Of a stretch of DNA of 64,000 nucleotides, positions 1-64,000 are shown one piece after another. Position numbers and translations under genes: made by a program. The notes under the pieces are model-generated. The model was given only the letters and a program-made list of their open reading frames with translations, ran no database searches and was not told the DNA's origin. This DNA is from Brachyspira alvinipulli ATCC 51933 (GTDB lineage Bacteria > Spirochaetota > Brachyspiria > Brachyspirales > Brachyspiraceae): contig NZ_JADF01000018.1 in assembly GCF_000518245.1 (NCBI RefSeq), forward strand, positions 1-64,000. Direction: 5' to 3'. Numbering within the stretch: the first letter of the stretch is position 1; every line of letters starts with the position of its first letter.

Positions 1-102
1 TTGATAAATACAAGCAATAGACCATCACACAACAGCGAATAAGCGGGATTTAACGGGATAAAGCGGTATTTAGTGAAATGTAAAAAGAAAAAGAACCAAC
101 AC
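1..102. other. Left flank of prophage with short direct repeats
   Basis: No complete gene is visible. One frame is open from base 1 to a stop at 40-42 and could be the last 13 codons of a gene lying to the left, but it is too short to identify. A 12-base motif (AAGCGGGATTTA at 41-52, AAGCGGTATTTA at 61-72) recurs with a 20-base period and includes an internal ACGGGAT. It lies next to the left copy of the 21-base repeat bounding the prophage, so it could be a recombinase-binding region or only the end of a host gene. Confidence 0.3.
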
Positions 103-123
103 ATTATGCAATTAATTTAATAA
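103..123. repeat. Candidate attL, 21-base direct repeat
   Basis: The 21 bases 103-123 (beginning ATTATGCAATTAATTT) are repeated without mismatch at 15802-15822. The two copies bracket all phage genes in the window. A perfect 21-mer is unlikely to recur by chance even at this base composition, so these are the best candidates for the attachment sites. No integrase gene is seen beside either copy. Confidence 0.55.
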
Positions 124-197
124 TTTTTATATATAAAACGATGAAAAAAACTCATTTTAATATATAATTTAATCACAAAACACTAGGAAATTATATA

Positions 198-617
198 ATG
201 AAAATAAACTACGAATTAATTAGAAATATACTTGAAGTTATGGAAGAACATAAAAATCATGAAATACTTGGAAAAGAACTATTAGATAAATTAAACATCA
301 AAGTACCAGAAGATGATAATAATGAAGAAGAAATTTTATTATATGATAATTTAGTAGGACATATTAAAATTTTATTTGATAATGAATGTATAGATAATGA
401 TTTCAATAATAAGGAAAATAAATATGGATTTACTTATTTGTTATCTACTAACTTTCCATTAATTAATGGAGCTTATAGAATTACAGCAAAAGGATATGAT
501 TTTCTAAGCGGTTTAAAAGAAGATAAAGTATTTTCTAAAATAAAAGATTTTTCAATTAATGTAGCTATAGAAGCTGCCAAACAATTATTAGTAAAACTAG
601 CTTTAGGAAATTTATAA
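198..617 (+). CDS. DUF2513 domain-containing protein
   Basis: A 139-residue protein whose layout fits the DUF2513 family of phage-associated proteins: an N-terminal helical part (MKINYELIRNILEVMEEH), a central two-strand segment ending in YRITAKGYDFL, and a C-terminal helix with SKIKDFSINVAIEAAKQLL. The IT-x-KG-x-FL motif near residues 95-102 is the usual signature. The biochemical role of the family is unknown; members sit near prophage repressors and superinfection genes. It is the first gene inside the left repeat and converges on the DUF2806 gene, 8 bases away. A role in lysogeny or exclusion is inferred from position only. Confidence 0.6.
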   Translation: MKINYELIRNILEVMEEHKNHEILGKELLDKLNIKVPEDDNNEEEILLYDNLVGHIKILFDNECIDNDFNNKENKYGFTYLLSTNFPLINGAYRITAKGYDFLSGLKEDKVFSKIKDFSINVAIEAAKQLLVKLALGNL

Positions 618-624
618 ACAACAA

Positions 625-1644
625 CTATATATCATTAATTAAATTTTCATTTTCATCTATAGTATAAATTATATCATTCTTAAAATCTATATACTTAATT
701 CTTTTCACTTCATATTCACAACTATTTTTAAAATTCTCTTTTATTGACTTAATATTATCAATAAAAAAGTCATCATTACTACATTTATCGTCTATTAATT
801 CTAATATTTCTTTTCCAGATTCAGAAAGTTTAAATACATTTACATTCATAAGGTTTATAATCAATATATTAGTATTTTTATTTTTATTTTTTGATAATTT
901 AAATAAATAATTGTTATTAGATATAACTATTTCACTACTTATTGTTAAATTTAAGTCATTAAGACTACTTATAACACCCGAATCCATAAGTTTAGTTATG
1001 TCTGAAAGAGAAATACCATATTTTTGTAATAAAGTTAAATTTTTAAATATATATTTTTCTCTTTCTTTGCCATAAAATAATAATTTAGCAACTTTAGTAA
1101 ATAATTCTGCTTCATCAGTAGTCATATTTTTTAATGTTTCTAAAGTTCTATATGAAAAACTACCAGGCTGTTTTATCTCTCCTGCTAATAATTTAGCCCA
1201 TAAATCCTGAATATCTTCATTGCTTATATCTTGAACAATATTAAAATATCTAGTAAACCAATCCTTATCCACAGGTTTATCAGAAACATCCTCTTCATCT
1301 TTTAATATATCATAAGTTTTAGAAATAACATTTTGAATATTAGAAGTTCTTGATAATTCCTGATTTACTAATCTTGCTTTTGTGTTTTCTAATAATATAT
1401 TAGCATTACTTATTTCTGTTCCATTATTATGATTTATATTAAGATTTGAATTTTTAGTTATAAATTCTAATATTTTTTCTATTTCATATATTTTGTCATC
1501 TGTTTCTAATTTTCTTTTATAAGATTCAGCATCAGCAATTCTTTTTATATGATACGGCTCATATATTTTCCAACCAAAACCTCTTAATAAATCAATAAGT
1601 TTTTCTATAGCTTTACCAACTCCAGCTATATCATTGATATCCAT
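625..1644 (-). CDS. DUF2806 domain-containing protein
   Basis: A 339-residue protein matching the DUF2806 family. The N-terminus (GVGKAIEKLIDLLRGFGWKI, then KRIADAE) and the central stretch around residues 125-185 (KDWFTRYFNIVQDISNEDIQ, followed by LWAKLLAGEIKQPGSFS and RTLETL) are the conserved parts. The function is not established; members are common on mobile elements and near defence genes. It is transcribed against the phage genes and diverges from the endolysin, as expected of a lysogenic-conversion (moron) gene. No catalytic residues can be named. Confidence 0.65.
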   Translation of the reverse strand: MDINDIAGVGKAIEKLIDLLRGFGWKIYEPYHIKRIADAESYKRKLETDDKIYEIEKILEFITKNSNLNINHNNGTEISNANILLENTKARLVNQELSRTSNIQNVISKTYDILKDEEDVSDKPVDKDWFTRYFNIVQDISNEDIQDLWAKLLAGEIKQPGSFSYRTLETLKNMTTDEAELFTKVAKLLFYGKEREKYIFKNLTLLQKYGISLSDITKLMDSGVISSLNDLNLTISSEIVISNNNYLFKLSKNKNKNTNILIINLMNVNVFKLSESGKEILELIDDKCSNDDFFIDNIKSIKENFKNSCEYEVKRIKYIDFKNDIIYTIDENENLINDI

Positions 1645-1790
1645 AATAACCCCTTATAAAGCACTATGTATAAATGATAAATCTTTAATATTTTTTGTCA
1701 ATATATATAAAAAATCTAAAAATCTTTAGTCTATAAAAGTTCATTAAAAATCTATAATCTGAATATAATTAAATGAAGGCAGGTATATAA

Positions 1791-2413
1791 ATGCTTACAA
1801 AAGATATTCTTAAAAAATCAGGAATAAATCAAAAATGGTATGAAGTATTAAGTAAAAGTTTTGATAAATATCATATATGCAAATCTGATAACAAAGAAGA
1901 AAATATAAATGAATTAGCTATGTTTTTGGCACAATGCGGACATGAAAGCATTAATTTCACAAAATTAGAAGAAAATCTAAATTATTCAGCAAATACATTA
2001 TTAAAAATATTTCCAAAATATTTTAAGGATATTAATGAAGCCAGAGAAGTTGTAAGCAAGGGTAAAGAAGCTATAGAAACAGAATATACGGAGGAAGACT
2101 AGGAAACGGTAAAAATGAAGGATACAAATATAGAGGCAGAGGCATTATACAGCTTACAGGAAAAAATAATTATAAAAAATACGGAGAAAAATTAGGGATT
2201 AATTTGGTTGATAATCCAGATTTAGCATCATCAGAATTAATAGCATCAAATATAGCATGCTGCTATTGGATAGAAAGAGGTTTACAGCCATTTGCAAGAA
2301 AAGGCGATGTAAAAACAGTAACAAAAATGATAAATGGAGGCTATAACGGACTAGAGGACAGAGAAAAAAGATTCAAAAATATACTAAAAATATTAGAGGC
2401 TGTTAATGACTGA
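1791..2413 (+). pseudogene. GH19 chitinase-like endolysin, frameshifted
   Basis: A phage lysozyme of the glycoside hydrolase 19 type, which would cut the peptidoglycan sugar backbone at lysis. Bases 1791-2102 encode the first half, with the catalytic-helix motif LAQCGHESINFTKLEEN. The second half continues in another frame, with the family motifs YGGRLGNG, YKYRGRGIIQLTG-NNY and the C-terminal NGGYNGLEDR, ending at 2413. The switch lies near 2072-2078: restoring one base after GCTATAG would give the usual AIANRIYGGRLGNG. As it stands the first product stops at TAG (2100-2102). This is either a real lesion or a base-calling error. The upstream spacer 1645-1790 holds the divergent start region. 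Confidence 0.75.
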
Positions 2414-3239
2414 TATACTGACCGCTTTTTCTATAATAATAGCTTGTATAACTATACTTATAATAGGCAATTGGGTAAGAGAACTTATTATAAATAATAA
2501 GCAGGCTAAAGTAAAAGCCAATCTTAAAATTGGAGAATTAGAGTTTGGAAATGATAAAATTATCTCAGAAAAACCTATAGAAAAACAAAATAATTTAGTT
2601 TCTAATGCTTTTAAATCTCCAAAAGAGCTTGATGTATTAGGAGCTAAAAATAACAGTGAAATATTAGCTTATTATCACGGAGATAATGAAAATGGAAATA
2701 GGTTTCAATATGACAATAATATTACTTCTTTGACAGTCTATAAAGAATACAGCAATATTATAAGTCAAAGTACATTGAAAGTTCAGAGTAAAATAATTAG
2801 TTATATAGCCAGAAATCATATACTTAATAAAGATAAATCTGAGTTTGAAGAGTATGTAAAAGAAAAAAGAATAGAAATTATAAATATATATAATACAGCT
2901 TTATCCAAAAGCGACATTGAAAGTATAAGAAGATTAGGATTAGAAAATATTTGCAATTTTTATTATATGATTATTTTAGATAATCTAAAAGAGATTTATA
3001 AATCAATATATAATAATCATAAAGTACAATATGATAAACGTAATAATTTTCTGAGAAATCTTAAAAATCTTCCTGCCAAAGATAGGTTAAAAAGCTATGA
3101 TGTTTTTATCAATAATAATTTTACGGAAACAACAATAAAAGATAGTGAAATAGTTTTGGAAAGTTTAGAATATTTACAAAAATTTTTACTAGGAATATTT
3201 CACGACAGTATAAAATATAATGGAATTAGACAAAAATAA
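2406..3239 (+). CDS. Prophage membrane-anchored protein, unknown function
   Basis: A 277-residue protein I do not recognise. Residues 4-25 (LTAFSIIIACITILIIGNW) form one membrane segment. The rest is predicted soluble, charged and mainly helical, so an N-in anchor with a large domain is likely. It overlaps the end of the endolysin by 8 bases, which indicates translational coupling within the lysis block. Its last residues (IFHDSIKYNGIRQK) are nearly duplicated in the tiny downstream ORF at 3282-3350. It could be an accessory lysis or exclusion protein; that is inference from position. Confidence 0.5.
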   Translation: MTDILTAFSIIIACITILIIGNWVRELIINNKQAKVKANLKIGELEFGNDKIISEKPIEKQNNLVSNAFKSPKELDVLGAKNNSEILAYYHGDNENGNRFQYDNNITSLTVYKEYSNIISQSTLKVQSKIISYIARNHILNKDKSEFEEYVKEKRIEIINIYNTALSKSDIESIRRLGLENICNFYYMIILDNLKEIYKSIYNNHKVQYDKRNNFLRNLKNLPAKDRLKSYDVFINNNFTETTIKDSEIVLESLEYLQKFLLGIFHDSIKYNGIRQK

Positions 3240-3341
3240 AAAACTTGAATGCCTGCTGAAGCAATTCAGCAGGAGGTTATAATGAAAGTTTTTTATTTTA
3301 GCAATAATAAAATATTTCACGACAGTATAAAATATAATGGA
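3194..3341. repeat. 31-base direct repeat (3194-3224 and 3311-3341)
   Basis: The 31 bases at 3194-3224 recur exactly at 3311-3341, 117 bases on, and the next 11 bases differ at only a few positions. The first copy encodes the C-terminus of the 277-residue protein and the second the C-terminus of a 22-residue ORF, in the same frame (IFHDSIKYNG). This looks like a local duplication that carried a ribosome site and gene end along with it. Confidence 0.8.
3253..3276 (+). promoter_or_regulatory. Hairpin overlapping a Shine-Dalgarno site
   Basis: A perfect stem CTGCTGAA (3253-3260) / TTCAGCAG (3265-3272) with loop GCAA overlaps the first bases of a strong AGGAGG (3271-3276) five bases before ATG 3282. 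It could mask the ribosome site of the short ORF and its coupled downstream holin candidate. It lacks a T-run, so it is not a good terminator. Confidence 0.4.
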
Positions 3342-3350
3342 GTTAGATAA
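3282..3350 (+). CDS. Short leader-like ORF, 22 residues
   Basis: ATG 3282 to TAA 3348 encodes MKVFYFSNNKIFHDSIKYNG plus VR. It has a strong AGGAGG and its stop abuts the ATG of the next gene at 3351, so it could act as a translational coupling leader. Its C-terminal half duplicates the end of the preceding 277-residue protein. It may simply be a by-product of the duplication; there is no independent evidence that the peptide is made. Confidence 0.3.
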   Translation: MKVFYFSNNKIFHDSIKYNGVR

Positions 3351-3626
3351 ATGAGTTTTATAGACAAGCATAATGCAAATAAGAAATTATTAATTTATAC
3401 AAGTATAGTCAGTTTTATTTTAGGCTGTATTTGGGTATTTGTTAATTTAATTTGGAGAGGCAGGACAGTAACTAAAGAAGAGGCAATAGCAGTTGTAATA
3501 ATTCTTCTTGGGCTTAATGCTGTTAGTTTTGGAAGCGACTTGAGAGGATTTTTAAAAATATTAAAAGGAGGAAATGAAAAAGAAAAAAGATTAGAAGAAG
3601 TAAATACAATAAAAGATAATAAATAA
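3351..3626 (+). CDS. Holin candidate
   Basis: A 91-residue protein with two membrane segments (about residues 13-33, LLIYTSIVSFILGCIWVFVN, and 43-62, AIAVVIILLGLNAVSFG) and a charged, lysine- and glutamate-rich tail (KGGNEKEKRLEEVN). Size, topology and its place between endolysin and spanin-like genes fit a class II holin, which would open the inner membrane to release endolysin. No family signature is recognised, so the call rests on topology and context. Confidence 0.5.
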   Translation: MSFIDKHNANKKLLIYTSIVSFILGCIWVFVNLIWRGRTVTKEEAIAVVIILLGLNAVSFGSDLRGFLKILKGGNEKEKRLEEVNTIKDNK

Positions 3627-3627
3627 A

Positions 3628-4002
3628 ATGACAATAATAATCAGTATAATAATTAATTTTTTAAAGACAAAACTATTAAGTTTTTTGAAATCAAAATATT
3701 TTATATATTTTTTGATTGCAGGTATTTTACTTGGATATATAAGTTTTTTGAATTGTACAATAAAAATAAAAGACAACAAAATCAAATCTTTAGAAAAAGA
3801 AATATATACAACAAAATTAAATATTTCAAATATTATACTAGAGAAAGAAATGATTTTTGATAATGAAAGAAAAATAATGCTTGAAAGTTTCAGCAATAGT
3901 AATGAAGCTATAGAAAATATAAAAGAAAGTTATCTTAAAAGCGATGAAATAAAGGCATTAAATACTATTATAAATGATTATTATAAAAATATAAAAAATT
4001 AA
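3628..4002 (+). CDS. Rz-like inner-membrane spanin candidate
   Basis: A 124-residue protein with an N-terminal membrane segment (about residues 25-44, YFIYFLIAGILLGYISFLNC) followed by a mostly helical periplasmic part with coiled-coil character (KIKDNKIKSLEKEIYTTKLN onward). This is the architecture of an i-spanin, and the next gene is a small lipoprotein, as with Rz/Rz1. Such pairs fuse inner and outer membranes in the last lysis step. Sequence identity to known spanins is not expected, so the call is structural. Confidence 0.5.
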   Translation: MTIIISIIINFLKTKLLSFLKSKYFIYFLIAGILLGYISFLNCTIKIKDNKIKSLEKEIYTTKLNISNIILEKEMIFDNERKIMLESFSNSNEAIENIKESYLKSDEIKALNTIINDYYKNIKN

Positions 4003-4009
4003 GGAATAT

Positions 4010-4252
4010 ATGAAAATAAAATATTTAATTTTAATACTTATATTTTTAGTAAGCTGTACTGCTAAATATATAACCATACCATTATCACAGACGCCTAGTT
4101 TTTATGAGCCTAATAATAATATAAATACAAGTAAAGAACTTATTAAAGAATATCAAAAAAGTATTATAAAAATATCAGAATGGCAAATTTGGTATAATGT
4201 ACAAACAGGAAGTAATTACTATAAAATAAGAGGCAGTAATAATGGCACCTAA
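4010..4252 (+). CDS. Rz1-like outer-membrane lipoprotein spanin candidate
   Basis: An 80-residue protein starting with a short lysine-bearing signal and a lipobox (LILIFLVSC, Cys about residue 16), so it should be lipidated and sent to the outer membrane. It follows the Rz-like gene by 7 bases and is followed by an overlapping terminase start at 4242. Small size, lipidation and position fit an o-spanin. Unlike classical Rz1 it is not rich in proline. Confidence 0.5.
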   Translation: MKIKYLILILIFLVSCTAKYITIPLSQTPSFYEPNNNINTSKELIKEYQKSIIKISEWQIWYNVQTGSNYYKIRGSNNGT

Positions 4253-4815
4253 AAGCAACATAGATAAACTTGATAAAAAAACAAAAGAAGAAATTATAGA
4301 ACTTTTGCAAGACAGTACGGTAAGATATATTGATATTGCTAATATTATCAATGAGAAATTGGGAAAAAAAGCAGTGTCAAAATCTGGTATATCAAGATAT
4401 AAGAAAAAGATTTGATAATTTATTGGATAAGAAAAAAGAAATAGAGGCAATAGCTTCAGCTTGGAAAGATAAAACAGGCGATGAATTAGGCAATATTTTA
4501 GGCAAGCAGACTATGGAAGAAATAAGAATGCTTATCTATGATTTTGTAGGTTCATTGCAGGAAATACAAAACAGCGAGGTAGCAAATATGGATATAAAAG
4601 AAATAGAGAAAATGTCTAACTCTATAGAAAAGGCAACAAAAGGAATAATCAATCTTGAAAATGCTATATCGAAAAATAATCAGCATACAGAAGAGATAAA
4701 AAATAAAGCCCTTTAAGAGGCACAAATTAAAGCCATTAATAATGCTAATTCTGCAGGAATATCTCAGGAAACAGTTAATACAATATTCAGAGATGTATTT
4801 AATATTAATAATTAA
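4242..4815 (+). pseudogene. Mu gp27-like (DUF3486) small terminase, broken
   Basis: A DNA-binding small-terminase-type protein. ATG 4242 gives MAPKSNIDKLDKKTKEEIIE with a helix-turn-helix ending GISRYKKKI and a stop at 4413. The family sequence resumes in another frame (RFDNLLDKKKEIEAIASAW to 4716). Removing one A from the run of five at 4404-4408 would join the parts. A second lesion follows: an in-frame TAA at 4714-4716, after which the typical C-terminus (EAQIKAINNANSAGISQETV) runs on to 4815. Two independent lesions argue for real decay rather than one sequencing error. The gene normally acts with the large terminase just downstream. Confidence 0.75.
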
Positions 4816-4817
4816 AA

Positions 4818-6284
4818 ATGAATAACAAATTAAAAAATAAAAAGATACTTTTACCCTATCAGGAAAAATGGCTTATTAATCAGGATAAAGTAAAAGTTTG
4901 GGAGAAATCAAGAAGAATAGGAGCTTCTTATGTTGAAGCTTTAAATTGTGTATTAAAAGCATCATTATCAAAAAAAGAAAATGGTATGAGCTGTTATTAT
5001 ATATCTTATGCAAAAGATATGACACAGCAATTTATTAAAGATGCTGCTTTTTGGGCTAAATTACTTAATATAGCATGTGAAGATTTTGGAGAAACAGTTA
5101 TAAAAGATGAAAACAAAGATATAACAATTTATAAAATAAGATTTGAATCAGGTTTTGAGATATGGGGGCTTCCTTCTGTACCTCGTTCTATAAGAAGTAA
5201 ACAAGGTCATATAGTTATTGATGAAGCAGCATTCTGCGATGATTTAAAAGAATTATTAAAAGCAGCATTAGCTATGCTTATGTGGGGAGGAAGCGTTTTA
5301 ATACTTTCTACTCATAACGGAGAAGATAATCAATTTAATTTGCTTGTAAAAGATATTGAATCTGGAAGGAAAGATTATTATTTACAAACAACTGATATTG
5401 ATGAGGCATTAAAAGACGGTCTTTATAAAAAAATATGTGAAATATCTAAAGAAGAATACAGTAAAAGTAAAGAACAAGAATGGCTAAAATCTATAATTAA
5501 AGATTATGGAGAGGCTTATGAAGAAGAACTTTACTGCATACCTTCAAAAAATGGAGATAAATATTTTAATAGAGCATTATTAGAAACTGTAGCTGATGAA
5601 AAAATAGAAGTGTTTAGATTCTATGAAAAAGATGATTTTACTTTCAAAACAGAAAATGAAAGATATGCAAAAATGTTGGAATATTTCAATATTGTTAAGC
5701 ATTTATTTACAAATATAAAAGATGAAGTAGTTTTAGGAGAAGATTTTGCAAGGAGCGGAGATTTAACAGTTTTATGGTTTGAAAAAATAAAACTTAGTAA
5801 AAATAAAATAAAAACTCTATGTGTTATAGAATTAAGAAATATTCCATTCAGTAATCAGGAACAATTTATTTTACTATGCATAAATGAACTTGGAAGAAAG
5901 TTTTTAGGAGCTGCTTTCGATGCTAGAGGCAATGGACAAATGATAGCGGAGAATCTTTCATTAGCATATAGAGGTTTAATTTTAGAAGTAATGATAACTA
6001 GAAAATGGTATGCAGAAAATATGCCTAAGCTAAAAAGTGCAGTTGAAGATAAAACTACAAATATTCCAAAAGATAATTTTATTATAGATGATTTTTTGCA
6101 GGCTGAAGTTTGGCAAGGAATACCTCTTATAAGAGAAAGGACAGGCATAAGAGGAAATAAAAGACATGGCGACAGCTTAATAGCTAAAGTTATGGCAATA
6201 TATGCTATTAATGAATTAGAGTTAAATATATACCAAAAGATAACTTATGAACCTGTAAAAACTCAAAATTGTTGGAGAACATAA
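4818..6284 (+). CDS. Mu gp28-like terminase large subunit
   Basis: A 488-residue packaging motor. The N-terminal ATPase has an adenine-binding segment (LPYQEKWL), a variant Walker A (KSRRIGASY, about residues 30-38) and Walker B followed by catalytic Glu (HIVIDEAAF, about 132-140). The C-terminal nuclease carries the acidic residues of an RNase H fold (LGEDFARSGDLTVLWF and FDARGNGQMIAE). Length and motifs are intact. It follows the broken small terminase by 2 bases. The portal, protease, scaffold and capsid genes that should follow in a Mu-like phage are absent, so it has nothing to package into. Confidence 0.85.
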   Translation: MNNKLKNKKILLPYQEKWLINQDKVKVWEKSRRIGASYVEALNCVLKASLSKKENGMSCYYISYAKDMTQQFIKDAAFWAKLLNIACEDFGETVIKDENKDITIYKIRFESGFEIWGLPSVPRSIRSKQGHIVIDEAAFCDDLKELLKAALAMLMWGGSVLILSTHNGEDNQFNLLVKDIESGRKDYYLQTTDIDEALKDGLYKKICEISKEEYSKSKEQEWLKSIIKDYGEAYEEELYCIPSKNGDKYFNRALLETVADEKIEVFRFYEKDDFTFKTENERYAKMLEYFNIVKHLFTNIKDEVVLGEDFARSGDLTVLWFEKIKLSKNKIKTLCVIELRNIPFSNQEQFILLCINELGRKFLGAAFDARGNGQMIAENLSLAYRGLILEVMITRKWYAENMPKLKSAVEDKTTNIPKDNFIIDDFLQAEVWQGIPLIRERTGIRGNKRHGDSLIAKVMAIYAINELELNIYQKITYEPVKTQNCWRT

Positions 6285-6408
6285 AAGGAGGTGAGCCGAG
6301 CCTTCACGGTAAAGAGTGAAACGAATTACCGTGCTATTATTTAGGCGACCAATGTAGGCACCCTTGCGGGTGGGCGAACATTGCCTTCGGCACGCAGGAG
6401 CGGCAACA
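6285..6408. other. GC-rich hairpin stretch at a deletion junction
   Basis: These bases are far richer in G and C than the surroundings and hold three short stems: CACGGTAA (6305-6312) / TTACCGTG (6326-6333), a CCC-TTGC-GGG hairpin near 6361-6371, and GTGCC/GGCAC-type pairing around TGCCTTCGGCAC near 6381-6392. They occupy the place where portal, head, sheath and tube genes should lie. They end in AGGAG (6396-6400), which serves as the ribosome site of the tape measure gene. Confidence 0.55.
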
Positions 6409-8397
6409 ATGAGTAATATAACAGCTGGCGTTTTAATAAAATTAAAAGATCAATTCTCTTCTGGTATTGATAAGGCTTCCAATAAAGTTAATTCTTTTCA
6501 GAGTAAAATGCAGGGAGCTTTTTCAAAAATAGATGGGATATTAAACTCTACAGCAAGTAATTTAGCTACTTTAGGAGTTTCTATAGGCGTAGGTGCTACA
6601 ATTAATAAAATGATAGCATTTGAAGATAGGATAAATAAAATCGGAACTATAGCAAGAAGAAATGCTAAAGATGTAGAAACAGCAGAAAAACAATTAAATG
6701 GTTTAAGCGAAGCTATATATAAAGCAGCTATGCAGCCAGATATTAAAGTAGATGCAAATGAAATTATTGATGCTATGGACATTATAATGACTAAAACAGG
6801 CAATATGGATTTTGCTAAAGAAAATATAGAAAATATTGGAAGAGCTATGAGAGCATTTGGGGCTTCTGGTTCTGATATAGGCTCAATGATGTCTGAGTTT
6901 TCTAAATTGAATTATTCTGCTGAAGAAACTGCAAAACTAATGGATGAGCTTTATTATCAAGGAAATCAGGGTGCTTTTACGGCTTCAGAGTTTGCTAAAT
7001 TTGGACCAGCTATAATAGCAGCTTATTCAAGTATTGGAACAGCTTCAGAAGATTTGAAAAATGCCAATGCTGTTATGCAGGTATTAACTGCAGGTACAGG
7101 GGATGCATCAGCTTCTGTTACTGTTCTTGAAAGTATTATGAGTGATTTAACTAATCCAGAAATACAAGAAAAATTACAAAATCTAGGAAATATTATAGGA
7201 GCAGACTTTTCTGTTAGAGATAGTGAGGGAAATTTTAAAGATTTGCATGAAATAATTATGAAAATAGTAAATGCAAAAGATAAAATGGGCGGTAATTTTG
7301 ATATGCTATCAGATGTTTTTGGATCGGATTTATCAAGAGAAGCCATAAAGCATTTTGATAATTATGATGAGATATTGGAAAAAGTTTTAGATGTTTCTAA
7401 TGCTCAGGGACAAGTAAATGCATCTGCAATGGAAAATGCACAAAGTTTGGCAGCTAATATACAAAACTTGCAGACAGCTTTTGATTCTTTTGCCAATAAA
7501 AATGTAGCACCATATTTAGAAAAAGTTACAGGAATATTAAATGATTTTGCTAAAAATCCTGAAAGATTTGATGCCGTATTCAAAGTTATAGCAGCTGGAT
7601 TTGGAATATTTATGACAGCAAAATTGGTATCAGGGGTTGCTAATACAATTAGTTCAATAAACAGTTTGAAAAATATGGCAAAAGGCAATATATCATCTAC
7701 GCTGCAAGCGGACAGTCGTCATATACAAGGAACAGGAACTCCTATTCCTGTTTTTGTTACAAATATGGGACAGTTTTTTTCAAATGGAAATAATTCTAAC
7801 ACATTCAATGTAGGTCAATCATCTTCAAATATACCAAATATCAATAATGGAAAAATGACTTGGAAAAGTTTAGGAAAAACAGCAGGTGCTATGGGTGCTG
7901 CTGTTACTGCTATACCAATGGCTATAAGCGGATTTATGGCTGCTAATGATCCTTCACTTTCAAAAAAAGAACAAAATAAAATGAAAGGTGAGGCTGTTGG
8001 AGGAGCCGTTGGAAGTATTGCGGGTACAGCTATAGGAACTAGTGCTGGAGCTGCTACTTCCGCTGCTATAGGTTCAGTTGTTCCTGGACTTGGCACAGCT
8101 ATAGGGGCTTTAGTAGGTGCTGGTGTTGGTATTGCGGGAGGATATTTAGGAAGCAAACTTGGCGGAAAAATTGGAGAAAGTTTGACTAAAGAAGATACTT
8201 TAGAAAAAACTATTACTGCTAATAATATACAAAATAACAATGCTCAGGTTGAAATGAAAGGAGCTGCTAATATTGGAGTAGATATAAAATTGACAGATGA
8301 AAGAACTTATTATAAAGCTACTCCATACAATAATAACATACCAAATATAAATATACAAACAGGAAATATTGAAGAAATAAGAAATTATTCTTCTTAA
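6409..8397 (+). CDS. Phage tail tape measure protein
   Basis: A protein of about 662 residues that sets tail length and helps DNA entry. I start it at ATG 6409 (MSNITAGVLIKLKDQFSSGI), eight bases after AGGAG. An upstream in-frame TTG at 6364 would add residues coded by the GC-rich junction. The first 400 residues have TP901-type tape-measure character (KAANKVNSF-like start, TAKLMDELYYQGNQGAFTAS, SDVFGSDLSREAIKHF). Near the C-terminus is a Gly/Ala-rich membrane-active stretch (AGTAIGTSAGAATSAAIGS, then VGAGVGIAGGYLGSKLGG). It is short for a contractile-tail phage. A small GC-rich insert lies at 7699-7721. Confidence 0.8.
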   Translation: MSNITAGVLIKLKDQFSSGIDKASNKVNSFQSKMQGAFSKIDGILNSTASNLATLGVSIGVGATINKMIAFEDRINKIGTIARRNAKDVETAEKQLNGLSEAIYKAAMQPDIKVDANEIIDAMDIIMTKTGNMDFAKENIENIGRAMRAFGASGSDIGSMMSEFSKLNYSAEETAKLMDELYYQGNQGAFTASEFAKFGPAIIAAYSSIGTASEDLKNANAVMQVLTAGTGDASASVTVLESIMSDLTNPEIQEKLQNLGNIIGADFSVRDSEGNFKDLHEIIMKIVNAKDKMGGNFDMLSDVFGSDLSREAIKHFDNYDEILEKVLDVSNAQGQVNASAMENAQSLAANIQNLQTAFDSFANKNVAPYLEKVTGILNDFAKNPERFDAVFKVIAAGFGIFMTAKLVSGVANTISSINSLKNMAKGNISSTLQADSRHIQGTGTPIPVFVTNMGQFFSNGNNSNTFNVGQSSSNIPNINNGKMTWKSLGKTAGAMGAAVTAIPMAISGFMAANDPSLSKKEQNKMKGEAVGGAVGSIAGTAIGTSAGAATSAAIGSVVPGLGTAIGALVGAGVGIAGGYLGSKLGGKIGESLTKEDTLEKTITANNIQNNNAQVEMKGAANIGVDIKLTDERTYYKATPYNNNIPNINIQTGNIEEIRNYSS

Positions 8398-8437
8398 ATA
8401 ACTAAAACATAAAAAATCCACTGTTAATAGGATAAAA

Positions 8438-9751
8438 ATGGGTAATAGTAGTAATTTTCAATATCCTAGCTCTTCATCTTGGAGAGAGGCTTATGATATA
8501 CAAAGCCTTGTAAAATATGAAGCTCCTAATATGGAAGCTGTTTATTTCTTATATGATAATATAAATATTTCAGGCGGACAGTCTTTAGATAATTCAAGTT
8601 ATCCTAATTTTGGGTATTGGAGTAATACTTCAATTAATGAATCTGTTAATAAAATAAGAGTATCTGGCTTTTTAAGAGATGAAGAATATTTAAATAAAAA
8701 AATAGATTTAATAAATGCTTTTAAGATAAAAACAGATGATGAAAATCCAGCTTTTATTTTTTTACCTCTTTATCCCAGATTAAAAGTAACTTTAGAAAAC
8801 TGGTCTATAGATGAAAAAGCAAATGAAAATGGTCAATGTAAAATAGAACTTAATTTTAATCTATGTGCTGATAGAAAAAATGATGAAAATTATAATTTTC
8901 TTAATATAGAAGATGCTAAAAACAATGTTCAGGAAATAGCTAATAAAAATCTTGAAAAGAAATTAGAGAATAATTTTAATTATGATACTTTTTTATCAGG
9001 TATAAATAATGTATCAAGTAAACTTTCAAATGTTATTGGAATGATACAAGGAAAAGCAGATTATATTAATGATATGGCAAGGGCTATAAATACAATATCT
9101 TCTACAATCGCTCAAGGAATTAGAACTCCTTCAGTTTTCGCTGATGCTTTACAGAATGTTGTATCTTCAATAGTTAATGGAATAATAGATATAAAACAGT
9201 CTGTAAATGAAACTGCTGAAAGCTCAAAATCATTCGCCGCAGGCGGCACGCAAGGTGGGCAGACGCCACAGTCGTCAATTAACAGCATACTTCCAATAGA
9301 AAATGCAAAAAATAATGAAAAAAAAGTTTTACTTCAGTTTCTTAATTTTTATAATTATGATACTACAAAAGATACAATTTCTTTTAATGAAATGAATACT
9401 GCAAAAGAAAGTGATAATTTTATTAAAATAATTGCAGTTACTGCTGTTGCTAGTATTATAATTCAAATAGATGATAGTAAGGAAAAAATAAAAAATTATT
9501 TAGAACTATATGACAAATTAAATGATTCTATAAATAAAGATGATTATGAACTTAATAATGCTTTAATAGACTTAAAAATATCTGTTATAGAAGAATTGAA
9601 AATAAAAGAATTAAAGAAATTAAGAAAAATTAAGTTCAATAAGAATATGACATTATTAAATGCAGAGCATTTTTTGAACTCATACAATTTGAGAGATTTT
9701 AATTTTATAGAAGATAGTTTTGTACTTCCTAAAGAAATATTTTATGTTTAA
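8438..9751 (+). CDS. Mu gpN-like tail protein (DNA circularisation N family)
   Basis: A 437-residue protein. Residues 1-150 fit the N-terminal domain named after DNA circularisation protein (PF07157): SWREAYDIQSLVKYEAPNME, GGQSLDNSSYPNFGYWS, IRVSGFLRDEEYLNKKIDLI, FIFLPLYPRLKVTLENWSI. In Mu-type phages this protein joins the tail tube end to the baseplate hub. Order (tape measure, gpN, gp44, gp45) agrees. A GC-rich insert (9233-9276) codes for SFAAGGTQGGQTPQSS, unlike the rest of the protein in composition. Confidence 0.75.
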   Translation: MGNSSNFQYPSSSSWREAYDIQSLVKYEAPNMEAVYFLYDNINISGGQSLDNSSYPNFGYWSNTSINESVNKIRVSGFLRDEEYLNKKIDLINAFKIKTDDENPAFIFLPLYPRLKVTLENWSIDEKANENGQCKIELNFNLCADRKNDENYNFLNIEDAKNNVQEIANKNLEKKLENNFNYDTFLSGINNVSSKLSNVIGMIQGKADYINDMARAINTISSTIAQGIRTPSVFADALQNVVSSIVNGIIDIKQSVNETAESSKSFAAGGTQGGQTPQSSINSILPIENAKNNEKKVLLQFLNFYNYDTTKDTISFNEMNTAKESDNFIKIIAVTAVASIIIQIDDSKEKIKNYLELYDKLNDSINKDDYELNNALIDLKISVIEELKIKELKKLRKIKFNKNMTLLNAEHFLNSYNLRDFNFIEDSFVLPKEIFYV

Positions 9752-9768
9752 ATAGGAGTATTATTAAA

Positions 9769-10779
9769 ATGCATATTAAAGTTTATGCTGGAAAAAGCAA
9801 GAGATTAATTAATTATAATTCAATTATTATAAAAAAGAGTATTGATGAAATATGTAATACTGCTGATATAGTATGTCCTTTAAGCGAATTAAAAAAAGTA
9901 GAAAAGCATGACAGGATAATAATAAAGGCTCTTATGTGGAATAATGAGGAGAGAAATGTAACAACTACTTTAGTTGATGATATTAGTGCAGTATTAAATA
10001 ATAATCAAAAGCAGATGACTATACATTCACGTTCTTATGCAAGAGATATAATAGATTCTACAGATTCAGGAAGAATTGAAGGCGGTACATTAGTAGAGGT
10101 AGTAAGAAAAATAGCACAAAAATATAATTCTAATATAGTAGTATCACATTACCCTACAAACAAAGATAATTCACCTCCTATAGCATCTTTTACATGGGAA
10201 AATGAAAGTGTTTGGCAGAAACTGCTTACTATAGCAGAAAATAATGGCTATGCAATAGCTTCAAATCAAGCGTCTAATCTATATGTATGGGCTAGAAATA
10301 CATATTTGGCAAATAATGCAAATCATAAAATCATAGAAGGAAAAAATATAAAATCAGCATCTTTAAATAAGAGAGGATATGAGCAGTTTAATTGCTATAG
10401 AATAAAAGGAAATTATGGAATAGGAGAAAAGTTTGATTATAAATGCGATACAAAAAGGGTATTTACACTATTTTTTACAGATGAAAATATATCTCAAAAA
10501 GAACTTTTAAATAGAGCTGAATCAGAATTAAAAAGAAGAAAATCAGATGAATTAAATATTAATATGTATGGTTGGGGATTATCATATGAGGAAATAGAAA
10601 ATAAAAAAATAAAAAATAATGATAAGATAGAAGTATTTTATGAGCCTAAGCAAAAAATAAAAGTTAATATTCCTTCTTTTGGAATAGATGACTATAAAGT
10701 AATTAAAAGTGTTGAGCTTGTTCTTAATAATGAAGAGTTTTCATCTAATATAATTTTAGTAGATGAAGGAGCTGTATAA
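9769..10779 (+). CDS. Mu gp44-like baseplate hub protein
   Basis: A 336-residue protein of the gpP/gp44 (late control gpD) type, the trimeric hub at the tail tip. Recognisable parts are the N-terminal beta domain (KKSIDEICNTADIVCPLSEL), the ARDIIDSTDSG segment near residue 90 and the LysM-like middle (TWENESVWQKLLTIAENNGY). Spacing to neighbours is tight (17 and 3 bases), so it is in the tail operon. It looks intact. Confidence 0.75.
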   Translation: MHIKVYAGKSKRLINYNSIIIKKSIDEICNTADIVCPLSELKKVEKHDRIIIKALMWNNEERNVTTTLVDDISAVLNNNQKQMTIHSRSYARDIIDSTDSGRIEGGTLVEVVRKIAQKYNSNIVVSHYPTNKDNSPPIASFTWENESVWQKLLTIAENNGYAIASNQASNLYVWARNTYLANNANHKIIEGKNIKSASLNKRGYEQFNCYRIKGNYGIGEKFDYKCDTKRVFTLFFTDENISQKELLNRAESELKRRKSDELNINMYGWGLSYEEIENKKIKNNDKIEVFYEPKQKIKVNIPSFGIDDYKVIKSVELVLNNEEFSSNIILVDEGAV

Positions 10780-10782
10780 AAT

Positions 10783-11349
10783 ATGTCTTTGCCTAATCTT
10801 ATTTCATCTATATCTTCTAAAATAGCAAATATGATAACTATTTCAAAATTTATAAAAAGAAATAATGATGATACTATTCAAGTAAAATCTTCTTATGATA
10901 AAACAATAGAAAAAAAAGAATTATTTCCTTATGGATTTATTGCAAAAGCTAAAGAAGGAGAAGTAATTATTTTATCTAAAGGCGGTAATTTTGACAGCTC
11001 TCAAATATTGCCTATTTTATCTAGTGATAAAGCTCCTGAAATTAAAGAAGGAGATACATGTATATATAATGAAAAAATATCAATAATTATAAATGAGGAT
11101 ATGATAAAAATAGGAGGAGATGATTTCGGCGGACTTATAAAAATAGAAGAATTAAAAAAAGAATTGGAAAAAAATAATCAAATACTTCAAGCTATATTAA
11201 ATATATGTTTAGGAGCTCCTATACCAGAAGCTGGAAATGGAGCAAACTCTGCTTTTCAGCTTGCTTTAAGTACTGCTTTAGCTGGAAAGACAATTGCTAA
11301 TTTTAGTAGTATAGAAAATACAAAAATAGTGCATGGAGCCAATAATTGA
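10783..11349 (+). CDS. Mu gp45-like baseplate spike (assembly protein V)
   Basis: A 188-residue protein fitting the gpV/gp45 spike family. It has an OB-like N-terminal half (TIQVKSSYDKTIEKKELFPY, GFIAKAKEGEVIILSKGGN) and a short beta-helical part (KISIIINEDMIKIGGDDFGG), ending in a helical tail with a coiled-coil start (KIEELKKELEKNNQILQAIL). This would be the membrane-puncturing tip. Its 3' end overlaps the next gene by 17 bases. Confidence 0.7.
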   Translation: MSLPNLISSISSKIANMITISKFIKRNNDDTIQVKSSYDKTIEKKELFPYGFIAKAKEGEVIILSKGGNFDSSQILPILSSDKAPEIKEGDTCIYNEKISIIINEDMIKIGGDDFGGLIKIEELKKELEKNNQILQAILNICLGAPIPEAGNGANSAFQLALSTALAGKTIANFSSIENTKIVHGANN

Positions 11350-11674
11350 AATGTTAGAAATAGATCTAAACAAATATAATAATATAGAATATCTTGTTTC
11401 TATGAGCATTTATTCAAATAAAAATAAATGGTGGGCAGACAATGATTTTGGCAGCGATTTATTTGCAAAAAAAAATAAATTAAGCAAAGAAACTCAAAAT
11501 GAAGTAAAAAGAATAATAACTGATTCTCTTGAATGGATAGTTGAAGACGGACTTGCAAAAGATATAGAAGTTGATACTGAAATAGAAAATAAAAGCAGAT
11601 TAAATTATTCTGTTTTAGTCAGAAAGCCTGATAATAATACAGAAATTATAAAAGGAGTGTGGGATAATGAATGA
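11333..11674 (+). CDS. Mu gp46-like baseplate protein
   Basis: A 113-residue protein of the GP46 family (PF07409). The diagnostic NKWWADNDFGSDLF (about residues 30-43) corresponds to the conserved GWWGD motif; an amphipathic ITDSLEWIVEDGLAKDIEV segment follows. It forms part of the baseplate wedge. It overlaps the spike gene upstream by 17 bases and the gp47 gene downstream by 8, so all three are translationally coupled. Confidence 0.75.
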   Translation: MEPIIEMLEIDLNKYNNIEYLVSMSIYSNKNKWWADNDFGSDLFAKKNKLSKETQNEVKRIITDSLEWIVEDGLAKDIEVDTEIENKSRLNYSVLVRKPDNNTEIIKGVWDNE

Positions 11675-12713
11675 ATCTTTAGAGCAATTAAAATTAAAAA
11701 TATTAAATCAATATTACAGTGAATTAAATCCTCTTGAAAATACTCCTAAATATAATTTAGTAAAAGTAATAGCAAATGTAGAAGCTGGTATTCAATATTC
11801 CCTTTTAGGTGATATAGAGTTTTTAAAAAAACAAATATTTCCTGATACAGCAGAAAAGGATTTTTTAAGAGCTCATTGGGCTGACAGAGTACCGCCTCTA
11901 TATGCTGAGGTGGCGAGCGGAAGTATTTTGGTAAAAGGTATTGCTGGTGTTTCAATTCCTTCAGGCTCAGTATTTAGATCTGAACAAGGTAATAATTATT
12001 TTATGACAAAAACGTACATCATAGCAGAAAATGGAAGTGTAGAAATAGAAGTTCAGGCTGAAAATGCAGGTACCAGCTACAATTTAAAATCAGAATCTAA
12101 ATTAAAATTAGCTTCTAATTTAATAGCAAATGTAGAAAGTGAAGCTGTTGTTCAAAGAGATATAGCAGGAGGAACAGATGGAGAAACAGATGAGGCTTAT
12201 TTAATTAGAGTATTAAATTATATAAAAGGAAACAGTAATGGAGGAAATGGAGATTTTGCTGATGAAGCATTGAACTCATCATCAGAAGTAAGCAAAGCAT
12301 TTGAGTTTAGAAATTTTAATGTATTTGGTGCTTTGCTTGTAGTTGTAATAGGAGGAAATGCAGATACTGGCTTTATGAAAGTATCAAACATAGATAAAGT
12401 TCAAGAGCATATAGAAAAAAAATATCCATATACAATATTTACAGTAAAAACTCCAGAAATTATAACTGTAAATATAACTATAGAATTAAAAAGAGAAGAA
12501 GATACTGTAGGAATTAGAGAAATGATTACATCTACTATTAAAGAATATTTTAATAAAAGAGTAAAGCCTGATATGGAAATAAAAGAAGCATTAATCAAAA
12601 ATCTTATAGTTGATGATATTAATGTTACAGAAGCTAATGTTGAAATAGAAGGAGGAGATAAATACTATAATCAATTAGAATATGCTGTTTTAGGAACTAT
12701 AACATGGAACTAA
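11667..12713 (+). CDS. Mu gp47-like baseplate J protein
   Basis: A 348-residue baseplate wedge protein (Baseplate_J family). Typical parts: LRAHWADRVPPLYAEVASGS near residue 68, the small beta domain GIAGVSIPSGSVFRSEQGN, the AGGTDGETDEAYLIRVL motif near residue 168, and NSNGGNGDFADEAL. The C-terminal domain carries repeated beta strands. It overlaps both neighbouring genes (8 and 10 bases). It seems complete. Confidence 0.85.
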   Translation: MNESLEQLKLKILNQYYSELNPLENTPKYNLVKVIANVEAGIQYSLLGDIEFLKKQIFPDTAEKDFLRAHWADRVPPLYAEVASGSILVKGIAGVSIPSGSVFRSEQGNNYFMTKTYIIAENGSVEIEVQAENAGTSYNLKSESKLKLASNLIANVESEAVVQRDIAGGTDGETDEAYLIRVLNYIKGNSNGGNGDFADEALNSSSEVSKAFEFRNFNVFGALLVVVIGGNADTGFMKVSNIDKVQEHIEKKYPYTIFTVKTPEIITVNITIELKREEDTVGIREMITSTIKEYFNKRVKPDMEIKEALIKNLIVDDINVTEANVEIEGGDKYYNQLEYAVLGTITWN

Positions 12714-13270
12714 ATATTAAAGATGAAAAAACTTATTTTGAAGCTGTAAAAAGTCTTTATCCTGAAGGGGTATTTTTTGAAAGTCAGTTTGAAAATGAAA
12801 ACTCTGATATGTCTAAATTAGCAAAACTTCAGGCTGATATGATAAAAAAAATAAAATTAGAATTAAAGAAATTATGGCTTGAAGCCAGGCTTGAAACTTG
12901 TACAGAAGATACGATAGAAGATTATGAAAGAATACACTCTAAGGAAATAAGAAATGGTTTAAGTTTAGAAAAAAGAAAATTACTTATTTTGCAAAATGAT
13001 TTGCTTGTTTCTCAAAACCCAAAAGATACTATTAACAATCTTATAAAAAATGATTATCAAACAGAAATATTAAATATTAATGCTAATCATAAAATATCTG
13101 TATTCGGACATGCATCTTTTGGTCATACAAGACTTTATAATTATAGAGCATTTTGTTCAGTAATAATAAAATTAAAAAAGATAGAAGATTCAAATAAAAA
13201 AATAGAATTAGAAGAGTTTTTAATAAATTTATTTGATGCAAATAAAATAATATTTTTTGATTATGTATAA
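12704..13270 (+). CDS. Mu gp48-like (DUF2313/YmfQ) tail protein
   Basis: A 188-residue protein at the gp48 position between baseplate J and the fibre. The family feature is an early LWLEARLETCTEDTIEDYER segment (about residues 60-80) that matches the conserved P-x-T-A-x-ELL-x-W-E pattern of YmfQ-like proteins only loosely. The C-terminal half has short beta segments (HKISVFGHASFGHTRLYNYR). It probably links the baseplate to the fibre. Confidence 0.65.
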   Translation: MELNIKDEKTYFEAVKSLYPEGVFFESQFENENSDMSKLAKLQADMIKKIKLELKKLWLEARLETCTEDTIEDYERIHSKEIRNGLSLEKRKLLILQNDLLVSQNPKDTINNLIKNDYQTEILNINANHKISVFGHASFGHTRLYNYRAFCSVIIKLKKIEDSNKKIELEEFLINLFDANKIIFFDYV

Positions 13271-13284
13271 AGGAGTTAATTTTT

Positions 13285-14724
13285 ATGTCATTATATCCTA
13301 AAGACCAAGAAATCACAGTTTTTGGAGAAAATATAAAATATCCGAATATGGGAGAAGATGGAAAGTTTACAAATGGAAGTTTTTCTGACCCTAAAATTAA
13401 GCCTTCTTTTATTCCAGCTGAAACTATAAACCTTATTTTGGATAATTTGGAAAATGTTATAAAAGAAGCTGGTATTGAAAGTAATAATCAAGATACAAAT
13501 CAATTGATAAATGCTGTAAAAAAACTTGCTGGAGATAATGTCAGTAAATTTAAATATAAATTAGAAGAATTTGATACTGGTAAAATTTGGATAGATGACA
13601 GAATTATATACGGCAGAGTATTTGTAATAGAAAATTTAAATACTCAGCATTTTCCTATAGAGATTCATACATTTGATGATATAGATAAAATGATAGACTA
13701 TAAAATAATAGGTGTTTATAATTATGATGTTGTAAAACAGCTATTCAAAGATTATTTAATAGGTAAAGATAAAATGCCTGCTATTTTAGCTTTATATATA
13801 GAAAACAACATTTTATATTTTCATTGTTTAACAAATCCAGATCTAATTATAAATAATAATGACAATAAATTAGAAATATATATAGAATATATAAAAAATA
13901 ATAAAACTTTACTTATTATAAATCCATTATCTTTAGATTTATATGAAGATATAGACAGGATATCAGAATTGCAGGTAAATACAGATGCTGAAACTTTTGA
14001 AGCTAGAATAGAAAATCAAGAAATAGCTTCATTAATTATAGAAGAAAATAAATTAAGAGTTGTACAAAAAAAGATAGGAAGTTCAAATATAATAATAGAA
14101 GCTCATGCATCTGGAAGAGAAAAAGCAAGCGTAACTATACCAATACAGATAAAAGAAAGACCAATTACAACTTTAACTTTATCATCTCAAAGCGGTGAAG
14201 TTAAGCAAGATGAAACTATTTCAATTACTGCTGATACTAATGCTGATAGTATAGAAGCTCAAATAAATAATTCTAATGCTCAAATAAGTGTATCTGGAAA
14301 AACTATTAATATTATTGGTAAAAATGTAGGTTCTTCAATTATTACAGTAAAAGCACAGATACCAAACTCTTTGGAAGTTAGTAAAAATTATAATTTAAAT
14401 ATTTTAGAAAATATATATTATAATTCGTTAATATATGGCAAAATAACTTCAAATTCAGCGTCATGGGGATACAATATATTAACAATTAATTGGACAAATA
14501 ATAATTGGGATTGGAATTCTGGAAGAAATAATGTAGTAATTAAAACATATAATAGTAATAATCTTTTACAAACTATAAAATGTAATTATTATATTAGCTA
14601 TTTTTCTCCAAATGTACAAAGTTCTAATGCATATTTTAAAAAAGATGGCGAAAAATTATTAGCATATCAATCAAGACTTAATAATGTCGAATCTATTACT
14701 GATATAGTAATATTTTCAGCATAA
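13285..14724 (+). CDS. Tail fibre with Ig-like repeats
   Basis: A 479-residue fibre at the end of the tail operon. Residues 1-85 form an attachment region (FIPAETINLILDNLENVIKE). Residues 230-375 hold two bacterial Ig-like (Big_2-type) repeats, ISELQVNTDAETFEARIENQ to IPIQI and ITTLTLSSQSGEVKQDETIS to NLNI, each with the NADSIEAQI-NNSNAQISVSG type of core. The last 95 residues (GKITSNSASWGYNILTINWT onward) are Asn/Trp/Tyr-rich, as expected of a receptor-binding tip. A terminator follows at 14735. Host specificity is inferred from position. Confidence 0.7.
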   Translation: MSLYPKDQEITVFGENIKYPNMGEDGKFTNGSFSDPKIKPSFIPAETINLILDNLENVIKEAGIESNNQDTNQLINAVKKLAGDNVSKFKYKLEEFDTGKIWIDDRIIYGRVFVIENLNTQHFPIEIHTFDDIDKMIDYKIIGVYNYDVVKQLFKDYLIGKDKMPAILALYIENNILYFHCLTNPDLIINNNDNKLEIYIEYIKNNKTLLIINPLSLDLYEDIDRISELQVNTDAETFEARIENQEIASLIIEENKLRVVQKKIGSSNIIIEAHASGREKASVTIPIQIKERPITTLTLSSQSGEVKQDETISITADTNADSIEAQINNSNAQISVSGKTINIIGKNVGSSIITVKAQIPNSLEVSKNYNLNILENIYYNSLIYGKITSNSASWGYNILTINWTNNNWDWNSGRNNVVIKTYNSNNLLQTIKCNYYISYFSPNVQSSNAYFKKDGEKLLAYQSRLNNVESITDIVIFSA

Positions 14725-15062
14725 TAAGTACTAATAGCCACTATTTTTATGGCTAGTTTTTTTGAATACCTTTTATTTTGGGATAGCATTTTGTTTTGGG
14801 CATTATTTAGTATCGTAATATATACTTTTTTATAATTAGCTCCGTTTTCTAATTTGTATAAATCTTCTAAAACGTTGCCTTGAATAGTTTGAGGTTTATA
14901 CACAGTTTTATAAACCTCTAAAAATTTCTTATTTCTTACTTCCAATGATAAGTGAGGTGTTTTATTTTCTATAATCTCTTCTTCTTTAATATATTTAATA
15001 TCTGGAGCTAAAATTATATTAGAACAGCTTAAAATAAAAATAACAATAATAATAAAAATGAT
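14667..15062 (-). pseudogene. Possible lipoprotein remnant
   Basis: On the minus strand a frame is open from 15062 to a stop at 14667. It begins with a hydrophobic stretch ending in a lipobox (FIIIVIFILSC), then PDIKYIKEEEIIENKTPHL and KKFLEVYKTVYKPQTIQG. It has no ATG, GTG or TTG before the lipobox. A plausible start (ATG 15073, MYIKSFLLLLLFLF) is in another frame and stops at once, so a one-base shift in the poly-T stretch would be needed. The frame also reads through the fibre terminator. It may be a decayed moron lipoprotein. Confidence 0.35.
14735..14763 (+). terminator. Terminator of the tail operon
   Basis: Stem TAGCCA (14735-14740) / TGGCTA (14750-14755), extendable by an A-T pair, followed by GTTTTTTT, ten bases after the fibre stop codon. 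Confidence 0.75.
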
Positions 15063-15191
15063 TTAATATACATATATGCTTATATTAGCATGATGTAAAT
15101 TCAAGTCAAGGCAAAAAGGCTATATTTAACTTGATTTAAAAAATATTTATTTATTATAAATAATGTTAATAATAAAATGGAGCTATTTTTT

Positions 15192-15788
15192 ATGGAAAAC
15201 TATACAAATCTAAAATGGCAATCAATAGATGAATATAAATCTATAAGTTTTATATGTTGGAATTGTGGAGAAAATATTGCATCAGAAAAAGCATATGGAG
15301 CAACATATTATTCTACAGGTTACAAAAAAAATTTTTATATAGGATTAGTTTATATATGTCATAAATGTAATGCTCCAAACATATTTAATAGAGATGGAGA
15401 TCCTATAATAAAACCTCCTTATGGTAAGAATATTGATAAATTACCAAATGAAATAAGAGAAGCGTATAATGAAGCTAGAAAATGTATGCAAGTTGGAGCA
15501 TATACTGCTGCTAGTATGATTTTAAGAAAAATATTAATGAATGTAGCTGTTTCTGAAGGAAAAGAAGAAGGTGATACATTCAAAAATTATATAGATTATT
15601 TAGACAATGAAGGTATCATACATAAAAAACAAAAAGGTCTTATAAATAAAGTTAGAGAAATAGGAAATGAAGCTAATCATGAGATTAAATCTGTATCTGA
15701 AGAAGATGCTCAATATATATTTAAATTAATTGAGCATCTATTGTTAAATAATTATGAATTTATAGATAATGATAACTCCCCAAATTAA
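15192..15788 (+). CDS. DUF4145 domain-containing protein
   Basis: A protein of about 198 residues. I prefer ATG 15192 (MENYTNLKWQS) because GGAG at 15179-15182 lies nine bases before it; ATG 15177 has no ribosome site. The N-terminal half has two CxxC pairs (CWNCGE, CHKCNAP), a likely zinc ribbon. The C-terminal half is DUF4145 (LPNEIREAYNEARKCMQVGA, YTAASMILRKILMNVA, VREIGNEANHEIK). DUF4145 occurs alone and in restriction and defence proteins; the function is unknown. It is the last gene before the right 21-base repeat, a typical cargo position. Confidence 0.7.
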   Translation: MENYTNLKWQSIDEYKSISFICWNCGENIASEKAYGATYYSTGYKKNFYIGLVYICHKCNAPNIFNRDGDPIIKPPYGKNIDKLPNEIREAYNEARKCMQVGAYTAASMILRKILMNVAVSEGKEEGDTFKNYIDYLDNEGIIHKKQKGLINKVREIGNEANHEIKSVSEEDAQYIFKLIEHLLLNNYEFIDNDNSPN

Positions 15789-15801
15789 GCTCATATTTAA
15801 T

Positions 15802-15822
15802 ATTATGCAATTAATTTAATAA
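15802..15822. repeat. Candidate attR, 21-base direct repeat
   Basis: Exact second copy of bases 103-123. It overlaps the last codon and stop of the minus-strand gene at 15811-16044, which is how tyrosine-recombinase phages often insert (into a gene's 3' end, restoring it). The distance between copies gives an element of about 15.7 kb. Confidence 0.55.
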
Positions 15823-16044
15823 ATATATTCGTTGGTTTTTGACTCGTTTTTTGTTGGGGTTATCATCTTTTGCCTTTCTTATCTTTTTTGCTAAACTTTT
15901 CTTATATTTTCTGCTTGATTTGTTTATATATTCTTTTAAATCATTATAGTTAATATTTAAAGTTCTGCTTAAATGCTCAAATGTAGGATTTTCTTTTTTT
16001 ATTAGATTATAAATAGAATCTTCCAGCTTTTTTGTATATTTCAT
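15811..16044 (-). CDS. Small basic protein, unknown
   Basis: A 77-residue, lysine- and arginine-rich protein (MKYTKKLEDSIYNLIKKENP, then FEHLSRTLNINYNDLKEYI). The middle resembles a helix-turn-helix (TFEHLSRTLNINYNDLKEYI) and the tail is strongly basic (KKSLAKKIRKAKDDNPNKKR), so nucleic-acid binding is possible. Its stop lies inside the right repeat. It could be the chromosomal gene used as the integration target. I cannot name a family. Confidence 0.45.
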   Translation of the reverse strand: MKYTKKLEDSIYNLIKKENPTFEHLSRTLNINYNDLKEYINKSSRKYKKSLAKKIRKAKDDNPNKKRVKNQRIYLLN

Positions 16045-16146
16045 TATGCCGCCTATTTGATAAAAAATAATTTATAATATAATCAAAAAGTATAAGTAAT
16101 TATAAGCATTTTATTGATGTCTTACACAGGTAATGAAATGAATTAT

Positions 16147-16183
16147 AAAAAATATAGTTTATAATATAAAGACTATATTTTTT
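16147..16183. terminator. Perfect 12-base inverted repeat with T-run
   Basis: AAAAAATATAGT (16147-16158) pairs with ACTATATTTTTT (16172-16183) across a 13-base loop. It lies between divergent genes at 16044 and 16273, so it might be a leader attenuator for the gene at 16273 or a leftover terminator. Confidence 0.4.
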
Positions 16184-16272
16184 ATTTGATATACTGTTAT
16201 ACATTTAAAGCTGTAATAGAGTTTACAGGCATAAATATAAAATAATTTTTATTAGCAATAATAGGAGCATTT

Positions 16273-16977
16273 ATGAAAAGTATCAATATAGAAAAAAGAG
16301 AATATAAAATATTAACAGATAAATTTTCTTCTTACACAGATAAGGATAAACGTATAGAAAATAAATACATTCTAAATTCATTAAAGGATATTATAGAAAA
16401 TAAAGAGAGTAAAAAGATTTATATTAAATCAAAAGCATCAGGACATCAATTAAAGAAAAGAAAAAATAAACCTTATAATGTTAATGAGGTTAATATAAGC
16501 TATAAATCAAAAAATATTTTTATTTATGATATTGAATGCTACTCAGTAAAAGAAATTGATATAACAGGCATTATAAAAAATTATAGAAATGATATATTAT
16601 TTTTTGAGATAGGCGTATTTTTAGATTTGTTTGAATTTTTGTACAATATAAGCACACATAAAAGTATGATGAAAATTTTTTATGAATATAAAGATAATGA
16701 TGATAATATATTTTATATGCATTATAAATTTGATTTAACTAAGAAAATAAAAAAAATACAAAATTATTATGATAAATCTATTTTGCCTGCATACAGAATT
16801 AATAGTAAATCAAACAATAAAATAAAGCTGGTTTATTCTTTGGAGCATTTGGATATTTTAAAAAAAATAGATCAGTTTGAAAGTTTAAAACTAGATGTAA
16901 AGCAGATAGAGGATATATTTTTTAATTTAAAAAGTACATATACTTACGGAGAATATGAGAAAGAAGAAAAATTATAG
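16273..16977 (+). CDS. MerR-like HTH-containing protein, possibly the N-terminal part of a split gene
   Basis: A 234-residue protein with a good start (AGGAG six bases before ATG). Residues 1-155 are not recognised. Residues 165-220 (YYDKSILPAYRINSKSNNKI, then SLEHLDILKKIDQFESLKLD and VKQIEDIFF) align with the MerR-type DNA-binding segments of the two regulators at 19305 and 20131, including the shared ILPAYR. The stop at 16975 is followed by more open reading in a second frame with no start codon, so the natural protein may be longer (see findings). Confidence 0.5.
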   Translation: MKSINIEKREYKILTDKFSSYTDKDKRIENKYILNSLKDIIENKESKKIYIKSKASGHQLKKRKNKPYNVNEVNISYKSKNIFIYDIECYSVKEIDITGIIKNYRNDILFFEIGVFLDLFEFLYNISTHKSMMKIFYEYKDNDDNIFYMHYKFDLTKKIKKIQNYYDKSILPAYRINSKSNNKIKLVYSLEHLDILKKIDQFESLKLDVKQIEDIFFNLKSTYTYGEYEKEEKL

Positions 16978-17030
16978 AAAAAAGAATAAGGCTTATAGAA
17001 GAACTTGTAGAATCTTATGAATCATCAGAA

Positions 17031-18227
17031 TTGGAAAATAATATACGTAGGATTTTATATTCATTGGATGATAGGAATGTAAATATAGGAGATATCATAG
17101 AGCTGATACTTTCATATCCTAAAAAAAGCAGAATATCAGTAAATGAAGATAAAACTTTTTATTATTTGATTTTTAAAATTAAGTATTTATTTTTTGAAGA
17201 TAGAGATACTTTTTTTAGTAAAATAACTTCTCCTTTTGCAGGCGATAAGAGCGAGGATTATGAAATTATATTAAGGCTTTATTTAGATAAATATAAAGAG
17301 ATGAAAGATAGAAATAAAGAATCATTGGATAAAGAATATAATGATGAACATTGTCAAATATACGGATATGATAATTTAAATCATGATGATTATTTAATAA
17401 ATGAAGAGAAGCTAAGTGAAATAAATATATTGAACAGAGGATATTGCTTTAATAAATTATTTTTAAGTTTAGATTTTTATGAAACAAGAAGCTATAGAGT
17501 GGATTTTTCAAATATTTATAAGCTTAGAAATAAATATTATGAATATATGGATTTGCTTTTTTATTTACTAGATTTAAGAATAGATCATAATATAAAAATT
17601 GTTTATGGTAATGAAGAAGTTATTAATGATATAATTTCTTCTTTAGAAGATATTAATGCTGTTCAGAAAATAGCTGAGAGATTTCATTTTTTAGATTATT
17701 TTAATACAGATAAATATCATAATTATAGTAAGACAATAATGAATAGAATAAACAGAATAAAAATAAACTTTGCTTTTAAATATATAGAAGAGATAAAAGA
17801 ACATATTAATAATGAAAATAGAAAGTATAGAGAATATGATGAAGCATTTAATTATATAATAGATTTTATAGAGTTTACTAAAGATATTCAGGCGAAAAAA
17901 AAGTATATTAAAGAAGGCGAATATACAGAAGAAGAATATTACAGGTATTATAATGATGAGTATAAAAACTATAATAGAAACGAAGCAGAAATTTTTGAAG
18001 CTGATGATAATGATTTGAAGATTATAGAAAATGTTAAAAAAGATTTTTTAAAAGAAGGCATATATTTTGGAGATTATTTTTCTGGATATTTTGATGAAAT
18101 AGGATATGAGGAGAGAAAAAAAATAGAAGAAGATTATAAAAAATATAGAGCAATATTTTTTGAGAACAATTATAAAATAATATACAAAAAGCTAAAGCAG
18201 ATGGAATTGGGAGAAAAAATTATATAA
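17031..18227 (+). CDS. Unknown helical protein, probably the middle part of a split gene
   Basis: A 398-residue stretch rich in Tyr, Lys, Glu and Asn, predicted all-helical, with no domain I recognise. The only possible start is TTG 17031, with no Shine-Dalgarno before it. The same frame is open back to 16959, overlapping the end of the preceding gene. This suggests that it was once continuous with it and separated by a one-base shift in the A-rich run near 16956-16976. Segments such as KKYIKEGEYTEEEYYRYYND are low-complexity. Confidence 0.4.
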   Translation: MENNIRRILYSLDDRNVNIGDIIELILSYPKKSRISVNEDKTFYYLIFKIKYLFFEDRDTFFSKITSPFAGDKSEDYEIILRLYLDKYKEMKDRNKESLDKEYNDEHCQIYGYDNLNHDDYLINEEKLSEINILNRGYCFNKLFLSLDFYETRSYRVDFSNIYKLRNKYYEYMDLLFYLLDLRIDHNIKIVYGNEEVINDIISSLEDINAVQKIAERFHFLDYFNTDKYHNYSKTIMNRINRIKINFAFKYIEEIKEHINNENRKYREYDEAFNYIIDFIEFTKDIQAKKKYIKEGEYTEEEYYRYYNDEYKNYNRNEAEIFEADDNDLKIIENVKKDFLKEGIYFGDYFSGYFDEIGYEERKKIEEDYKKYRAIFFENNYKIIYKKLKQMELGEKII

Positions 18228-18229
18228 AC

Positions 18230-18454
18230 TTGACAGCATATAAGAACAGAAATGATATAATAAATGAAAAAGAGGATTATTTTATTTATCGATATTTTTT
18301 AAATTATATGAATTATATATATCAGAAGAAATATTATATTGATTTTTTTAAGGTGAACAAAATAGATTTGAAGAAAATATATATAGAGAAAACAAATATT
18401 TTTGAAGAGTATGATGATGATTATGAATCTGTTCCTTTTTGGTTGGATAATTAA
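18230..18454 (+). CDS. Unknown, probably the C-terminal part of a split gene
   Basis: A 74-residue stretch in a third frame (MTAYKNRNDIINEKEDYFIY, ending FEEYDDDYESVPFWLDN). The only start is TTG at 18230, three bases after the previous stop, with no ribosome site. Composition (Tyr, Asp, Lys) matches the preceding ORF, so it looks like its displaced C-terminus. If both shifts were repaired the protein would have roughly 710 residues. Confidence 0.35.
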   Translation: MTAYKNRNDIINEKEDYFIYRYFLNYMNYIYQKKYYIDFFKVNKIDLKKIYIEKTNIFEEYDDDYESVPFWLDN

Positions 18455-18907
18455 ATAATATACTAAAATTTAATTTTTATTTCATGCCATAAAAATTCTA
18501 AGTTCAAATTTTCAGTAATATATTAGTCTAATCCTATAAGTTTTATTGTATATTCGGCATTATATATATAAATATAACATAAGGTATATATGAGGGTATT
18601 TATAAAAAATAAAAAATACATAAATTAATTTTTTTCTATGTTTGTTAGAATATCTTAATTGACTTTAAGAATTATAAAATTTTTTATGATATCCTACAAA
18701 GGTTATCAAGTGTATTTTTATGTATATTTGCTATCATATATATAAAGGGCTTACTGGAGGGATATATGAGTTATAATATATGGTTCATTATAATAAAAGA
18801 AAGGCTTATTCCAATATAGATTAATATCAGTATTTTATAACCTATTATAAAGATTAAAGTCAAATTAATATATTAATATACAGTGAAATTTTTGCTGGAG
18901 GAATATT
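18455..18907. other. AT-rich spacer without a convincing gene
   Basis: About 450 bases upstream of the Smr gene. A TTGACT at 18659-18664 with TATGAT about 20 bases on is a weak promoter candidate. A 17-codon ORF at 18767 (MSYNIWFIIIKERLIPI) follows a strong GGAGGG but is too short to support. No RNA gene is recognised. Confidence 0.35.
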
Positions 18908-19267
18908 ATGCCTAAAATAAAATTAGATTACTTGAATTTAGGAGGTATTATGAAAAAAGATAGAATGATTAAGCGTAAAATATACCGTGATAACGGAAAT
19001 TATGTTATAGATTTGCATAACTTTACAGTAAGTGAAGCAATAGATTTTATTGATCATACAATACTTCATTATTACTATATAAATAATATTAACTCTCCGT
19101 TAGAAATAATATATGGAAGAGGACTTCATAATGGAATAGGTCATTCAGTATTAAGGGATCATGTTATAAATAGAATTTATGAATTGAAAAAGAAAGGTCA
19201 TGTTCTTAAATGGAAGCAGAATAAATGCAAAAAAGGCGGAGCTATAATTGTATATGTGAATGTATGA
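18908..19267 (+). CDS. Smr-domain protein
   Basis: A 119-residue stand-alone Smr domain, the fold found at the C-terminus of MutS2. It shows the family motifs VIDLHNFTVSEAIDFI (DLH near residue 37), LEIIYGRGLHNGIGHSVL (GxGxH-type loop) and GGAIIVYV at the end. Smr proteins nick DNA or cleave RNA, including on stalled ribosomes; the target here is unknown. Two starts are plausible: ATG 18908 after GGAGG with six-base spacing (chosen) and ATG 18950 after AGGAGG with four-base spacing. Confidence 0.75.
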   Translation: MPKIKLDYLNLGGIMKKDRMIKRKIYRDNGNYVIDLHNFTVSEAIDFIDHTILHYYYINNINSPLEIIYGRGLHNGIGHSVLRDHVINRIYELKKKGHVLKWKQNKCKKGGAIIVYVNV

Positions 19268-19304
19268 TTAGATGGATTATATAAATATTTTTAAGGAGAA
19301 AAAA

Positions 19305-20012
19305 ATGGCTAGAAGAAATAAAGATAATGAAGTATATGACAACAGCAAAAGAGATGTTAATGAAAAAGACATTATTTATTATATAGCAGGAAAAGAATAT
19401 ATACTTCCAAGCAAGTCAAAAGCTGATAAAAATTCATTTTTGCAAATAGGAGATTTCTTTAATGAATTGATAAGGGATAAAATAATAAATGATGGAGATA
19501 TAGATTTAAAAATTTTGAGAAAATGGGATGAGAAGGAGATACTTCCAGCATACAGAAAGGCTAAGGGTGCTATTAGAACAGAAACAAGATTTTACAGCAG
19601 AGATCATATACAGATGATTAAAGAAATACTAAGACTTAAAAAGATAGGCTTTGATATATCGGATATAGAGAGAGTTCTATTTTTTAATGAAAGAGAAGAT
19701 GTTGTTCTTTTGGAGAAATCTATAAAAAATAAAGAAGATTTTTCCAAAATGAAAAAGACTATAAATAACATGGAGGATATGGAAACTAAATTAATAACCC
19801 CTTCAATAGAAACAGTAATGCATATTATTAATTTGGATAAATACAAAACAAATGGTAAATGCGGTAAATTAAAAAAAGAACATGCTTTTGTTATTGCTTT
19901 TGTAGATATAGTTAAAAAGGCTTGTTCTTCTTATGACGGATGTTCTTTTAATAAATCTTACTTTAAGGAGGAGATGATTAATATAATAGATAAGTATAAG
20001 AAATTGCTTTAA
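19305..20012 (+). CDS. MerR-like transcriptional regulator
   Basis: A protein of about 235 residues. I choose ATG 19305 (MARRNKDNEV), which follows AAGGAG; ATG 19272 lacks such a site. A MerR-type winged helix-turn-helix lies at about residues 50-120: LQIGDFFNELIRD, LRKWDEKEILPAYRKAKGAI, RFYSRDHIQMIKEILRLKKI, GFDISDIERVLFF. The C-terminal 100 residues are helical and contain a Cys/Tyr stretch (KKACSSYDGCSFN). It is a paralogue of the gene at 20131. The ligand is unknown. Two cysteines could sense thiols or metal, but this is speculation. Confidence 0.6.
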   Translation: MARRNKDNEVYDNSKRDVNEKDIIYYIAGKEYILPSKSKADKNSFLQIGDFFNELIRDKIINDGDIDLKILRKWDEKEILPAYRKAKGAIRTETRFYSRDHIQMIKEILRLKKIGFDISDIERVLFFNEREDVVLLEKSIKNKEDFSKMKKTINNMEDMETKLITPSIETVMHIINLDKYKTNGKCGKLKKEHAFVIAFVDIVKKACSSYDGCSFNKSYFKEEMINIIDKYKKLL

Positions 20013-20079
20013 TACTATTATACATGTATTAGGGGATATATATATATATAAATGTCTATGATTTTTATTTTTATACTAT

Positions 20080-20126
20080 GTACAAAAAACTTAATATTAT
20101 TTATATATAATATATGTTTTTTGTAC
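20080..20126. promoter_or_regulatory. Inverted repeat before MerR-like gene, candidate operator
   Basis: GTACAAAAAAC (20080-20090) and GTTTTTTGTAC (20116-20126) form a perfect 11-base inverted repeat around a nearly palindromic 25-base AT core. It ends four bases before ATG 20131. MerR-type regulators often bind such dyads in their own promoters, so autoregulation is plausible. As RNA it would form a long hairpin close to the start codon. Confidence 0.5.
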
Positions 20127-20130
20127 GGGT

Positions 20131-20832
20131 ATGAAAATGAAAAATGATAATAAAATAAATATTAATAATAATAATGCTGAATATTTTATAAATAAAGTAA
20201 GGCATACATTAACTTCAAGAGATGATATTAATAAAAATGATTTAATGTCTATAGGTGAGTTTATAGATTTTCTTAAATGCGAAGGTATAGAAGATGTTAC
20301 ATTAAAGAATATGAGGGACTGGGATAATAAGGGTATACTTCCTGCATATAGAGTTCCTCAGGGAAAATCAAGGGAGGATGTTAGATATTATACTAATGAG
20401 CATTTAAATATAGTGAAGGAGATATTGTATTTAAAGTCAATAGGTTTGGAAGTGCCAGATATTTATAAAATAATATTTGAAAATGAAGATATTGATATTA
20501 TATTTTTGTATAAATCTGTAAAAAATTTGGAGGATTTTAAAAAAATGAAAGATATTATAAAAAATATTGATGAGATGGAAAAGGAATTAATAGTACCTAT
20601 AATAAAAAATATAAAAAATGAGTTTATAAAAAATAATGATAAAATTGATGAAAGCTATATAAAGAAACTCATATTCAATTATAAAAATGCAGATTTAGAC
20701 AAAGAAGATATTACTATGCTTTCTTTTATACTAATGCTTTTAAGTGCTTTTTCATCATACAATGAAGAAGATAATTCTTTTGATAAAGCAAAATTTTCTG
20801 ATTTTATGCTTGATATATTAAGCAAATATTAA
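20131..20832 (+). CDS. MerR-like transcriptional regulator, paralogue
   Basis: A 233-residue paralogue of the preceding regulator. The helix-turn-helix region reads LMSIGEFIDFLKCEGIED, MRDWDNKGILPAYRVPQGKS, VRYYTNEHLNIVKEILYLKS, GLEVPDIYKIIFENEDID. The long helical C-terminus (ILMLLSAFSSYNEEDNSFDK) parallels the AFVDIVKKACSSYDGCSFNK of its neighbour but lacks the cysteines. ATG 20131 or 20137 could be the start; neither has a clear ribosome site. It is preceded by a striking inverted repeat at 20080-20126. Confidence 0.6.
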   Translation: MKMKNDNKININNNNAEYFINKVRHTLTSRDDINKNDLMSIGEFIDFLKCEGIEDVTLKNMRDWDNKGILPAYRVPQGKSREDVRYYTNEHLNIVKEILYLKSIGLEVPDIYKIIFENEDIDIIFLYKSVKNLEDFKKMKDIIKNIDEMEKELIVPIIKNIKNEFIKNNDKIDESYIKKLIFNYKNADLDKEDITMLSFILMLLSAFSSYNEEDNSFDKAKFSDFMLDILSKY

Positions 20833-20846
20833 TTAAGGAGTAAAGT

Positions 20847-20975
20847 ATGAGTAAAAAACCTAATCATGAAGCAGATATTTCAAATGCTAATAAAGGCACA
20901 TCTGGAACGAATAAAACATACGATAAGAATCAAGGCAATAGAGGAAAACAATTAAACCCTAACCAAAAAAAATAA
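20847..20975 (+). CDS. Small hydrophilic protein, 42 residues
   Basis: ATG 20847 to TAA 20973, eight bases after AAGGAG and 14 bases after the MerR-like gene, so probably in the same operon. The product (MSKKPNHEADISNANKGTSG, then TNKTYDKNQGNRGKQLNPN plus QKK) is highly hydrophilic, without cysteines or hydrophobic core, so probably disordered. The TSGTNKTYDKNQGNRGKQLN stretch looks like a conserved small-protein family that I have the impression of seeing in unrelated bacteria, but I cannot name a function. A terminator follows. Confidence 0.6.
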   Translation: MSKKPNHEADISNANKGTSGTNKTYDKNQGNRGKQLNPNQKK

Positions 20976-20994
20976 CCTAATACCTAATTTTTTT

Positions 20995-21029
20995 CTCCTA
21001 GTGGATTTATATATTCATTAGGAGTTTTT
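20995..21029 (+). terminator. Terminator after the MerR-like operon
   Basis: Stem CTCCTA (20995-21000) / TAGGAG (21019-21024) with extra pairs inside the loop, then TTTTTA. Confidence 0.6.
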
Positions 21030-21126
21030 ATTGTATACACTTTTATTTTTCATTAAAAACAGATTAGATAGGTATTAATAATTTTTTATGATAATTAATT
21101 AGAAATAATATAAACAGCAAAACTTT

Positions 21127-21163
21127 AAATTATACTCTTAAACTTTATTTAAGAGCATAATTT
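21127..21163 (-). terminator. Terminator-like hairpin after the PfpI gene
   Basis: AAATTATACTCTTAAA pairs with TTTAAGAGCATAATTT (one mismatch) around a short loop, 20 to 57 bases past the PfpI stop. On the minus strand it is followed by a modest T-rich stretch. Confidence 0.45.
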
Positions 21164-21182
21164 ATTCACATTATAAAATATT

Positions 21183-21683
21183 TTATTTTAATTTTTTTAT
21201 TAATTCTTTAGCAAAATAAGGCAAATCATTAGGACATCTTGAAGTAATAATATTTCCGCATACTACTACAGGTTCATTTTTATAATTTGCTTTGGCATTG
21301 ATTAAATCATCTTTTATAGATATATAGCATGTAGCCTCTTTTCCTTCTAATACATTTGCAGATATTAAAGTTTGCTGTCCATGACATATTGCAGCTATAG
21401 GAAGATTATTATCAACAAAATATTTTATGATTTTTTTTACATCTTCATTTCCTCTTATAGCCTCAGGTGCTCTTCCTCCTGGTATTATAAGAGCTTTATA
21501 ATTTTCAGGATTAACCTCTGAAAAATCTAATTTAGCCTCAACTTCAAAAAAATATTCCCCAGATATAGTTCCTTTTTTTAAAGCAGCAATATCAACTTCT
21601 ATACCTTCTTCTATAAGTCTGAAATAAGGGTAAAATAATTCTGAATCTTCAAAGAAATTATCGCTAAGTATTAATGCTTTCAT
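21183..21683 (-). CDS. DJ-1/PfpI family protein
   Basis: A 166-residue class I glutamine-amidotransferase-like protein of the PfpI/YhbO type. The nucleophile elbow AAICHGQQTL (Cys about residue 100 followed by His) and the LIIPGGRAPEAIRGNEDV loop are clear. Members act as deglycases, chaperones or stress proteins; a protease role is less supported. The start ATG 21683 follows AAGGAG. Monocistronic, with a hairpin after it. Confidence 0.85.
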   Translation of the reverse strand: MKALILSDNFFEDSELFYPYFRLIEEGIEVDIAALKKGTISGEYFFEVEAKLDFSEVNPENYKALIIPGGRAPEAIRGNEDVKKIIKYFVDNNLPIAAICHGQQTLISANVLEGKEATCYISIKDDLINAKANYKNEPVVVCGNIITSRCPNDLPYFAKELIKKLK

Positions 21684-21824
21684 TTTTTATACTCCTTAAA
21701 ATTTTATGTGCAAATATAATATTATATTATAATAATTTTTCAATTATAAATTTATCAACATACTTGTTATAAATAATAATTACTATATAATAAAAGTTAT
21801 AATTATATAAGAGGTTAAAGTATT

Positions 21825-22202
21825 ATGAGTAAAAAAATAACAATAATTCTATCAATTTTATTTTCTTTTTTTGTATTAAGCTGCGGCAATTCCAGCGATG
21901 CTTATACATCTGCAAGCCAAAAAACTAAGGAGGTAAATCCAAGCAAAGGAATTACTAATTATATAGGGGATTGGAATGCTTCATTTGCTAATAATAACAG
22001 TTTTGATATTAATATAAAATCAGAATCCGATATGATGTATAATAATTTAAAAGTTTCATCTGTAGAAGATTTAGGAAATGACAAATATAAAATGAATATA
22101 GAATCTGATAAGCCTTTTTCCGTTTCTATAAAATTTCAATCCGATACAGAAGGAACTATTGAAGATGATTCTCATGGTATAGGAACCATATTAAAAAAAT
22201 AA
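21825..22202 (+). CDS. Small lipoprotein
   Basis: A 125-residue protein with a signal peptide and lipobox (ILFSFFVLSCGNSS, Cys about residue 20). The mature part (YIGDWNASFANNNSFDINIK, later DKPFSVSIKFQSDTEGTIED) looks like a small beta-barrel or lipocalin-like fold, similar in layout to the lipoprotein at 26372. No specific family is recognised. Ribosome site GAGG lies upstream. Probably on the outer membrane or periplasmic face. Confidence 0.6.
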   Translation: MSKKITIILSILFSFFVLSCGNSSDAYTSASQKTKEVNPSKGITNYIGDWNASFANNNSFDINIKSESDMMYNNLKVSSVEDLGNDKYKMNIESDKPFSVSIKFQSDTEGTIEDDSHGIGTILKK

Positions 22203-22225
22203 TATATTAATAATTAGAGATTTTT

Positions 22226-23026
22226 TTAATTGTTCTCTTCTTCATTATTATCTTCTTCTTCATCTTCTTCAAGCTGGGCACTATTAACAAAATCTCTATT
22301 TAAAAAGAATAAAGCTATTATTATTTTGAAATAAGTGTCAAATATATATAAAGATATTGAAGAGATAAAATAGTATAACAAACCTTCTTTTGTGTCTATA
22401 GGAGCAGAAGGGAAAGTTATTAAGAAAACTGTTTTGAATATGAATATAAAAGATATTATAAAGAAAGCTTTGAAGAAATTAGATTTGATTAATTTATAAG
22501 AATATTTTAAAGCATCTATTCCCCAAGTATGCCTAAGAGCACAAATATTTTGAACGAACATAAATAATACTATTAATATTATTCCAGGTATTATAAAGAA
22601 TGTTAATCCCATAAATACTATAATGGCAAATATAAATAAAGTAACTAATGTAGGAATGAGAAGTGTAAAACTTTTTAAAATAGCCCAAGAAGCTGTTTTT
22701 CTTTTTCTATAAATTAATCCTTCTACAAGAAGCGATATGGCTATAATAGATATAGTATCTAAAATAAGAGATAAAATAGTATTTATATAAAAACCTATAT
22801 TAACTTCATTTTTAAACCAATTTATTAATTGTGCTAAAGTGGATATTTTTTCCGGGTCAAATATAGTAGGAGGAAAATATACCGTAGTTAATATTAAAGG
22901 CATACCGCATATAAATCCTACTATAATAAAGTTAATAAAATTTACTCTGAACATAGAAAAAGAAATCGTAAATAAATCTAATGTTTCTAAATCATTCTTT
23001 TCAAGCTTCCTTCTTAATGAAAACAT
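22226..23026 (-). CDS. Polytopic membrane protein
   Basis: A 266-residue protein with about six membrane segments, at roughly residues 30-52, 77-105, 112-128, 130-158, 188-210 and 220-245. The proline-glycine-rich FFIIPGIILIVLFMFVQNI and the following RHTWGIDALKYSYKLIKSNF are reminiscent of the YciC/DUF975-type glycerophosphoryl-transferase membrane domain. The C-terminus is very acidic (LEEDEEEDNNEEENN). The function is unknown. It converges on the lipoprotein gene with a 23-base gap. Confidence 0.55.
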   Translation of the reverse strand: MFSLRRKLEKNDLETLDLFTISFSMFRVNFINFIIVGFICGMPLILTTVYFPPTIFDPEKISTLAQLINWFKNEVNIGFYINTILSLILDTISIIAISLLVEGLIYRKRKTASWAILKSFTLLIPTLVTLFIFAIIVFMGLTFFIIPGIILIVLFMFVQNICALRHTWGIDALKYSYKLIKSNFFKAFFIISFIFIFKTVFLITFPSAPIDTKEGLLYYFISSISLYIFDTYFKIIIALFFLNRDFVNSAQLEEDEEEDNNEEENN

Positions 23027-23101
23027 AAAATTCCTTTGAATATAGTCGATTTTTATTTTAACCTATAGCAGTTAAAATTACAAATTAAAATTTTAAGCAA
23101 A

Positions 23102-23140
23102 AAAGCTGAACTTTTTAAATAAAGTTCAGCTTTATTTATT
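23102..23140 (-). terminator. Terminator after the epimerase gene
   Basis: A 13-base perfect stem AAAGCTGAACTTT (23102-23114) / AAAGTTCAGCTTT (23121-23133). It lies 20 bases past the stop of the minus-strand epimerase and could work in both directions. Confidence 0.8.
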
Positions 23141-23153
23141 ATATTTTTATTTT

Positions 23154-24335
23154 TTATTTTGCATTAATAGCGTCAATTATTTCTACACATTTCATATACA
23201 TTCTAGGAATATGGAAAGGTCCTTTATACATATTTCCTTTTAAGTCAGTTGATATTGTTCCATCTCTGTGAAGATATCCGAACCATTCACCGTATTCTGT
23301 ATCAATGAATTTTTTAGTATACTCTTTAACCATATCATGCTTTTCTAAATATTTATCATCTTTAGTGAAATAGTAGCAGTATAAAGCAGCAATAGCAGCT
23401 TCAGTTTGAGGCCACCAGAATTTCATGTCATGGTGATATTCGCTTTTAGCTTTTCCAAGTACATCCATATATTGAATAATACCGCCGTACTCTTTATCCC
23501 AACCCCATTCCCACATCCAGTCAAATATTTTAATACCTAGGGCTTTTAATTTTTCATCATGATTTCTTTCTATAGCTTCTCTTAATATGAACCAAGAAGA
23601 TTCTATAGCATGACCAGGATTTAATAATCTTCCTTCAAAGTGATCTTGCAAAGTACCGTCAGGATTGCATTGTTCAAGTACTGCTTTTTTCTCTTCATAT
23701 AAAAATAACTGTATATTAGAAAGAAGATTATCAATGTATTTATTATAATAATCTTTATTTTCCGGATCAGCTTTTCTTAATTCCTGAACAGTTGCAAGCA
23801 TTATCATAGGAGGGCCGAAAGCTATAGTAGGTCTGTTTACTGCATCAAATTTTGGTACTAAAAGTCCTTCTTTTTGATAGCGGTCTATATTATCAAGTAT
23901 TTCTCTAGCCTTTTTAACATAGCTTTTATCTCCGCTAGCTCTTGAGTATGCAGCCATAGCAACTAAACAAAATGTTTCTGAAAAGTAATATCTTAATCTT
24001 TTTATTATAGGCTTTCCGTCTTCTGTAACTCTGAAATACATTCTTCCGTCACCTGCTTTATCAAAACAATATTTTTCTAAAAAGTCTATTCCTAATTTAG
24101 CAGCTTCTAAATACTCTGGTTTTTTCTCAAAATCAGCATAAAGAGTAGACAATACCCAAGCAAATCTTCCTTGAAACCATACGGATTTATCTGTTTCTAT
24201 AAGCGTGCCTTTTCTATCTAATGCAGTGTAATATCCGCCATGTTTTTTATCAAGTCCGTTTTTAAGCCAAAATGGTATAATATTTTCTTTTAACATCTGA
24301 AGATATTCATTTTTTACTTCATTTAAATTACTCAT
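23154..24335 (-). CDS. AGE-family N-acylglucosamine 2-epimerase
   Basis: A 393-residue (alpha/alpha)6-barrel sugar epimerase, full length for the family. The catalytic histidines are in LLNPGHAIESSWFI and GPFHIPRMYMKCVE; other family motifs are GGYYTALDRKG, KSVWFQGRFAWVLSTLY and MKFWWPQTEAAIAALY. It most likely interconverts N-acetylglucosamine and N-acetylmannosamine (sialic acid use, sensible for a gut mucus dweller). Cellobiose or mannose 2-epimerase activity cannot be excluded. Monocistronic with its own terminator. Confidence 0.8.
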   Translation of the reverse strand: MSNLNEVKNEYLQMLKENIIPFWLKNGLDKKHGGYYTALDRKGTLIETDKSVWFQGRFAWVLSTLYADFEKKPEYLEAAKLGIDFLEKYCFDKAGDGRMYFRVTEDGKPIIKRLRYYFSETFCLVAMAAYSRASGDKSYVKKAREILDNIDRYQKEGLLVPKFDAVNRPTIAFGPPMIMLATVQELRKADPENKDYYNKYIDNLLSNIQLFLYEEKKAVLEQCNPDGTLQDHFEGRLLNPGHAIESSWFILREAIERNHDEKLKALGIKIFDWMWEWGWDKEYGGIIQYMDVLGKAKSEYHHDMKFWWPQTEAAIAALYCYYFTKDDKYLEKHDMVKEYTKKFIDTEYGEWFGYLHRDGTISTDLKGNMYKGPFHIPRMYMKCVEIIDAINAK

Positions 24336-24493
24336 ATTAAAATTCCTTAATATTTTATTAATATACTATCTTCATATTAACAGATTGATATTATAAAAGC
24401 AATAATAAAAAAAAATTTATGTTGTTTTATTTGACTATTTTTTAGAAAGCATATAAAATATGTTAGAATAATCAAACAAATAAAGGAAGTTAT

Positions 24494-25351
24494 ATGATAT
24501 CTTTTGAATTAATTGATATAAATGATACAGTATACAATATATGCAGCAGATACCCAAAACTTAAAGAAGCTTTATATGAATTAGGTTTTAATAATATAAA
24601 AAATCCAATAATGTTTAATACAGCAGCAAAGGTAATCACTTTAAAAGGAGCTCTTAAATTTAAGAAAATTAATTTTAATAAATTAAAACATAAATTTAAT
24701 GAGTATGGTTTTGATTTAAAAAAATATAGCATTTCAAATTCAGATGAAAGAAATGATATATTAAAATCTCTTATAGTAAAGCTGCATAATGGAGGGGATA
24801 TTGATTTAATAAAAAGAGAGTTTGAAGGTAAATTGATTAAGGTATCAGCTGAAGAAGTTCATAATGCCATGCATGAATTGGTTAATGATGGTATGAGTAT
24901 TGATGAGGCTAAGCATTTTTTCTATATTAGAACATTGATTTTAAAAGATGCTATGGATAATTCTAATATTGAATATGATTATGAAGCTGTAGTATTATTT
25001 AAAAATGAAAACAGATATATAGAAGATTTATTGAATAATAAAATTTTATCTTCTGAACTTTATGATAAACTTCATGAACATTATTCTAAGAAAGAGAGCC
25101 TATTTTTTACAGCTTTAAAAAAATATGGAAATGATGAGCCTTCAAAAGTTATGTCCAAAGTAGATAGAGATATTTTAAATGAATTAAATTTAATAATCAA
25201 AAACAATGATTTTGAAGGTATGAAAGATTTCAAAAATAATATTTATGATATGATATTTAAAGAAGAAAATATTTTGCTTCCTCTTTGTGCTTCTGTGTTT
25301 TCAAAAGAAGATTTTGATAATATAGCTGAATATTATAAAGCAAATAATTAA
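24494..25351 (+). CDS. DUF1858/DUF438/hemerythrin-like protein
   Basis: A 285-residue protein. Residues 1-75 resemble the DUF1858/ScdA-N domain (VYNICSRYPKLKEALYELGF). Residues 85-160 are DUF438 (ILKSLIVKLHNGGDIDLIKR, VSAEEVHNAMHELVNDGMSI). The rest resembles a hemerythrin-like four-helix bundle (LHEHYSKKESLFFTALKKYG). Such proteins are linked to nitric oxide or redox stress and iron-sulfur repair. Several of the usual iron-binding His/Glu pairs are not obvious, so metal binding is uncertain. An ATG at 24494 follows AAGGAAG. Confidence 0.7.
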   Translation: MISFELIDINDTVYNICSRYPKLKEALYELGFNNIKNPIMFNTAAKVITLKGALKFKKINFNKLKHKFNEYGFDLKKYSISNSDERNDILKSLIVKLHNGGDIDLIKREFEGKLIKVSAEEVHNAMHELVNDGMSIDEAKHFFYIRTLILKDAMDNSNIEYDYEAVVLFKNENRYIEDLLNNKILSSELYDKLHEHYSKKESLFFTALKKYGNDEPSKVMSKVDRDILNELNLIIKNNDFEGMKDFKNNIYDMIFKEENILLPLCASVFSKEDFDNIAEYYKANN

Positions 25352-25373
25352 TTACCCTAAAATATAATTTTTT

Positions 25374-25417
25374 AGAATAGTTAGTATTTATAATAATATT
25401 AACTATTCTTTTTTTAT
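25374..25417 (+). terminator. Terminator
   Basis: AGAATAGTTA (25374-25383) / TAACTATTCT (25400-25409) perfect 10-base stem followed by seven T, downstream of the DUF438 gene. Confidence 0.85.
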
Positions 25418-25495
25418 GAATAATGTCTTTAATTAATTAATTGACTAAAAAGATATATGCTATATAATTTGCTTATAATAAACAGAGATTAATTT

Positions 25496-25879
25496 ATGAA
25501 ATATGATAAAAATAAAGAAGATTATACAGAAATAGAAGAAGACGATGTAGAGATACTTGGAGAAGATGGAGTATATAGAAAATATAAAGTTTATAAAGAT
25601 TATCAGAGAAAAAAAGAAAAGAAGTTTATATATTGGGTACCTTTTATTTTAGCAGTTATTTATACTTTATCTCCTATTGATTTAATTCCAGATAGAATAC
25701 CTATAGGAAAATTAGATGATATATTACTTCTAGGTATAACATTTTATTATGCTTTAAAAAGGGCAAATTTTTCTTACAATCCTATAATCAATGTAATTAT
25801 TAGAAATATAATATTATCTATAAGTATTACAGGATTTGTTATGATGATTATAATATACTTTTTGGCAGTATTTTTATAA
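25496..25879 (+). CDS. DUF1232 (YkvA-like) membrane protein
   Basis: A 127-residue protein with the DUF1232 motif FILAVIYTLSPIDLIPDRIP followed by GKLDDILLLG near residues 50-83, plus a C-terminal membrane segment (IILSISITGFVMMIIIYFLA). The N-terminus is acidic (EIEEDDVEILGEDGVYRKY). The function of the family is unknown. Ten bases separate it from the next gene, so the two may be co-transcribed. Confidence 0.75.
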   Translation: MKYDKNKEDYTEIEEDDVEILGEDGVYRKYKVYKDYQRKKEKKFIYWVPFILAVIYTLSPIDLIPDRIPIGKLDDILLLGITFYYALKRANFSYNPIINVIIRNIILSISITGFVMMIIIYFLAVFL

Positions 25880-25888
25880 GGGGGAATT

Positions 25889-26296
25889 ATGAACAAAATA
25901 TCATCAAATAATATAAGTAAATTAGAAGATAATGAAATATTTGTATTTGGAAGCAATACTCAAGGAGCACATGGAGGCGGGGCTGCTAGGGCTGCTATGA
26001 ATTGGGGAGCTGTTTATGGTCAGGCATTCGGACTTCAGGGTAAAACATTTGCCATACCTACAGTTGATTATACAAAAAGTGGTAAAATGGCAGTATCAGA
26101 AATAAAAAAATATGTTGATAAGTTTTTAGCTTTCACTTTGGAACATAAAGAATTAAAATTTTTAGTAACGGAAATAGGATGCGGTATAGCGGGCTTTAAA
26201 ATAGAAGAAATGGCAGAACTTTTTAGAGAGGCTTTAAAAGATGAATATGATAATGTTTATTTGCCTCAGAGATTTGCAGATTATTTAAAAAAATAA
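25889..26296 (+). CDS. Macro-domain-like protein (A1S_2505 type)
   Basis: A 135-residue protein. It opens with NEIFVFGSNTQGAHGGGAAR, followed by GAVYGQAFGLQGKTFAIPT and, later, LVTEIGCGIAGFKIEEMAEL. These Gly-rich loops are typical of a compact macro-like family found in phages and bacteria and sometimes named A1S_2505-like. An ADP-ribose or nucleotide-binding role is inferred from the fold only. Start follows GGGGG-type ribosome site. Weakly linked to the DUF1232 gene by proximity. Confidence 0.65.
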   Translation: MNKISSNNISKLEDNEIFVFGSNTQGAHGGGAARAAMNWGAVYGQAFGLQGKTFAIPTVDYTKSGKMAVSEIKKYVDKFLAFTLEHKELKFLVTEIGCGIAGFKIEEMAELFREALKDEYDNVYLPQRFADYLKK

Positions 26297-26371
26297 TTTT
26301 TATAAAAAAGTAATCTTTTTTTTTCATAATTTGCTTATATTTTAATATATACAAAACATAAGGAATAAAAA

Positions 26372-26773
26372 ATGAAAACAAAAATATTTTTATTATTAAC
26401 TTTTTTGATATTAGCAGTTTCATGCTCTAAAAATAGTACTTTAGACCCTTCCGGAATTACAATTGCCAATTATGAAGGAACATATACAGGAAAAGGAAAA
26501 TTGAAGTCAGCTTCTTCAACTGAAGAAAAAGATATTACTGTAATAGTAAATAAAGATGCTACAGTAGTATTTAAAGCGGATGCTAATCATTTTACTTTTA
26601 ATAATATTACAAAGATAGATGATAAAAATTATAGTTCTATGAAAATGGAAAGCGGTTCTTTATTGATATTCTCTTTAATATTTGACGGAAATGGTAATTT
26701 GAATATCTCTTTACTTATGCAAAGTACATCTGAAGAATATACAGCTGATAAATTGACAAAGACAGCTTCTTAA
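26372..26773 (+). CDS. Small lipoprotein
   Basis: A 133-residue lipoprotein with lipobox LAVSC (Cys about residue 18) after a hydrophobic signal. The mature protein (IANYEGTYTGKGKLKSASST, VIVNKDATVVFKADANHF) is beta-rich, again like a small lipocalin-type barrel, comparable with the protein at 21825. No named family. A terminator follows. Confidence 0.6.
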   Translation: MKTKIFLLLTFLILAVSCSKNSTLDPSGITIANYEGTYTGKGKLKSASSTEEKDITVIVNKDATVVFKADANHFTFNNITKIDDKNYSSMKMESGSLLIFSLIFDGNGNLNISLLMQSTSEEYTADKLTKTAS

Positions 26774-26809
26774 TATACAAGAAAAATTTTTTATTGTAAT
26801 AACTTCTGA

Positions 26810-26848
26810 AAAAGCCCTTGTTTAGATGACATAGGGCTTTTATTTTTT
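26810..26848 (+). terminator. Terminator
   Basis: AAAAGCCCT (26810-26818) / AGGGCTTTT (26833-26841) followed by ATTTTTT, 37 bases after the lipoprotein stop. Confidence 0.85.
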
Positions 26849-26928
26849 ATTAATAGGGCTGCTTCCTCATAGTTTAAATCTTTTATCATATACTAATTTT
26901 AATAGTTAATCTAATTTTCGTATAAAAT

Positions 26929-27335
26929 CGTCCCCTAAGTCAATTTGTATTTTGACAATGGGGAATGAGTTTAAAAACTATATATAAAATAAGGAGTATA
27001 AAATGAAAAACAATAATTGTTTTCGTCCCCTTTCAGCTCCGTACCGGAGTGCTTCGCAGGGAATGAGTTTAAAAACGATCCAGAAATTTTTCAAATTCAA
27101 AAAAAATTATGGTATGGTTTTCGTCCCCTTTCGGGGAATGAGTTTAAAAACAAGGACATACTATTTTATGGTTTGAAAGATTTGGTCCCGACTGTTTTCG
27201 TCCCCCACAAGCGCAGCGCAGTGCCTACTTGGTCACGGGGAATGAGTTTAAAAACAAGCTTATATAATAATAAAGAAGTACTAATACGTTTATCTAGATA
27301 GTTTTCGTCCCCTCACGGGGAATGAGTTTAAAAAC
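26929..27335. CRISPR. Short CRISPR-like array with loop-expanded repeats
   Basis: Five repeats share GTTTTCGTCCCC at one end and GGGGAATGAGTTTAAAAAC at the other, with CCCC/GGGG forming a hairpin. Repeats 3 (27117-27151) and 5 (27301-27335) are 35 bases with four-base loops. Repeat 2 (27019-27076, 58 bases) and repeat 4 (27194-27255, 62 bases) carry extra loop sequence. Repeat 1 (about 26929-26978) has an enlarged loop and a degenerate start. The four spacers are unrelated and of CRISPR size: 26979-27018 (40), 27077-27116 (40), 27152-27193 (42), 27256-27300 (45). No cas gene is in the window. The array is small, so a hairpin repeat family remains an alternative. Confidence 0.55.
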
Positions 27336-27611
27336 CCGTAATTTTTTCTTAAATTTTTTGTAAAAATTTAGTAACATTTCTTTACGATACGGGGTTTTTA
27401 AACGGGTTTCTTCCTATATATGTTTTTAAACTCATTATGTAATTATCTAATATGATTGTAAAATTATATTTACTTACACATAGATATGTAATTATCAAGC
27501 CCTTTTCTATATAATTTACAAAAATTTTACTTTTATGTGTAAATAGGGATGTCAAAGAGCTTTTACTAAAAGTATAGTATATTTTACATAATTTTGCAAA
27601 TAATATATTAA
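27336..27611. other. Array flank with inverted half-repeats
   Basis: No gene is seen. GTTTAAAAACCC at the end of repeat 5 (27326-27337) is perfectly complemented by GGGTTTTTAAAC at 27392-27403, and the 15 bases at 27422-27436 (GTTTTTAAACTCATT) are the reverse complement of the repeat's right end. The AT-rich remainder may hold the array leader, but nothing specific is recognised. Confidence 0.45.
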
Positions 27612-27612
27612 A

Positions 27613-27648
27613 AAAAGCTCATAGAAGATAATTCCATGAGCTTTTATT
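27613..27648 (-). terminator. Terminator after flgD
   Basis: AAAAGCTCAT (27613-27622) / ATGAGCTTTT (27636-27645) with an inner GAA/TTC pair. It lies downstream of the minus-strand flgD stop at 27680 and has T/A-runs on both sides. Confidence 0.8.
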
Positions 27649-27679
27649 TATCAACAATTTTATTTCTTTTATAAAATGA

Positions 27680-28477
27680 TTATCTCTTTACTGGTTTATT
27701 TCCATTTTCTTTAGAGTTCATTAATGCTTCTTCTGCTTTCATCATGCCTACAGTTTTTTCTGTTTTATTCAAATTAGCATTATCAACTTCAGAAACCTTA
27801 CTTTGAGTAGCTGTATTAATTTCTGATTCATAAGCAGCCTTCAATTCACCGAATTCATTATTAGAATTATCTCCATTTTCATCTTCAGCAGAAGGTCTTG
27901 TTATTATTCTAGCTTTATCTGCCAAAGAAGATTCAAACATTTTAGCAGCTTCATCTTCACTTTGTGCCTCTCTTACTTGAGAAACAGCAGCAGCTTCTGA
28001 AGCCATTAAATCTCCGTTTGAATGTACTATCATTACATCTTCCGGACGTACTGTTATAAGTCCGTTATCTGTTCTAACAGCAAGTGCAACTCCAGTATCA
28101 TTTTCCATAACCATTTCTACCGGTCCCAAGAATCTATTTCCTGCCTCATCCATAACTTCTACACTTTTGCCTAACATAGAATATCCTGTTTGGCTGGAAT
28201 AAAAAGTTTTCATAGATTCCAAGTTTTTATTTACTTCAGTCATTTGCTCAACAGAAGAGAACTGTGCAAGCTGTGCTATCATATCTCTGTTATCCATTGG
28301 AGACAATGGGTCTTGGTGACTCATTTGAACTGTAAGAAGTTTCAAAAATGCATCTTTTCCTAAAGAGTTTTGAGTAGGGTCTCTTTGGAAATTATGCTGC
28401 AAATTGAAAGCACCAACTTCCTGTTTTAATATTTTTATTTCCTTATCTGACATTTTTAAAGCGTCTGCTGATATCAT
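27680..28477 (-). CDS. flgD: Flagellar hook capping protein FlgD
   Basis: A 265-residue hook-assembly scaffold that caps the growing hook. The diagnostic N-terminal motif is complete: SLGKDAFLKLLTVQMSHQDP, then SPMDNRDMIAQLAQFSSVEQ (about residues 38-80). The centre (SMLGKSVEVMDEAGNRFLGP) is the Ig/tudor-like part. The C-terminal 100 residues are a hydrophilic tail longer than in enteric FlgD. It lies 17 bases after fliK in one operon. The usual next gene, flgE, is not here; a terminator follows instead. Confidence 0.9.
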   Translation of the reverse strand: MISADALKMSDKEIKILKQEVGAFNLQHNFQRDPTQNSLGKDAFLKLLTVQMSHQDPLSPMDNRDMIAQLAQFSSVEQMTEVNKNLESMKTFYSSQTGYSMLGKSVEVMDEAGNRFLGPVEMVMENDTGVALAVRTDNGLITVRPEDVMIVHSNGDLMASEAAAVSQVREAQSEDEAAKMFESSLADKARIITRPSAEDENGDNSNNEFGELKAAYESEINTATQSKVSEVDNANLNKTEKTVGMMKAEEALMNSKENGNKPVKR

Positions 28478-28494
28478 CTTTTGCTCTCCTTATA

Positions 28495-30054
28495 TTAAAT
28501 AAGTAAATTCAATTTTCTTTCCGGAACTATGTAATTCTTTATATCGGCATTTACTTCTTCTGCATTATCATTGTTTTCAAAATTAAGTCTAGTTCCGTTA
28601 TTGTTTAACTCTTCTCCAAACTCTCCATTATTAGGCATATCCTGTCTTAACATTACATCAAAACCTTCTATATTTATACCTATTTCATTTAATGAAGATA
28701 TAACAGTATCTAAGTTCTTAGTAAATATGTCTTTAACTTCGGCATTATCTACAAATATTTTGCCTACCAAGTTATCGCCGTCCATATTAATTTTTAATCT
28801 TACTTTGCCCAAATGCTCTGGGTTTAGAGTCATTAAAACTTCACTTTTTCCATTAGCTAATGCAACCTGTGCTTTTTCAACAAGTTTACCCATTAAATCT
28901 TGGAATTTTATTATGCTGTCAGATAGGTTAGGGCTGTTATGTGTTTTAGATACATTATTATAATGATTATATCCTTTTAAATTAGCACCTTCTGCAGAAT
29001 CCTTCATATTAATGATAGTAAGCTCTGCACCTTTATCATCTGATATAGTATTGTTTACAGAACTTACAGTATTATTTTCTGCATTATCTTTATTGTATCT
29101 GTCAGCATATTTATTTTCTGTATTCATATCAATAGATGCTTCAGCCATTTGGGTATTATCATTTTGAATCATTACATCAGCATTATTGATTTCTTCTTTA
29201 CTGTCATCTTTATTCAAAGCTATTTTTGCTTCTTTATTAAGAGAATCTTTATCTATATCTTTAACTTTTACATCATCTTTTATATCATCAGTGAGTTTTT
29301 TATCTTTTTCTTCATCTTTGGCATCTATCATATTTTTTAGATTTTCCAATGATTCTATTAAATCAGCTAATTCTTTTTTATCTTCTTCATCTAATTCTTC
29401 AGCATTGATAGATTCTATTTCTTTTTTAATATTTTCAATTTCTTCGTTTTTGATATTTTCTTTTTTGTCTGCTTTATCAGCCTTAGATACTAGATTTTCT
29501 CTGCTTATATTTTCTTTTTTATCAACCTTTTTATCTGCATTGGCAATATTAGCATTTTGCAAAGCTGCTTTAGCTTTTTCTTTGGCTTCTGCTAATTTGC
29601 TTTTTTTAGAACTATTTTCTTTTACTTCTTTATTTTCTTCTTCATTATTATTGCTTTTATTAACTGCTTCATTTTCTTCAGATGAAGAGGCTTTTTTACT
29701 ATCTTCTGTATTTTCTGCTTTGCTTTCTTTTACTTCAGAATTTTCTGATTTTTCTTTGATATTATTGTTATCAGAAGATTTTTCAGTATTGATATTATCA
29801 TTTTCAGAGTATTGCTCTTCTGCTGAAGCAGGCGAATAATTATTATAATCATTGTATTCTTGATAAGAATTTTCTGTATGATTATTAACTACTTTATTTG
29901 AAACGCTTGAAGAATAAAGTTCTTCGCTTTGAGTTTTATTTAGCATTTTAGCAAAAGAATCATCATAACTATAATTATTTAAGCTGTAAGTATTGTTATT
30001 AGATAAAACATTGTTATCAGCAAAAGATAATAAATTGCCTAATCCGTTTATCAT
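28495..30054 (-). CDS. fliK: Flagellar hook-length control protein FliK
   Basis: A 519-residue hook ruler. Residues 60-300 are a low-complexity, Lys/Glu/Asn-rich region, as in rulers. The C-terminal domain (about residues 385-475; EVLMTLNPEHLGKVRLKINM, then DNLVGKIFVDNAEVKDIFTK and LNEIGINIEGFDVMLRQ) is the Flg_hook substrate-switch domain. It measures the hook and switches the export gate. First gene of the pair with flgD; AGGAAG precedes the ATG. The Asn/Ser-rich N-terminus fits an export signal. Confidence 0.85.
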   Translation of the reverse strand: MINGLGNLLSFADNNVLSNNNTYSLNNYSYDDSFAKMLNKTQSEELYSSSVSNKVVNNHTENSYQEYNDYNNYSPASAEEQYSENDNINTEKSSDNNNIKEKSENSEVKESKAENTEDSKKASSSEENEAVNKSNNNEEENKEVKENSSKKSKLAEAKEKAKAALQNANIANADKKVDKKENISRENLVSKADKADKKENIKNEEIENIKKEIESINAEELDEEDKKELADLIESLENLKNMIDAKDEEKDKKLTDDIKDDVKVKDIDKDSLNKEAKIALNKDDSKEEINNADVMIQNDNTQMAEASIDMNTENKYADRYNKDNAENNTVSSVNNTISDDKGAELTIINMKDSAEGANLKGYNHYNNVSKTHNSPNLSDSIIKFQDLMGKLVEKAQVALANGKSEVLMTLNPEHLGKVRLKINMDGDNLVGKIFVDNAEVKDIFTKNLDTVISSLNEIGINIEGFDVMLRQDMPNNGEFGEELNNNGTRLNFENNDNAEEVNADIKNYIVPERKLNLLI

Positions 30055-30421
30055 AATTTACTTCCTAATTATTAATTTACTACTATATTAATATTCGGAA
30101 GTATAAAAATTTACTTTATCAAAAAACTGTATTATGTTTACAAAAAAATATATGTATTTGATATATTTCTACATAATTATTTGAAAATATTTTATCCTTT
30201 TCATCTAGTATAATAAATAACAATATTTAGGGTTTATATTTTTATTTCGATTTATTGGCTTATTTTTCAAAAATGCTTGTTTAACTAAAGGGTGGGAGGG
30301 CGGGGTAATATTTAAACTTTACAACACATATAAAACAAAATAGAGTGAAAAAAATTAAATTATTATATTGATTTTTTTTATCGGTATGCTATAATTTTAG
30401 CACTTAAAAGTTCTTTTAAAT
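30055..30421. other. Spacer with one copy of a dispersed repeat
   Basis: Upstream region of fliK and of tRNA-Gly. Bases 30221-30306 (ending in GGGTGGGAGGGCGGGG) match, in inverted orientation and with one larger gap, bases 44573-44681. No gene is seen. Confidence 0.5.
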
Positions 30422-30493
30422 GCGGGCGTCGTATAATGGTTATTACCTCAGACTTCCAATCTGAAGATGACGGTTCGATTCCGTTCGCCCGCT
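30422..30493 (+). tRNA. tRNA-Gly (anticodon TCC)
   Basis: A 72-base cloverleaf: acceptor stem GCGGGCG / CGCCCGC, anticodon arm CAGA-CTTCCAA-TCTG with anticodon TCC, T-arm loop GGTTCGATTCC and discriminator T. CCA is not encoded. No integrated element is seen beside it. Confidence 0.95.
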
Positions 30494-30588
30494 CATTAGT
30501 ATTTTCTACTTTATTATTTTCAAATATTTTTGGTTTTATTTTTTAGATTGCTTTATTTCATAATTAAATCATGGAGTTTTTCCCTAAT

Positions 30589-32385
30589 ATGAAAAATAGT
30601 TTGATGTTTAAATTTCTAAGTATATTTTCCGTATTTTTGCTTGCAGCTTTTTTATTATTTTATTTCATATATAAGCCTATATACAAATCCAAATTTTTAA
30701 ATGAAAAATATTTCCAAACTTTAAACTCAAAGAATGAAGCAGAAGGGTCTATAAGAGAAATAAAAAATACTGTTAATTTAATAGTAAATAACCTTGAAAC
30801 AAATCCAAGTCTTGAAAATTTTGGTAATTTTATAACTAATATACAAAAAGCAAGTTCAGGATATTTAAATATGTATTTCGGAGATACTGTTCCATATTCA
30901 CAGGGCGGAATATATATAAATACATTGGAAGAATATCCGCGTACATATAATCAAACAGCAAGACCATGGTATATAGATGCTTTAAAGACAAGCGATATAA
31001 TGATAAGTGATCCGTATATAGATTTTGCAGTTAACGAATTAACAGTAACTTTCAGTAAGGCGATATATACAAATGGAAAGTTAAAAGGGGTATTTGCAAT
31101 AGATTTCATTGATATGAACAGAATAATGCAAGAGATAAAAGATACTTTCAAAGAGGAATTCTATATTGTATCGTCAAATGGAATATATATGACGCATGAA
31201 AATACCAATTATATATTAAATGAAAATAATAATTTATTTAATGATCCTCTTTTTGCTGGTTTTAAAGGCGATATTGCTTCTCATATAGGAGAGGTTAAAA
31301 TATCAGGCAATCAATGGTATGCTATTCAAAAAACATCAAATGCACCTTGGTTTTTGGTATTCAAAGGAGATGCTAGAGAAATTAATAATCAGTTTAGAAT
31401 TTTGATGCTTGTTGTATTTATAATTATGATTCTTATATTATTGATTGAAGGAATACTTGTTTATAAAATAGTTAAACCTTTAAGAAATACTATAAAAATT
31501 ATAGATCTTATGAAAGAAGGAAATTTTAACAGCGTATTTAATAAAGAAGATTTAGCTTTAAAAGATGAATCAGGACATTTAGTTAATTCTGTTAATGACA
31601 TGCAAAACAAAATATCTTCAATAGTAGCTGAAATAAAAAATAATATATCTTCAATAAATAATTCAAGCACTCAAATATCAAAAGGTATAGATAATTTATC
31701 AGACAGAACATCATCTCAGGCATCTGCTATAGAGGAAGTAAGCAGTGCTATAGAAAATCTATTTTCTTCTATATCTGAAACTTCAAATCATACAAACGGT
31801 GTAAGAGATATGAGCAATAAAGTGGCTGAAGCTACAAAAAAAGGTGTAGATGCTGTTACGCAGATTTCAAATAATATGGCTGATATATCTCAGTCAAGCA
31901 AGGAAATATCAGATATAATAAAACTTATACAAACTATAGCATTTCAAACTAACATACTAGCTTTAAATGCTGCTGTTGAGGCTGCCCGTGCTGGGGAACA
32001 GGGTAAAGGTTTTGCAGTTGTTGCTTCTGAGATAAGGTCTCTTGCTCAAAATGTTAATGATGCTGCCGGAAAGATTACAGACATAATAGAAAACACTGTT
32101 TCTAAAATAGAAATCGGGGATGAATCTGTAAGGCATTCTATTGATATGCTTTTGAATATAGAAAATTCTGCAAAAGAGGTATCCGATGTACTTATGGATT
32201 TATGCAATTCTGTTTCTCAGGAGGAAGGAAGCGTTAGAGAAATTGCTCTTGCCATTAATGAGTTAAACCGCATAACGCAGGAAAATGCTGATTTAGCAAG
32301 CAATAGTGCTGTTTTGGGAAGAGAAGTTGCTAACGGTACAGAAAATGTTTATTCAGAGCTTGAGTATTTTAAATTGATTGTTTAA
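30589..32385 (+). CDS. Methyl-accepting chemotaxis protein
   Basis: A receptor of about 598 residues. Membrane segment 1 is near the start ([20 protein letters not shown]). A periplasmic Cache-type sensor follows ([40 protein letters not shown]), then membrane segment 2 near residue 265-290, a HAMP domain, and the signalling hairpin with its conserved tip ([45 protein letters not shown]). The Cache pocket suggests a small-molecule ligand such as an amino acid. I choose ATG 30589; ATG 30571 is in frame but lacks a ribosome site, and GGAG (30573-30576) precedes 30589 at a rather long 12 bases. Confidence 0.9.
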
Positions 32386-32433
32386 TACTACTATGTTTAT
32401 AAGGCTTGATATTAATCTTAAAAAGCTCATTAT

Positions 32434-32961
32434 TTACTTTATATATTGAAGTTTATTTTTAGCTGTTTCATAATCTAAAACTTGTACTTCTTTAATATTC
32501 CAAAGTTTGCCTAATGGACATATAAGACTTCTTTTTATGATATTTTCTATTTCTTTTACAATATCAGAAATTATCGTCTTATCTTTAGCATTAAATTGTT
32601 TGAAAATAATATAAACCCTTAGTTCTATATTTATATTATAATTTTTATTTAGGTTATTTAATGTTTTTATAATATCATTATTTCCATCATACAAAGCTGT
32701 TTTTAATAAGGCAGAAGAATGTAAAGCTTTTAGTCTTAAATCATCTTTCAAATTTGATTTATCCATATTGTTTACTTCTTTACACTCTATTAAATCAATA
32801 TGAGCATCATTACAATAACAAAAATCCATTTCTTTCATACCATTATCATTTTGACTGCATACTTCATAATTTTTTTGATTTTGTATATAGAATTGATTTT
32901 TAGAGAGTCTGAAATATGAATTATCTTTAAACTCTATAAGCCATTCTTGATTATTACTCAA
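32434..32961 (-). CDS. Putative PD-(D/E)xK-like partner of an ATPase
   Basis: A 175-residue protein. The stretch MKEMDFCYCNDAHIDLIECK (about residues 42-61) has acidic residue, hydrophobic strand, E-C-K spacing like a PD-(D/E)xK nuclease core; the rest is not recognised. Its start overlaps the stop of the ATPase gene by four bases (32958-32961), so the two are coupled. This suggests an effector paired with an ATPase sensor, as in defence or toxin systems. The nuclease call is tentative. It could instead be a dedicated protein partner. Confidence 0.45.
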   Translation of the reverse strand: MSNNQEWLIEFKDNSYFRLSKNQFYIQNQKNYEVCSQNDNGMKEMDFCYCNDAHIDLIECKEVNNMDKSNLKDDLRLKALHSSALLKTALYDGNNDIIKTLNNLNKNYNINIELRVYIIFKQFNAKDKTIISDIVKEIENIIKRSLICPLGKLWNIKEVQVLDYETAKNKLQYIK

Positions 32962-33974
32962 TTTTTACTCTCCACAAACATATCATAAGCCTCATCAGAT
33001 ATTGAATTATCAGGAAACTCTTTTGATAAATCATAAGCTCCATCTATTTTTGTATAATTATCTTCTTTTAAAAAGAAATATACATTTATAGGATAATTAT
33101 CTTTTATGGCAATATTGCTAAGCTGATTTAAAACAAATGAATTATGACTAGCCATAAATATTTGCACGCCTTCTTTTGAAATATCAACTAAAAATCTCAT
33201 AAGCTCACGAATCATTTTAGGATGCAAACTATTTTCAGGCTCATCAATAAATAAAATGCTTTTCTTTGTTAAATTACCTGTATTATGAAGCACTTCAAAT
33301 ATTCCTAACTTTTTTATTCCTTCAGCAGTAATATTGATGTTATAAATATTACCGTCATTTTTATAATAATTAATGGCATTAGTATTTTTATCTATTTGTA
33401 TATTGCCTTTATAAAAATCATATTTATTTTTGAATACATTTAACAATTCTCTTTCATCAATATTTTTTCTTGCAAGTATTTCATAAATTATATCAGTATA
33501 AGAATCATCGAATCCGCTTTCTATATTTTGATTTTTAAGATAAATAACAGCATTCATAATAGATAAAATTTCTTTAGCAGGTATGAATAAAGGTTTATAG
33601 TCATAATTGTAATTATTTATAATTTGTTTTGAATTAATAGTTTCACTATTACTATTAACTAAAATGCATGTAAAATCTGTTTTGTCATTATTACTTAATA
33701 GATTAAGTCTTACAATTTTTGAATTTCTAAAATCATTATCAAATATATTTTCTGAACCTTTACCATAAATTGTATAAAGGGCTTCATCTATACTTATATC
33801 ATATGTCTTTCTATCAGTAAGATATTTTAGCTTATGACAATTAGCATACAAAAATTTTAATATAGTAGTTTTTCCTGTATCATTTTCACCTATGAATAAA
33901 TTTACATTAGCAAAATTATCAAACTTAGCGTTTTGGAATTGTCTGTAATCATGAATTTCAAAATTCTTTATCAT
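32958..33974 (-). CDS. AAA/OLD-like ATPase of a two-gene module
   Basis: A 338-residue ABC-type ATPase of the AAA_15/AAA_21 group (SMC/RecF-like). Walker A is GENDTGKTTIL (about residues 29-39). The Walker B stretch is SILFIDEPENSLHPKM (about 241-256), followed by the H-loop IFMASHNSFVLNQL. It lacks a C-terminal Toprim domain, so a catalytic partner is expected; the next gene overlaps by four bases. Relatives pair with nucleases in systems such as Septu, PARIS or AbiL; I cannot assign this pair to one of them. Confidence 0.7.
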   Translation of the reverse strand: MIKNFEIHDYRQFQNAKFDNFANVNLFIGENDTGKTTILKFLYANCHKLKYLTDRKTYDISIDEALYTIYGKGSENIFDNDFRNSKIVRLNLLSNNDKTDFTCILVNSNSETINSKQIINNYNYDYKPLFIPAKEILSIMNAVIYLKNQNIESGFDDSYTDIIYEILARKNIDERELLNVFKNKYDFYKGNIQIDKNTNAINYYKNDGNIYNINITAEGIKKLGIFEVLHNTGNLTKKSILFIDEPENSLHPKMIRELMRFLVDISKEGVQIFMASHNSFVLNQLSNIAIKDNYPINVYFFLKEDNYTKIDGAYDLSKEFPDNSISDEAYDMFVESKN

Positions 33975-34324
33975 AAAATATAACCTAATTATAATATTAT
34001 GATATTCTATAATATATTTTTATTATTTCAAATATTTACTTCTTTATCATTCATAATTATTCCTAAACACTAAACAGTATATTTTATAGTAAAAATAATT
34101 TGTTTTTTTGCAACTTTTTTAACGAAAAAAGTTGATGAAAATAAAAAACTATAATTAGTTTACAAATATTTTATTATGTAAAAATAAAAATGAAACCTTA
34201 TATAGTTTAATATATTTTCTACAAAGGAAGATATCAAAAACAATAAAAAATATATTGAATTAAATCAAAAATATAATATAGTTTTTAATCATCAAAATAA
34301 TTTTTAAATATTAAAGGAATTATC
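33975..34324. other. AT-rich spacer with a hairpin repeat
   Basis: Between the ATPase and aminopeptidase genes. CAACTTTTTT (34111-34120) / AAAAAAGTTG (34125-34134) is a perfect stem and an inverted-orientation relative of the hairpins at 59903-59926 and 62163-62186. No gene is seen. Confidence 0.5.
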
Positions 34325-35131
34325 ATGAAAGTTTTTATTAGTGCGGATATAGAAGGAATTACTACAACTACCCAATGGCCTGATACCGATGCTGGAAGTT
34401 TAACTTATAAAGAGCATACTTTACAAATGACTAAAGAAGTTAATGCTGCATGCGAGGGTGCTATTGAAGCTGGTGCTAAAGAAATATTTGTAAAAGATGC
34501 CCATGATAGTGCTATGAATATAGATCAAACAGCTTTGCCTGAATGCGTAAAAATACATAGAAGATGGAGCGGAGATCCTTATTCTATGGTAGAAGGTATT
34601 GATGAAAGTTTTGATGCTGTAATGTTTATAGGATATCATAATGCAGCTTCTATTGGAAATAATCCGCTTTCGCATACTATGAATACTAGAAATGTTTATG
34701 TGAAGCTTAATGAAGTGCTTGCCAGTGAATTTATGTTTTTTAGTTATGCGGCAGCTTATAGAAAAGTACCTACTGTATTTTTATCCGGAGATAAGGGATT
34801 ATGTGAAATTGCCCAGAATATGCAGCCTAATTATCCGAATTTAATAACTCTTCCGGTTAAAGAGGGTATAGGTTATTCCACTATAAATTATTCTCCTAAT
34901 TTAATGGTTAAAATGATTAAGGAGAAGACTAAAGAGGCTTTAAGTCAGGATTTTAAAGGTAAAATATTAAAATTGCCTAATCATTTTAAATTAGAGATTT
35001 GTTATAAAGAACATGGCTATGCTCACAAGGTGTCGTTTTATCCTAATGCCAAAAAAATTAATGATACTACGGTAATTTTTGAAAATAATGACTATTATGA
35101 GATATTAAGAGCCTTGAAATTTATATTATAA
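34325..35131 (+). CDS. M55 D-aminopeptidase (DppA-like)
   Basis: A 268-residue zinc peptidase. Metal ligands are expected in ISADIEGIT (Asp and Glu, residues 7-10), VKDAHDSA (His about 60), MFIGYHNAA (His about 103) and the Glu of NEVLASEFM (about 133), all present. Family members remove N-terminal D-amino acids from peptides, possibly cell-wall peptides. Length matches the family. No dpp transporter genes are adjacent. A strong terminator follows. Confidence 0.85.
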   Translation: MKVFISADIEGITTTTQWPDTDAGSLTYKEHTLQMTKEVNAACEGAIEAGAKEIFVKDAHDSAMNIDQTALPECVKIHRRWSGDPYSMVEGIDESFDAVMFIGYHNAASIGNNPLSHTMNTRNVYVKLNEVLASEFMFFSYAAAYRKVPTVFLSGDKGLCEIAQNMQPNYPNLITLPVKEGIGYSTINYSPNLMVKMIKEKTKEALSQDFKGKILKLPNHFKLEICYKEHGYAHKVSFYPNAKKINDTTVIFENNDYYEILRALKFIL

Positions 35132-35163
35132 AATTTTATAATATAAAAGTCCGATAACTTATG

Positions 35164-35206
35164 AAAGCCCCCTTAAAAACAGCAGTATTTAAGCGGGCTT
35201 TTTTAT
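35164..35206 (+). terminator. Terminator
   Basis: AAAGCCC-CCTTAAA (35164-35177) pairs with TTTAAG-CGGGCTT (35188-35200) with one bulge, then TTTTTTATT. Confidence 0.85.
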
Positions 35207-35234
35207 TCTAATTATTTTTTTATATGGAATTATT

Positions 35235-35735
35235 ATGTCAGAAATTTGGGATATTTATGATAGAAATAAAAATAAAACGGGAAGATTTCATAAAAGAGGA
35301 ATTCCTCTGAATAAAGATGATTATCATATAATAATACATGCTTGGATAGTTAATAGCAATGATGAAGTTATAATAACAAAAAGGCACAGCAGCAAAAAAA
35401 TATGCCCTGATATGTGGGAATGCACAGAAGGCTCTATACTTGCTGGAGAAGACAGTATTGACGGAGCTTTAAGAGAACTTAAAGAAGAAATAGGACTGTC
35501 ATTTAAAAAAGAAGATGCTTTGTTTTTAACTTCTTTTATACTTGAGTTTTCAAATACAATAATAGATTCCTATATGTTTAAAAGAGATGTACAAATAGAA
35601 GATTTAATTTTACAGGATAATGAAGTAGGCGAAGCAATGATAGTAAATAGAGAAAAATATTTAAAAATGTGCCGAAACGGAGATATAATTTCTTCTATAC
35701 AATACTTCTATGATATTTATGATAAACTAAAATAA
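35235..35735 (+). CDS. Nudix hydrolase, IPP-isomerase-like
   Basis: A 166-residue Nudix protein. The box begins at GSILAGE and ends RELKEEIGL, with all the required residues in spacing (Gly, Glu, Arg-Glu, Glu-Glu, Gly). The N-terminus (IWDIYDRNKNKTGRFHKRG) and HIIIHAWIVNSNDEVIITKR resemble the YfcD/isopentenyl-diphosphate isomerase branch, but the catalytic Cys of IPP isomerase is not evident. Substrate unknown. It converges on the LysE gene with a nine-base overlap. Confidence 0.8.
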   Translation: MSEIWDIYDRNKNKTGRFHKRGIPLNKDDYHIIIHAWIVNSNDEVIITKRHSSKKICPDMWECTEGSILAGEDSIDGALRELKEEIGLSFKKEDALFLTSFILEFSNTIIDSYMFKRDVQIEDLILQDNEVGEAMIVNREKYLKMCRNGDIISSIQYFYDIYDKLK

Positions 35736-36314
35736 CAATGATACTGCGCACAATACCAAAATAACCGCCATAACAATATTAAATTGATGATAGTATTTTT
35801 TTAAAAATCTCTGTAATATACCTCCAGCCAAAGCCCAAGTTAAAATACCAGCCATTCCTATAACGCTTATTACTATGGAATGAACAAGTAAACTTTTAAG
35901 ACTTTTACTATGAGGAAGTACATAAGCAGTATAAACTGTAATTGCATAAAGTATAATCTTGACATTTACAAATTGAAGCAAAAGCCCTTTCATAAATGAC
36001 ATATTTTTATTTGTATTGTCCAAAGGCTTGCTCATTAAAATATGTACTGCAAGATATACTATATATGCTGCCCCTATATATTTTAATATATTAGCTATAA
36101 ATGGTACATATTTTGCTAACTCATAACAAAATAATGCACATATAATCATAACAGATAAAAAACCTATTATAATTCCAAAAACTATATTTTTACCATTGCT
36201 CCATCCATTTTGACTAATAGAATGCAATGCAATTACATTATTAGGTCCTGGTGTGAAAGCAGTTATTACTGCATAAGGAAGATATGAAATTATAATTGAA
36301 AATAACATTTGCAT
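35727..36314 (-). CDS. LysE/RhtB-family exporter
   Basis: A 195-residue inner-membrane protein with six membrane segments. The N-terminal motif ITAFTPGPNNVIALHSISQN and the following GIIIGFLSVMIICALF are typical of LysE/RhtB amino-acid exporters. The LLLQFVNVKIILYAITVYTA segment also fits. It is divergent from the LysR gene at 36424 (110-base spacer), the usual arrangement in which the regulator controls the exporter. Confidence 0.85.
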   Translation of the reverse strand: MQMLFSIIISYLPYAVITAFTPGPNNVIALHSISQNGWSNGKNIVFGIIIGFLSVMIICALFCYELAKYVPFIANILKYIGAAYIVYLAVHILMSKPLDNTNKNMSFMKGLLLQFVNVKIILYAITVYTAYVLPHSKSLKSLLVHSIVISVIGMAGILTWALAGGILQRFLKKYYHQFNIVMAVILVLCAVSLLF

Positions 36315-36423
36315 TTATGCTCCTTTTGATTATAATACTTTTATAATACTTTGCTATAATACTTTAGTCAAATTAAAATGTTTAAATATATAATTCAAAA
36401 TTATTGAATAATAAGGAAATATT

Positions 36424-37323
36424 ATGGATTTAAAATATTTAATTACTTTCCGTACAATCATTGAAGAAGACGGATTTAATAAAGCAGCAGAAAGACTCAA
36501 TTATACTCAATCTACAATTACTTTTCAAATCGATCAATTAGAGAGAGAGCTTTCAACAAAACTTTTTGAGAGGATAGGAAGAAAAATGGTATTAACAAAA
36601 TCTGGAAAGCATCTTATACCTTATGTAGATGAAGTTTTATCTTCTGTAAATAAACTTTGCAACTTTGAAAAGGAACTGAGAGATTTTAAGGGAGATTTGT
36701 ATATCGGTGTTGCAGAAACATTGCTATGCTGGTATATGCCAAGTATTTTAAGAAAAGTTAACAAAAAAGCACCAAATGCAAGACTTTTTATTAAATCTAT
36801 GAACTGTTATGACATAAGAGATGAGCTCATAAGGGGCAATTTAGATATAGGGGTATTCTATGAAGATGTAAACAGATTGGGAAGCAATATAATAACATAC
36901 CCTTTAGGAATATATGAACTTGTGCTTGTATCATCTCCTAAATTAAAAAAACAATACCCTGACTTCATAACACCAGATAGAAATATGCCTATTACATTTA
37001 TTATAAAAGAACCTAATTGCATGTTCAGACGGATATTTGAAAATTATCTTAGACAAAAATCTATAATAATAGATCATGTAATAGAACTTTGGAGTATACC
37101 TACTATTAAAAATCTTGTAAAAAATGATGTAGGAATATCTTATCTGCCGAAATTTAGTGTAGAAGATGATTTAAAAAAAGGCAGTTTAGTAGAAATAGAA
37201 ACAGAATTAAATAATACAACTATATCTGCTGTATGTGCTCATCATAAAAACAAATGCTTAACACCTTTAATGAAGTTGTTTATTGATTTATGTAATGATT
37301 ATTTTAATAATATTCAAAAATAA
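36424..37323 (+). CDS. LysR-type transcriptional regulator
   Basis: A 299-residue LTTR. The N-terminal winged helix is clear (MDLKYLITFRTIIEEDGFNK, AAERLNYTQSTITFQIDQLE, LSTKLFERIGRKMVLTKSGK). Residues 90-295 form the periplasmic-binding-like sensor (DLYIGVAETLLCWYMPSILR). It probably regulates the divergent LysE exporter in response to an amino acid. The shared spacer 36315-36423 is where the operator should lie, but I see no clear T-N11-A box. Confidence 0.85.
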   Translation: MDLKYLITFRTIIEEDGFNKAAERLNYTQSTITFQIDQLERELSTKLFERIGRKMVLTKSGKHLIPYVDEVLSSVNKLCNFEKELRDFKGDLYIGVAETLLCWYMPSILRKVNKKAPNARLFIKSMNCYDIRDELIRGNLDIGVFYEDVNRLGSNIITYPLGIYELVLVSSPKLKKQYPDFITPDRNMPITFIIKEPNCMFRRIFENYLRQKSIIIDHVIELWSIPTIKNLVKNDVGISYLPKFSVEDDLKKGSLVEIETELNNTTISAVCAHHKNKCLTPLMKLFIDLCNDYFNNIQK

Positions 37324-37386
37324 AAACTGTATGTTTATAAAAAATATAGTATAATTTATATCATTGTTTTATAATCAAGGATAATT

Positions 37387-39675
37387 ATGAAAGTATTAAT
37401 AATAACAGTAGGGGCTCAAGGAAGCGGAAAAAGTTATTCTATAAAACAAGCTAATCTTGAACATTATAGTGTAAGTTTTGATAATTTAAGAATATTATAT
37501 TCAGGACTTTTCCCAGACGGACATAATGGTCTTTCTATATGTGAAAAGGATAATTCATATATTTGGAATAATTTGATATTAAACATACTAGAAAACAGAT
37601 TTAAATTAGGACAATTCACAATACTTGACAGTACAGGACTTTTTAATCTTAACAGCATTACAGAACTTGCTAAAAAATACGGATACAGAATAACTGCTGT
37701 CTTATTTGATAATTTATCATTAAAAGAATGTATTGATAATGTTAGAAAAAGAGAAATAGGAAATAATATTGATGAAGAAGTTATAAAAGACTTTTTTATG
37801 CGTATGAAAGATTTTAAATTAAGCGGTGCTAATATTTACAGGGCATCTGATTATAACAGCTCAATTGATGCATTACTTGAAGCAAGCAAATGGGATAGTT
37901 TTTATTTAAATGAAACAGAGTTTGAAAAGTATGATAATATAAAAGTTATACCTGATTTGCATGGCGAATATGATGTATTTAAAATATTTTTAGAAAAAGA
38001 GAATTATTTTCAGAATAAAAAAACAGCTTATATATTTGTAGGCGATTTAATAGACAGAGGAGCAAAATCTAAAGAATTGATTGATTATTTTCTTAATAAT
38101 GATATACCAAATAATGTTTATTTTACAGAAGGTAATCATGATGTAAGTTTGAATTTCTTTGCCAATGATATAAAAATTACGAATCAGGAATTTTATCAAA
38201 CAACATACAAAGAAATAAAAAAAGCATTTTCTGTAAATAAACAATCAGAAGAATATAATTTTGAAGAAAAAATATTAAATGAATTGAATAATTATAAAAA
38301 GAAAATAAGAAATTTTTATAAGAAGTTCAGACTTTATTATTTTTTCACTTTTAATGGAAAGAAATTTTTTATTAATCATTCTGGCATAGATAGGATGTAT
38401 GAGCATATTCCTGCCTCTCTTTTGAATGGCATTGTAACTTACGGATATAAAGAAGATGAAGACGATTATAAATCTTATATAGAAGTTGGAAAACAATTTC
38501 AAAAAAATCATCCTGATATTATACAGATATTCGGACATAGAAATGTGTTTCAGGAAGAATTGGAAGATAATTTATGCAAAATTAATGATAATGCTTATTG
38601 TATAGAAAACTCTGTTGAATACGGGGAAGATTTGATTATTCTCAATTTAAAAGATTTGTCTATTGAGAGTTATAAGAATAATAAAGAAATAAAAAATTTA
38701 TTCAATAAAGAAAATGAAGAAAGCGAACTTGTGCGTTATAAACATTATGATACAGTTTATTCTACTAATTTTTCAGATAGGGTATTCTATAAAAGATTAT
38801 GGAATGAACAGACGATAAAGGCTAGAGGATTGTACAGATACAATGGAACAAATGAAATTGCAGGAAGAAGCTATGATAAATTCTTTAATTATGATGAGGT
38901 TAAAGAAACAAAATTAAAAAGTTTGCAGAAAAATATAAAGTTTCCTGTAAGTGTATGCAAAAAATATAATGGGTATTTGTTTTTAGTGTTTTTAGATAAA
39001 ACAAGAGATGAGTTAATATTTGCAACTAAAAGCTCAATTAATACTAAAATGACTGCTTGGGCAGAGGAATTATTAACGGATGAAAATAAAAAATTTATAA
39101 AAGAATACTGCAGAAAAAATAATACTACATTTGTATTTGAATGCATACATTTAAAAGATTCAGCACATCCTATTGTATATGATAAATCATTTTTAATTTT
39201 GCTTGATATAATTTATAATGAAGAGAATTTTAGAAAACTCTCTTATGAAGAATTATCAAGTAAGGAAATAACAGAACAATTTAAAGTGAAAGAAAGAATA
39301 GAAATATTTGAAAAGCCTAATGATAATATTTCAAAGGATGATTACGATAAGTATGTAGAAAAAATGCTTCATAAATATGTTGATGATTTTTCGATAGACT
39401 ATGAAGGAGTAGTATTTGAAGATGATGCCGGATTTATGGTAAAGGTAAAATGTCCTTTTTATATTATTAAAAAAGCATTAAGGGCACAATCAATGCGTTT
39501 AAATAGATTAAGCCATTTTTTAAATATTCATTATCCTAATCAATATGTTCATTTTGTAGGTAATAAAATATTTAATAGATATAAAAGAGAAAATAAATTA
39601 AAAGAATGGAGAAACCTTACAGCTGATGATGTATTAAAAGTATATAATGAAGTTTTAAATGATCTTGTAAATTAA
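37387..39675 (+). CDS. Three-domain polynucleotide kinase-phosphatase-ligase (Pnkp-like)
   Basis: A 762-residue RNA-repair protein. The kinase (about 1-170) has P-loop GAQGSGKSYS and VRKREIGNNIDEEV. The metallophosphatase (about 180-430) has VIPDLHGEYDVF, FVGDLIDRGAKS, TEGNHDVS, INHSGIDR and IFGHRNVF. The nucleotidyltransferase (about 470-762) has lysine motif CKKYNG, VFECIHLKD, EGVVFED and MVKVKCPFY. This is the order of bacterial Pnkp, which heals and adenylates cut RNA ends, usually with the methyltransferase Hen1. No hen1-like gene is adjacent. Length is slightly under the usual 850. Confidence 0.8.
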   Translation: MKVLIITVGAQGSGKSYSIKQANLEHYSVSFDNLRILYSGLFPDGHNGLSICEKDNSYIWNNLILNILENRFKLGQFTILDSTGLFNLNSITELAKKYGYRITAVLFDNLSLKECIDNVRKREIGNNIDEEVIKDFFMRMKDFKLSGANIYRASDYNSSIDALLEASKWDSFYLNETEFEKYDNIKVIPDLHGEYDVFKIFLEKENYFQNKKTAYIFVGDLIDRGAKSKELIDYFLNNDIPNNVYFTEGNHDVSLNFFANDIKITNQEFYQTTYKEIKKAFSVNKQSEEYNFEEKILNELNNYKKKIRNFYKKFRLYYFFTFNGKKFFINHSGIDRMYEHIPASLLNGIVTYGYKEDEDDYKSYIEVGKQFQKNHPDIIQIFGHRNVFQEELEDNLCKINDNAYCIENSVEYGEDLIILNLKDLSIESYKNNKEIKNLFNKENEESELVRYKHYDTVYSTNFSDRVFYKRLWNEQTIKARGLYRYNGTNEIAGRSYDKFFNYDEVKETKLKSLQKNIKFPVSVCKKYNGYLFLVFLDKTRDELIFATKSSINTKMTAWAEELLTDENKKFIKEYCRKNNTTFVFECIHLKDSAHPIVYDKSFLILLDIIYNEENFRKLSYEELSSKEITEQFKVKERIEIFEKPNDNISKDDYDKYVEKMLHKYVDDFSIDYEGVVFEDDAGFMVKVKCPFYIIKKALRAQSMRLNRLSHFLNIHYPNQYVHFVGNKIFNRYKRENKLKEWRNLTADDVLKVYNEVLNDLVN

Positions 39676-40023
39676 TTATTTTAGTTTATAAATGAGTAAG
39701 TTTTTTATAATAGAAGTTGGCCGCGTGTAAATAGATTTATTTTGCAATTTTTATTAGCAATAAAAAGCAAGCCTAAGCTATCCCTAAAGGGCACATACGT
39801 GCAAATAAATTTATTTATTTGCTGATTATAGCGTAGGCGAACTTAACAATAAACAGTGAGCCGTAGCTAGCAAATAAATTTATTTATTTGCTGATTATAA
39901 GCGTAGGCGAACTTAACAATAATAAGTAATATTAGTAAGCTAAAAATTGCGAGTACCAAATATTCGTAAGAATATCTGGGCTTATGAACGAGCAATTTTT
40001 GTTAACAATAATAGGAGTAAAGA
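39676..40023. repeat. Spacer with tandem repeat and long hairpin
   Basis: A unit of about 52 bases starting GCAAATAAATTTATTTATTT and ending GCGTAGGCGAACTTAACAAT occurs at 39801-39850 and 39870-39920. Upstream are small GC-rich hairpins (CCCTAAAGGG, GCACATACGTGC). Downstream, AAAAATTGC (39942-39950) pairs with GCAATTTTT (39992-40000) and encloses ATATTC-GTAA-GAATAT (39960-39975), a long folded leader ending just before the ribosome site of the dehydrogenase gene. Confidence 0.65.
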
Positions 40024-40980
40024 ATGAACAAACCAAAAATAGTAGTACTTGACGGATTTATATTAAATCCCGGAGATATATCTTGGGGTGAAATAGAGAG
40101 TATATCCGATTTAAAAGTTTATGACAGAGTTGATTATGACAATGTAAAAGACGTTGCTTATGATGCTTGGGGTATATTAAACAGCAAAGTAAAGTTCGAT
40201 AAAAAATTAATGCAGTCTCTTCCAAACTTAAAATATATAGGAATGCTTGCAACAGGATATAATATGATAGATATTGAAGCTGCAAAGGAATTAGGTATTA
40301 CGGTTACTAATGTAAGAGGATATGGTCCTCAGTCTGTAGCACAGCTTGTAATGGCTTTTGTATTATCTTTATCTTTCAGGGTAGTTGAGCATAATAATCA
40401 AGTTCATAATGGAGATTGGGTAAAGTGCAAAGATTATTCATTCAGCAGTTATCCTTTAATTGAACTTGAGAATAAAACTATGGGCATATTTGGTTTTGGA
40501 GATATAGGAAGAGAAGTTGCTAAAATGGCTATGGGAATGGGTATGAAGGTGTTAGTTTATTCAAGAAGTAAAAAAGAAGGTTTTGAAAATGTTTCAAGCC
40601 TAGAAGAACTTTTTGAGAGATCCGATTTTCTTTCTCTCAATGCTCCGCTTAATAAAGAAACAGAAAATATAGTCAATAAAAACTTGCTTTCAAAAATGAA
40701 AAAAACCGCATTTTTAATTAATACTTCAAGGGGAGGTGTTATAGTAGAAAAAGATTTAGCGGATGCTTTAAATAATGGAATTATAGCAGGTGCTGGTTTA
40801 GATGTGCTTTCAAAAGAGCCTCCAACTGCTGACAATCCTCTTCTTACTGCTAAAAACTGCTACATTACTCCTCATTTTGCGGGAAATACTTTTGAGGCTA
40901 GGACTAGGCTTATGCATAAAGTTTATGAGAATATAAAGGCTTTTTTAGATGGAAATCCTACAAATGTTTTAACTAAATAA
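40024..40980 (+). CDS. D-isomer-specific 2-hydroxyacid dehydrogenase
   Basis: A 318-residue NAD-dependent dehydrogenase closest in look to glycerate/hydroxypyruvate dehydrogenases. The NAD loop is GIFGFGDIGREVAKMAMGMG. Catalytic Arg lies in LINTSRGGVIVEKDL, Glu in LDVLSKEPP and His in YITPHFAGNT. The substrate-site segment GYGPQSVAQLVMAF is present. It would reduce or oxidise a 2-keto/2-hydroxy acid such as hydroxypyruvate. Monocistronic, behind a structured leader and before a terminator. Confidence 0.85.
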   Translation: MNKPKIVVLDGFILNPGDISWGEIESISDLKVYDRVDYDNVKDVAYDAWGILNSKVKFDKKLMQSLPNLKYIGMLATGYNMIDIEAAKELGITVTNVRGYGPQSVAQLVMAFVLSLSFRVVEHNNQVHNGDWVKCKDYSFSSYPLIELENKTMGIFGFGDIGREVAKMAMGMGMKVLVYSRSKKEGFENVSSLEELFERSDFLSLNAPLNKETENIVNKNLLSKMKKTAFLINTSRGGVIVEKDLADALNNGIIAGAGLDVLSKEPPTADNPLLTAKNCYITPHFAGNTFEARTRLMHKVYENIKAFLDGNPTNVLTK

Positions 40981-40997
40981 AGTTTTTACTTATCGAT

Positions 40998-41031
40998 AAA
41001 AGTGCTTGTAATAAACAGGCACTTTTTTTAT
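40998..41031 (+). terminator. Terminator
   Basis: AAAAGTGCTTGT (40998-41009) / ACAGGCACTTTT (41015-41026) with one G-T pair, then a T-run. Confidence 0.85.
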
Positions 41032-41472
41032 TTAACGTACGGTTAGCTTAATCTTATATGTGATTTAAATTATAATTATTAATCTTATCTATAATAAAAA
41101 TAAATTCTTCGTGCGGGAATAATAGTTAACAATCTAAAAAACACTAGGACGGGTGCAGAAATATCTATTTAAACATCAAAGAAATTTAAAACAAAAATGA
41201 TTAATTAAAATTATAAAAAAATAATGGGCGGGGTATGTAAATAAATTTTTAGTACAGATATATAATTGTATATTAATAATCTGATAGATAATCTCTAATT
41301 TTATCTCTTATTGATTTTATTGGAATAAGCCATAATATCAAACTAATAACCTTATCAATTTTTCTCTCTAAACAATTTCTATCATATTGATTAAATATAG
41401 CTTAAAGTAGATTATTCATATAGTTTCATATTATTTATATACACATTTAAAAAATAATTATTTAAATCATAA
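41032..41472. repeat. Spacer with left copy of a direct repeat
   Basis: Bases 41118-41217 (GAATAATAGTTAACAATCTA onward, including CACTAGGACGGG) recur at 42790-42889 with a single mismatch, and similarity continues to about 41260 (GGGTATGTAAATAA). The two copies flank the FkbM methyltransferase gene. The rest is AT-rich with no gene. Confidence 0.75.
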
Positions 41473-42480
41473 CTAATAAATTTCTGCTATTAATTTTGTT
41501 TCTAATATAAGATTAAAATCATTAGATTTTATTATTTTAAATTTATATCCTAAATTTAAATCTTCTATCATAGGTTTTATATCAAAAAAATCTTCATAAT
41601 TATGATATATACTTATTATTAAAGTAGGTTTTTGAGTTTTTATTGTATTGATAGAACCTCTTAAAAATGGTTGCTCAAATCCTTCTAAATCAGTTTTTAT
41701 TAACCCAACTTTAATATTATTTTTTTCTACAAAACTATCCAAAGTTACCATCCCTACTTTTTTTTCATCTGTATTAGAAAACCATTTTAAATTATTACCA
41801 GAGCTAACAACATCATTATCAGATATAGAAATCTCTTTGTTTTCATCACCCAAAGCCATGTAAACAGGTATGATATTATTTTTATTATTTAACTTTATAT
41901 TTTTCTTCATAGATTCAAAATTTGCTAAAAAAGGTTCAAATGAATAAACTTTATCTTCTGTATAATCAGAAAGTATTAAAGCTGTATCCCCTATGAAACC
42001 TCCCGCATCAATTATTGCCTTATTTTTTATATAATCAATGTTATTGATATCATTAAGTCCTATTTTATCATAAAAGTTTGCAAATTCAAAAAAACATCTA
42101 TCTAAAATATATTTATTATCATATATATAGCACTCATCATTAATTTTTATTATTTTACTTTTATGTTTCTTTTGCAAAGATAATATATCTTTTGCTTCAT
42201 CTGGTAAAAAATATATATTATCCTCTAACATAGAAAAATTAGAAACTATTTTATTAACTACATCTGCACTTTCAGAATCTAAACCATACATTAATTTTTT
42301 ATATCTATCTAAAAGATTACTATCCTTATTATTTTTTAAATACTTATTCATCTCTGATATAAACCAATAATCTTCTATTGGATAAAGATTTGAAATTTGG
42401 GTAAGATATTCTCTAACATCATTTCTAAGCTGTTTAAAAGGTATCCACCATGATATTCTATCTATAGTTTTTAAATCCAT
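41473..42480 (-). CDS. FkbM-family methyltransferase
   Basis: A protein of about 335 residues. The FkbM SAM-binding core starts at IIDAGGFIGDTALILSDY (about residue 153), with VYSFEPFLANFESMKKNIKL and the late GLIKTDLEGFEQPFLRG (about 260-276). The first 140 residues are an extra, unrecognised helical domain. FkbM enzymes O-methylate sugars of surface glycans, LPS or flagellar glycans. I choose ATG 42480, preceded by AGGTG; GTG 42489 is inside that ribosome site. The upstream region holds a 13-copy pentanucleotide repeat. Confidence 0.75.
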   Translation of the reverse strand: MDLKTIDRISWWIPFKQLRNDVREYLTQISNLYPIEDYWFISEMNKYLKNNKDSNLLDRYKKLMYGLDSESADVVNKIVSNFSMLEDNIYFLPDEAKDILSLQKKHKSKIIKINDECYIYDNKYILDRCFFEFANFYDKIGLNDINNIDYIKNKAIIDAGGFIGDTALILSDYTEDKVYSFEPFLANFESMKKNIKLNNKNNIIPVYMALGDENKEISISDNDVVSSGNNLKWFSNTDEKKVGMVTLDSFVEKNNIKVGLIKTDLEGFEQPFLRGSINTIKTQKPTLIISIYHNYEDFFDIKPMIEDLNLGYKFKIIKSNDFNLILETKLIAEIY

Positions 42481-42566
42481 ATTTTTCACCTAGTTATAAA
42501 AAATGCAAAATGTGTAATCCCTATTAAAGAAAATAGGTGAATGTAAAAAGTCTTTTTGAGAATTAG

Positions 42567-42631
42567 ACTTGACTTGACTTGACTTGACTTGACTTGACTT
42601 GACTTGACTTGACTTGACTTGACTTGACTTG
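42567..42631. repeat. ACTTG pentanucleotide repeat, 13 copies
   Basis: Sixty-five bases made of 13 perfect ACTTG units, flanked on both sides by TGAGAATTA-type sequence. It starts 87 bases upstream of the FkbM ATG, in the stretch where its promoter should be. Copy number is liable to change by slipped-strand pairing. Confidence 0.95.
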
Positions 42632-42789
42632 AGAATTAAGTCCAAATTAATAAAATTGTAAGTTTTCATCTTTAATATTATATTATATTTTTAATATAAT
42701 GCAAATAAATAAAATAGATATGGTAGTAAAAATGATATTTATTATGAACATTTTTAATTAACATATAATAAAATTAGTTAAACATACAT

Positions 42790-42933
42790 GAATAATAGTT
42801 AACAATCTAAAAAACACTAGGACGGGGGCAGAAATATCTATTTAAACATCAAAGAAATTTAAAACAAAAATGATTAATTAAAATTATAAAAGCAGGGTAT
42901 GTAAATAAGTTTTTGTACTTAAATTACATACCC
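42790..42933. repeat. Right copy of the FkbM-flanking repeat with a hairpin
   Basis: Second copy of the repeat at 41118-41217. It runs into GGGTATGTAA (42895-42904) / TTACATACCC (42924-42933), a perfect 10-base stem. On the minus strand this lies 127 bases past the MATE stop and is followed by TGCTTTTATAATTTT, so it may also terminate that gene. The region 42934-43059 is AT-rich with nothing seen. Confidence 0.7.
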
Positions 42934-43059
42934 CGCCATTAAAATATATTGCTTTAAATATAACTTAATAATATTAATTCTATTTTTAATTTAATTGTAA
43001 AAAACACTCCCAAAAGCTATAATTAAATAATTGTATTATTAATTATCATTTTTAATTAT

Positions 43060-44439
43060 TTATACAGAAGCTGCTTGATTATTCTCTAAAGCATGTTTCT
43101 TTTTCATGGTTTTATAAATATATATGTACATTATACCGGCTAATATTATCGATACTATATCCGCTATAGGCTGTGCCCATATTATACCATTAATACCGAA
43201 AAATTTAGTACCTATCACTATAGCCGGAACAAATGCTATACCCTGTCTGCTTAATGAAAGTACTAAAGAAGGCAAAGCTTTTCCTAATGCCTGAAATGTA
43301 GACATGAATACAAATTGAAAACCTATTATAGGAGCAACAGAATAACTAGCCATTAAAAACTTAACTCCGTATTCTACAACTTCGTCATTATCTATAAATA
43401 TTCTTATAGAATGACTTGCAAATAAAAATGCAGAGGATAAAAATATTGAACCTAATATAAAACTTACTAAGCATGAAAGCTTTATTGCCGCATTCATTCT
43501 TTTATAATTTTTAGCTGCAAAATTATAACCGATGAAAGGCTGTATACCCTGAGCAAGTCCTATAAATACTAAAATAACAAGCATAAATATTCTTTGAGAT
43601 ACTCCAAGCCCAGCTACTACATTATCATTGTATCCTGAAGCAAAGTTATTTATTAATATATTTGCACAGCTTATAAGCACATTATTTATAAATACTGGAA
43701 GTCCTATAGCAAAAACATTTTTTAATATATCATCATGCATAGAAAAATCTTTTAATTTTACAGATAGAAATGTGCTTTTTTTTGCTATATGCCAAATATA
43801 GTAAAATGTAGAGCATGCATTTCCTATTATTGTAGCCCAAGCAGCACCTGCAACCCCCATCTTCATATAAAGTATCATTATAGGATCTAATATTATATTG
43901 ATAACTGTACCCAATATCATTCCTATCATAGCCTCTTTTGAAGATCCTTCTGAACGTACTATCTGTCCCATAGACATTTGGCAAATAACAAAAATAGCTC
44001 CGAAAGCAACTATCATTAAATAATCCTTGGCAAATTGGTATGTATTAATACTAGCTCCGGATAATTTAAGTATCTGCTTCATAAATATTAAAAATACAGT
44101 CATACATACTAATCCTGTAGCTACGCTTGCAAAAAATGCAAATGAAGAAGTTTGCTTAGCCTTATCATAATTTTTAGCTCCTAAACTTCTTGAAATATAT
44201 GAAGCTCCTCCTATGCCATATATAGCACCAAAAGCCATAAGCAGTAAATATATTGGCATAGTTAATGAAACTGCCGCAACTTGATTGGGATCATTAGTTT
44301 TACCAACAAAAAAAGTGTCAACCATATTATAAAATACATTTACCATCATACCAAAAATAGTTGGAAGTGCTAATGTTATTAATGCCTTATATACAGGATA
44401 ATTCTCAAATACTTCTATTTTTTTATCACTATCATTCAT
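43060..44439 (-). CDS. MATE-family multidrug/Na+ exporter
   Basis: A 459-residue protein with about twelve membrane segments. It has the MATE start (YPVYKALITLALPTIFGMMV, NVFYNMVDTFFVGKTNDPNQ, AAVSLTMPIYLLLMAFG) and the repeated second half (GVSQRIFMLVILVFIGLAQG, IQPFIGYNFAAKNYKRM). It exports cationic drugs or dyes in exchange for ions. Resistance cannot be inferred from sequence. A monocistronic gene. Confidence 0.9.
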   Translation of the reverse strand: MNDSDKKIEVFENYPVYKALITLALPTIFGMMVNVFYNMVDTFFVGKTNDPNQVAAVSLTMPIYLLLMAFGAIYGIGGASYISRSLGAKNYDKAKQTSSFAFFASVATGLVCMTVFLIFMKQILKLSGASINTYQFAKDYLMIVAFGAIFVICQMSMGQIVRSEGSSKEAMIGMILGTVINIILDPIMILYMKMGVAGAAWATIIGNACSTFYYIWHIAKKSTFLSVKLKDFSMHDDILKNVFAIGLPVFINNVLISCANILINNFASGYNDNVVAGLGVSQRIFMLVILVFIGLAQGIQPFIGYNFAAKNYKRMNAAIKLSCLVSFILGSIFLSSAFLFASHSIRIFIDNDEVVEYGVKFLMASYSVAPIIGFQFVFMSTFQALGKALPSLVLSLSRQGIAFVPAIVIGTKFFGINGIIWAQPIADIVSIILAGIMYIYIYKTMKKKHALENNQAASV

Positions 44440-44800
44440 AATTTAATTTCCATATCGAATTTAATCAAAAGCAATATATTATATTACATATATTTTATAT
44501 TTCAAGTACATTAAATAAAAGATTAAAAATTATTCGGTATAATTATGCACACATAATTATATATTTTATGTATCCCACCCGCCCCCTTTAGTTAAACAAG
44601 CATTTTTGAAAAATAAGCCAAGAAATTGAAATAAAATATATAATTTGGTAAAAATAAAGAAAGGTAAACCCTAAATATTGTTTGCTGTCTTTTTTATTTA
44701 AATGTACTCATTGTATTATTTGCATTATAATATTTTGTATTGTACAATTATAAAAATTATATATGTTTTTTTTGTCAGTAAAAGAGTTTATATAAAAGAT
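44440..44800. other. Spacer with inverted copy of a dispersed repeat
   Basis: Bases 44573-44681 are the reverse complement of 30221-30306 apart from an internal gap of about 25 bases. In this copy the GC end reads CCCACCCGCCCCC. No gene is seen. Confidence 0.55.
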
Positions 44801-47281
44801 ATGAAAAAAAATAATAAAGATAATAATAATTTTGAATTAGATTTTTCACAAGTTATAGAAGAAAATATAATGTTTTTTCCTATAAGGCACCATTCTCCTG
44901 CATGCTCTTATCATTTGAAGAATATAATTGAAGATTTTAAACCTGACGCAATTCTTATAGAAGGTCCAAGTGATTGTAATAATCTAATGAAATATATGGT
45001 TGAAGATGATACTAAAGCCCCTTTCTGTATTTATTCAAGTTATATTGATAATGATAATGAAAAATACAGATGCTATTATCCTTTTTTAGATTATTCCCCT
45101 GAGTTTGCTGCTATAAAAGATGCTTATAATAGAAATATTCACTGTGCTTTTATTGATATGCCTTATGCATCAATGATAGAAAATGCATATCTTGAAACAG
45201 AGGATAAAAATAATAATGAAGAAAATGATAATGAAGACTTGGAAGATGCAAAAAATAATCAGGATATAAAAAGGAAGAAATTAATATCTGTATACGATGA
45301 TGATGATAATAAATTTAATGTTAATACCTATACAGTTGAACTTACCAAAAAGGCAGGACTTAGAAGTTTTGCGGAACTTTGGGAGAGAGATTTTGAAATA
45401 AACGGAATATTAAAGAGCAGTATTGATTTTATTAGAAGTGTCTATGCTCTTGGTTATTATATGCGTTTGATAGAAGATGAGGATTTAGAGACTCGAAACA
45501 GAGAATATGTAATGGCTAAAAATATTTATGAGGCATTAGAGAAATATAATAAAGTTTTAGTAATTACAGGAAGTTTTCACACAAAAGGCATAATAGATAA
45601 GTTAAAAGATTGTAAAACTATAGATAAAGAATGTAAATCATTAAAAAAGCATATAGTTTCAAATTCAGCTAATTATTTAATACCTTATTCATTTGAAGAA
45701 GCAGACAGCCGAAGAGGATACAGGGCAGGTATAGAGTTTCCAGCATTTTATGATTTTGTGTATAAACAATTAGAAAACTCTAAAGATAATTTGAATGAGG
45801 CATTTTTGAATGTAGTGCAGTCATTTATTATAAAGGCTGCAGGAATAGACAGACATAATCATAATGTTACAATTCCTGACTGTATAAATGCTTATTATAT
45901 GGCTGTTAATCTTGCCAAATTAAGAGGAAAAGAATCTGCTGGTGTTTATGAACTTATAGATGCAGCTAAAAGTGCTTTTGTAAAAGGTGAGATATCATTA
46001 GCAAATACAAGCAATATTGATTTGATGTTAAAACTTCTTTCGGGTATTTCTAATGGGCAGGTATCTTCTAAAAGTATTATTCCGCCTGTTGTAATTGATT
46101 TTAGAAATCTATGCAAAAAGTATAAAATAAAAATTGATAAATCGGAGGAATCAGAGGCTATACTTGAAATTCTAAAAAATAAAGATCATTTTGAAAAAAG
46201 TAAATTCTTTCATCAGATGCATTTTTTGAATGTTGATTTTTGTAAATTCATAAGAGGGCCTGATTACGTTAATAAAGTTAATAAAAACTTAGCACGTGAG
46301 ACTTGGAAATATGAATATAAAACATCAGTTGAAGCATTATTAATAGATAAATCAGTATACGGAGTAACAATAGAGGAATTAGCATCAAATATTATAATAG
46401 AAAAACTTAATTCTAATTTAGATGCTAGAGAAGTTTCTAAACTTATGATAGAAGCTAATGTTATGGGGCTTTACGGATTTTTAATAAATAATTATTCAGC
46501 AATAGAAAAAATAATATTTAATGACAGTAATTTTATAAGTCTTTGCAGCTGTTTAAATAATTTATCATATTTAGCGAATATGGAAATTATTAATGATAAT
46601 TTATCGAAAGATAGGGAATCTTTATTTGGTAATTATGATATACTTCCGTTAATAGAAAATATAGCAAAACAGGTATTTGTACTTTCTGTAGTTAATATGG
46701 ATTCTATGAAAAATTTACAAGAAGAAGAGGCATTAAAAAATTCTCATTATATAAAGAATTTATATTCATTTACTCTAGAACATCCAAACTGGTGCGATGC
46801 TGATATATTTAATGATAAAATAGATTCTATGCTTAACAATACTTTTGGAAGCTCACATATATATGCTGTTTGCTTAGCGGTTAAATATAAATCAGGAAGA
46901 TTTACTATAGAAGAGTTTTCCATCATAATTTCTAATTTTTTAGAGTCATCTTCTGTTGATGTTTTAGCTTATTTTTTAGCTGGTATATTCTTAGTTGCTA
47001 GAGATATACTATTTATAAATAATGTTATTATAGACAGTATAGATAATACTGTAAAAAAATTGGATGAGGATAAGTTTATAGAAATTGTACCTAATTTAAG
47101 ATATGCTTTTACAAATTTAAGTCCTTTAGAAATAGATCGTTTGTCTGAAATTATTGCTTATATGTATGGTACTAAGGTAAGTAATATTATGAATAATGCT
47201 GATATTTCTGTTGAAGAAATGCAGAAAGCTATGAAGATAGACGAAAAAGTTTTTCAATTATTGATTGATACTTTAAAATAA
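44801..47281 (+). CDS. DUF5682 family protein
   Basis: A protein of about 826 residues matching DUF5682. Signatures are MFFPIRHHSPACSYHLKNII (about residues 22-41), AILIEGPSDCNNLMKYM, CYYPFLDYSPEFAAIKDAY and CAFIDMPYASM; further on VLVITGSFHTKGI. The family usually sits with MoxR ATPase and VWA genes in a chaperone-like module of unknown function; these are not next to it here. I prefer ATG 44801; ATG 44702 would add 33 hydrophobic residues foreign to the family. An acidic insert lies near residues 125-155. Confidence 0.7.
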   Translation: MKKNNKDNNNFELDFSQVIEENIMFFPIRHHSPACSYHLKNIIEDFKPDAILIEGPSDCNNLMKYMVEDDTKAPFCIYSSYIDNDNEKYRCYYPFLDYSPEFAAIKDAYNRNIHCAFIDMPYASMIENAYLETEDKNNNEENDNEDLEDAKNNQDIKRKKLISVYDDDDNKFNVNTYTVELTKKAGLRSFAELWERDFEINGILKSSIDFIRSVYALGYYMRLIEDEDLETRNREYVMAKNIYEALEKYNKVLVITGSFHTKGIIDKLKDCKTIDKECKSLKKHIVSNSANYLIPYSFEEADSRRGYRAGIEFPAFYDFVYKQLENSKDNLNEAFLNVVQSFIIKAAGIDRHNHNVTIPDCINAYYMAVNLAKLRGKESAGVYELIDAAKSAFVKGEISLANTSNIDLMLKLLSGISNGQVSSKSIIPPVVIDFRNLCKKYKIKIDKSEESEAILEILKNKDHFEKSKFFHQMHFLNVDFCKFIRGPDYVNKVNKNLARETWKYEYKTSVEALLIDKSVYGVTIEELASNIIIEKLNSNLDAREVSKLMIEANVMGLYGFLINNYSAIEKIIFNDSNFISLCSCLNNLSYLANMEIINDNLSKDRESLFGNYDILPLIENIAKQVFVLSVVNMDSMKNLQEEEALKNSHYIKNLYSFTLEHPNWCDADIFNDKIDSMLNNTFGSSHIYAVCLAVKYKSGRFTIEEFSIIISNFLESSSVDVLAYFLAGIFLVARDILFINNVIIDSIDNTVKKLDEDKFIEIVPNLRYAFTNLSPLEIDRLSEIIAYMYGTKVSNIMNNADISVEEMQKAMKIDEKVFQLLIDTLK

Positions 47282-47331
47282 TAATGATAAAATACGGTAT
47301 TATTAATATATTTTGATATTTAGGTTTTTTT

Positions 47332-48501
47332 ATGAGTGATAAAGACATTAATAGTTTTTTTAAGGAAGCATACAGTGCTTTCAATTTAAAGGATTATAAA
47401 TTAGCTATAGAATATTTTACAGAAGTAATTAAACTTGATTCTAATATTTCTGAGGCTTATTATAATAGAGCTACTGCCAAAGCCAATTTGGATGATCATA
47501 AAGGTGCTATTGAAGATTATACTTGGGCTATTAATATTAATGACAAGTTTGCAGCTGCCTATTATAACAGAGGTATATTAAATAGAAGTGCAGGTAATGC
47601 AGAAGAAGCCATTAAAGATTTTGATAAAGCAATAGAGCTTAATTATAATTTGGAAGAAGTTTATTATGTAAGGGCAAATACAAAGGCAAGTATAGGTGAT
47701 TATAAAGGTTCTATAGAAGATTATAAAAAAGCTATTGAAGTTTATCCACATTTTGCAGATGCATATTATAATATGGCTTTATCAAAAAATGCTATAGGTG
47801 AATATAAGGATGCTATAAGAGATTATGATAAAGCAATAGAGTATAATTTACGTTTTGCTGATGCTTATAATAATAGAGGGAATGTTAAAGAGCGATTAGG
47901 AAATTTCAATGAGGCTATAGACGATTATACAAATGCTATACATCTAAACAGAGAATTTGTAGAGGCATATTTTAATAGAGCTAATGCCAGATTTAATGTT
48001 AAAGATTATAAAGGTTCTATTGAAGACTTTGATGAAATTATAAAAATTAATCCTAAATATTCCAGAGCATATTATAACAGGGGTCTTGTAGAAATGTCTA
48101 TGGAGGATTATAAAACAGCAATATCTGATTTTGAAAAGGTTATAGAGTTAGAGCCTAATTTTGCGGATGCTTATTATAATAAAGCTGTGGCTATTAATCA
48201 TTTAGGAATATATGATGAAGCTATTGAGTTTTATGATAAGGCAATAGATATCAATCCTAATTATTCTGAAAGTTATTGCAATAGAGGAATATCCAAATCC
48301 AAAATGGCTTTTATTAGAAATGGTAAGGTTAGTGATGAAGAATATAAAAAATTGGTAGAAGAAGCTGAAAAAGATTTTGATACAGCTTATAAACTTGCTA
48401 ATGATAATATGAAAGCAATAATAAAAGACGGCCTTATTAAATTATCACATTTGAATATGGAGGCTGCGACTAATTTTTGTAAAAAGAATAATTTTAATTA
48501 A
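47332..48501 (+). CDS. Tetratricopeptide repeat protein
   Basis: A 389-residue protein made of about ten TPR units of 34 residues from residue 5 to 330 (for example EAYYNRATAKANLDDHKGAI and ADAYYNMALSKNAIGEYKDA), then a helical tail. It has no signal peptide, so it is probably a cytoplasmic protein-interaction scaffold. It follows the DUF5682 gene by 50 bases and may share its transcript. TPR solenoids of this kind are abundant in this genus. Confidence 0.85.
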   Translation: MSDKDINSFFKEAYSAFNLKDYKLAIEYFTEVIKLDSNISEAYYNRATAKANLDDHKGAIEDYTWAININDKFAAAYYNRGILNRSAGNAEEAIKDFDKAIELNYNLEEVYYVRANTKASIGDYKGSIEDYKKAIEVYPHFADAYYNMALSKNAIGEYKDAIRDYDKAIEYNLRFADAYNNRGNVKERLGNFNEAIDDYTNAIHLNREFVEAYFNRANARFNVKDYKGSIEDFDEIIKINPKYSRAYYNRGLVEMSMEDYKTAISDFEKVIELEPNFADAYYNKAVAINHLGIYDEAIEFYDKAIDINPNYSESYCNRGISKSKMAFIRNGKVSDEEYKKLVEEAEKDFDTAYKLANDNMKAIIKDGLIKLSHLNMEAATNFCKKNNFN

Positions 48502-48506
48502 ATAAA

Positions 48507-48560
48507 AAAACTCATTATGCTTACTGCATTTTTGCAGCAATTATAATGAGTTTTATTTAT
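48507..48560. terminator. Bidirectional terminator
   Basis: AAAACTCATTAT (48507-48518) / ATAATGAGTTTT (48543-48554) with an inner CTGC-N6-GCAG hairpin. It lies between the converging TPR and PepSY-like genes. Confidence 0.85.
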
Positions 48561-48570
48561 TCTATAATAA

Positions 48571-48984
48571 TTATCTTTTAGTTACATTTCCTTCAAAATC
48601 TACATAGAACTTTTTTCCGTTCATTAATTCAAATTTATAGTCTTTTTTCCTCTTTTGAACATAAACAATTTTTTTATCATCAAATTCTTTCTTTACAGTA
48701 TTTTTTATTTTGCTATCTAAATAATCTATAGAAATTGCACTTCCGGAACCGCTTATGGTATTCCATTCTCCTTTGCTGTCTACAAATATTTTTAAACCGC
48801 CTTTAAATATTAAAGTATATGAACCTCCCATTTCCATAGCTCTGAAAAGATAATTATCAGGGAAATATTTTTCTGCAAAAGCAACAGCATTACGAGGTAA
48901 TTCACTTAATGCAATAGAACCTGCAAATAGATAAGCTGAAGTTATAGATAATACTAATATAATGTAAAAAATATTTTTTTTCAT
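48571..48984 (-). CDS. PepSY-like secreted protein
   Basis: A protein of about 137 residues with a signal peptide (IFYIILVLSITSAYLFAGS) and two PepSY-like repeats of the PF11396 type: ELPRNAVAFAEKYFPDNYLF, LKIFVDSKGEWNTI, then KKEFDDKKIVYVQKRKK and GKKFYVDFEGNV. Likely periplasmic; the family is of unknown function, perhaps binding small ligands or inhibiting proteases. ATG 48984 follows GGAGGT; the upstream TTG 49002 overlaps that site and is not used. Confidence 0.75.
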   Translation of the reverse strand: MKKNIFYIILVLSITSAYLFAGSIALSELPRNAVAFAEKYFPDNYLFRAMEMGGSYTLIFKGGLKIFVDSKGEWNTISGSGSAISIDYLDSKIKNTVKKEFDDKKIVYVQKRKKDYKFELMNGKKFYVDFEGNVTKR

Positions 48985-49074
48985 AATTTGCTTAACCTCC
49001 AAAATTATATTTATTAGGTTTTTATTTATTATATAATCAAACTAAAATAACACAATATAAATTTATTATTGATG

Positions 49075-50178
49075 TTATAGTTTAACATATCCTGCTATAT
49101 AATATCTTCCGTCTGTTGCTCCTTGGAAACCCACATTAAATTCTGCAGGCCCCGCTTTGAATTTTCCGAATATAGCATACTCTAAATAAGCCTTAGCCTG
49201 TTTATCTTTTATATGAACCATCTCTCTCAAAGCAATATTAAGCATATACCATTCAAATCCCTGTTCCAAACGTACATAATGTGCATCGCCTTCTCTCCAA
49301 GTATATTCTGCTATAGCATTAAGCCAAATGGTTTCATTCATCAAAGGAAATCTAAATGTAGCAGAAGCCTGAACTAAAGACTCAAATAAATCTATATGAT
49401 AATTCTGAGGCCCCATTCTATTTTCATGTTCATATAAAACTCTAAATTCCATATTAGGAATATTAAATCTGAATAAAAATGCCTTAGGAATACTATGTCT
49501 GAAATCTCCTTGAGAATAAGCAATTTCATAATGATTTCCTATAAATCCTACTCTTATACCAGGACCATTTAATACCTGAGGTATATAATAATCAGGAGTA
49601 TCAATATTTGCAGGGTTTAATGTAGTGTCATAATAATGCGGCATAAGCATGAAAGTAGTTGTATTTATGTCGAATGTTGCTCTTCCTCTTGCTGATACTA
49701 ATATTCTATCAACGAATACGGCCTGTACTCCTCCGTCATAAAGCCCTGCATTTCCTTTTATATATGGATATTTTATATCTGGATTATGAGTATCGAAATA
49801 ACCAAATGCTGTTATGAAGCCTGTAAACTGTATATAATCATTATGAAATGTTTGACCTAAAGTTGCAAATGTATCTCTTAAATTAAATGTATTAGTATGT
49901 GCTGCATATGAAAATGTTGTAGTTAAATGAAATTCTAATGGGTACTTTTGAAAAAATCCTAAATTGGTGTTATCTAAATTAGGTAAAGTTCTTTTATAAT
50001 CATCTCTAAAATAATCTGGTTTTATATATTGCGGAAGTTCATTGTTTCCTTCTCTTCCTATAAACATATCAAATGCATTAGGAAGCTGAGGCATTATGGC
50101 ATTTGTATATTTAGATTGCGCATTCAATATGCATTGCATAGATATTGCAAAGAACATTAAAAAAAATATATTTTTCAT
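49075..50178 (-). CDS. Predicted outer-membrane beta-barrel protein
   Basis: A 367-residue protein with a signal peptide (FFLMFFAISMQCILNAQS). The mature part has many alternating aromatic strands (FHLTTTFSYAAHTNTFNLRD, YIQFTGFITAFGYFDTHN, AEFNVGFQGATDGRYYIAGY), as expected of a membrane barrel, and ends in YVKL. I do not recognise a named family; it is probably specific to spirochaetes of this group. Surface exposure is inferred. Confidence 0.6.
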   Translation of the reverse strand: MKNIFFLMFFAISMQCILNAQSKYTNAIMPQLPNAFDMFIGREGNNELPQYIKPDYFRDDYKRTLPNLDNTNLGFFQKYPLEFHLTTTFSYAAHTNTFNLRDTFATLGQTFHNDYIQFTGFITAFGYFDTHNPDIKYPYIKGNAGLYDGGVQAVFVDRILVSARGRATFDINTTTFMLMPHYYDTTLNPANIDTPDYYIPQVLNGPGIRVGFIGNHYEIAYSQGDFRHSIPKAFLFRFNIPNMEFRVLYEHENRMGPQNYHIDLFESLVQASATFRFPLMNETIWLNAIAEYTWREGDAHYVRLEQGFEWYMLNIALREMVHIKDKQAKAYLEYAIFGKFKAGPAEFNVGFQGATDGRYYIAGYVKL

Positions 50179-50823
50179 AATATAATCCTAACTTTTGTTA
50201 AAATAAAAAAGAATATCAATCTTTATCTAATAAAGATTAATGTTCTTTTCTATTTATTGAAAGCAAAATTATATTATAAATATAATTAATGTCAATTTTA
50301 TATTATTCTATTTTAAAGAATGTTGGTTTTGTATTTATTACAATATCATTTTATGAACAAATTGTTTCATCAGATGTAATAAGTTATACCATTTATTTGT
50401 AGTATTATTTACATATAATTTTATTGCTTCAAAAAATCTATTATATGGTTATCTATAACATTTTTAATAATAGTATATATAAATACAAAAAATAAATATT
50501 GTAATAATATTTACTGTAATTATTTTGTGTATAATAACTTATTGATAAGTTAATTTAATGATTATAATATAAGTATCACATGTCAAATTATTTATAAATA
50601 TTTTTTAGATATGTAAATTAATATAGTAATTTATATATCTAAAGTATAATTTTTTTATTAAAATATACTTTAATATATTATTAAAATAATGATAAATTAA
50701 TTTGACTTTTATATTTTTTGTAGTACAATATAGCAACATTGATAGTATATTATGTTTATTAGCATTCTATACTTTAATGTTATTCCCAAAATCTCATTTT
50801 AATTAAATAAAGGAGAAAAAATC
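50179..50823. other. Long AT-rich spacer before the oxidoreductase operon
   Basis: About 645 bases with no ORF or RNA gene recognised. It holds the divergent promoters; the clearest is at 50702-50729. Confidence 0.5.
50702..50729 (+). promoter_or_regulatory. Candidate sigma-70 promoter of the oxidoreductase operon
   Basis: TTGACT (50702-50707), 16-base spacer, TACAAT (50724-50729). The expected start lies about 85 bases before the GTG start codon. Confidence 0.5.
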
Positions 50824-51855
50824 GTGAAACTCCCAAAAGTCAATGATTTAGGCTTTTTCGAGATACGTCTCGAAAGTATAGGCGGAATGGGTGCTAATAG
50901 TGCTGGTAAAATGCTTGCAGAAGTAGGTGTTTTATCACAAGGTTTTTATGGTGCTGCATTCTCTAGTTATGGTTCAGAAAAAAAAGGTTCTCCAGTTAAG
51001 TCTTTTGTAAGATTTTCTGAAGAAGAAGTAAGAGTTAACTCTACTGTAGAAGAGCCTCATGTTGTGGCTGTGTTCCATATGAATCTTCTTAAAAACCCTA
51101 TGACATTAATGGGTGTTAAAGAAGATGCTATAGTTATTTTTAACACTAATAAAACTCCTGATGAAGCAAGAGACTTTGCTAAACTTCATGGTGGTAAAGT
51201 AGTTTGTGTTGATGCTATTAAAATTGCTAATGATTTAAAACTTCCTTCACAGGCAGCTAATACTATTATAATGGGTGCTATGGTTAATCAGCTTGATTTC
51301 ATAGACTCTGCTAAATTTGAAGAGCAAATTAGAAAACAATTCGGCGGAAGAAAAGCTGAATTAGTAGAACCTAATATTGAAGCTTTCAGAAGAGGCGGAA
51401 GTGACTCTGTTGTTAAAGAGTTTAAAGATGATGGCAAATATCCTTATATACCTTACAAAAAACCAGAACCTGTTTATGGTAAAAATAACCAATTAACAGG
51501 CGGTTATATTAATGCAGCTGGTAACTCTACATTAAAAGATTTACAAGTTACACGTACTGGTAATATTCCAGTATTCAATCCTGCTAATTGTATTGATTGT
51601 GCTAACTGTGAAGTTGTTTGTCCAGACCTTTGTATTGTTTGGGAAAAAGGACCAGACAGAAAAGATCCTAATAAAACAGCTATGAACATGATGGGTATCG
51701 ATTATCAGTATTGTAAAGGCTGCTTAAAATGTGTTAGAGCTTGTCCTAAAGGACCTTATTCAGGCAAATTTGAAAAAGATCAGCAGGCTTTAAGAATAGA
51801 AGTAGAAGCAAATTGTGATGTTAGTAAACTCACATATAGTCGTTACAAAAAATAA
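50824..51855 (+). CDS. 2-oxoacid:ferredoxin oxidoreductase, gamma-delta fusion
   Basis: A 343-residue subunit. Residues 1-190 are the gamma domain (IRLESIGGMGANSAGKMLAE, FSSYGSEKKGSPVKSFVRFS). Residues 255-325 carry two 4Fe-4S clusters (CIDCANCEVVCPDLC and CKGCLKCVRACPKGP). It feeds electrons from 2-oxoacid cleavage to ferredoxin. It starts with GTG 50824 after AGGAG. It is followed 13 bases on by the alpha-beta subunit. The split (gamma-delta plus alpha-beta) is less common than the single-chain PFOR. Confidence 0.85.
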   Translation: MKLPKVNDLGFFEIRLESIGGMGANSAGKMLAEVGVLSQGFYGAAFSSYGSEKKGSPVKSFVRFSEEEVRVNSTVEEPHVVAVFHMNLLKNPMTLMGVKEDAIVIFNTNKTPDEARDFAKLHGGKVVCVDAIKIANDLKLPSQAANTIIMGAMVNQLDFIDSAKFEEQIRKQFGGRKAELVEPNIEAFRRGGSDSVVKEFKDDGKYPYIPYKKPEPVYGKNNQLTGGYINAAGNSTLKDLQVTRTGNIPVFNPANCIDCANCEVVCPDLCIVWEKGPDRKDPNKTAMNMMGIDYQYCKGCLKCVRACPKGPYSGKFEKDQQALRIEVEANCDVSKLTYSRYKK

Positions 51856-51868
51856 AAGGAGCGTATAA

Positions 51869-54133
51869 ATGGCTAATAAATATAATCTTGCTGAACAAGA
51901 AAACATACTTGAAAGTGGTAATGAATTAGCAGCCATTGCAGCCGCTCAAATCAATTATCACGTTATGGGTTATTACCCAATCACTCCTTCTACTCAAATT
52001 GCTGAGTATTTGGATGAAATGAAAGCTAATGGAAGACACACTGTTTGCATGATCCCTGGTGATGGTGAGCATGGTGCTGCTGGTATCTGTTATGGTGCTA
52101 CTACTGCCGGCGGTAGAGTATTCAATGCTACTTCTGCTAACGGTCTTCTTTTTGCTATGGAACAGTTACCAGTTCAAGCTGGAACAAGATTCCCTATGGT
52201 ATTAAACGTTGTAAACAGAACTGTTTCTGGTCCATTAGATATTAAATGTGACCAATCTGATATAATGATGGCTCTTAACACTGGTTGGATTATCATTATG
52301 GCTCATACAACTCAGATGGTTTATGACTTCAATATCTTTGCTTTGAAGATCGCTGAAAGAGCTAAACTTCCTATCATAGTTTCTTCTGACGGATTCTTCA
52401 CTTCTCACCAAAAGAAAAAAATTCACTTATTCAAAAATGATAAGGATGTTCAAGACTTCTTAGGTAAATATACTCCTGAAGTTACTTCTGTTGAACCAGG
52501 AAAAAATCCTGTTACAATTGGACCTTACATGAATGAAGATGAATTAACAGGAAGTAAATTACAGCTTTCTCAGGCTTTAGAAGATGCTCGTTCTATTATT
52601 ACTGAAGTATTTGAAGAGTTTGCTTCTCTTTCTGGAAGACAATATCATCCAATAGAAACTCATAAAATGGAAGATGCTGAAGTTGCTTTAATGCTTTGCG
52701 GTTCTTCTTATGAAACTGGTACTTTGGCTGTTGATGAAATGAGAAAAGCTAATCCTAATCTTAAAATAGGTGCATTTGCTATTACTCAGATTCGTCCTTT
52801 CCCAGAAAAAGAATTACAAAAATTACTTGCTAATGTTAAAGTAGTTGTAGTAGGTGACAGACAGGATACTTACTCTGGTATGGGTGGTAATATGTCTACT
52901 GAAATCAGAGCTGCTCTTAAAAATGATCCTAACAACAAATCTGCTGTTATAAGTAGAGTTTATGGTCTTGGCGGTACTGAATTTACTCTTGAAAAAGCTA
53001 AAGAATTATTTGAATTAGGCTTAAAAGAATTAGCTTCTGCTGGTTCTGTTGAAAAACATTCTTATTTAGAACAATATATGGGTGATCCTAATGTAACAAT
53101 GAAACCTATACATGAGCCTCTTACTTTAGAGAGCCAAAAATCAGGTATTACTGTTACTATGAATGAACAAACTCATAAACTTGAAGTTAAAGTTCCACCT
53201 CTTAGAGAGTTAACAGGTAAAGCTTATCGTTATGCTCAAGGTCATGGTGCTTGTAACGGTTGTGGTATCTTCTCTGGTATCAATACTTTCATGAAAGGTA
53301 TAGAAGGAGAGGTTGTTCTTTTAGTACATACTGGTTGTTCTATGGTTGTTACTACAGGTTATCCTTTCAGTTCTTATAGAACTACTTATGTTCACAACTT
53401 GTTCCAAAATGGTGCTGCTACACTTTCTGGTATTGTAGAAATGTATCATGAAAGAAAACGCAGAGGTGAAATACAAGGACCAGAAGATCCTACTTTCATA
53501 ATGGTTACTGGTGACGGTGGACATGATATAGGTATGGGACCTTCTATCGGTGCTGCTATCAGAAATCACAAAATGATTATATTAGAATATGATAATGAAG
53601 GATACATGAACACTGGTAACCAATTATCATTCTCTACTCCATTAGGACATAGAACTTCTACTTCTAACGTTGGTAAAGCTGAAGTTGGTAAGCAGTTCAA
53701 CCACAAAGATGTTGCTCAAATCTTTGCTGGATGTCATGTACCTTATGTAGCTACTGGTTGTGAGGCTTATCCTTTAGATTTAGTTAAAAAGGCTGCTAAA
53801 GCTCAATGGTATGCTAATCATCATGGTACTGCTTTTGTTAAGCTTCTTATCACTTGTCCATTAAACTGGAAAACTCCAGATGATATGGGTAAAGATATTA
53901 TCAAAGCTGCTGTTGATTGCTGCTTCTTCCCATTATATGAAATTGAACATGGTGTAACTACTATCACTAATATGATAGCTGATGATAAAAAACAACCTGT
54001 AACTGAATGGTTGAAAATGATGGGTAAAACTAAACACCTTCTTAAACATCAAGATATACTTGATGCATTCCAAAAAGAAGTTGACAGAAGATGGACTCGC
54101 TTAAAAGCTATGCATGAAAGTCCTGTTCTATAA
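51869..54133 (+). CDS. 2-oxoacid:ferredoxin oxidoreductase, alpha-beta fusion
   Basis: A 754-residue subunit. The alpha part has the substrate-side MGYYPITPSTQIAEYLDEMK and a transketolase-C-like domain (LKIGAFAITQIRPFPEKEL). The beta part (from about residue 450) has the cluster cysteines (HGACNGCGIF, HTGCS) and the thiamine-diphosphate motif MVTGDGGHDIGMG to LEYDNEGYMNTGNQ. It probably converts pyruvate to acetyl-CoA, the central anaerobic step; another 2-oxoacid is possible. Codons here use C-ending forms (ATC, AAC, TTC) more than neighbouring genes, a sign of high expression. Confidence 0.85.
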   Translation: MANKYNLAEQENILESGNELAAIAAAQINYHVMGYYPITPSTQIAEYLDEMKANGRHTVCMIPGDGEHGAAGICYGATTAGGRVFNATSANGLLFAMEQLPVQAGTRFPMVLNVVNRTVSGPLDIKCDQSDIMMALNTGWIIIMAHTTQMVYDFNIFALKIAERAKLPIIVSSDGFFTSHQKKKIHLFKNDKDVQDFLGKYTPEVTSVEPGKNPVTIGPYMNEDELTGSKLQLSQALEDARSIITEVFEEFASLSGRQYHPIETHKMEDAEVALMLCGSSYETGTLAVDEMRKANPNLKIGAFAITQIRPFPEKELQKLLANVKVVVVGDRQDTYSGMGGNMSTEIRAALKNDPNNKSAVISRVYGLGGTEFTLEKAKELFELGLKELASAGSVEKHSYLEQYMGDPNVTMKPIHEPLTLESQKSGITVTMNEQTHKLEVKVPPLRELTGKAYRYAQGHGACNGCGIFSGINTFMKGIEGEVVLLVHTGCSMVVTTGYPFSSYRTTYVHNLFQNGAATLSGIVEMYHERKRRGEIQGPEDPTFIMVTGDGGHDIGMGPSIGAAIRNHKMIILEYDNEGYMNTGNQLSFSTPLGHRTSTSNVGKAEVGKQFNHKDVAQIFAGCHVPYVATGCEAYPLDLVKKAAKAQWYANHHGTAFVKLLITCPLNWKTPDDMGKDIIKAAVDCCFFPLYEIEHGVTTITNMIADDKKQPVTEWLKMMGKTKHLLKHQDILDAFQKEVDRRWTRLKAMHESPVL

Positions 54134-54166
54134 TTAGTTAAAGCTAATAATTAGAATATAAATAAA

Positions 54167-54206
54167 AACGGCTGCTTGCTCTTTTGGTAGGCGGCCGTTA
54201 TTTTTT
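54167..54206 (+). terminator. Terminator of the oxidoreductase operon
   Basis: AACGGC-TGC (54167-54175) pairs with GC-GGCCGTT (54191-54199) with one mismatch, then ATTTTTT. Confidence 0.8.
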
Positions 54207-54500
54207 GAATTCGGAAATTATTATGCTTTAATATCATTTCAATAGCTATAATACTATTTGGTTTTTTCATTTTTATATTTGTTTTAATATTAAATACTAT
54301 ACTAGCTTTTTGTTATATATTATATTGTTTTATTGGTGTTACTTTTTATTTATTTGCAAGAATTTAAATTATAAAATATCTGCTGTTTTTAATAAAAAAT
54401 AATATCTATATCTCTTAAACAAATCTTCATAAAATAATATTGATTTTTTTATTTTGCTATATTATAATAACGCGAATTATTTGATTATTGAGGTAATAAA
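54207..54500. other. AT-rich spacer
   Basis: No ORF, repeat or RNA recognised in this 294-base stretch. Confidence 0.5.
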
Positions 54501-55136
54501 ATGAAAGTTATTATATTTGGGGCATCTGGTGCTATAGGAAAATTGGCTTTAAAATATGCCTTATTAAAAGGATACGATGTTACTGCTTATGTACGTAATT
54601 CAAATAAAATAAATATTCAAAATGATAAACTTCATATAATAGAGGGGGAAATATCTGATTATGATGCTGTGGAAAAAGCAGTAAGAGGTAATGATGCTGT
54701 TGTATGGTGTGTGGGCGTTAAGATGAAAAATAAATATCCTGTTATGGAATCTTTAGAAGGGCATAAAATTTTATTGAAGGCTATGAATTCTTGTGGTGTT
54801 AAGAGGTTAATTGATTGGGCAACTCCAAGTGTAACATTTCATAAAGATAAAAAGTCGTTTATTACAGTTGTTCCTAGTATTATTGCGGGAATAGCATTGA
54901 AACAGTCCAAAAAAGAAATGATTGCTATAGGAGAATTGATAAGACTTTCATCATTAGAGTGGACTTTGGTAAGATTTATAGCTCCTACTAATTCAAACTT
55001 TACAGGAAAAATTAAGGTGAGCTTTGGAGATGTAAAAATAAAATTTTCTATTTCAAGAGATGATATAGCATATTTTATGATAGAGCAAATAGAAAGTAAA
55101 GAATATATAAATTCAATGCCTATAATTGGAAGTTAA
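54501..55136 (+). CDS. NAD(P)-binding (NmrA/SDR-like) protein
   Basis: A 211-residue Rossmann protein. The dinucleotide loop VIIFGASGAIGKLALKYALL is at the start, followed by VTAYVRNSNKINIQ and DAVVWCVGVKMKNKYPVME. It lacks a clear YxxxK catalytic pair, so it is probably of the atypical NAD(P)H-binding group used as a reductase or redox sensor. Substrate unknown. A ribosome site (GAGG) precedes it. Confidence 0.7.
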   Translation: MKVIIFGASGAIGKLALKYALLKGYDVTAYVRNSNKINIQNDKLHIIEGEISDYDAVEKAVRGNDAVVWCVGVKMKNKYPVMESLEGHKILLKAMNSCGVKRLIDWATPSVTFHKDKKSFITVVPSIIAGIALKQSKKEMIAIGELIRLSSLEWTLVRFIAPTNSNFTGKIKVSFGDVKIKFSISRDDIAYFMIEQIESKEYINSMPIIGS

Positions 55137-55471
55137 AATTTACAGCTTTATAATATTAGTTTTTCGCATCTTTAATTATGTAATAAAATATTTTTCATAA
55201 ACTTAACTATATTAAAATACAAATGCAATTTATATTTAATAGTGTTGAATGGTAAATATAGATATAAATAAGTAGCTATTTCTAGTATATATAATAATTT
55301 TAGTAAATATTATGATGAATTAATATATCATTCAATATTCAAAGATAAAGAATAAATATTAAGGAGATAGTTGTAGAAAAATAAAATGTTAGATTATATA
55401 AATTCAAAAATCATTATTGAATTATTAAATAATTTTGTTAACATATAGACATTGTTTTTAAGGATTTTTAT
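55137..55471. other. AT-rich spacer
   Basis: About 335 bases with no supported gene. An AAGGAG at 55361-55366 is followed by stop codons in all frames before a usable start, so it does not mark a gene. Confidence 0.45.
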
Positions 55472-56698
55472 ATGAAAGCTTATGAGAGATTTATAAAGTA
55501 CACATCTTTTAATACTGCTTCAAACAGCAAAAATGAGAATCAAACACCAAGTACAGAAGGACAAAGGGTATTTGCTGAATATTTAGTCAATGAATTAAAA
55601 ATAATGGGTATTGATAATGCTTATGTTGATGATAAATCTTTTGTATATGCTTCTATACCTGCATCCAAAGGAAAAGAGGATAAGCCTAAATTAGGATTCA
55701 TTGCTCATTTAGATACTAATGAAGAGGCACCTGGAGAAAATATAAAGACTAATATTATCAAAAATTATGACGGTAAAGACATTGTTTTAAATAAAGAAAA
55801 AAATATTATTTTAAGCAGCAGGGAATTTGATAATTTAAATAAATATATAGGCAATGATTTAATAGTAACAGATGGAACAACACTTTTAGGTGCTGATGAC
55901 AAAGCTGGTATTGCAGAAATTATGACTATGGCTGAAATTTTAATGAATGATAAAAGTATAGAGCATGGAGAAATAAAAATAGCTTTTACTCCAGATGAGG
56001 AAATAGGAGAGGGTATTGAATATTTTGATATTGAAAAGTTTAATGTAGATTTTGCTTATACTATAGACGGCGGAGAGATTGGAGAAATAGAGTATGAGAA
56101 TTTTAATGCTGCTTCTTGTAAAATAACAGTTAATGGTTTTAATGTTCACCCTGGATATTCTAAAAATAAAATGAGGAATGCTATTTTATTTGCAATGGAA
56201 TTTAACACTATGCTTCCAGCAGAACAAAAACCTCAATATACAGAAAAGTATGAAGGTTTTTATCATTTATCACATATAGAAGGTACTGAAGAAAAATCAG
56301 AGCTTCAATATATTATAAGAGATCATGATTTAGAGAAGTTCAATAATAAAAAAGAATTCATAAAAGATATTTGCAGTTTTTTAAATAAGAAATATGGTGA
56401 CAATACATTTATTTGTGATATAAAAGATAGTTACTTTAATATGAAAGAGAAAATACTTCCTCATATGCATTTAATAGATAATGCTAAAAAGGCTTTTAAT
56501 GAATGCGGTATAAAAGATAAGATTAAACCTATTAGAGGAGGTACGGATGGGGCTAGATTATCTTTTAGAGGATTGCCTTGTCCGAATTTATCAGCTGGAG
56601 GAGAAAATTTTCACAGCAGATTTGAGTACATTCCTATTCAGTCTTTAGAGAAAATGATAGATGTAATATTAAAAATAATTAATATATATTCTAATTAA
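55472..56698 (+). CDS. pepT: Peptidase T (tripeptide aminopeptidase)
   Basis: A 408-residue M20B zinc peptidase of normal length. Metal ligands and catalytic residues lie in LGFIAHLDTNEEAP, TTLLGADDKAGIAEIM, FTPDEEIGEGIEYF, FAYTIDGGEIGEIE and the C-terminal SAGGENFHSRFEYIPI. It trims the N-terminal residue from tripeptides in the cytoplasm. The gene stands alone. Confidence 0.9.
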   Translation: MKAYERFIKYTSFNTASNSKNENQTPSTEGQRVFAEYLVNELKIMGIDNAYVDDKSFVYASIPASKGKEDKPKLGFIAHLDTNEEAPGENIKTNIIKNYDGKDIVLNKEKNIILSSREFDNLNKYIGNDLIVTDGTTLLGADDKAGIAEIMTMAEILMNDKSIEHGEIKIAFTPDEEIGEGIEYFDIEKFNVDFAYTIDGGEIGEIEYENFNAASCKITVNGFNVHPGYSKNKMRNAILFAMEFNTMLPAEQKPQYTEKYEGFYHLSHIEGTEEKSELQYIIRDHDLEKFNNKKEFIKDICSFLNKKYGDNTFICDIKDSYFNMKEKILPHMHLIDNAKKAFNECGIKDKIKPIRGGTDGARLSFRGLPCPNLSAGGENFHSRFEYIPIQSLEKMIDVILKIINIYSN

Positions 56699-57073
56699 AT
56701 TAAAAATCTAATGATAACTTTTTATATTATTCGATAAAAAATAATGAGGTGTGTATTAAGTTTTAAAATTTACTTACATTTGCCCACCCTTTAGACTTTT
56801 TAATTTATTCTGTAATTTTTGAATTATTTTTCTTTTTTTATTTCAAACATTCATTTTAGCTGCCCGCCCAAGATTTATTTAAATTTTAGGCGTATACATC
56901 CGCACGGATAATGAATATAAAAAATATATACTTAAATAAAAATTATAGTGCAGCTTATATTGAAAATTTAATTTACTGTGCGTTAAAGAGCCTTTATTTA
57001 TAATACTATCAATTTTTTCAAAACTATATTATATTAGAATGCATTAAAATATTTTAAAGGAAGTTAATAATAT
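56699..57073. other. Spacer with a degenerate dispersed repeat
   Basis: Contains GC-rich islands typical of the dispersed repeat: TTGCCCACCCTTTAG, TGCCCGCCCAAG, GTATACATCCGCACGG and TGTGCGTTAAAGAG. Related islands occur at 60040-60180 and 62350-62475. No gene is seen. Confidence 0.5.
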
Positions 57074-58480
57074 ATGGGATTTTATGTTGTAATTAATATC
57101 ATTGTACTTATTGCTTTAATTGCAGTATTGTACGTAATGCAGAAAAAGCACATTAATTTTACTTATAGAGTATTAGGTGCTTTGATTCTAGGTTTGGTTT
57201 TAGGCTTCATACTTAGAACAGTTTATGCTGATAATATGGAAATAGTAAATCAAACTATAATTTGGTATAATGTTGTTGGAAATGGTTATGTAAGATTATT
57301 GCAGATGCTGGTTATGCCTTTAATATTTGTTTCTATAACTATGGCGCTTCTTAATATAAAAGGTGAAAGCAATGTTGGTAAGATGACTATTATAATTATT
57401 GCTGTACTTATGATTACAACTGCAATATCAGCATTGGTTGGATTTTTAATTGCTAAAGGATTTGGTTTAGATGCATCAAAACTTCAGTCTATAGTAGGGG
57501 ATATATCTCAAGGGGCATCTAATTATGAGGGAAGATTAGAAGAGTTTTCATCAAGACCTGTTCCTCAGCAATTATTAGAAATTATACCTACAAATCCATT
57601 TGCTGCTTTAGCAGGTATGGGAGATTCTCCTACACTTTCGGTTGTATTTTTTGCTGCTGTGGTTGGTTCTTGTGCTTTAGGTTTAAGAAAGAAAAAGGCA
57701 GATGTTTTTGAGTTTTTTGTAAAAATTATGCAGACTATACATGATGTTGTAATGAAGATAGTTGCTTTTGTTATGAGATTAACTCCTTTTGGTGTATTGG
57801 CTTTAATGGCTAAATTTATGGCTTCAAGTGATTTGAATGCATTTGCCCAATTAGGACAATTTTTGATAGCTTCTTATATTGCTATTTTAATAATGCTTAT
57901 AGTTCATAGTATTATACTTATAATATTTGGCTACAATCCCATAAAATATTATTCAAAAGCATTTGCTACCTTGATATTTGCATTTTCTTCAAGAACAAGT
58001 GTAGGAACTTTGCCATTAACTGTATCTACATTAAAGGATAAAATGGGTATATCTGAAGGTGTTTCAAATCTATCTGCTTCGCTTGCTGTTACAATAGGAC
58101 AGAATGGATGTGCAGGTATTTATCCTGCTATGGTTATAGCTATGATTGCACCTACTTTAGGAATAAATCCTATTGAGCCTGCATTTTTAATAAAGGCTAT
58201 AGTTATAATTGCTATAGGAAGTTTCGGTATTGCCGGAGTGGGCGGAGGTGCTACTAATGCAGCTTTAATAACTCTCTCTGCTTTAGGTTTTCCTGTGGGA
58301 TTGGTTGCTGTGCTTCTTGGAATAGAGCCTCTTATTGATATGGGAAGAACTATGCTTAATGTTAATGACGGTATGGTTACCGCTGCCGTTACTGGTAAGA
58401 TTTGCAAAGAAACAGATATGGATAAATTTAATTCCGACTATATAGACGATTCATCTGATAAAAATAAAGAAAGTATTTAA
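57074..58480 (+). CDS. Dicarboxylate/amino acid:cation symporter (TcyP-like)
   Basis: A 468-residue DAACS transporter with eight or so membrane segments and the re-entrant hairpins. The core motif appears as AFSSRTSVGTLPLTVSTLKD, followed by TIGQNGCAGIYPAMVIAMIA and GFPVGLVAVLLGIEPLIDMG (the Asp binding site). The long form with an extra N-terminal helix and the SSR-x-S motif fits the cystine symporter branch (TcyP/YdjN) better than glutamate/aspartate carriers. Substrate remains inferred. Confidence 0.8.
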   Translation: MGFYVVINIIVLIALIAVLYVMQKKHINFTYRVLGALILGLVLGFILRTVYADNMEIVNQTIIWYNVVGNGYVRLLQMLVMPLIFVSITMALLNIKGESNVGKMTIIIIAVLMITTAISALVGFLIAKGFGLDASKLQSIVGDISQGASNYEGRLEEFSSRPVPQQLLEIIPTNPFAALAGMGDSPTLSVVFFAAVVGSCALGLRKKKADVFEFFVKIMQTIHDVVMKIVAFVMRLTPFGVLALMAKFMASSDLNAFAQLGQFLIASYIAILIMLIVHSIILIIFGYNPIKYYSKAFATLIFAFSSRTSVGTLPLTVSTLKDKMGISEGVSNLSASLAVTIGQNGCAGIYPAMVIAMIAPTLGINPIEPAFLIKAIVIIAIGSFGIAGVGGGATNAALITLSALGFPVGLVAVLLGIEPLIDMGRTMLNVNDGMVTAAVTGKICKETDMDKFNSDYIDDSSDKNKESI

Positions 58481-58630
58481 TAAGTTATAATTACTTGCTG
58501 TGTAGTTATATTATGCAGCAAGTATATTTAATCTCTTAATAAATAATATTGACAAGCTATCTTTTATAAAATCATAATATTTTTTTATATCTTCAAGCAT
58601 AAAAAATCCTAATTACTTTTTATAAAATAA
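58481..58630. other. Short spacer with a hairpin after the symporter
   Basis: TACTTGCTG and the later CAGCAAGTA around a short loop (about 58491-58523) form a perfect stem followed by TATTTAAT, a possible terminator. Confidence 0.6.
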
Positions 58631-58954
58631 ACTGAGTTAAGACCTCTTTATGAAGATGATTTTCAATTTGAAGTTATTAAAAATAGAGAGGAGCTAGAAG
58701 ATCATATATATGATTTAGATGATGATGAAAAAATTAGAATAAGAAATGCTGTAGAAAATGAATTAAGAGATTCTAAAAGCATTATATTTTATACTTCCGA
58801 GAGTGCAGGCGATGTTTATTCAAGCACAGAAGATTTTTTAGTTTATTTGCTTAATGAGATATTATATCAAAAATTATTAGCAAATAGTGAAAGAAAAAGA
58901 TTATCATCGCATTTTATGGAGCTTGAAATAAGTATAAAAAAATGCTTATATTAA
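58631..58954 (+). pseudogene. 5'-truncated gene remnant
   Basis: A 107-codon frame with no start codon. The codon before it is a stop, and the first Met is near the end. The translation (ELRPLYEDDFQFEVIKNREE, LEDHIYDLDDDEKIRIRNAV, TSESAGDVYSSTEDFLVYLL) has ordinary coding composition. It appears to have lost its 5' part, perhaps by deletion. I do not recognise the family. Confidence 0.55.
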
Positions 58955-59013
58955 TTTGGACTAAATAAATTTATTTGCTATACATTTTAAGATAATAATT
59001 TTTACGGGGGTTT

Positions 59014-59680
59014 TTGAAAATTATGAAAAAGGTTTATATTTTATTATTTTTAAGTTTTATTTTTATATCATGTTACAGACCTAATAAGTCATATTTTGAT
59101 ATTGTATCATCTAATAAAGAAAATAATAATATAAAAGTTGTTGTTGAAGCTAAAAAGTCGGGAAGAGAATCTGAGAATATATTTTTAGTTACTCAATTTT
59201 TGAATAATGATGATGTTATAGTTAATACTTCTATGTCGCAGATTGGTCCTATGATGTTTGATGCGGGTAAATATGAATTTAATGTTCCATTTCCTACTAA
59301 TTCATTTACGAAATATACAAACTTTATAGAAGAGATTGAACAGGAAAGAGCTCAGAGGGTTGCTAATAGCGGCGGATTTGGAAGCAGCTTCTTTTACTTA
59401 TATGATGCTTATGAATTTGATGGATAACAGAAGACCTGTATAATTATGATGATTACGGCAGCAGAAGAACAATTAATAGAGATTACTATGATGATAGATA
59501 TACAACCAGAAGACGTACAGAAGGCGGTTTATTCAGCGGATTTGGAAACTCTTCTAATAAAACAACTTTAGGTGATAAAATACATCAACTAAAAGACGTA
59601 CATTATTCAAACAAAGCTCAGGAAGTTCTACAAGAAAAAAATCAACTTTCAGACGCTCTTCAACTAGAAGAAGAAGATAA
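59014..59680 (+). pseudogene. Lipoprotein gene broken by frameshifts
   Basis: The first part (59014-59427, 137 residues) has a signal and lipobox (LSFIFISC) and ends YLYDAYEFDG. The coding character continues after the stop in a second frame (ITEDLYNYDDYGSRRTINRD, RRRTEGGLFSGFGNSSNKTT) and then in a third frame (NTSTKRRTLFKQSSGSSTRK, then KSTFRRSSTRRRR, stop 59678). The second shift lies in the A-run near 59576-59580, where one more A would restore the frame. The intact protein would have a long Ser/Arg-rich tail. The function is unknown. Confidence 0.6.
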
Positions 59681-60377
59681 TTAGATTTTAAATCTAATAA
59701 GCATTAGGGCGGGTATGCTTTTTTTATTAAGTTAAAAATAAATATGAAGTTATAATTTTTTATTACGGCATAAAATTTTGATGGGCGGGGTATGTAATTA
59801 AGTCATCGAGTTTATTTATATTTTTCCATTCCATTATTTTTATTGTTTCAAATTTTTTAAATTTGCAACACATTAAAGAAAATTAAAAATATAGTTTTTT
59901 ATCAACTTTTCCCATGGCAAAAGTTGCAAAAACATGTATTTATAAATCAAAGCTGTATATTAAATTCATACTTTAGCTAATTTACTAAAATTAAAATAAT
60001 AAGTTTAAAGTGAAATTTATTTTTAAACAGAAACTTCAGCACCAATACCAGTACTTTTTAAATTTGAGGTATACACAAGCCGCACGTTTAACCAAATTCA
60101 AAATATAAGTAAATTAATAGTTATAATTTGTATAATAAATAAAGTACCGTTTGGTGTGCGTTAAAGAGGTTTTAAATCTAATAGGCACGGGCTGGTACGG
60201 TTTTACTTATTGAATTTAAAAGAAAAATTTATTTACACTTTCCCACCCATTTTTCTTATTGCTTTTATCAGTCATTTCTGTTTCTAACTTTTTTAATGTT
60301 TTGAAATTTATATTTTATAAACCGCATTTAAACAAAAATATATAACAATTTTTAAAATGTTATTTATATAAAATAAT
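59681..60377. repeat. Repeat-rich spacer, left copy of the Vsp-flanking repeat
   Basis: Bases 59703-59955 resemble 61912-62212 over most of their length. Shared parts include a GGGCGG-GTATGCTTTTTTTATT start, TTTTGATGGGCGGGGTATGT, and the hairpin CAACTTTT (59903-59910) / AAAAGTTG (59919-59926). A further degenerate unit lies at 60000-60310 (CCGCACGTTT, GGTGTGCGTTAAAGAGG, TTTCCCACCCATTTT). No gene is seen. Confidence 0.7.
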
Positions 60378-60378
60378 A

Positions 60379-60410
60379 GGGTTCATTTAATTTTAAGAGT
60401 AAATGAACCC
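60379..60410 (-). terminator. Terminator of the Vsp gene
   Basis: GGGTTCATTTA (60379-60389) / TAAATGAACCC (60400-60410), a perfect 11-base stem. On the minus strand it is followed by TATTATTTTAT. Confidence 0.85.
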
Positions 60411-60446
60411 ATATTATTTTTTAATTAATAATTATTGAGCGGTATT

Positions 60447-61628
60447 TCAATTTAATGAAGGTAAGTACCAAGTTATACCAGTAGTAGTTTCAAATAATAC
60501 TGGAGATAAGTCAGTATTAGCTAATTTATTATCTCTTCCAGTAACATTACCATTAACATCCATCTCAAAGTACCATTCTAAGTCTTGAACTGGAGTTACA
60601 TACATTTCAGCATAAGCTCCCCAGTTTAATGCATGAGTTGTTTCTTGACCTTGATCTTTACGTTTAGAAGATGCTACAGCATAACCTAATGAAGGTTCAA
60701 AATAGAAAGAAATTATATCGCTTGAAGCTGCTAAAGATAATACAGGTTTAACAAATACGCGGAATGGGCTTACATCATATATATCTGATTGTTTTTGATT
60801 AACTCCTACAGCTACACCATCAAGATTATTATATGAATTTGCTACTGTTATGAAGCTTCTTGATAATTCGCCTTTTAGAGCTTGGTTATAATCTATTCTA
60901 ATAAAAGGATTAACAGTAACGTTTCCTATTTGTGTTCTTAAGAAGTATAATCTTAACTGTAAACCGAATTCTTCAGAAACCACTTTTGAGTTTGTTACAT
61001 TTTCCCAAGTATTATTTTTGTAAGAAGCATATACTCTGATTTGATTGAAAGCATCTATGCCTGTATAATATCTCAATTCTATATTGTTGAAGCCTACACC
61101 TGTATATTTTACACCATCAGAAACTGAACCATTGTTGTAATTACCTTTATCGCTTACAGCAACTTGTATAGGAACTGCTAATCTTAAATTGTTATTTAAG
61201 GCATTAAGAACTAATGTAGGAGTATGTACTTGTATAAATCTGTTTATATAAGTGAAGTTGTAACCAACACCAACACCGATCATGTCAGAAGTATAAGCTA
61301 TACCAGCAGATACTGTAGGGTTGAAAGAACTAGCTTCATTATTTACAGGGCTATTACCACCAGTAGTAGCATTAGCCTGATTATAACTAAAGATATTACC
61401 CATCCAGCCATTATCAGCCATAACACCGAAAGTACCCTTGATTGTGCCGTTGCCTAAAACGAAGCCTAATTGATCCATTCTCGCTCTGAATTGATTGCCA
61501 TGTGTAAGAAAATCAATCCAGTCATCACCGTCTACACCGTACATACCAAATGCTGAAACTGATGTTATTAATAAAGAACCTATTACAGCAGCTAGGAACT
61601 TTACTTTTTTGCTAACTTTTTCTATCAT
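60447..61628 (-). CDS. Variable surface protein (Vsp/VspH family)
   Basis: A 393-residue outer-membrane protein. The signal peptide (VKFLAAVIGSLLITSVSA) is followed by the family's hallmark N-terminus FGMYGVDGDDWIDFLTHGNQ and FRARMDQLGFVLGNGTIKGT. The rest alternates beta strands and ends in GITWYLPSLN, as in a barrel. Vsp proteins are the abundant 39-kDa-type surface antigens of Brachyspira, encoded by several paralogous genes. AGGAG precedes ATG 61628. Upstream lie a strong hairpin and a 19-base homopolymer; long direct repeats flank the gene. Confidence 0.9.
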   Translation of the reverse strand: MIEKVSKKVKFLAAVIGSLLITSVSAFGMYGVDGDDWIDFLTHGNQFRARMDQLGFVLGNGTIKGTFGVMADNGWMGNIFSYNQANATTGGNSPVNNEASSFNPTVSAGIAYTSDMIGVGVGYNFTYINRFIQVHTPTLVLNALNNNLRLAVPIQVAVSDKGNYNNGSVSDGVKYTGVGFNNIELRYYTGIDAFNQIRVYASYKNNTWENVTNSKVVSEEFGLQLRLYFLRTQIGNVTVNPFIRIDYNQALKGELSRSFITVANSYNNLDGVAVGVNQKQSDIYDVSPFRVFVKPVLSLAASSDIISFYFEPSLGYAVASSKRKDQGQETTHALNWGAYAEMYVTPVQDLEWYFEMDVNGNVTGRDNKLANTDLSPVLFETTTGITWYLPSLN

Positions 61629-61694
61629 AAAGTTATCTCCTAAATATTTTTTATACTATTACTCATTTCTGAGTATCAGCATCAAATAATAGTA

Positions 61695-61717
61695 CCGGAC
61701 AAGATTGCTTTGTCCGG
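61695..61717 (-). promoter_or_regulatory. Hairpin in the Vsp leader
   Basis: CCGGACAA (61695-61702) / TTGTCCGG (61710-61717), a perfect 8-base GC-rich stem 67 to 89 bases upstream of the Vsp ATG, without a T-run on either side. It could stabilise an abundant mRNA at its 5' end. Confidence 0.55.
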
Positions 61718-61751
61718 CATTGAAAAAAGTTTTATTAACTACAAGTATTGT

Positions 61752-61770
61752 AAAAAAAAAAAAAAAAAAA
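61752..61770. repeat. Poly(A) tract of 19 bases (poly-T on the Vsp strand)
   Basis: Nineteen consecutive A on the plus strand, 124 to 142 bases upstream of the Vsp ATG, outside any supported gene. Such tracts change length at high frequency. Confidence 0.95.
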
Positions 61771-61911
61771 CAATATGAAAATATCATTTTTTGCTGCAAA
61801 ATATATAAATTTTTACTAATTTTATCTATATCAAAAATCACTGTTTTTATTTAGTGTGTATCTTTATATATATTTAAGGTTATTTTATAATTTTTATATT
61901 TAATTACAGCT

Positions 61912-62476
61912 TGGGTGGGTGTGCTTTTTTTATTGAGTTAAAAATGAATATTAAGTTATAATTTTTATTATGACAGAAAATTTTGATGGGCGGGGTATGT
62001 AATTAAATCATTGAGTTTATTTAAGTTTTCCCTCCCATTATTTTTTATTGTTTCAATAAGTTATTTTTGTTTTAAATTTTTTTCTGTTTAAATAGATATT
62101 TTTGTACAATCATAGATTTTTTAAATTTGAGGTATAACACATTAAAAATATAGTTTTTTTATCAACTTTTCCCGTGGCAAAAGTTGCAAAAGCACATATT
62201 TATAAATTAAATCTAATAATTTGTATTGAATAAAATTTTAATATGCGGGATATGTAATTTAAGTTTTGATTTATTTAGATTTTCCCTCCCATTATTTTTT
62301 ATTGTTTCAATAAGCCATTTTTGTTTTAAATTTATTTGCTGTTTGAATAGATATTTCAGTACCCACCCTAAATTTTTAAATTTAAAGCTTATATACCGCA
62401 CGCAGAATTAATTTTTTATATATATGATGTTAATAATTATAATTTGAATTATATATAAAAATGTGTTTACCGTGCG
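61912..62476. repeat. Right copy of the Vsp-flanking repeat plus a tandem third unit
   Basis: Bases 61912-62212 match 59703-59955, including hairpin CAACTTTT (62163-62170) / AAAAGTTG (62179-62186). Bases 62233-62360 repeat part of it again (TTTTCCCTCCCATTATTTTT, GTTTCAATAAG). The end holds CCGCACGCAG and CCGTGCGTTA near 62396 and 62468. No gene is seen between 61771 and the mnmG stop at 62477. Confidence 0.7.
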
Positions 62477-64000
62477 TTATTTCTTTTTATTAGTAAGGGC
62501 AAGTATTAGAATATGCACAACTGATTTATCAACTTCCGGTATTCTCAAAGCCTGTGATATATTATAAGGCTTATACTGTTTCAATTTATTAACTGCATCA
62601 ATTTTTACACTTTTTAAAGTAGAGTAGTCAAAATCTTCAGGTATAAGCATGTTTTCGTATTTTTCTATATCTCTTATTTCATTTAAATATCTTGCAATAT
62701 ATCCTTCATATTTAATAGCGATTTCTGCATTCTCCAAAACATTTTGATTGTAATCACCGTCTATTAAATGCTTTAACATATCAATACCGCATTCCGGACG
62801 CTTTATTATAGAAGCTAAGCTCATAGTACGATATTCCTGAGCCTCTTTTGTAAATCCTAAATCTTCTGTTTCTTTTTGTGTGAGTGTGCGTTTATTTAAA
62901 AACTCAACAAGTATTTGAGTTTTTTGTTTTTTATCTCTTACCTTATCAAGTCTTTCTTTGCTTGCAAGCCCTATATTATAGGAAAACTCTGTCAATCTTT
63001 CATCAGCATTATCTTGCCTTAAAAGCATTCTATGTTCTGCCTGAGAAGTAAACATTCTATGAGGCTCTTTAGTCCCTTTAGTTGTTAAGTCATCGATTAA
63101 AACGCCGATATATCCGTCGCTTCTTTTTAATATTAATGGAGATTCTTTTTTTATTTTTAAGCTTGCATTTATTCCAGCCATAAGTCCCTGACATGCAGCT
63201 TCTTCGTATCCGCTTGTTCCGTTAATTTGTCCTGCTAGAAATAAGCCTTCTATTTTTTTAGTTTCAAGTGTAGGCTTTAATTCTATAGGGTTCACATAAT
63301 CATATTCTACCGCATAAGCTGGTTTCAATATTTTTACTTCCTCTAAACCTTTTAATGCCCTTATCATTTTTATTTGTACTTCTTCCGGTAAACTTGAAGA
63401 AAATCCGTTTATATAAACTTCATTAGTTCTGTAGCTTTCTCTCTCTAAATGTAATTGATGTCTTGGTTTATCTGCAAATCTTACAACTTTATCTTCTATG
63501 CTTGGGCAGTATCTTGGTCCTATGCCTGTTATAACTCCGCTGTACATTGGAGATAAATGTATATTATCCTGAATTATTTTATGAATATTAGCGTCTGTAT
63601 AAGTTATATAGCAAGGCTCTTGAACTATATCAATTTTTTCATCTAAAAAAGAGAATGGTGTTATTTCATCATCACCTTTTTGCATCTCTAATATATCAAA
63701 GTTAATAGAATAATAATCTACTCTTGCCGGTGTTCCTGTTTTTAATCTTCCAACCTCAAGTCCTAAACTTCTTAAACTATCAGATAGTCCTATTGCTGGT
63801 AATTCTCCAATCCTTCCCGCCTGTTTTTGATACTTACCTATATGAATGAGTCCATTTAAAAATGTTCCTGTTGTGAGTATAACTGCTTGGCATTCGTACT
63901 CTCTGCCTCTTTCTGTTCTGATTCCTTTAAGTACATTATTTTCTACAATTATTTCTGTTACTATATCCTGATGAAGTGATAGATTATTTTGTGCATACAA
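62477..64000 (-). CDS. mnmG: MnmG (GidA) tRNA-modifying enzyme, 5' end outside window
   Basis: The last 507 or so residues of a protein normally about 620 long; the frame is open to base 64000, so the FAD-binding N-terminus lies outside. MnmG, with MnmE, adds the carboxymethylaminomethyl group to wobble U34 of certain tRNAs. Recognisable parts are [97 protein letters not shown] and the C-terminal helical domain ([20 protein letters not shown]). Confidence 0.95.

What the first reader, a model, noticed from the sequence alone, without database searches (positions are those of the whole stretch)
26929..27335. CRISPR-like array whose repeats differ by insertions in the hairpin loop
The outer parts of all five repeats are nearly constant (GTTTTCGTCCCC and GGGGAATGAGTTTAAAAAC) and spacers are 40, 40, 42 and 45 bases. 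Only repeats 3 and 5 have the compact 35-base form. Repeats 1, 2 and 4 carry roughly 24-30 extra bases exactly between the CCCC and GGGG arms. These inserts differ from one another and contain their own small hairpins (for example CTCCG-TAC-CGGAG in repeat 2 and CAAG...CTTG in repeat 4). Normal CRISPR repeats do not tolerate loop variation. The stems stay intact, so the RNA could still fold and be cut, or this is another kind of hairpin array. No cas gene is in the window.
Basis: seen in the sequence. Interest (0 to 1): 0.75.

Follow-up and report, generated by a model that had tools for sequence, protein, structure and literature searches.

The report
CRISPR repeats swollen by mini-hairpins
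This is a real bacterial immune-memory (CRISPR, type III-A) array in Brachyspira whose older repeats have had tiny hairpin-forming DNA modules added exactly in the tip of the repeat hairpin, apparently by the same process that decorates other hairpins scattered through these genomes; that is unusual because CRISPR repeats are normally near-identical in length.

Summary
In detail: five repeats, spacers of 40, 40, 42 and 45 nt, and 23-27 nt inserts between the CCCC and GGGG arms of three repeats. The array is a genuine cas-less outlier array of a type III-A CRISPR system, read on the minus strand (GTTTTTAAACTCATTCCCC-GNRA-GGGGACGAAAAC). Its leader lies to the right (27336-27500) and matches the leader next to cas1-cas2 in the same genome, which also encodes cas10, csm2-5, cas6 and csm6. 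Seven Brachyspira genomes carry about 35 such expanded repeats. The extra DNA always lies between the stem arms. Leader-proximal repeats are compact GNRA loops in eight of eight arrays of this repeat type; older repeats are filled, sometimes with several modules (up to about 120 nt). Orthologous repeats in two species differ by whole modules. At least one module (TACC..AAGGGTACTTCCTNCGGTCG, ~25 nt) is dispersed genus-wide and sits with the same ends in unrelated hairpins. A second CRISPR type in the genus, without such a GC-rich stem, keeps uniform spacing. Best reading: mini-hairpin modules insert into hairpin loops, and the CRISPR repeat loop is one tolerated target because the stem and 8-nt tag survive. 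The moving enzyme is unknown; no Y1 transposase was found in 26 genomes. Effects on crRNA processing are untested.

The parts
27336..27500 (-). CRISPR leader, conserved with the leader beside cas1-cas2; leader start motif GCTTGATAATTACATA lies 165 nt from repeat 1
   Evidence: Alignment of 9 leaders; distance 163-165 nt in 8 of 8 arrays
27301..27335 (-). Repeat 1 (leader-proximal), compact 35 nt, GTGA tetraloop
27256..27300 (-). Spacer 1, 45 nt
27194..27255 (-). Repeat 2, 62 nt, loop expanded by module beta
27206..27232 (-). Insert beta CCAAGTAGGCACTGCGCTGCGCTTGTG between GTGA and GGGG
   Evidence: close copies in loops of G005:C22, G024 and G004 repeats
27152..27193 (-). Spacer 2, 42 nt; antisense to a Shine-Dalgarno plus ATG pattern
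27117..27151 (-). Repeat 3, compact 35 nt, GAAA tetraloop
27077..27116 (-). Spacer 3, 40 nt
27019..27076 (-). Repeat 4, 58 nt, loop expanded by module alpha
27036..27058 (-). Insert alpha TGCGAAGCACTCCGGTACGGAGC
   Evidence: 7 of 7 copies in 26 genomes (up to 3 mismatches) lie in CRISPR repeat loops
26979..27018 (-). Spacer 4, 40 nt; antisense to a Shine-Dalgarno plus ATG pattern
26924..26978 (-). Repeat 5 (leader-distal), degenerate tag arm, loop expanded by insert tau
26936..26959 (-). Insert tau ATTGTCAAAATACAAATTGACTTA, shared by four repeats of the G032:C128 array
   Evidence: fold z-score -3.8

Best explanation
The block is a cas-less (outlier) array of a type III-A CRISPR-Cas system whose effector and adaptation genes sit elsewhere in the same genome. 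Its minus-strand transcript carries repeats with a CCCC/GGGG stem capped by a GNRA tetraloop and an 8-nt tag ACGAAAAC. Short (about 20-30 nt), mostly GC-rich, self-complementary modules have been added at the loop of older repeats, singly or one after another, while adaptation keeps copying a compact repeat at the leader. The added modules belong to a genus-wide pool of mini-hairpin modules that fill loops of unrelated dispersed hairpins as well. They are tolerated because the stem base and tag, which I infer to be what Cas6 needs, are kept. Shown by sequence: system identity, leader, loop-only position, age gradient, module differences between orthologous repeats, and occurrence of one module with fixed ends in unrelated contexts. 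Inferred: that hairpin loops are the target of the insertion process, that crRNAs are still made from expanded repeats, and that recombination between repeats also spreads modules (alpha was found only in CRISPR loops). The enzyme or replication error that moves the modules is not known.
For: System: cas1 and cas2 beside the leader in G000:C7; cas10, csm2, csm3, csm4, csm5, cas6 and csm6 in the same locus. Leader of the window array aligns with the C7 leader, first repeat 163-165 nt from the leader start motif in 8 of 8 arrays. Loop-only: about 35 expanded against 38 compact repeats in 14 arrays of 7 genomes; every extension counted lies between the arms; mean expanded-loop GC 0.53 against 0.30 for spacers (one AT-rich 133-nt row there is a spurious match, and the window's degenerate repeat 5 is not counted). 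Gradient: compact first repeat in 8 of 8 arrays; none of 200,000 permutations reached the observed order in the 7 arrays that hold both kinds. Stepwise growth: the repeat before the same following DNA (TTTTGATGAAATATAG) has loop 78 in G000 and 126 in G002, differing by whole modules at both ends. Module mobility: the gamma core is present in 21 of 26 genomes, up to 47 copies, reversed-pattern control zero; TACC...GGTCG with the same ends lies in a CRISPR loop (L012), in hairpin H1 (L085, L093, L099) and in element X (L067, against an X copy without it in L066). Stem kept: pairing probability 0.63-1.0 in 17 of 17 repeats. Negative control: the other CRISPR repeat of the genus shows uniform 66-69 nt spacing in three arrays, and 67 or 135 in a fourth.
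Against: Two diverged arrays (G024:C86, G004:C1) have expanded loops already at the leader-proximal repeat, so the gradient is not universal, or those arrays no longer adapt. Module alpha has no copy outside CRISPR repeats at up to 3 mismatches, which fits gene conversion between repeats as well as insertion. Tau recurs in four G032 repeats, which fits copying of an expanded repeat. The enclosing-stem test for gamma is only moderate (mean 13.1 enclosing pairs against 7.0 with shuffled flanks, 15 copies, several not above control). No transposase candidate was identified. Several genomes are metagenome assemblies. No expression data.
Confidence: 0.72

Rival explanations
1. The loop inserts are spread mainly by homologous recombination (gene conversion) between CRISPR repeats, within and between arrays of one genome, after rare initial insertions; no loop-targeting process is needed.
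For: Alpha occurs only in CRISPR loops, 7 of 7, next to different spacers; the gene-sized interval with the 84-85-aa ORF lies in C7 of G000 but at the window's syntenic site in G031, so units move between arrays.
Against: The arms are only about 18 and 12 nt; many loops are unique or nested; gamma and the dispersed hairpins H1 and X show insertion outside any CRISPR array.
Confidence: 0.3
2. The expanded loops are ordinary decay of old repeats: insertions occur anywhere, and selection keeps only those in the loop.
For: Expanded repeats are mostly leader-distal; the terminal repeats have degenerate arms.
Against: Spacers next to expanded repeats keep normal length and low GC and carry no modules, though an insertion in a spacer should be tolerated; expanded repeats mostly keep perfect arms.
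Confidence: 0.15
3. Loop diversification is adaptive: different loops reduce recombination between repeats and so protect old spacers, or tune processing of individual crRNAs.
For: Loops differ between neighbours while stems are kept.
Against: The same filling occurs in unrelated hairpins without spacers; leader-proximal repeats are not diversified.
Confidence: 0.07
4. Not CRISPR but an integron-like (attC) cassette array: hairpin sites with variable loops, some followed by small genes.
For: Gene-sized intervals with ORFs in the same direction occur between repeats in G000:C7, G002, G004, G005:C7 and G031.
Against: Leader, cas1-cas2 and a full Csm locus; most intervals are 35-46 nt; the repeat ends do not fit the attC R-box consensus (own knowledge). 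Integrase genes were not searched for.
Confidence: 0.03

Closest known systems
Type III-A (Csm) CRISPR-Cas arrays
   Same: Repeat with a hairpin and an 8-nt ACGAAAAC tag, leader, cas1, cas2, cas6, cas10, csm2-6 in the genome
   Different: Loops vary from 4 to about 120 nt within one array; usual arrays have repeats of uniform length (own knowledge)
Small dispersed repeats of cyanobacteria (Elhai et al. 2008; cited in PMC4390886, which reports precise insertion of SDR5 into HIP1 sites)
   Same: Very small mobile modules with precise insertion sites
   Different: Other organism and sequences; I know of no report of CRISPR repeat loops as the target; the original paper was not read here
REP/BIME palindromes as insertion-sequence targets (IS1397, ISKpn1, ISPsy8; PMC1525189)
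   Same: Palindromic hairpin units used as specific insertion targets
   Different: There the inserted DNA is a full insertion sequence with a transposase; here it is a 20-30 nt module with no known enzyme
REP/RAYT (Y1 transposase) systems
   Same: Dispersed short hairpins
   Different: No Y1_Tnp match in 26 Brachyspira genomes, while 5 of 14 control genomes match

Membership tests
CRISPR array | Near-identical repeats separated by unique spacers of similar length | tested here: met
   48 unique spacers of about 35-46 nt; arms conserved
CRISPR array | Repeats uniform in length | tested here: not met
   Repeat length 35 to 154 nt; all extra length lies in the loop
CRISPR array | Conserved leader at one end | tested here: met
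CRISPR array | Spacers match phages or plasmids | tested here: inconclusive
   No significant phage match for 31 spacers (best E 0.6); no exact IMG/VR match for two window spacers; plasmids not searched
Type III-A CRISPR-Cas system | cas10/csm1 with csm2-csm5 | tested here: met
   G000:C7 locus
Type III-A CRISPR-Cas system | cas6 and csm6 present | tested here: met
   cas6 by TIGR01877 at 56.3 bits, just under the 58.65 cut-off; the G005 homologue passes Pfam CRISPR_Cas6; csm6 318.8 bits
Type III-A CRISPR-Cas system | Array transcribed and processed to crRNA with 8-nt tag | not testable with these tools
   Needs small-RNA sequencing; only the stem and tag sequence were checked
Integron attC array | Integrase gene beside the array | not tested
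   cas1-cas2, not an integrase, are the genes found beside the conserved leader
REP/RAYT mobile palindromes | Y1 (HUH) transposase in the genome | tested here: not met
   0 of 26 genomes
Small dispersed repeats (cyanobacterial type) | Short module with fixed ends in unrelated flanks, occupied and empty sites | tested here: met
   Gamma module: L067 against L066, H1 copies, CRISPR loop L012
Small dispersed repeats (cyanobacterial type) | Same sequence family as the cyanobacterial elements | not tested
   No sequence comparison made; no common origin claimed

The most novel reading that the evidence does not exclude
Brachyspira has an undescribed process that specifically adds roughly 25-nt mini-hairpin modules to the loops of existing DNA hairpins, repeatedly at the same loop, and CRISPR arrays record its activity because the leader-to-tail order dates the repeats.
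Probability: 0.4. Interest if true: 0.85.

Novelty: new variant of a known kind. Interest (0 to 1): 0.68.

Why it matters
CRISPR repeats are usually treated as fixed-length units, and array finders would probably miss or truncate arrays like this. Because arrays are time-ordered, they give a natural clock for how these tiny hairpin modules accumulate, so the question of how very small repeats without transposases spread becomes testable. The natural loop variants also test how much loop Cas6 tolerates.

Tried and rejected
Rfam on the window region gave only sub-threshold CRISPR repeat matches, and no family for element X. Spacer targets: one weak phage hit at E 0.6, no exact viral contig match for two spacers. 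The 84-aa ORF between repeats has no relative in viral contigs or phages; four ORFs from the gene-sized intervals have at most sub-cut-off Pfam matches. Y1/RAYT transposase as mover: none. A search for the exact compact repeat in 84,980 species genomes returned only uncultured Brachyspira contigs (it may leave out the window's own record). Plasmids were not searched. Literature: no paper on loop insertions in CRISPR repeats in the searched library; two Brachyspira genome papers mention CRISPR only as present in B. murdochii.

Full report
The observation. The window holds five repeats with arms GTTTTCGTCCCC and GGGGAATGAGTTTAAAAAC (plus strand), spacers of 40, 40, 42 and 45 nt, and extra DNA between the arms of the first, second and fourth repeats. 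The coordinates are right. The leftmost repeat is degenerate at its outer left end.

Orientation and system. Read on the minus strand the repeat is GTTTTTAAACTCATTCCCC-GNRA-GGGGACGAAAAC, with a type III-like 8-nt tag ACGAAAAC. To the right of the array (27336-27500) lies a block that aligns with the DNA between cas2 and the first repeat on contig C7 of the same genome. The leader start motif lies 163-165 nt from the first repeat in 8 of 8 arrays. Contig C7 carries cas1, cas2 and csm6 and further on csm6-like genes, cas6, csm5, csm4, csm3, csm2 and cas10; the Cas10 reading contains the sequence SGGDD. Cas6 scores 56.3 bits against a cut-off of 58.65, while its G005 homologue passes the Pfam Cas6 model. 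No cas1 or cas10 match lies on the window's contig. The window array is therefore an outlier array of a type III-A system. In most Class 1 systems Cas6 makes the crRNA with a stem-loop and 5' handle (PMC11127173).

Loop expansion is general in this array family. The repeat occurs in G000, G002 and G005 with compact and expanded loops. G032 has four repeats with the window's tau insert. A diverged repeat (GTTTTTAAAATCAATTCCCC-CACC-GGGGACGAAAAC) in G024 and G004 has beta-type modules in its loops. G031 holds a decayed array with expanded loops at the site syntenic with the window. A tolerant count gives 38 compact and 35 expanded repeats in 14 arrays (one counted row, the 133-nt AT-rich one of G005:C1, is spurious, and the window's repeat 5 is not counted). 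All extra DNA counted lies between the arms. Spacers are about 35-46 nt and AT-rich.

Age gradient. In the eight arrays of the main repeat type the leader-proximal repeat is compact, and in G002 the nine youngest are identical. In seven arrays with both kinds, none of 200,000 permutations within arrays put expanded repeats as far from the leader as observed (the orders were entered by hand). G024:C86 and G004:C1 are exceptions with expanded leader-proximal repeats.

Stepwise growth. The repeat that precedes the sequence TTTTGATGAAATATAG is 106 nt long (loop 78 by the parser) in G000:C7 and 154 nt long (loop 126) in G002:C96. They share a core, and G002 has further modules at both ends. A 48-nt loop in a neighbouring G002 repeat matches the inner part of both, so a series compact, epsilon, epsilon+beta, epsilon+beta+more can be read.

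The modules. Gamma (core AAGGGTACTTCCTNCGGTC) occurs in 21 of 26 genomes with up to 47 copies and no hit for the reversed pattern. With ends TACC...GGTCG it lies in a CRISPR loop (L012), in the loop of the dispersed hairpin H1 (GTTCTTTTG...CAAAAGAAC or GCTTCTTTG...CAAAAGAAG, which also exists in compact form) and inside element X, where a copy with (L067) and a copy without (L066) give an occupied and an empty site. One gamma-filled H1 hairpin lies in the window's own genome (L085). Alpha, in contrast, was found only in CRISPR loops (7 of 7), so recombination between repeats must be considered for its spread.

Folding. In 17 tested repeats the stem CCC/GGG is kept with probability 0.63-1.0, leaving the base of the stem and the 8-nt tag unchanged in nearly all. 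Fold z-scores are mostly modest, so I do not claim selection for the folds of the inserts.

Controls. The second CRISPR repeat of the genus (ATTTAYATTCCAGTATGG..., in which I see no GC-rich stem) keeps 66-69 nt spacing in three arrays, and 67 or 135 nt in a fourth. No Y1 transposase is present in 26 genomes, while 5 of 14 control genomes match. The enclosing-stem test for gamma is only moderately positive.

Reading. Best supported: mini-hairpin modules from a genus-wide pool enter hairpin loops; the type III-A repeat is a tolerated target; adaptation renews compact repeats at the leader, so older repeats show the accumulated load. Shown: anatomy, distribution, gradient, differences between orthologous repeats, fixed ends of one module. 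Inferred: loop targeting as a mechanism, and continued crRNA production. Unknown: the mover. The array is a CRISPR array and the system type III-A by the tested features, but the usual uniform repeat length is not met, hence 'new variant of a known kind'.

Limits. G002 and G005 are metagenome assemblies, and G002 is listed at 7% contamination. However, the 109-nt loop is identical in G000 and G002, which argues against an assembly error. Part of the C7 array in G000 reads N. No expression data exist here.

Noticed in passing
Spacers of all arrays, including window 26979-27018 and 27152-27193: 9 of 48 unique spacers are antisense (as crRNA) to a Shine-Dalgarno plus ATG pattern and none is sense; background 2.9% from the host window, binomial P about 1e-5. 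Type III guides may favour translation starts.
   Followed up: partly
L015 11196-11666, L009 11246-11715, L011 8937-9793, L133 7733-9252, L082 8260-9990: Some intervals between repeats are gene-sized (about 300-1520 bp) with ORFs in the crRNA direction, among them an 84-85-aa ORF shared by G000, G002 and G031.
   Followed up: partly
L082 8100-10000 (G031:C26): The site syntenic with the window array in another species holds a decayed array with leader, expanded-loop repeats and small ORFs of unknown origin.
   Followed up: partly
L013, L010, L012, L014, L044, L062-L080: Dispersed element X (GGTAATCAGCCGCACC...GGTGCGGGAAGCCACGCGGCGAGC) sits directly before repeats in G005 and G032 arrays and has matches in 15 of 26 genomes; no Rfam match in the L013 stretch tested.
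   Followed up: partly
L132 9582-12131 (Cas10 of G000): The Cas10 reading contains GGDD, but I see no HD motif near its N-terminus, so it may signal through cyclic oligoadenylate without a DNA-cutting domain; read by eye only.
   Followed up: no
L107 (G024:C108:38297-40405): The cas10 match of G024 contains one in-frame TAA, so that system may be decaying, which could explain its expanded leader-proximal repeats.
   Followed up: no
window 6339-6418: A GC-rich string of mini-hairpins (CACCCTTGCGGGTG, TGCCTTCGGCA) in a 27% GC genome resembles the loop modules.
   Followed up: no
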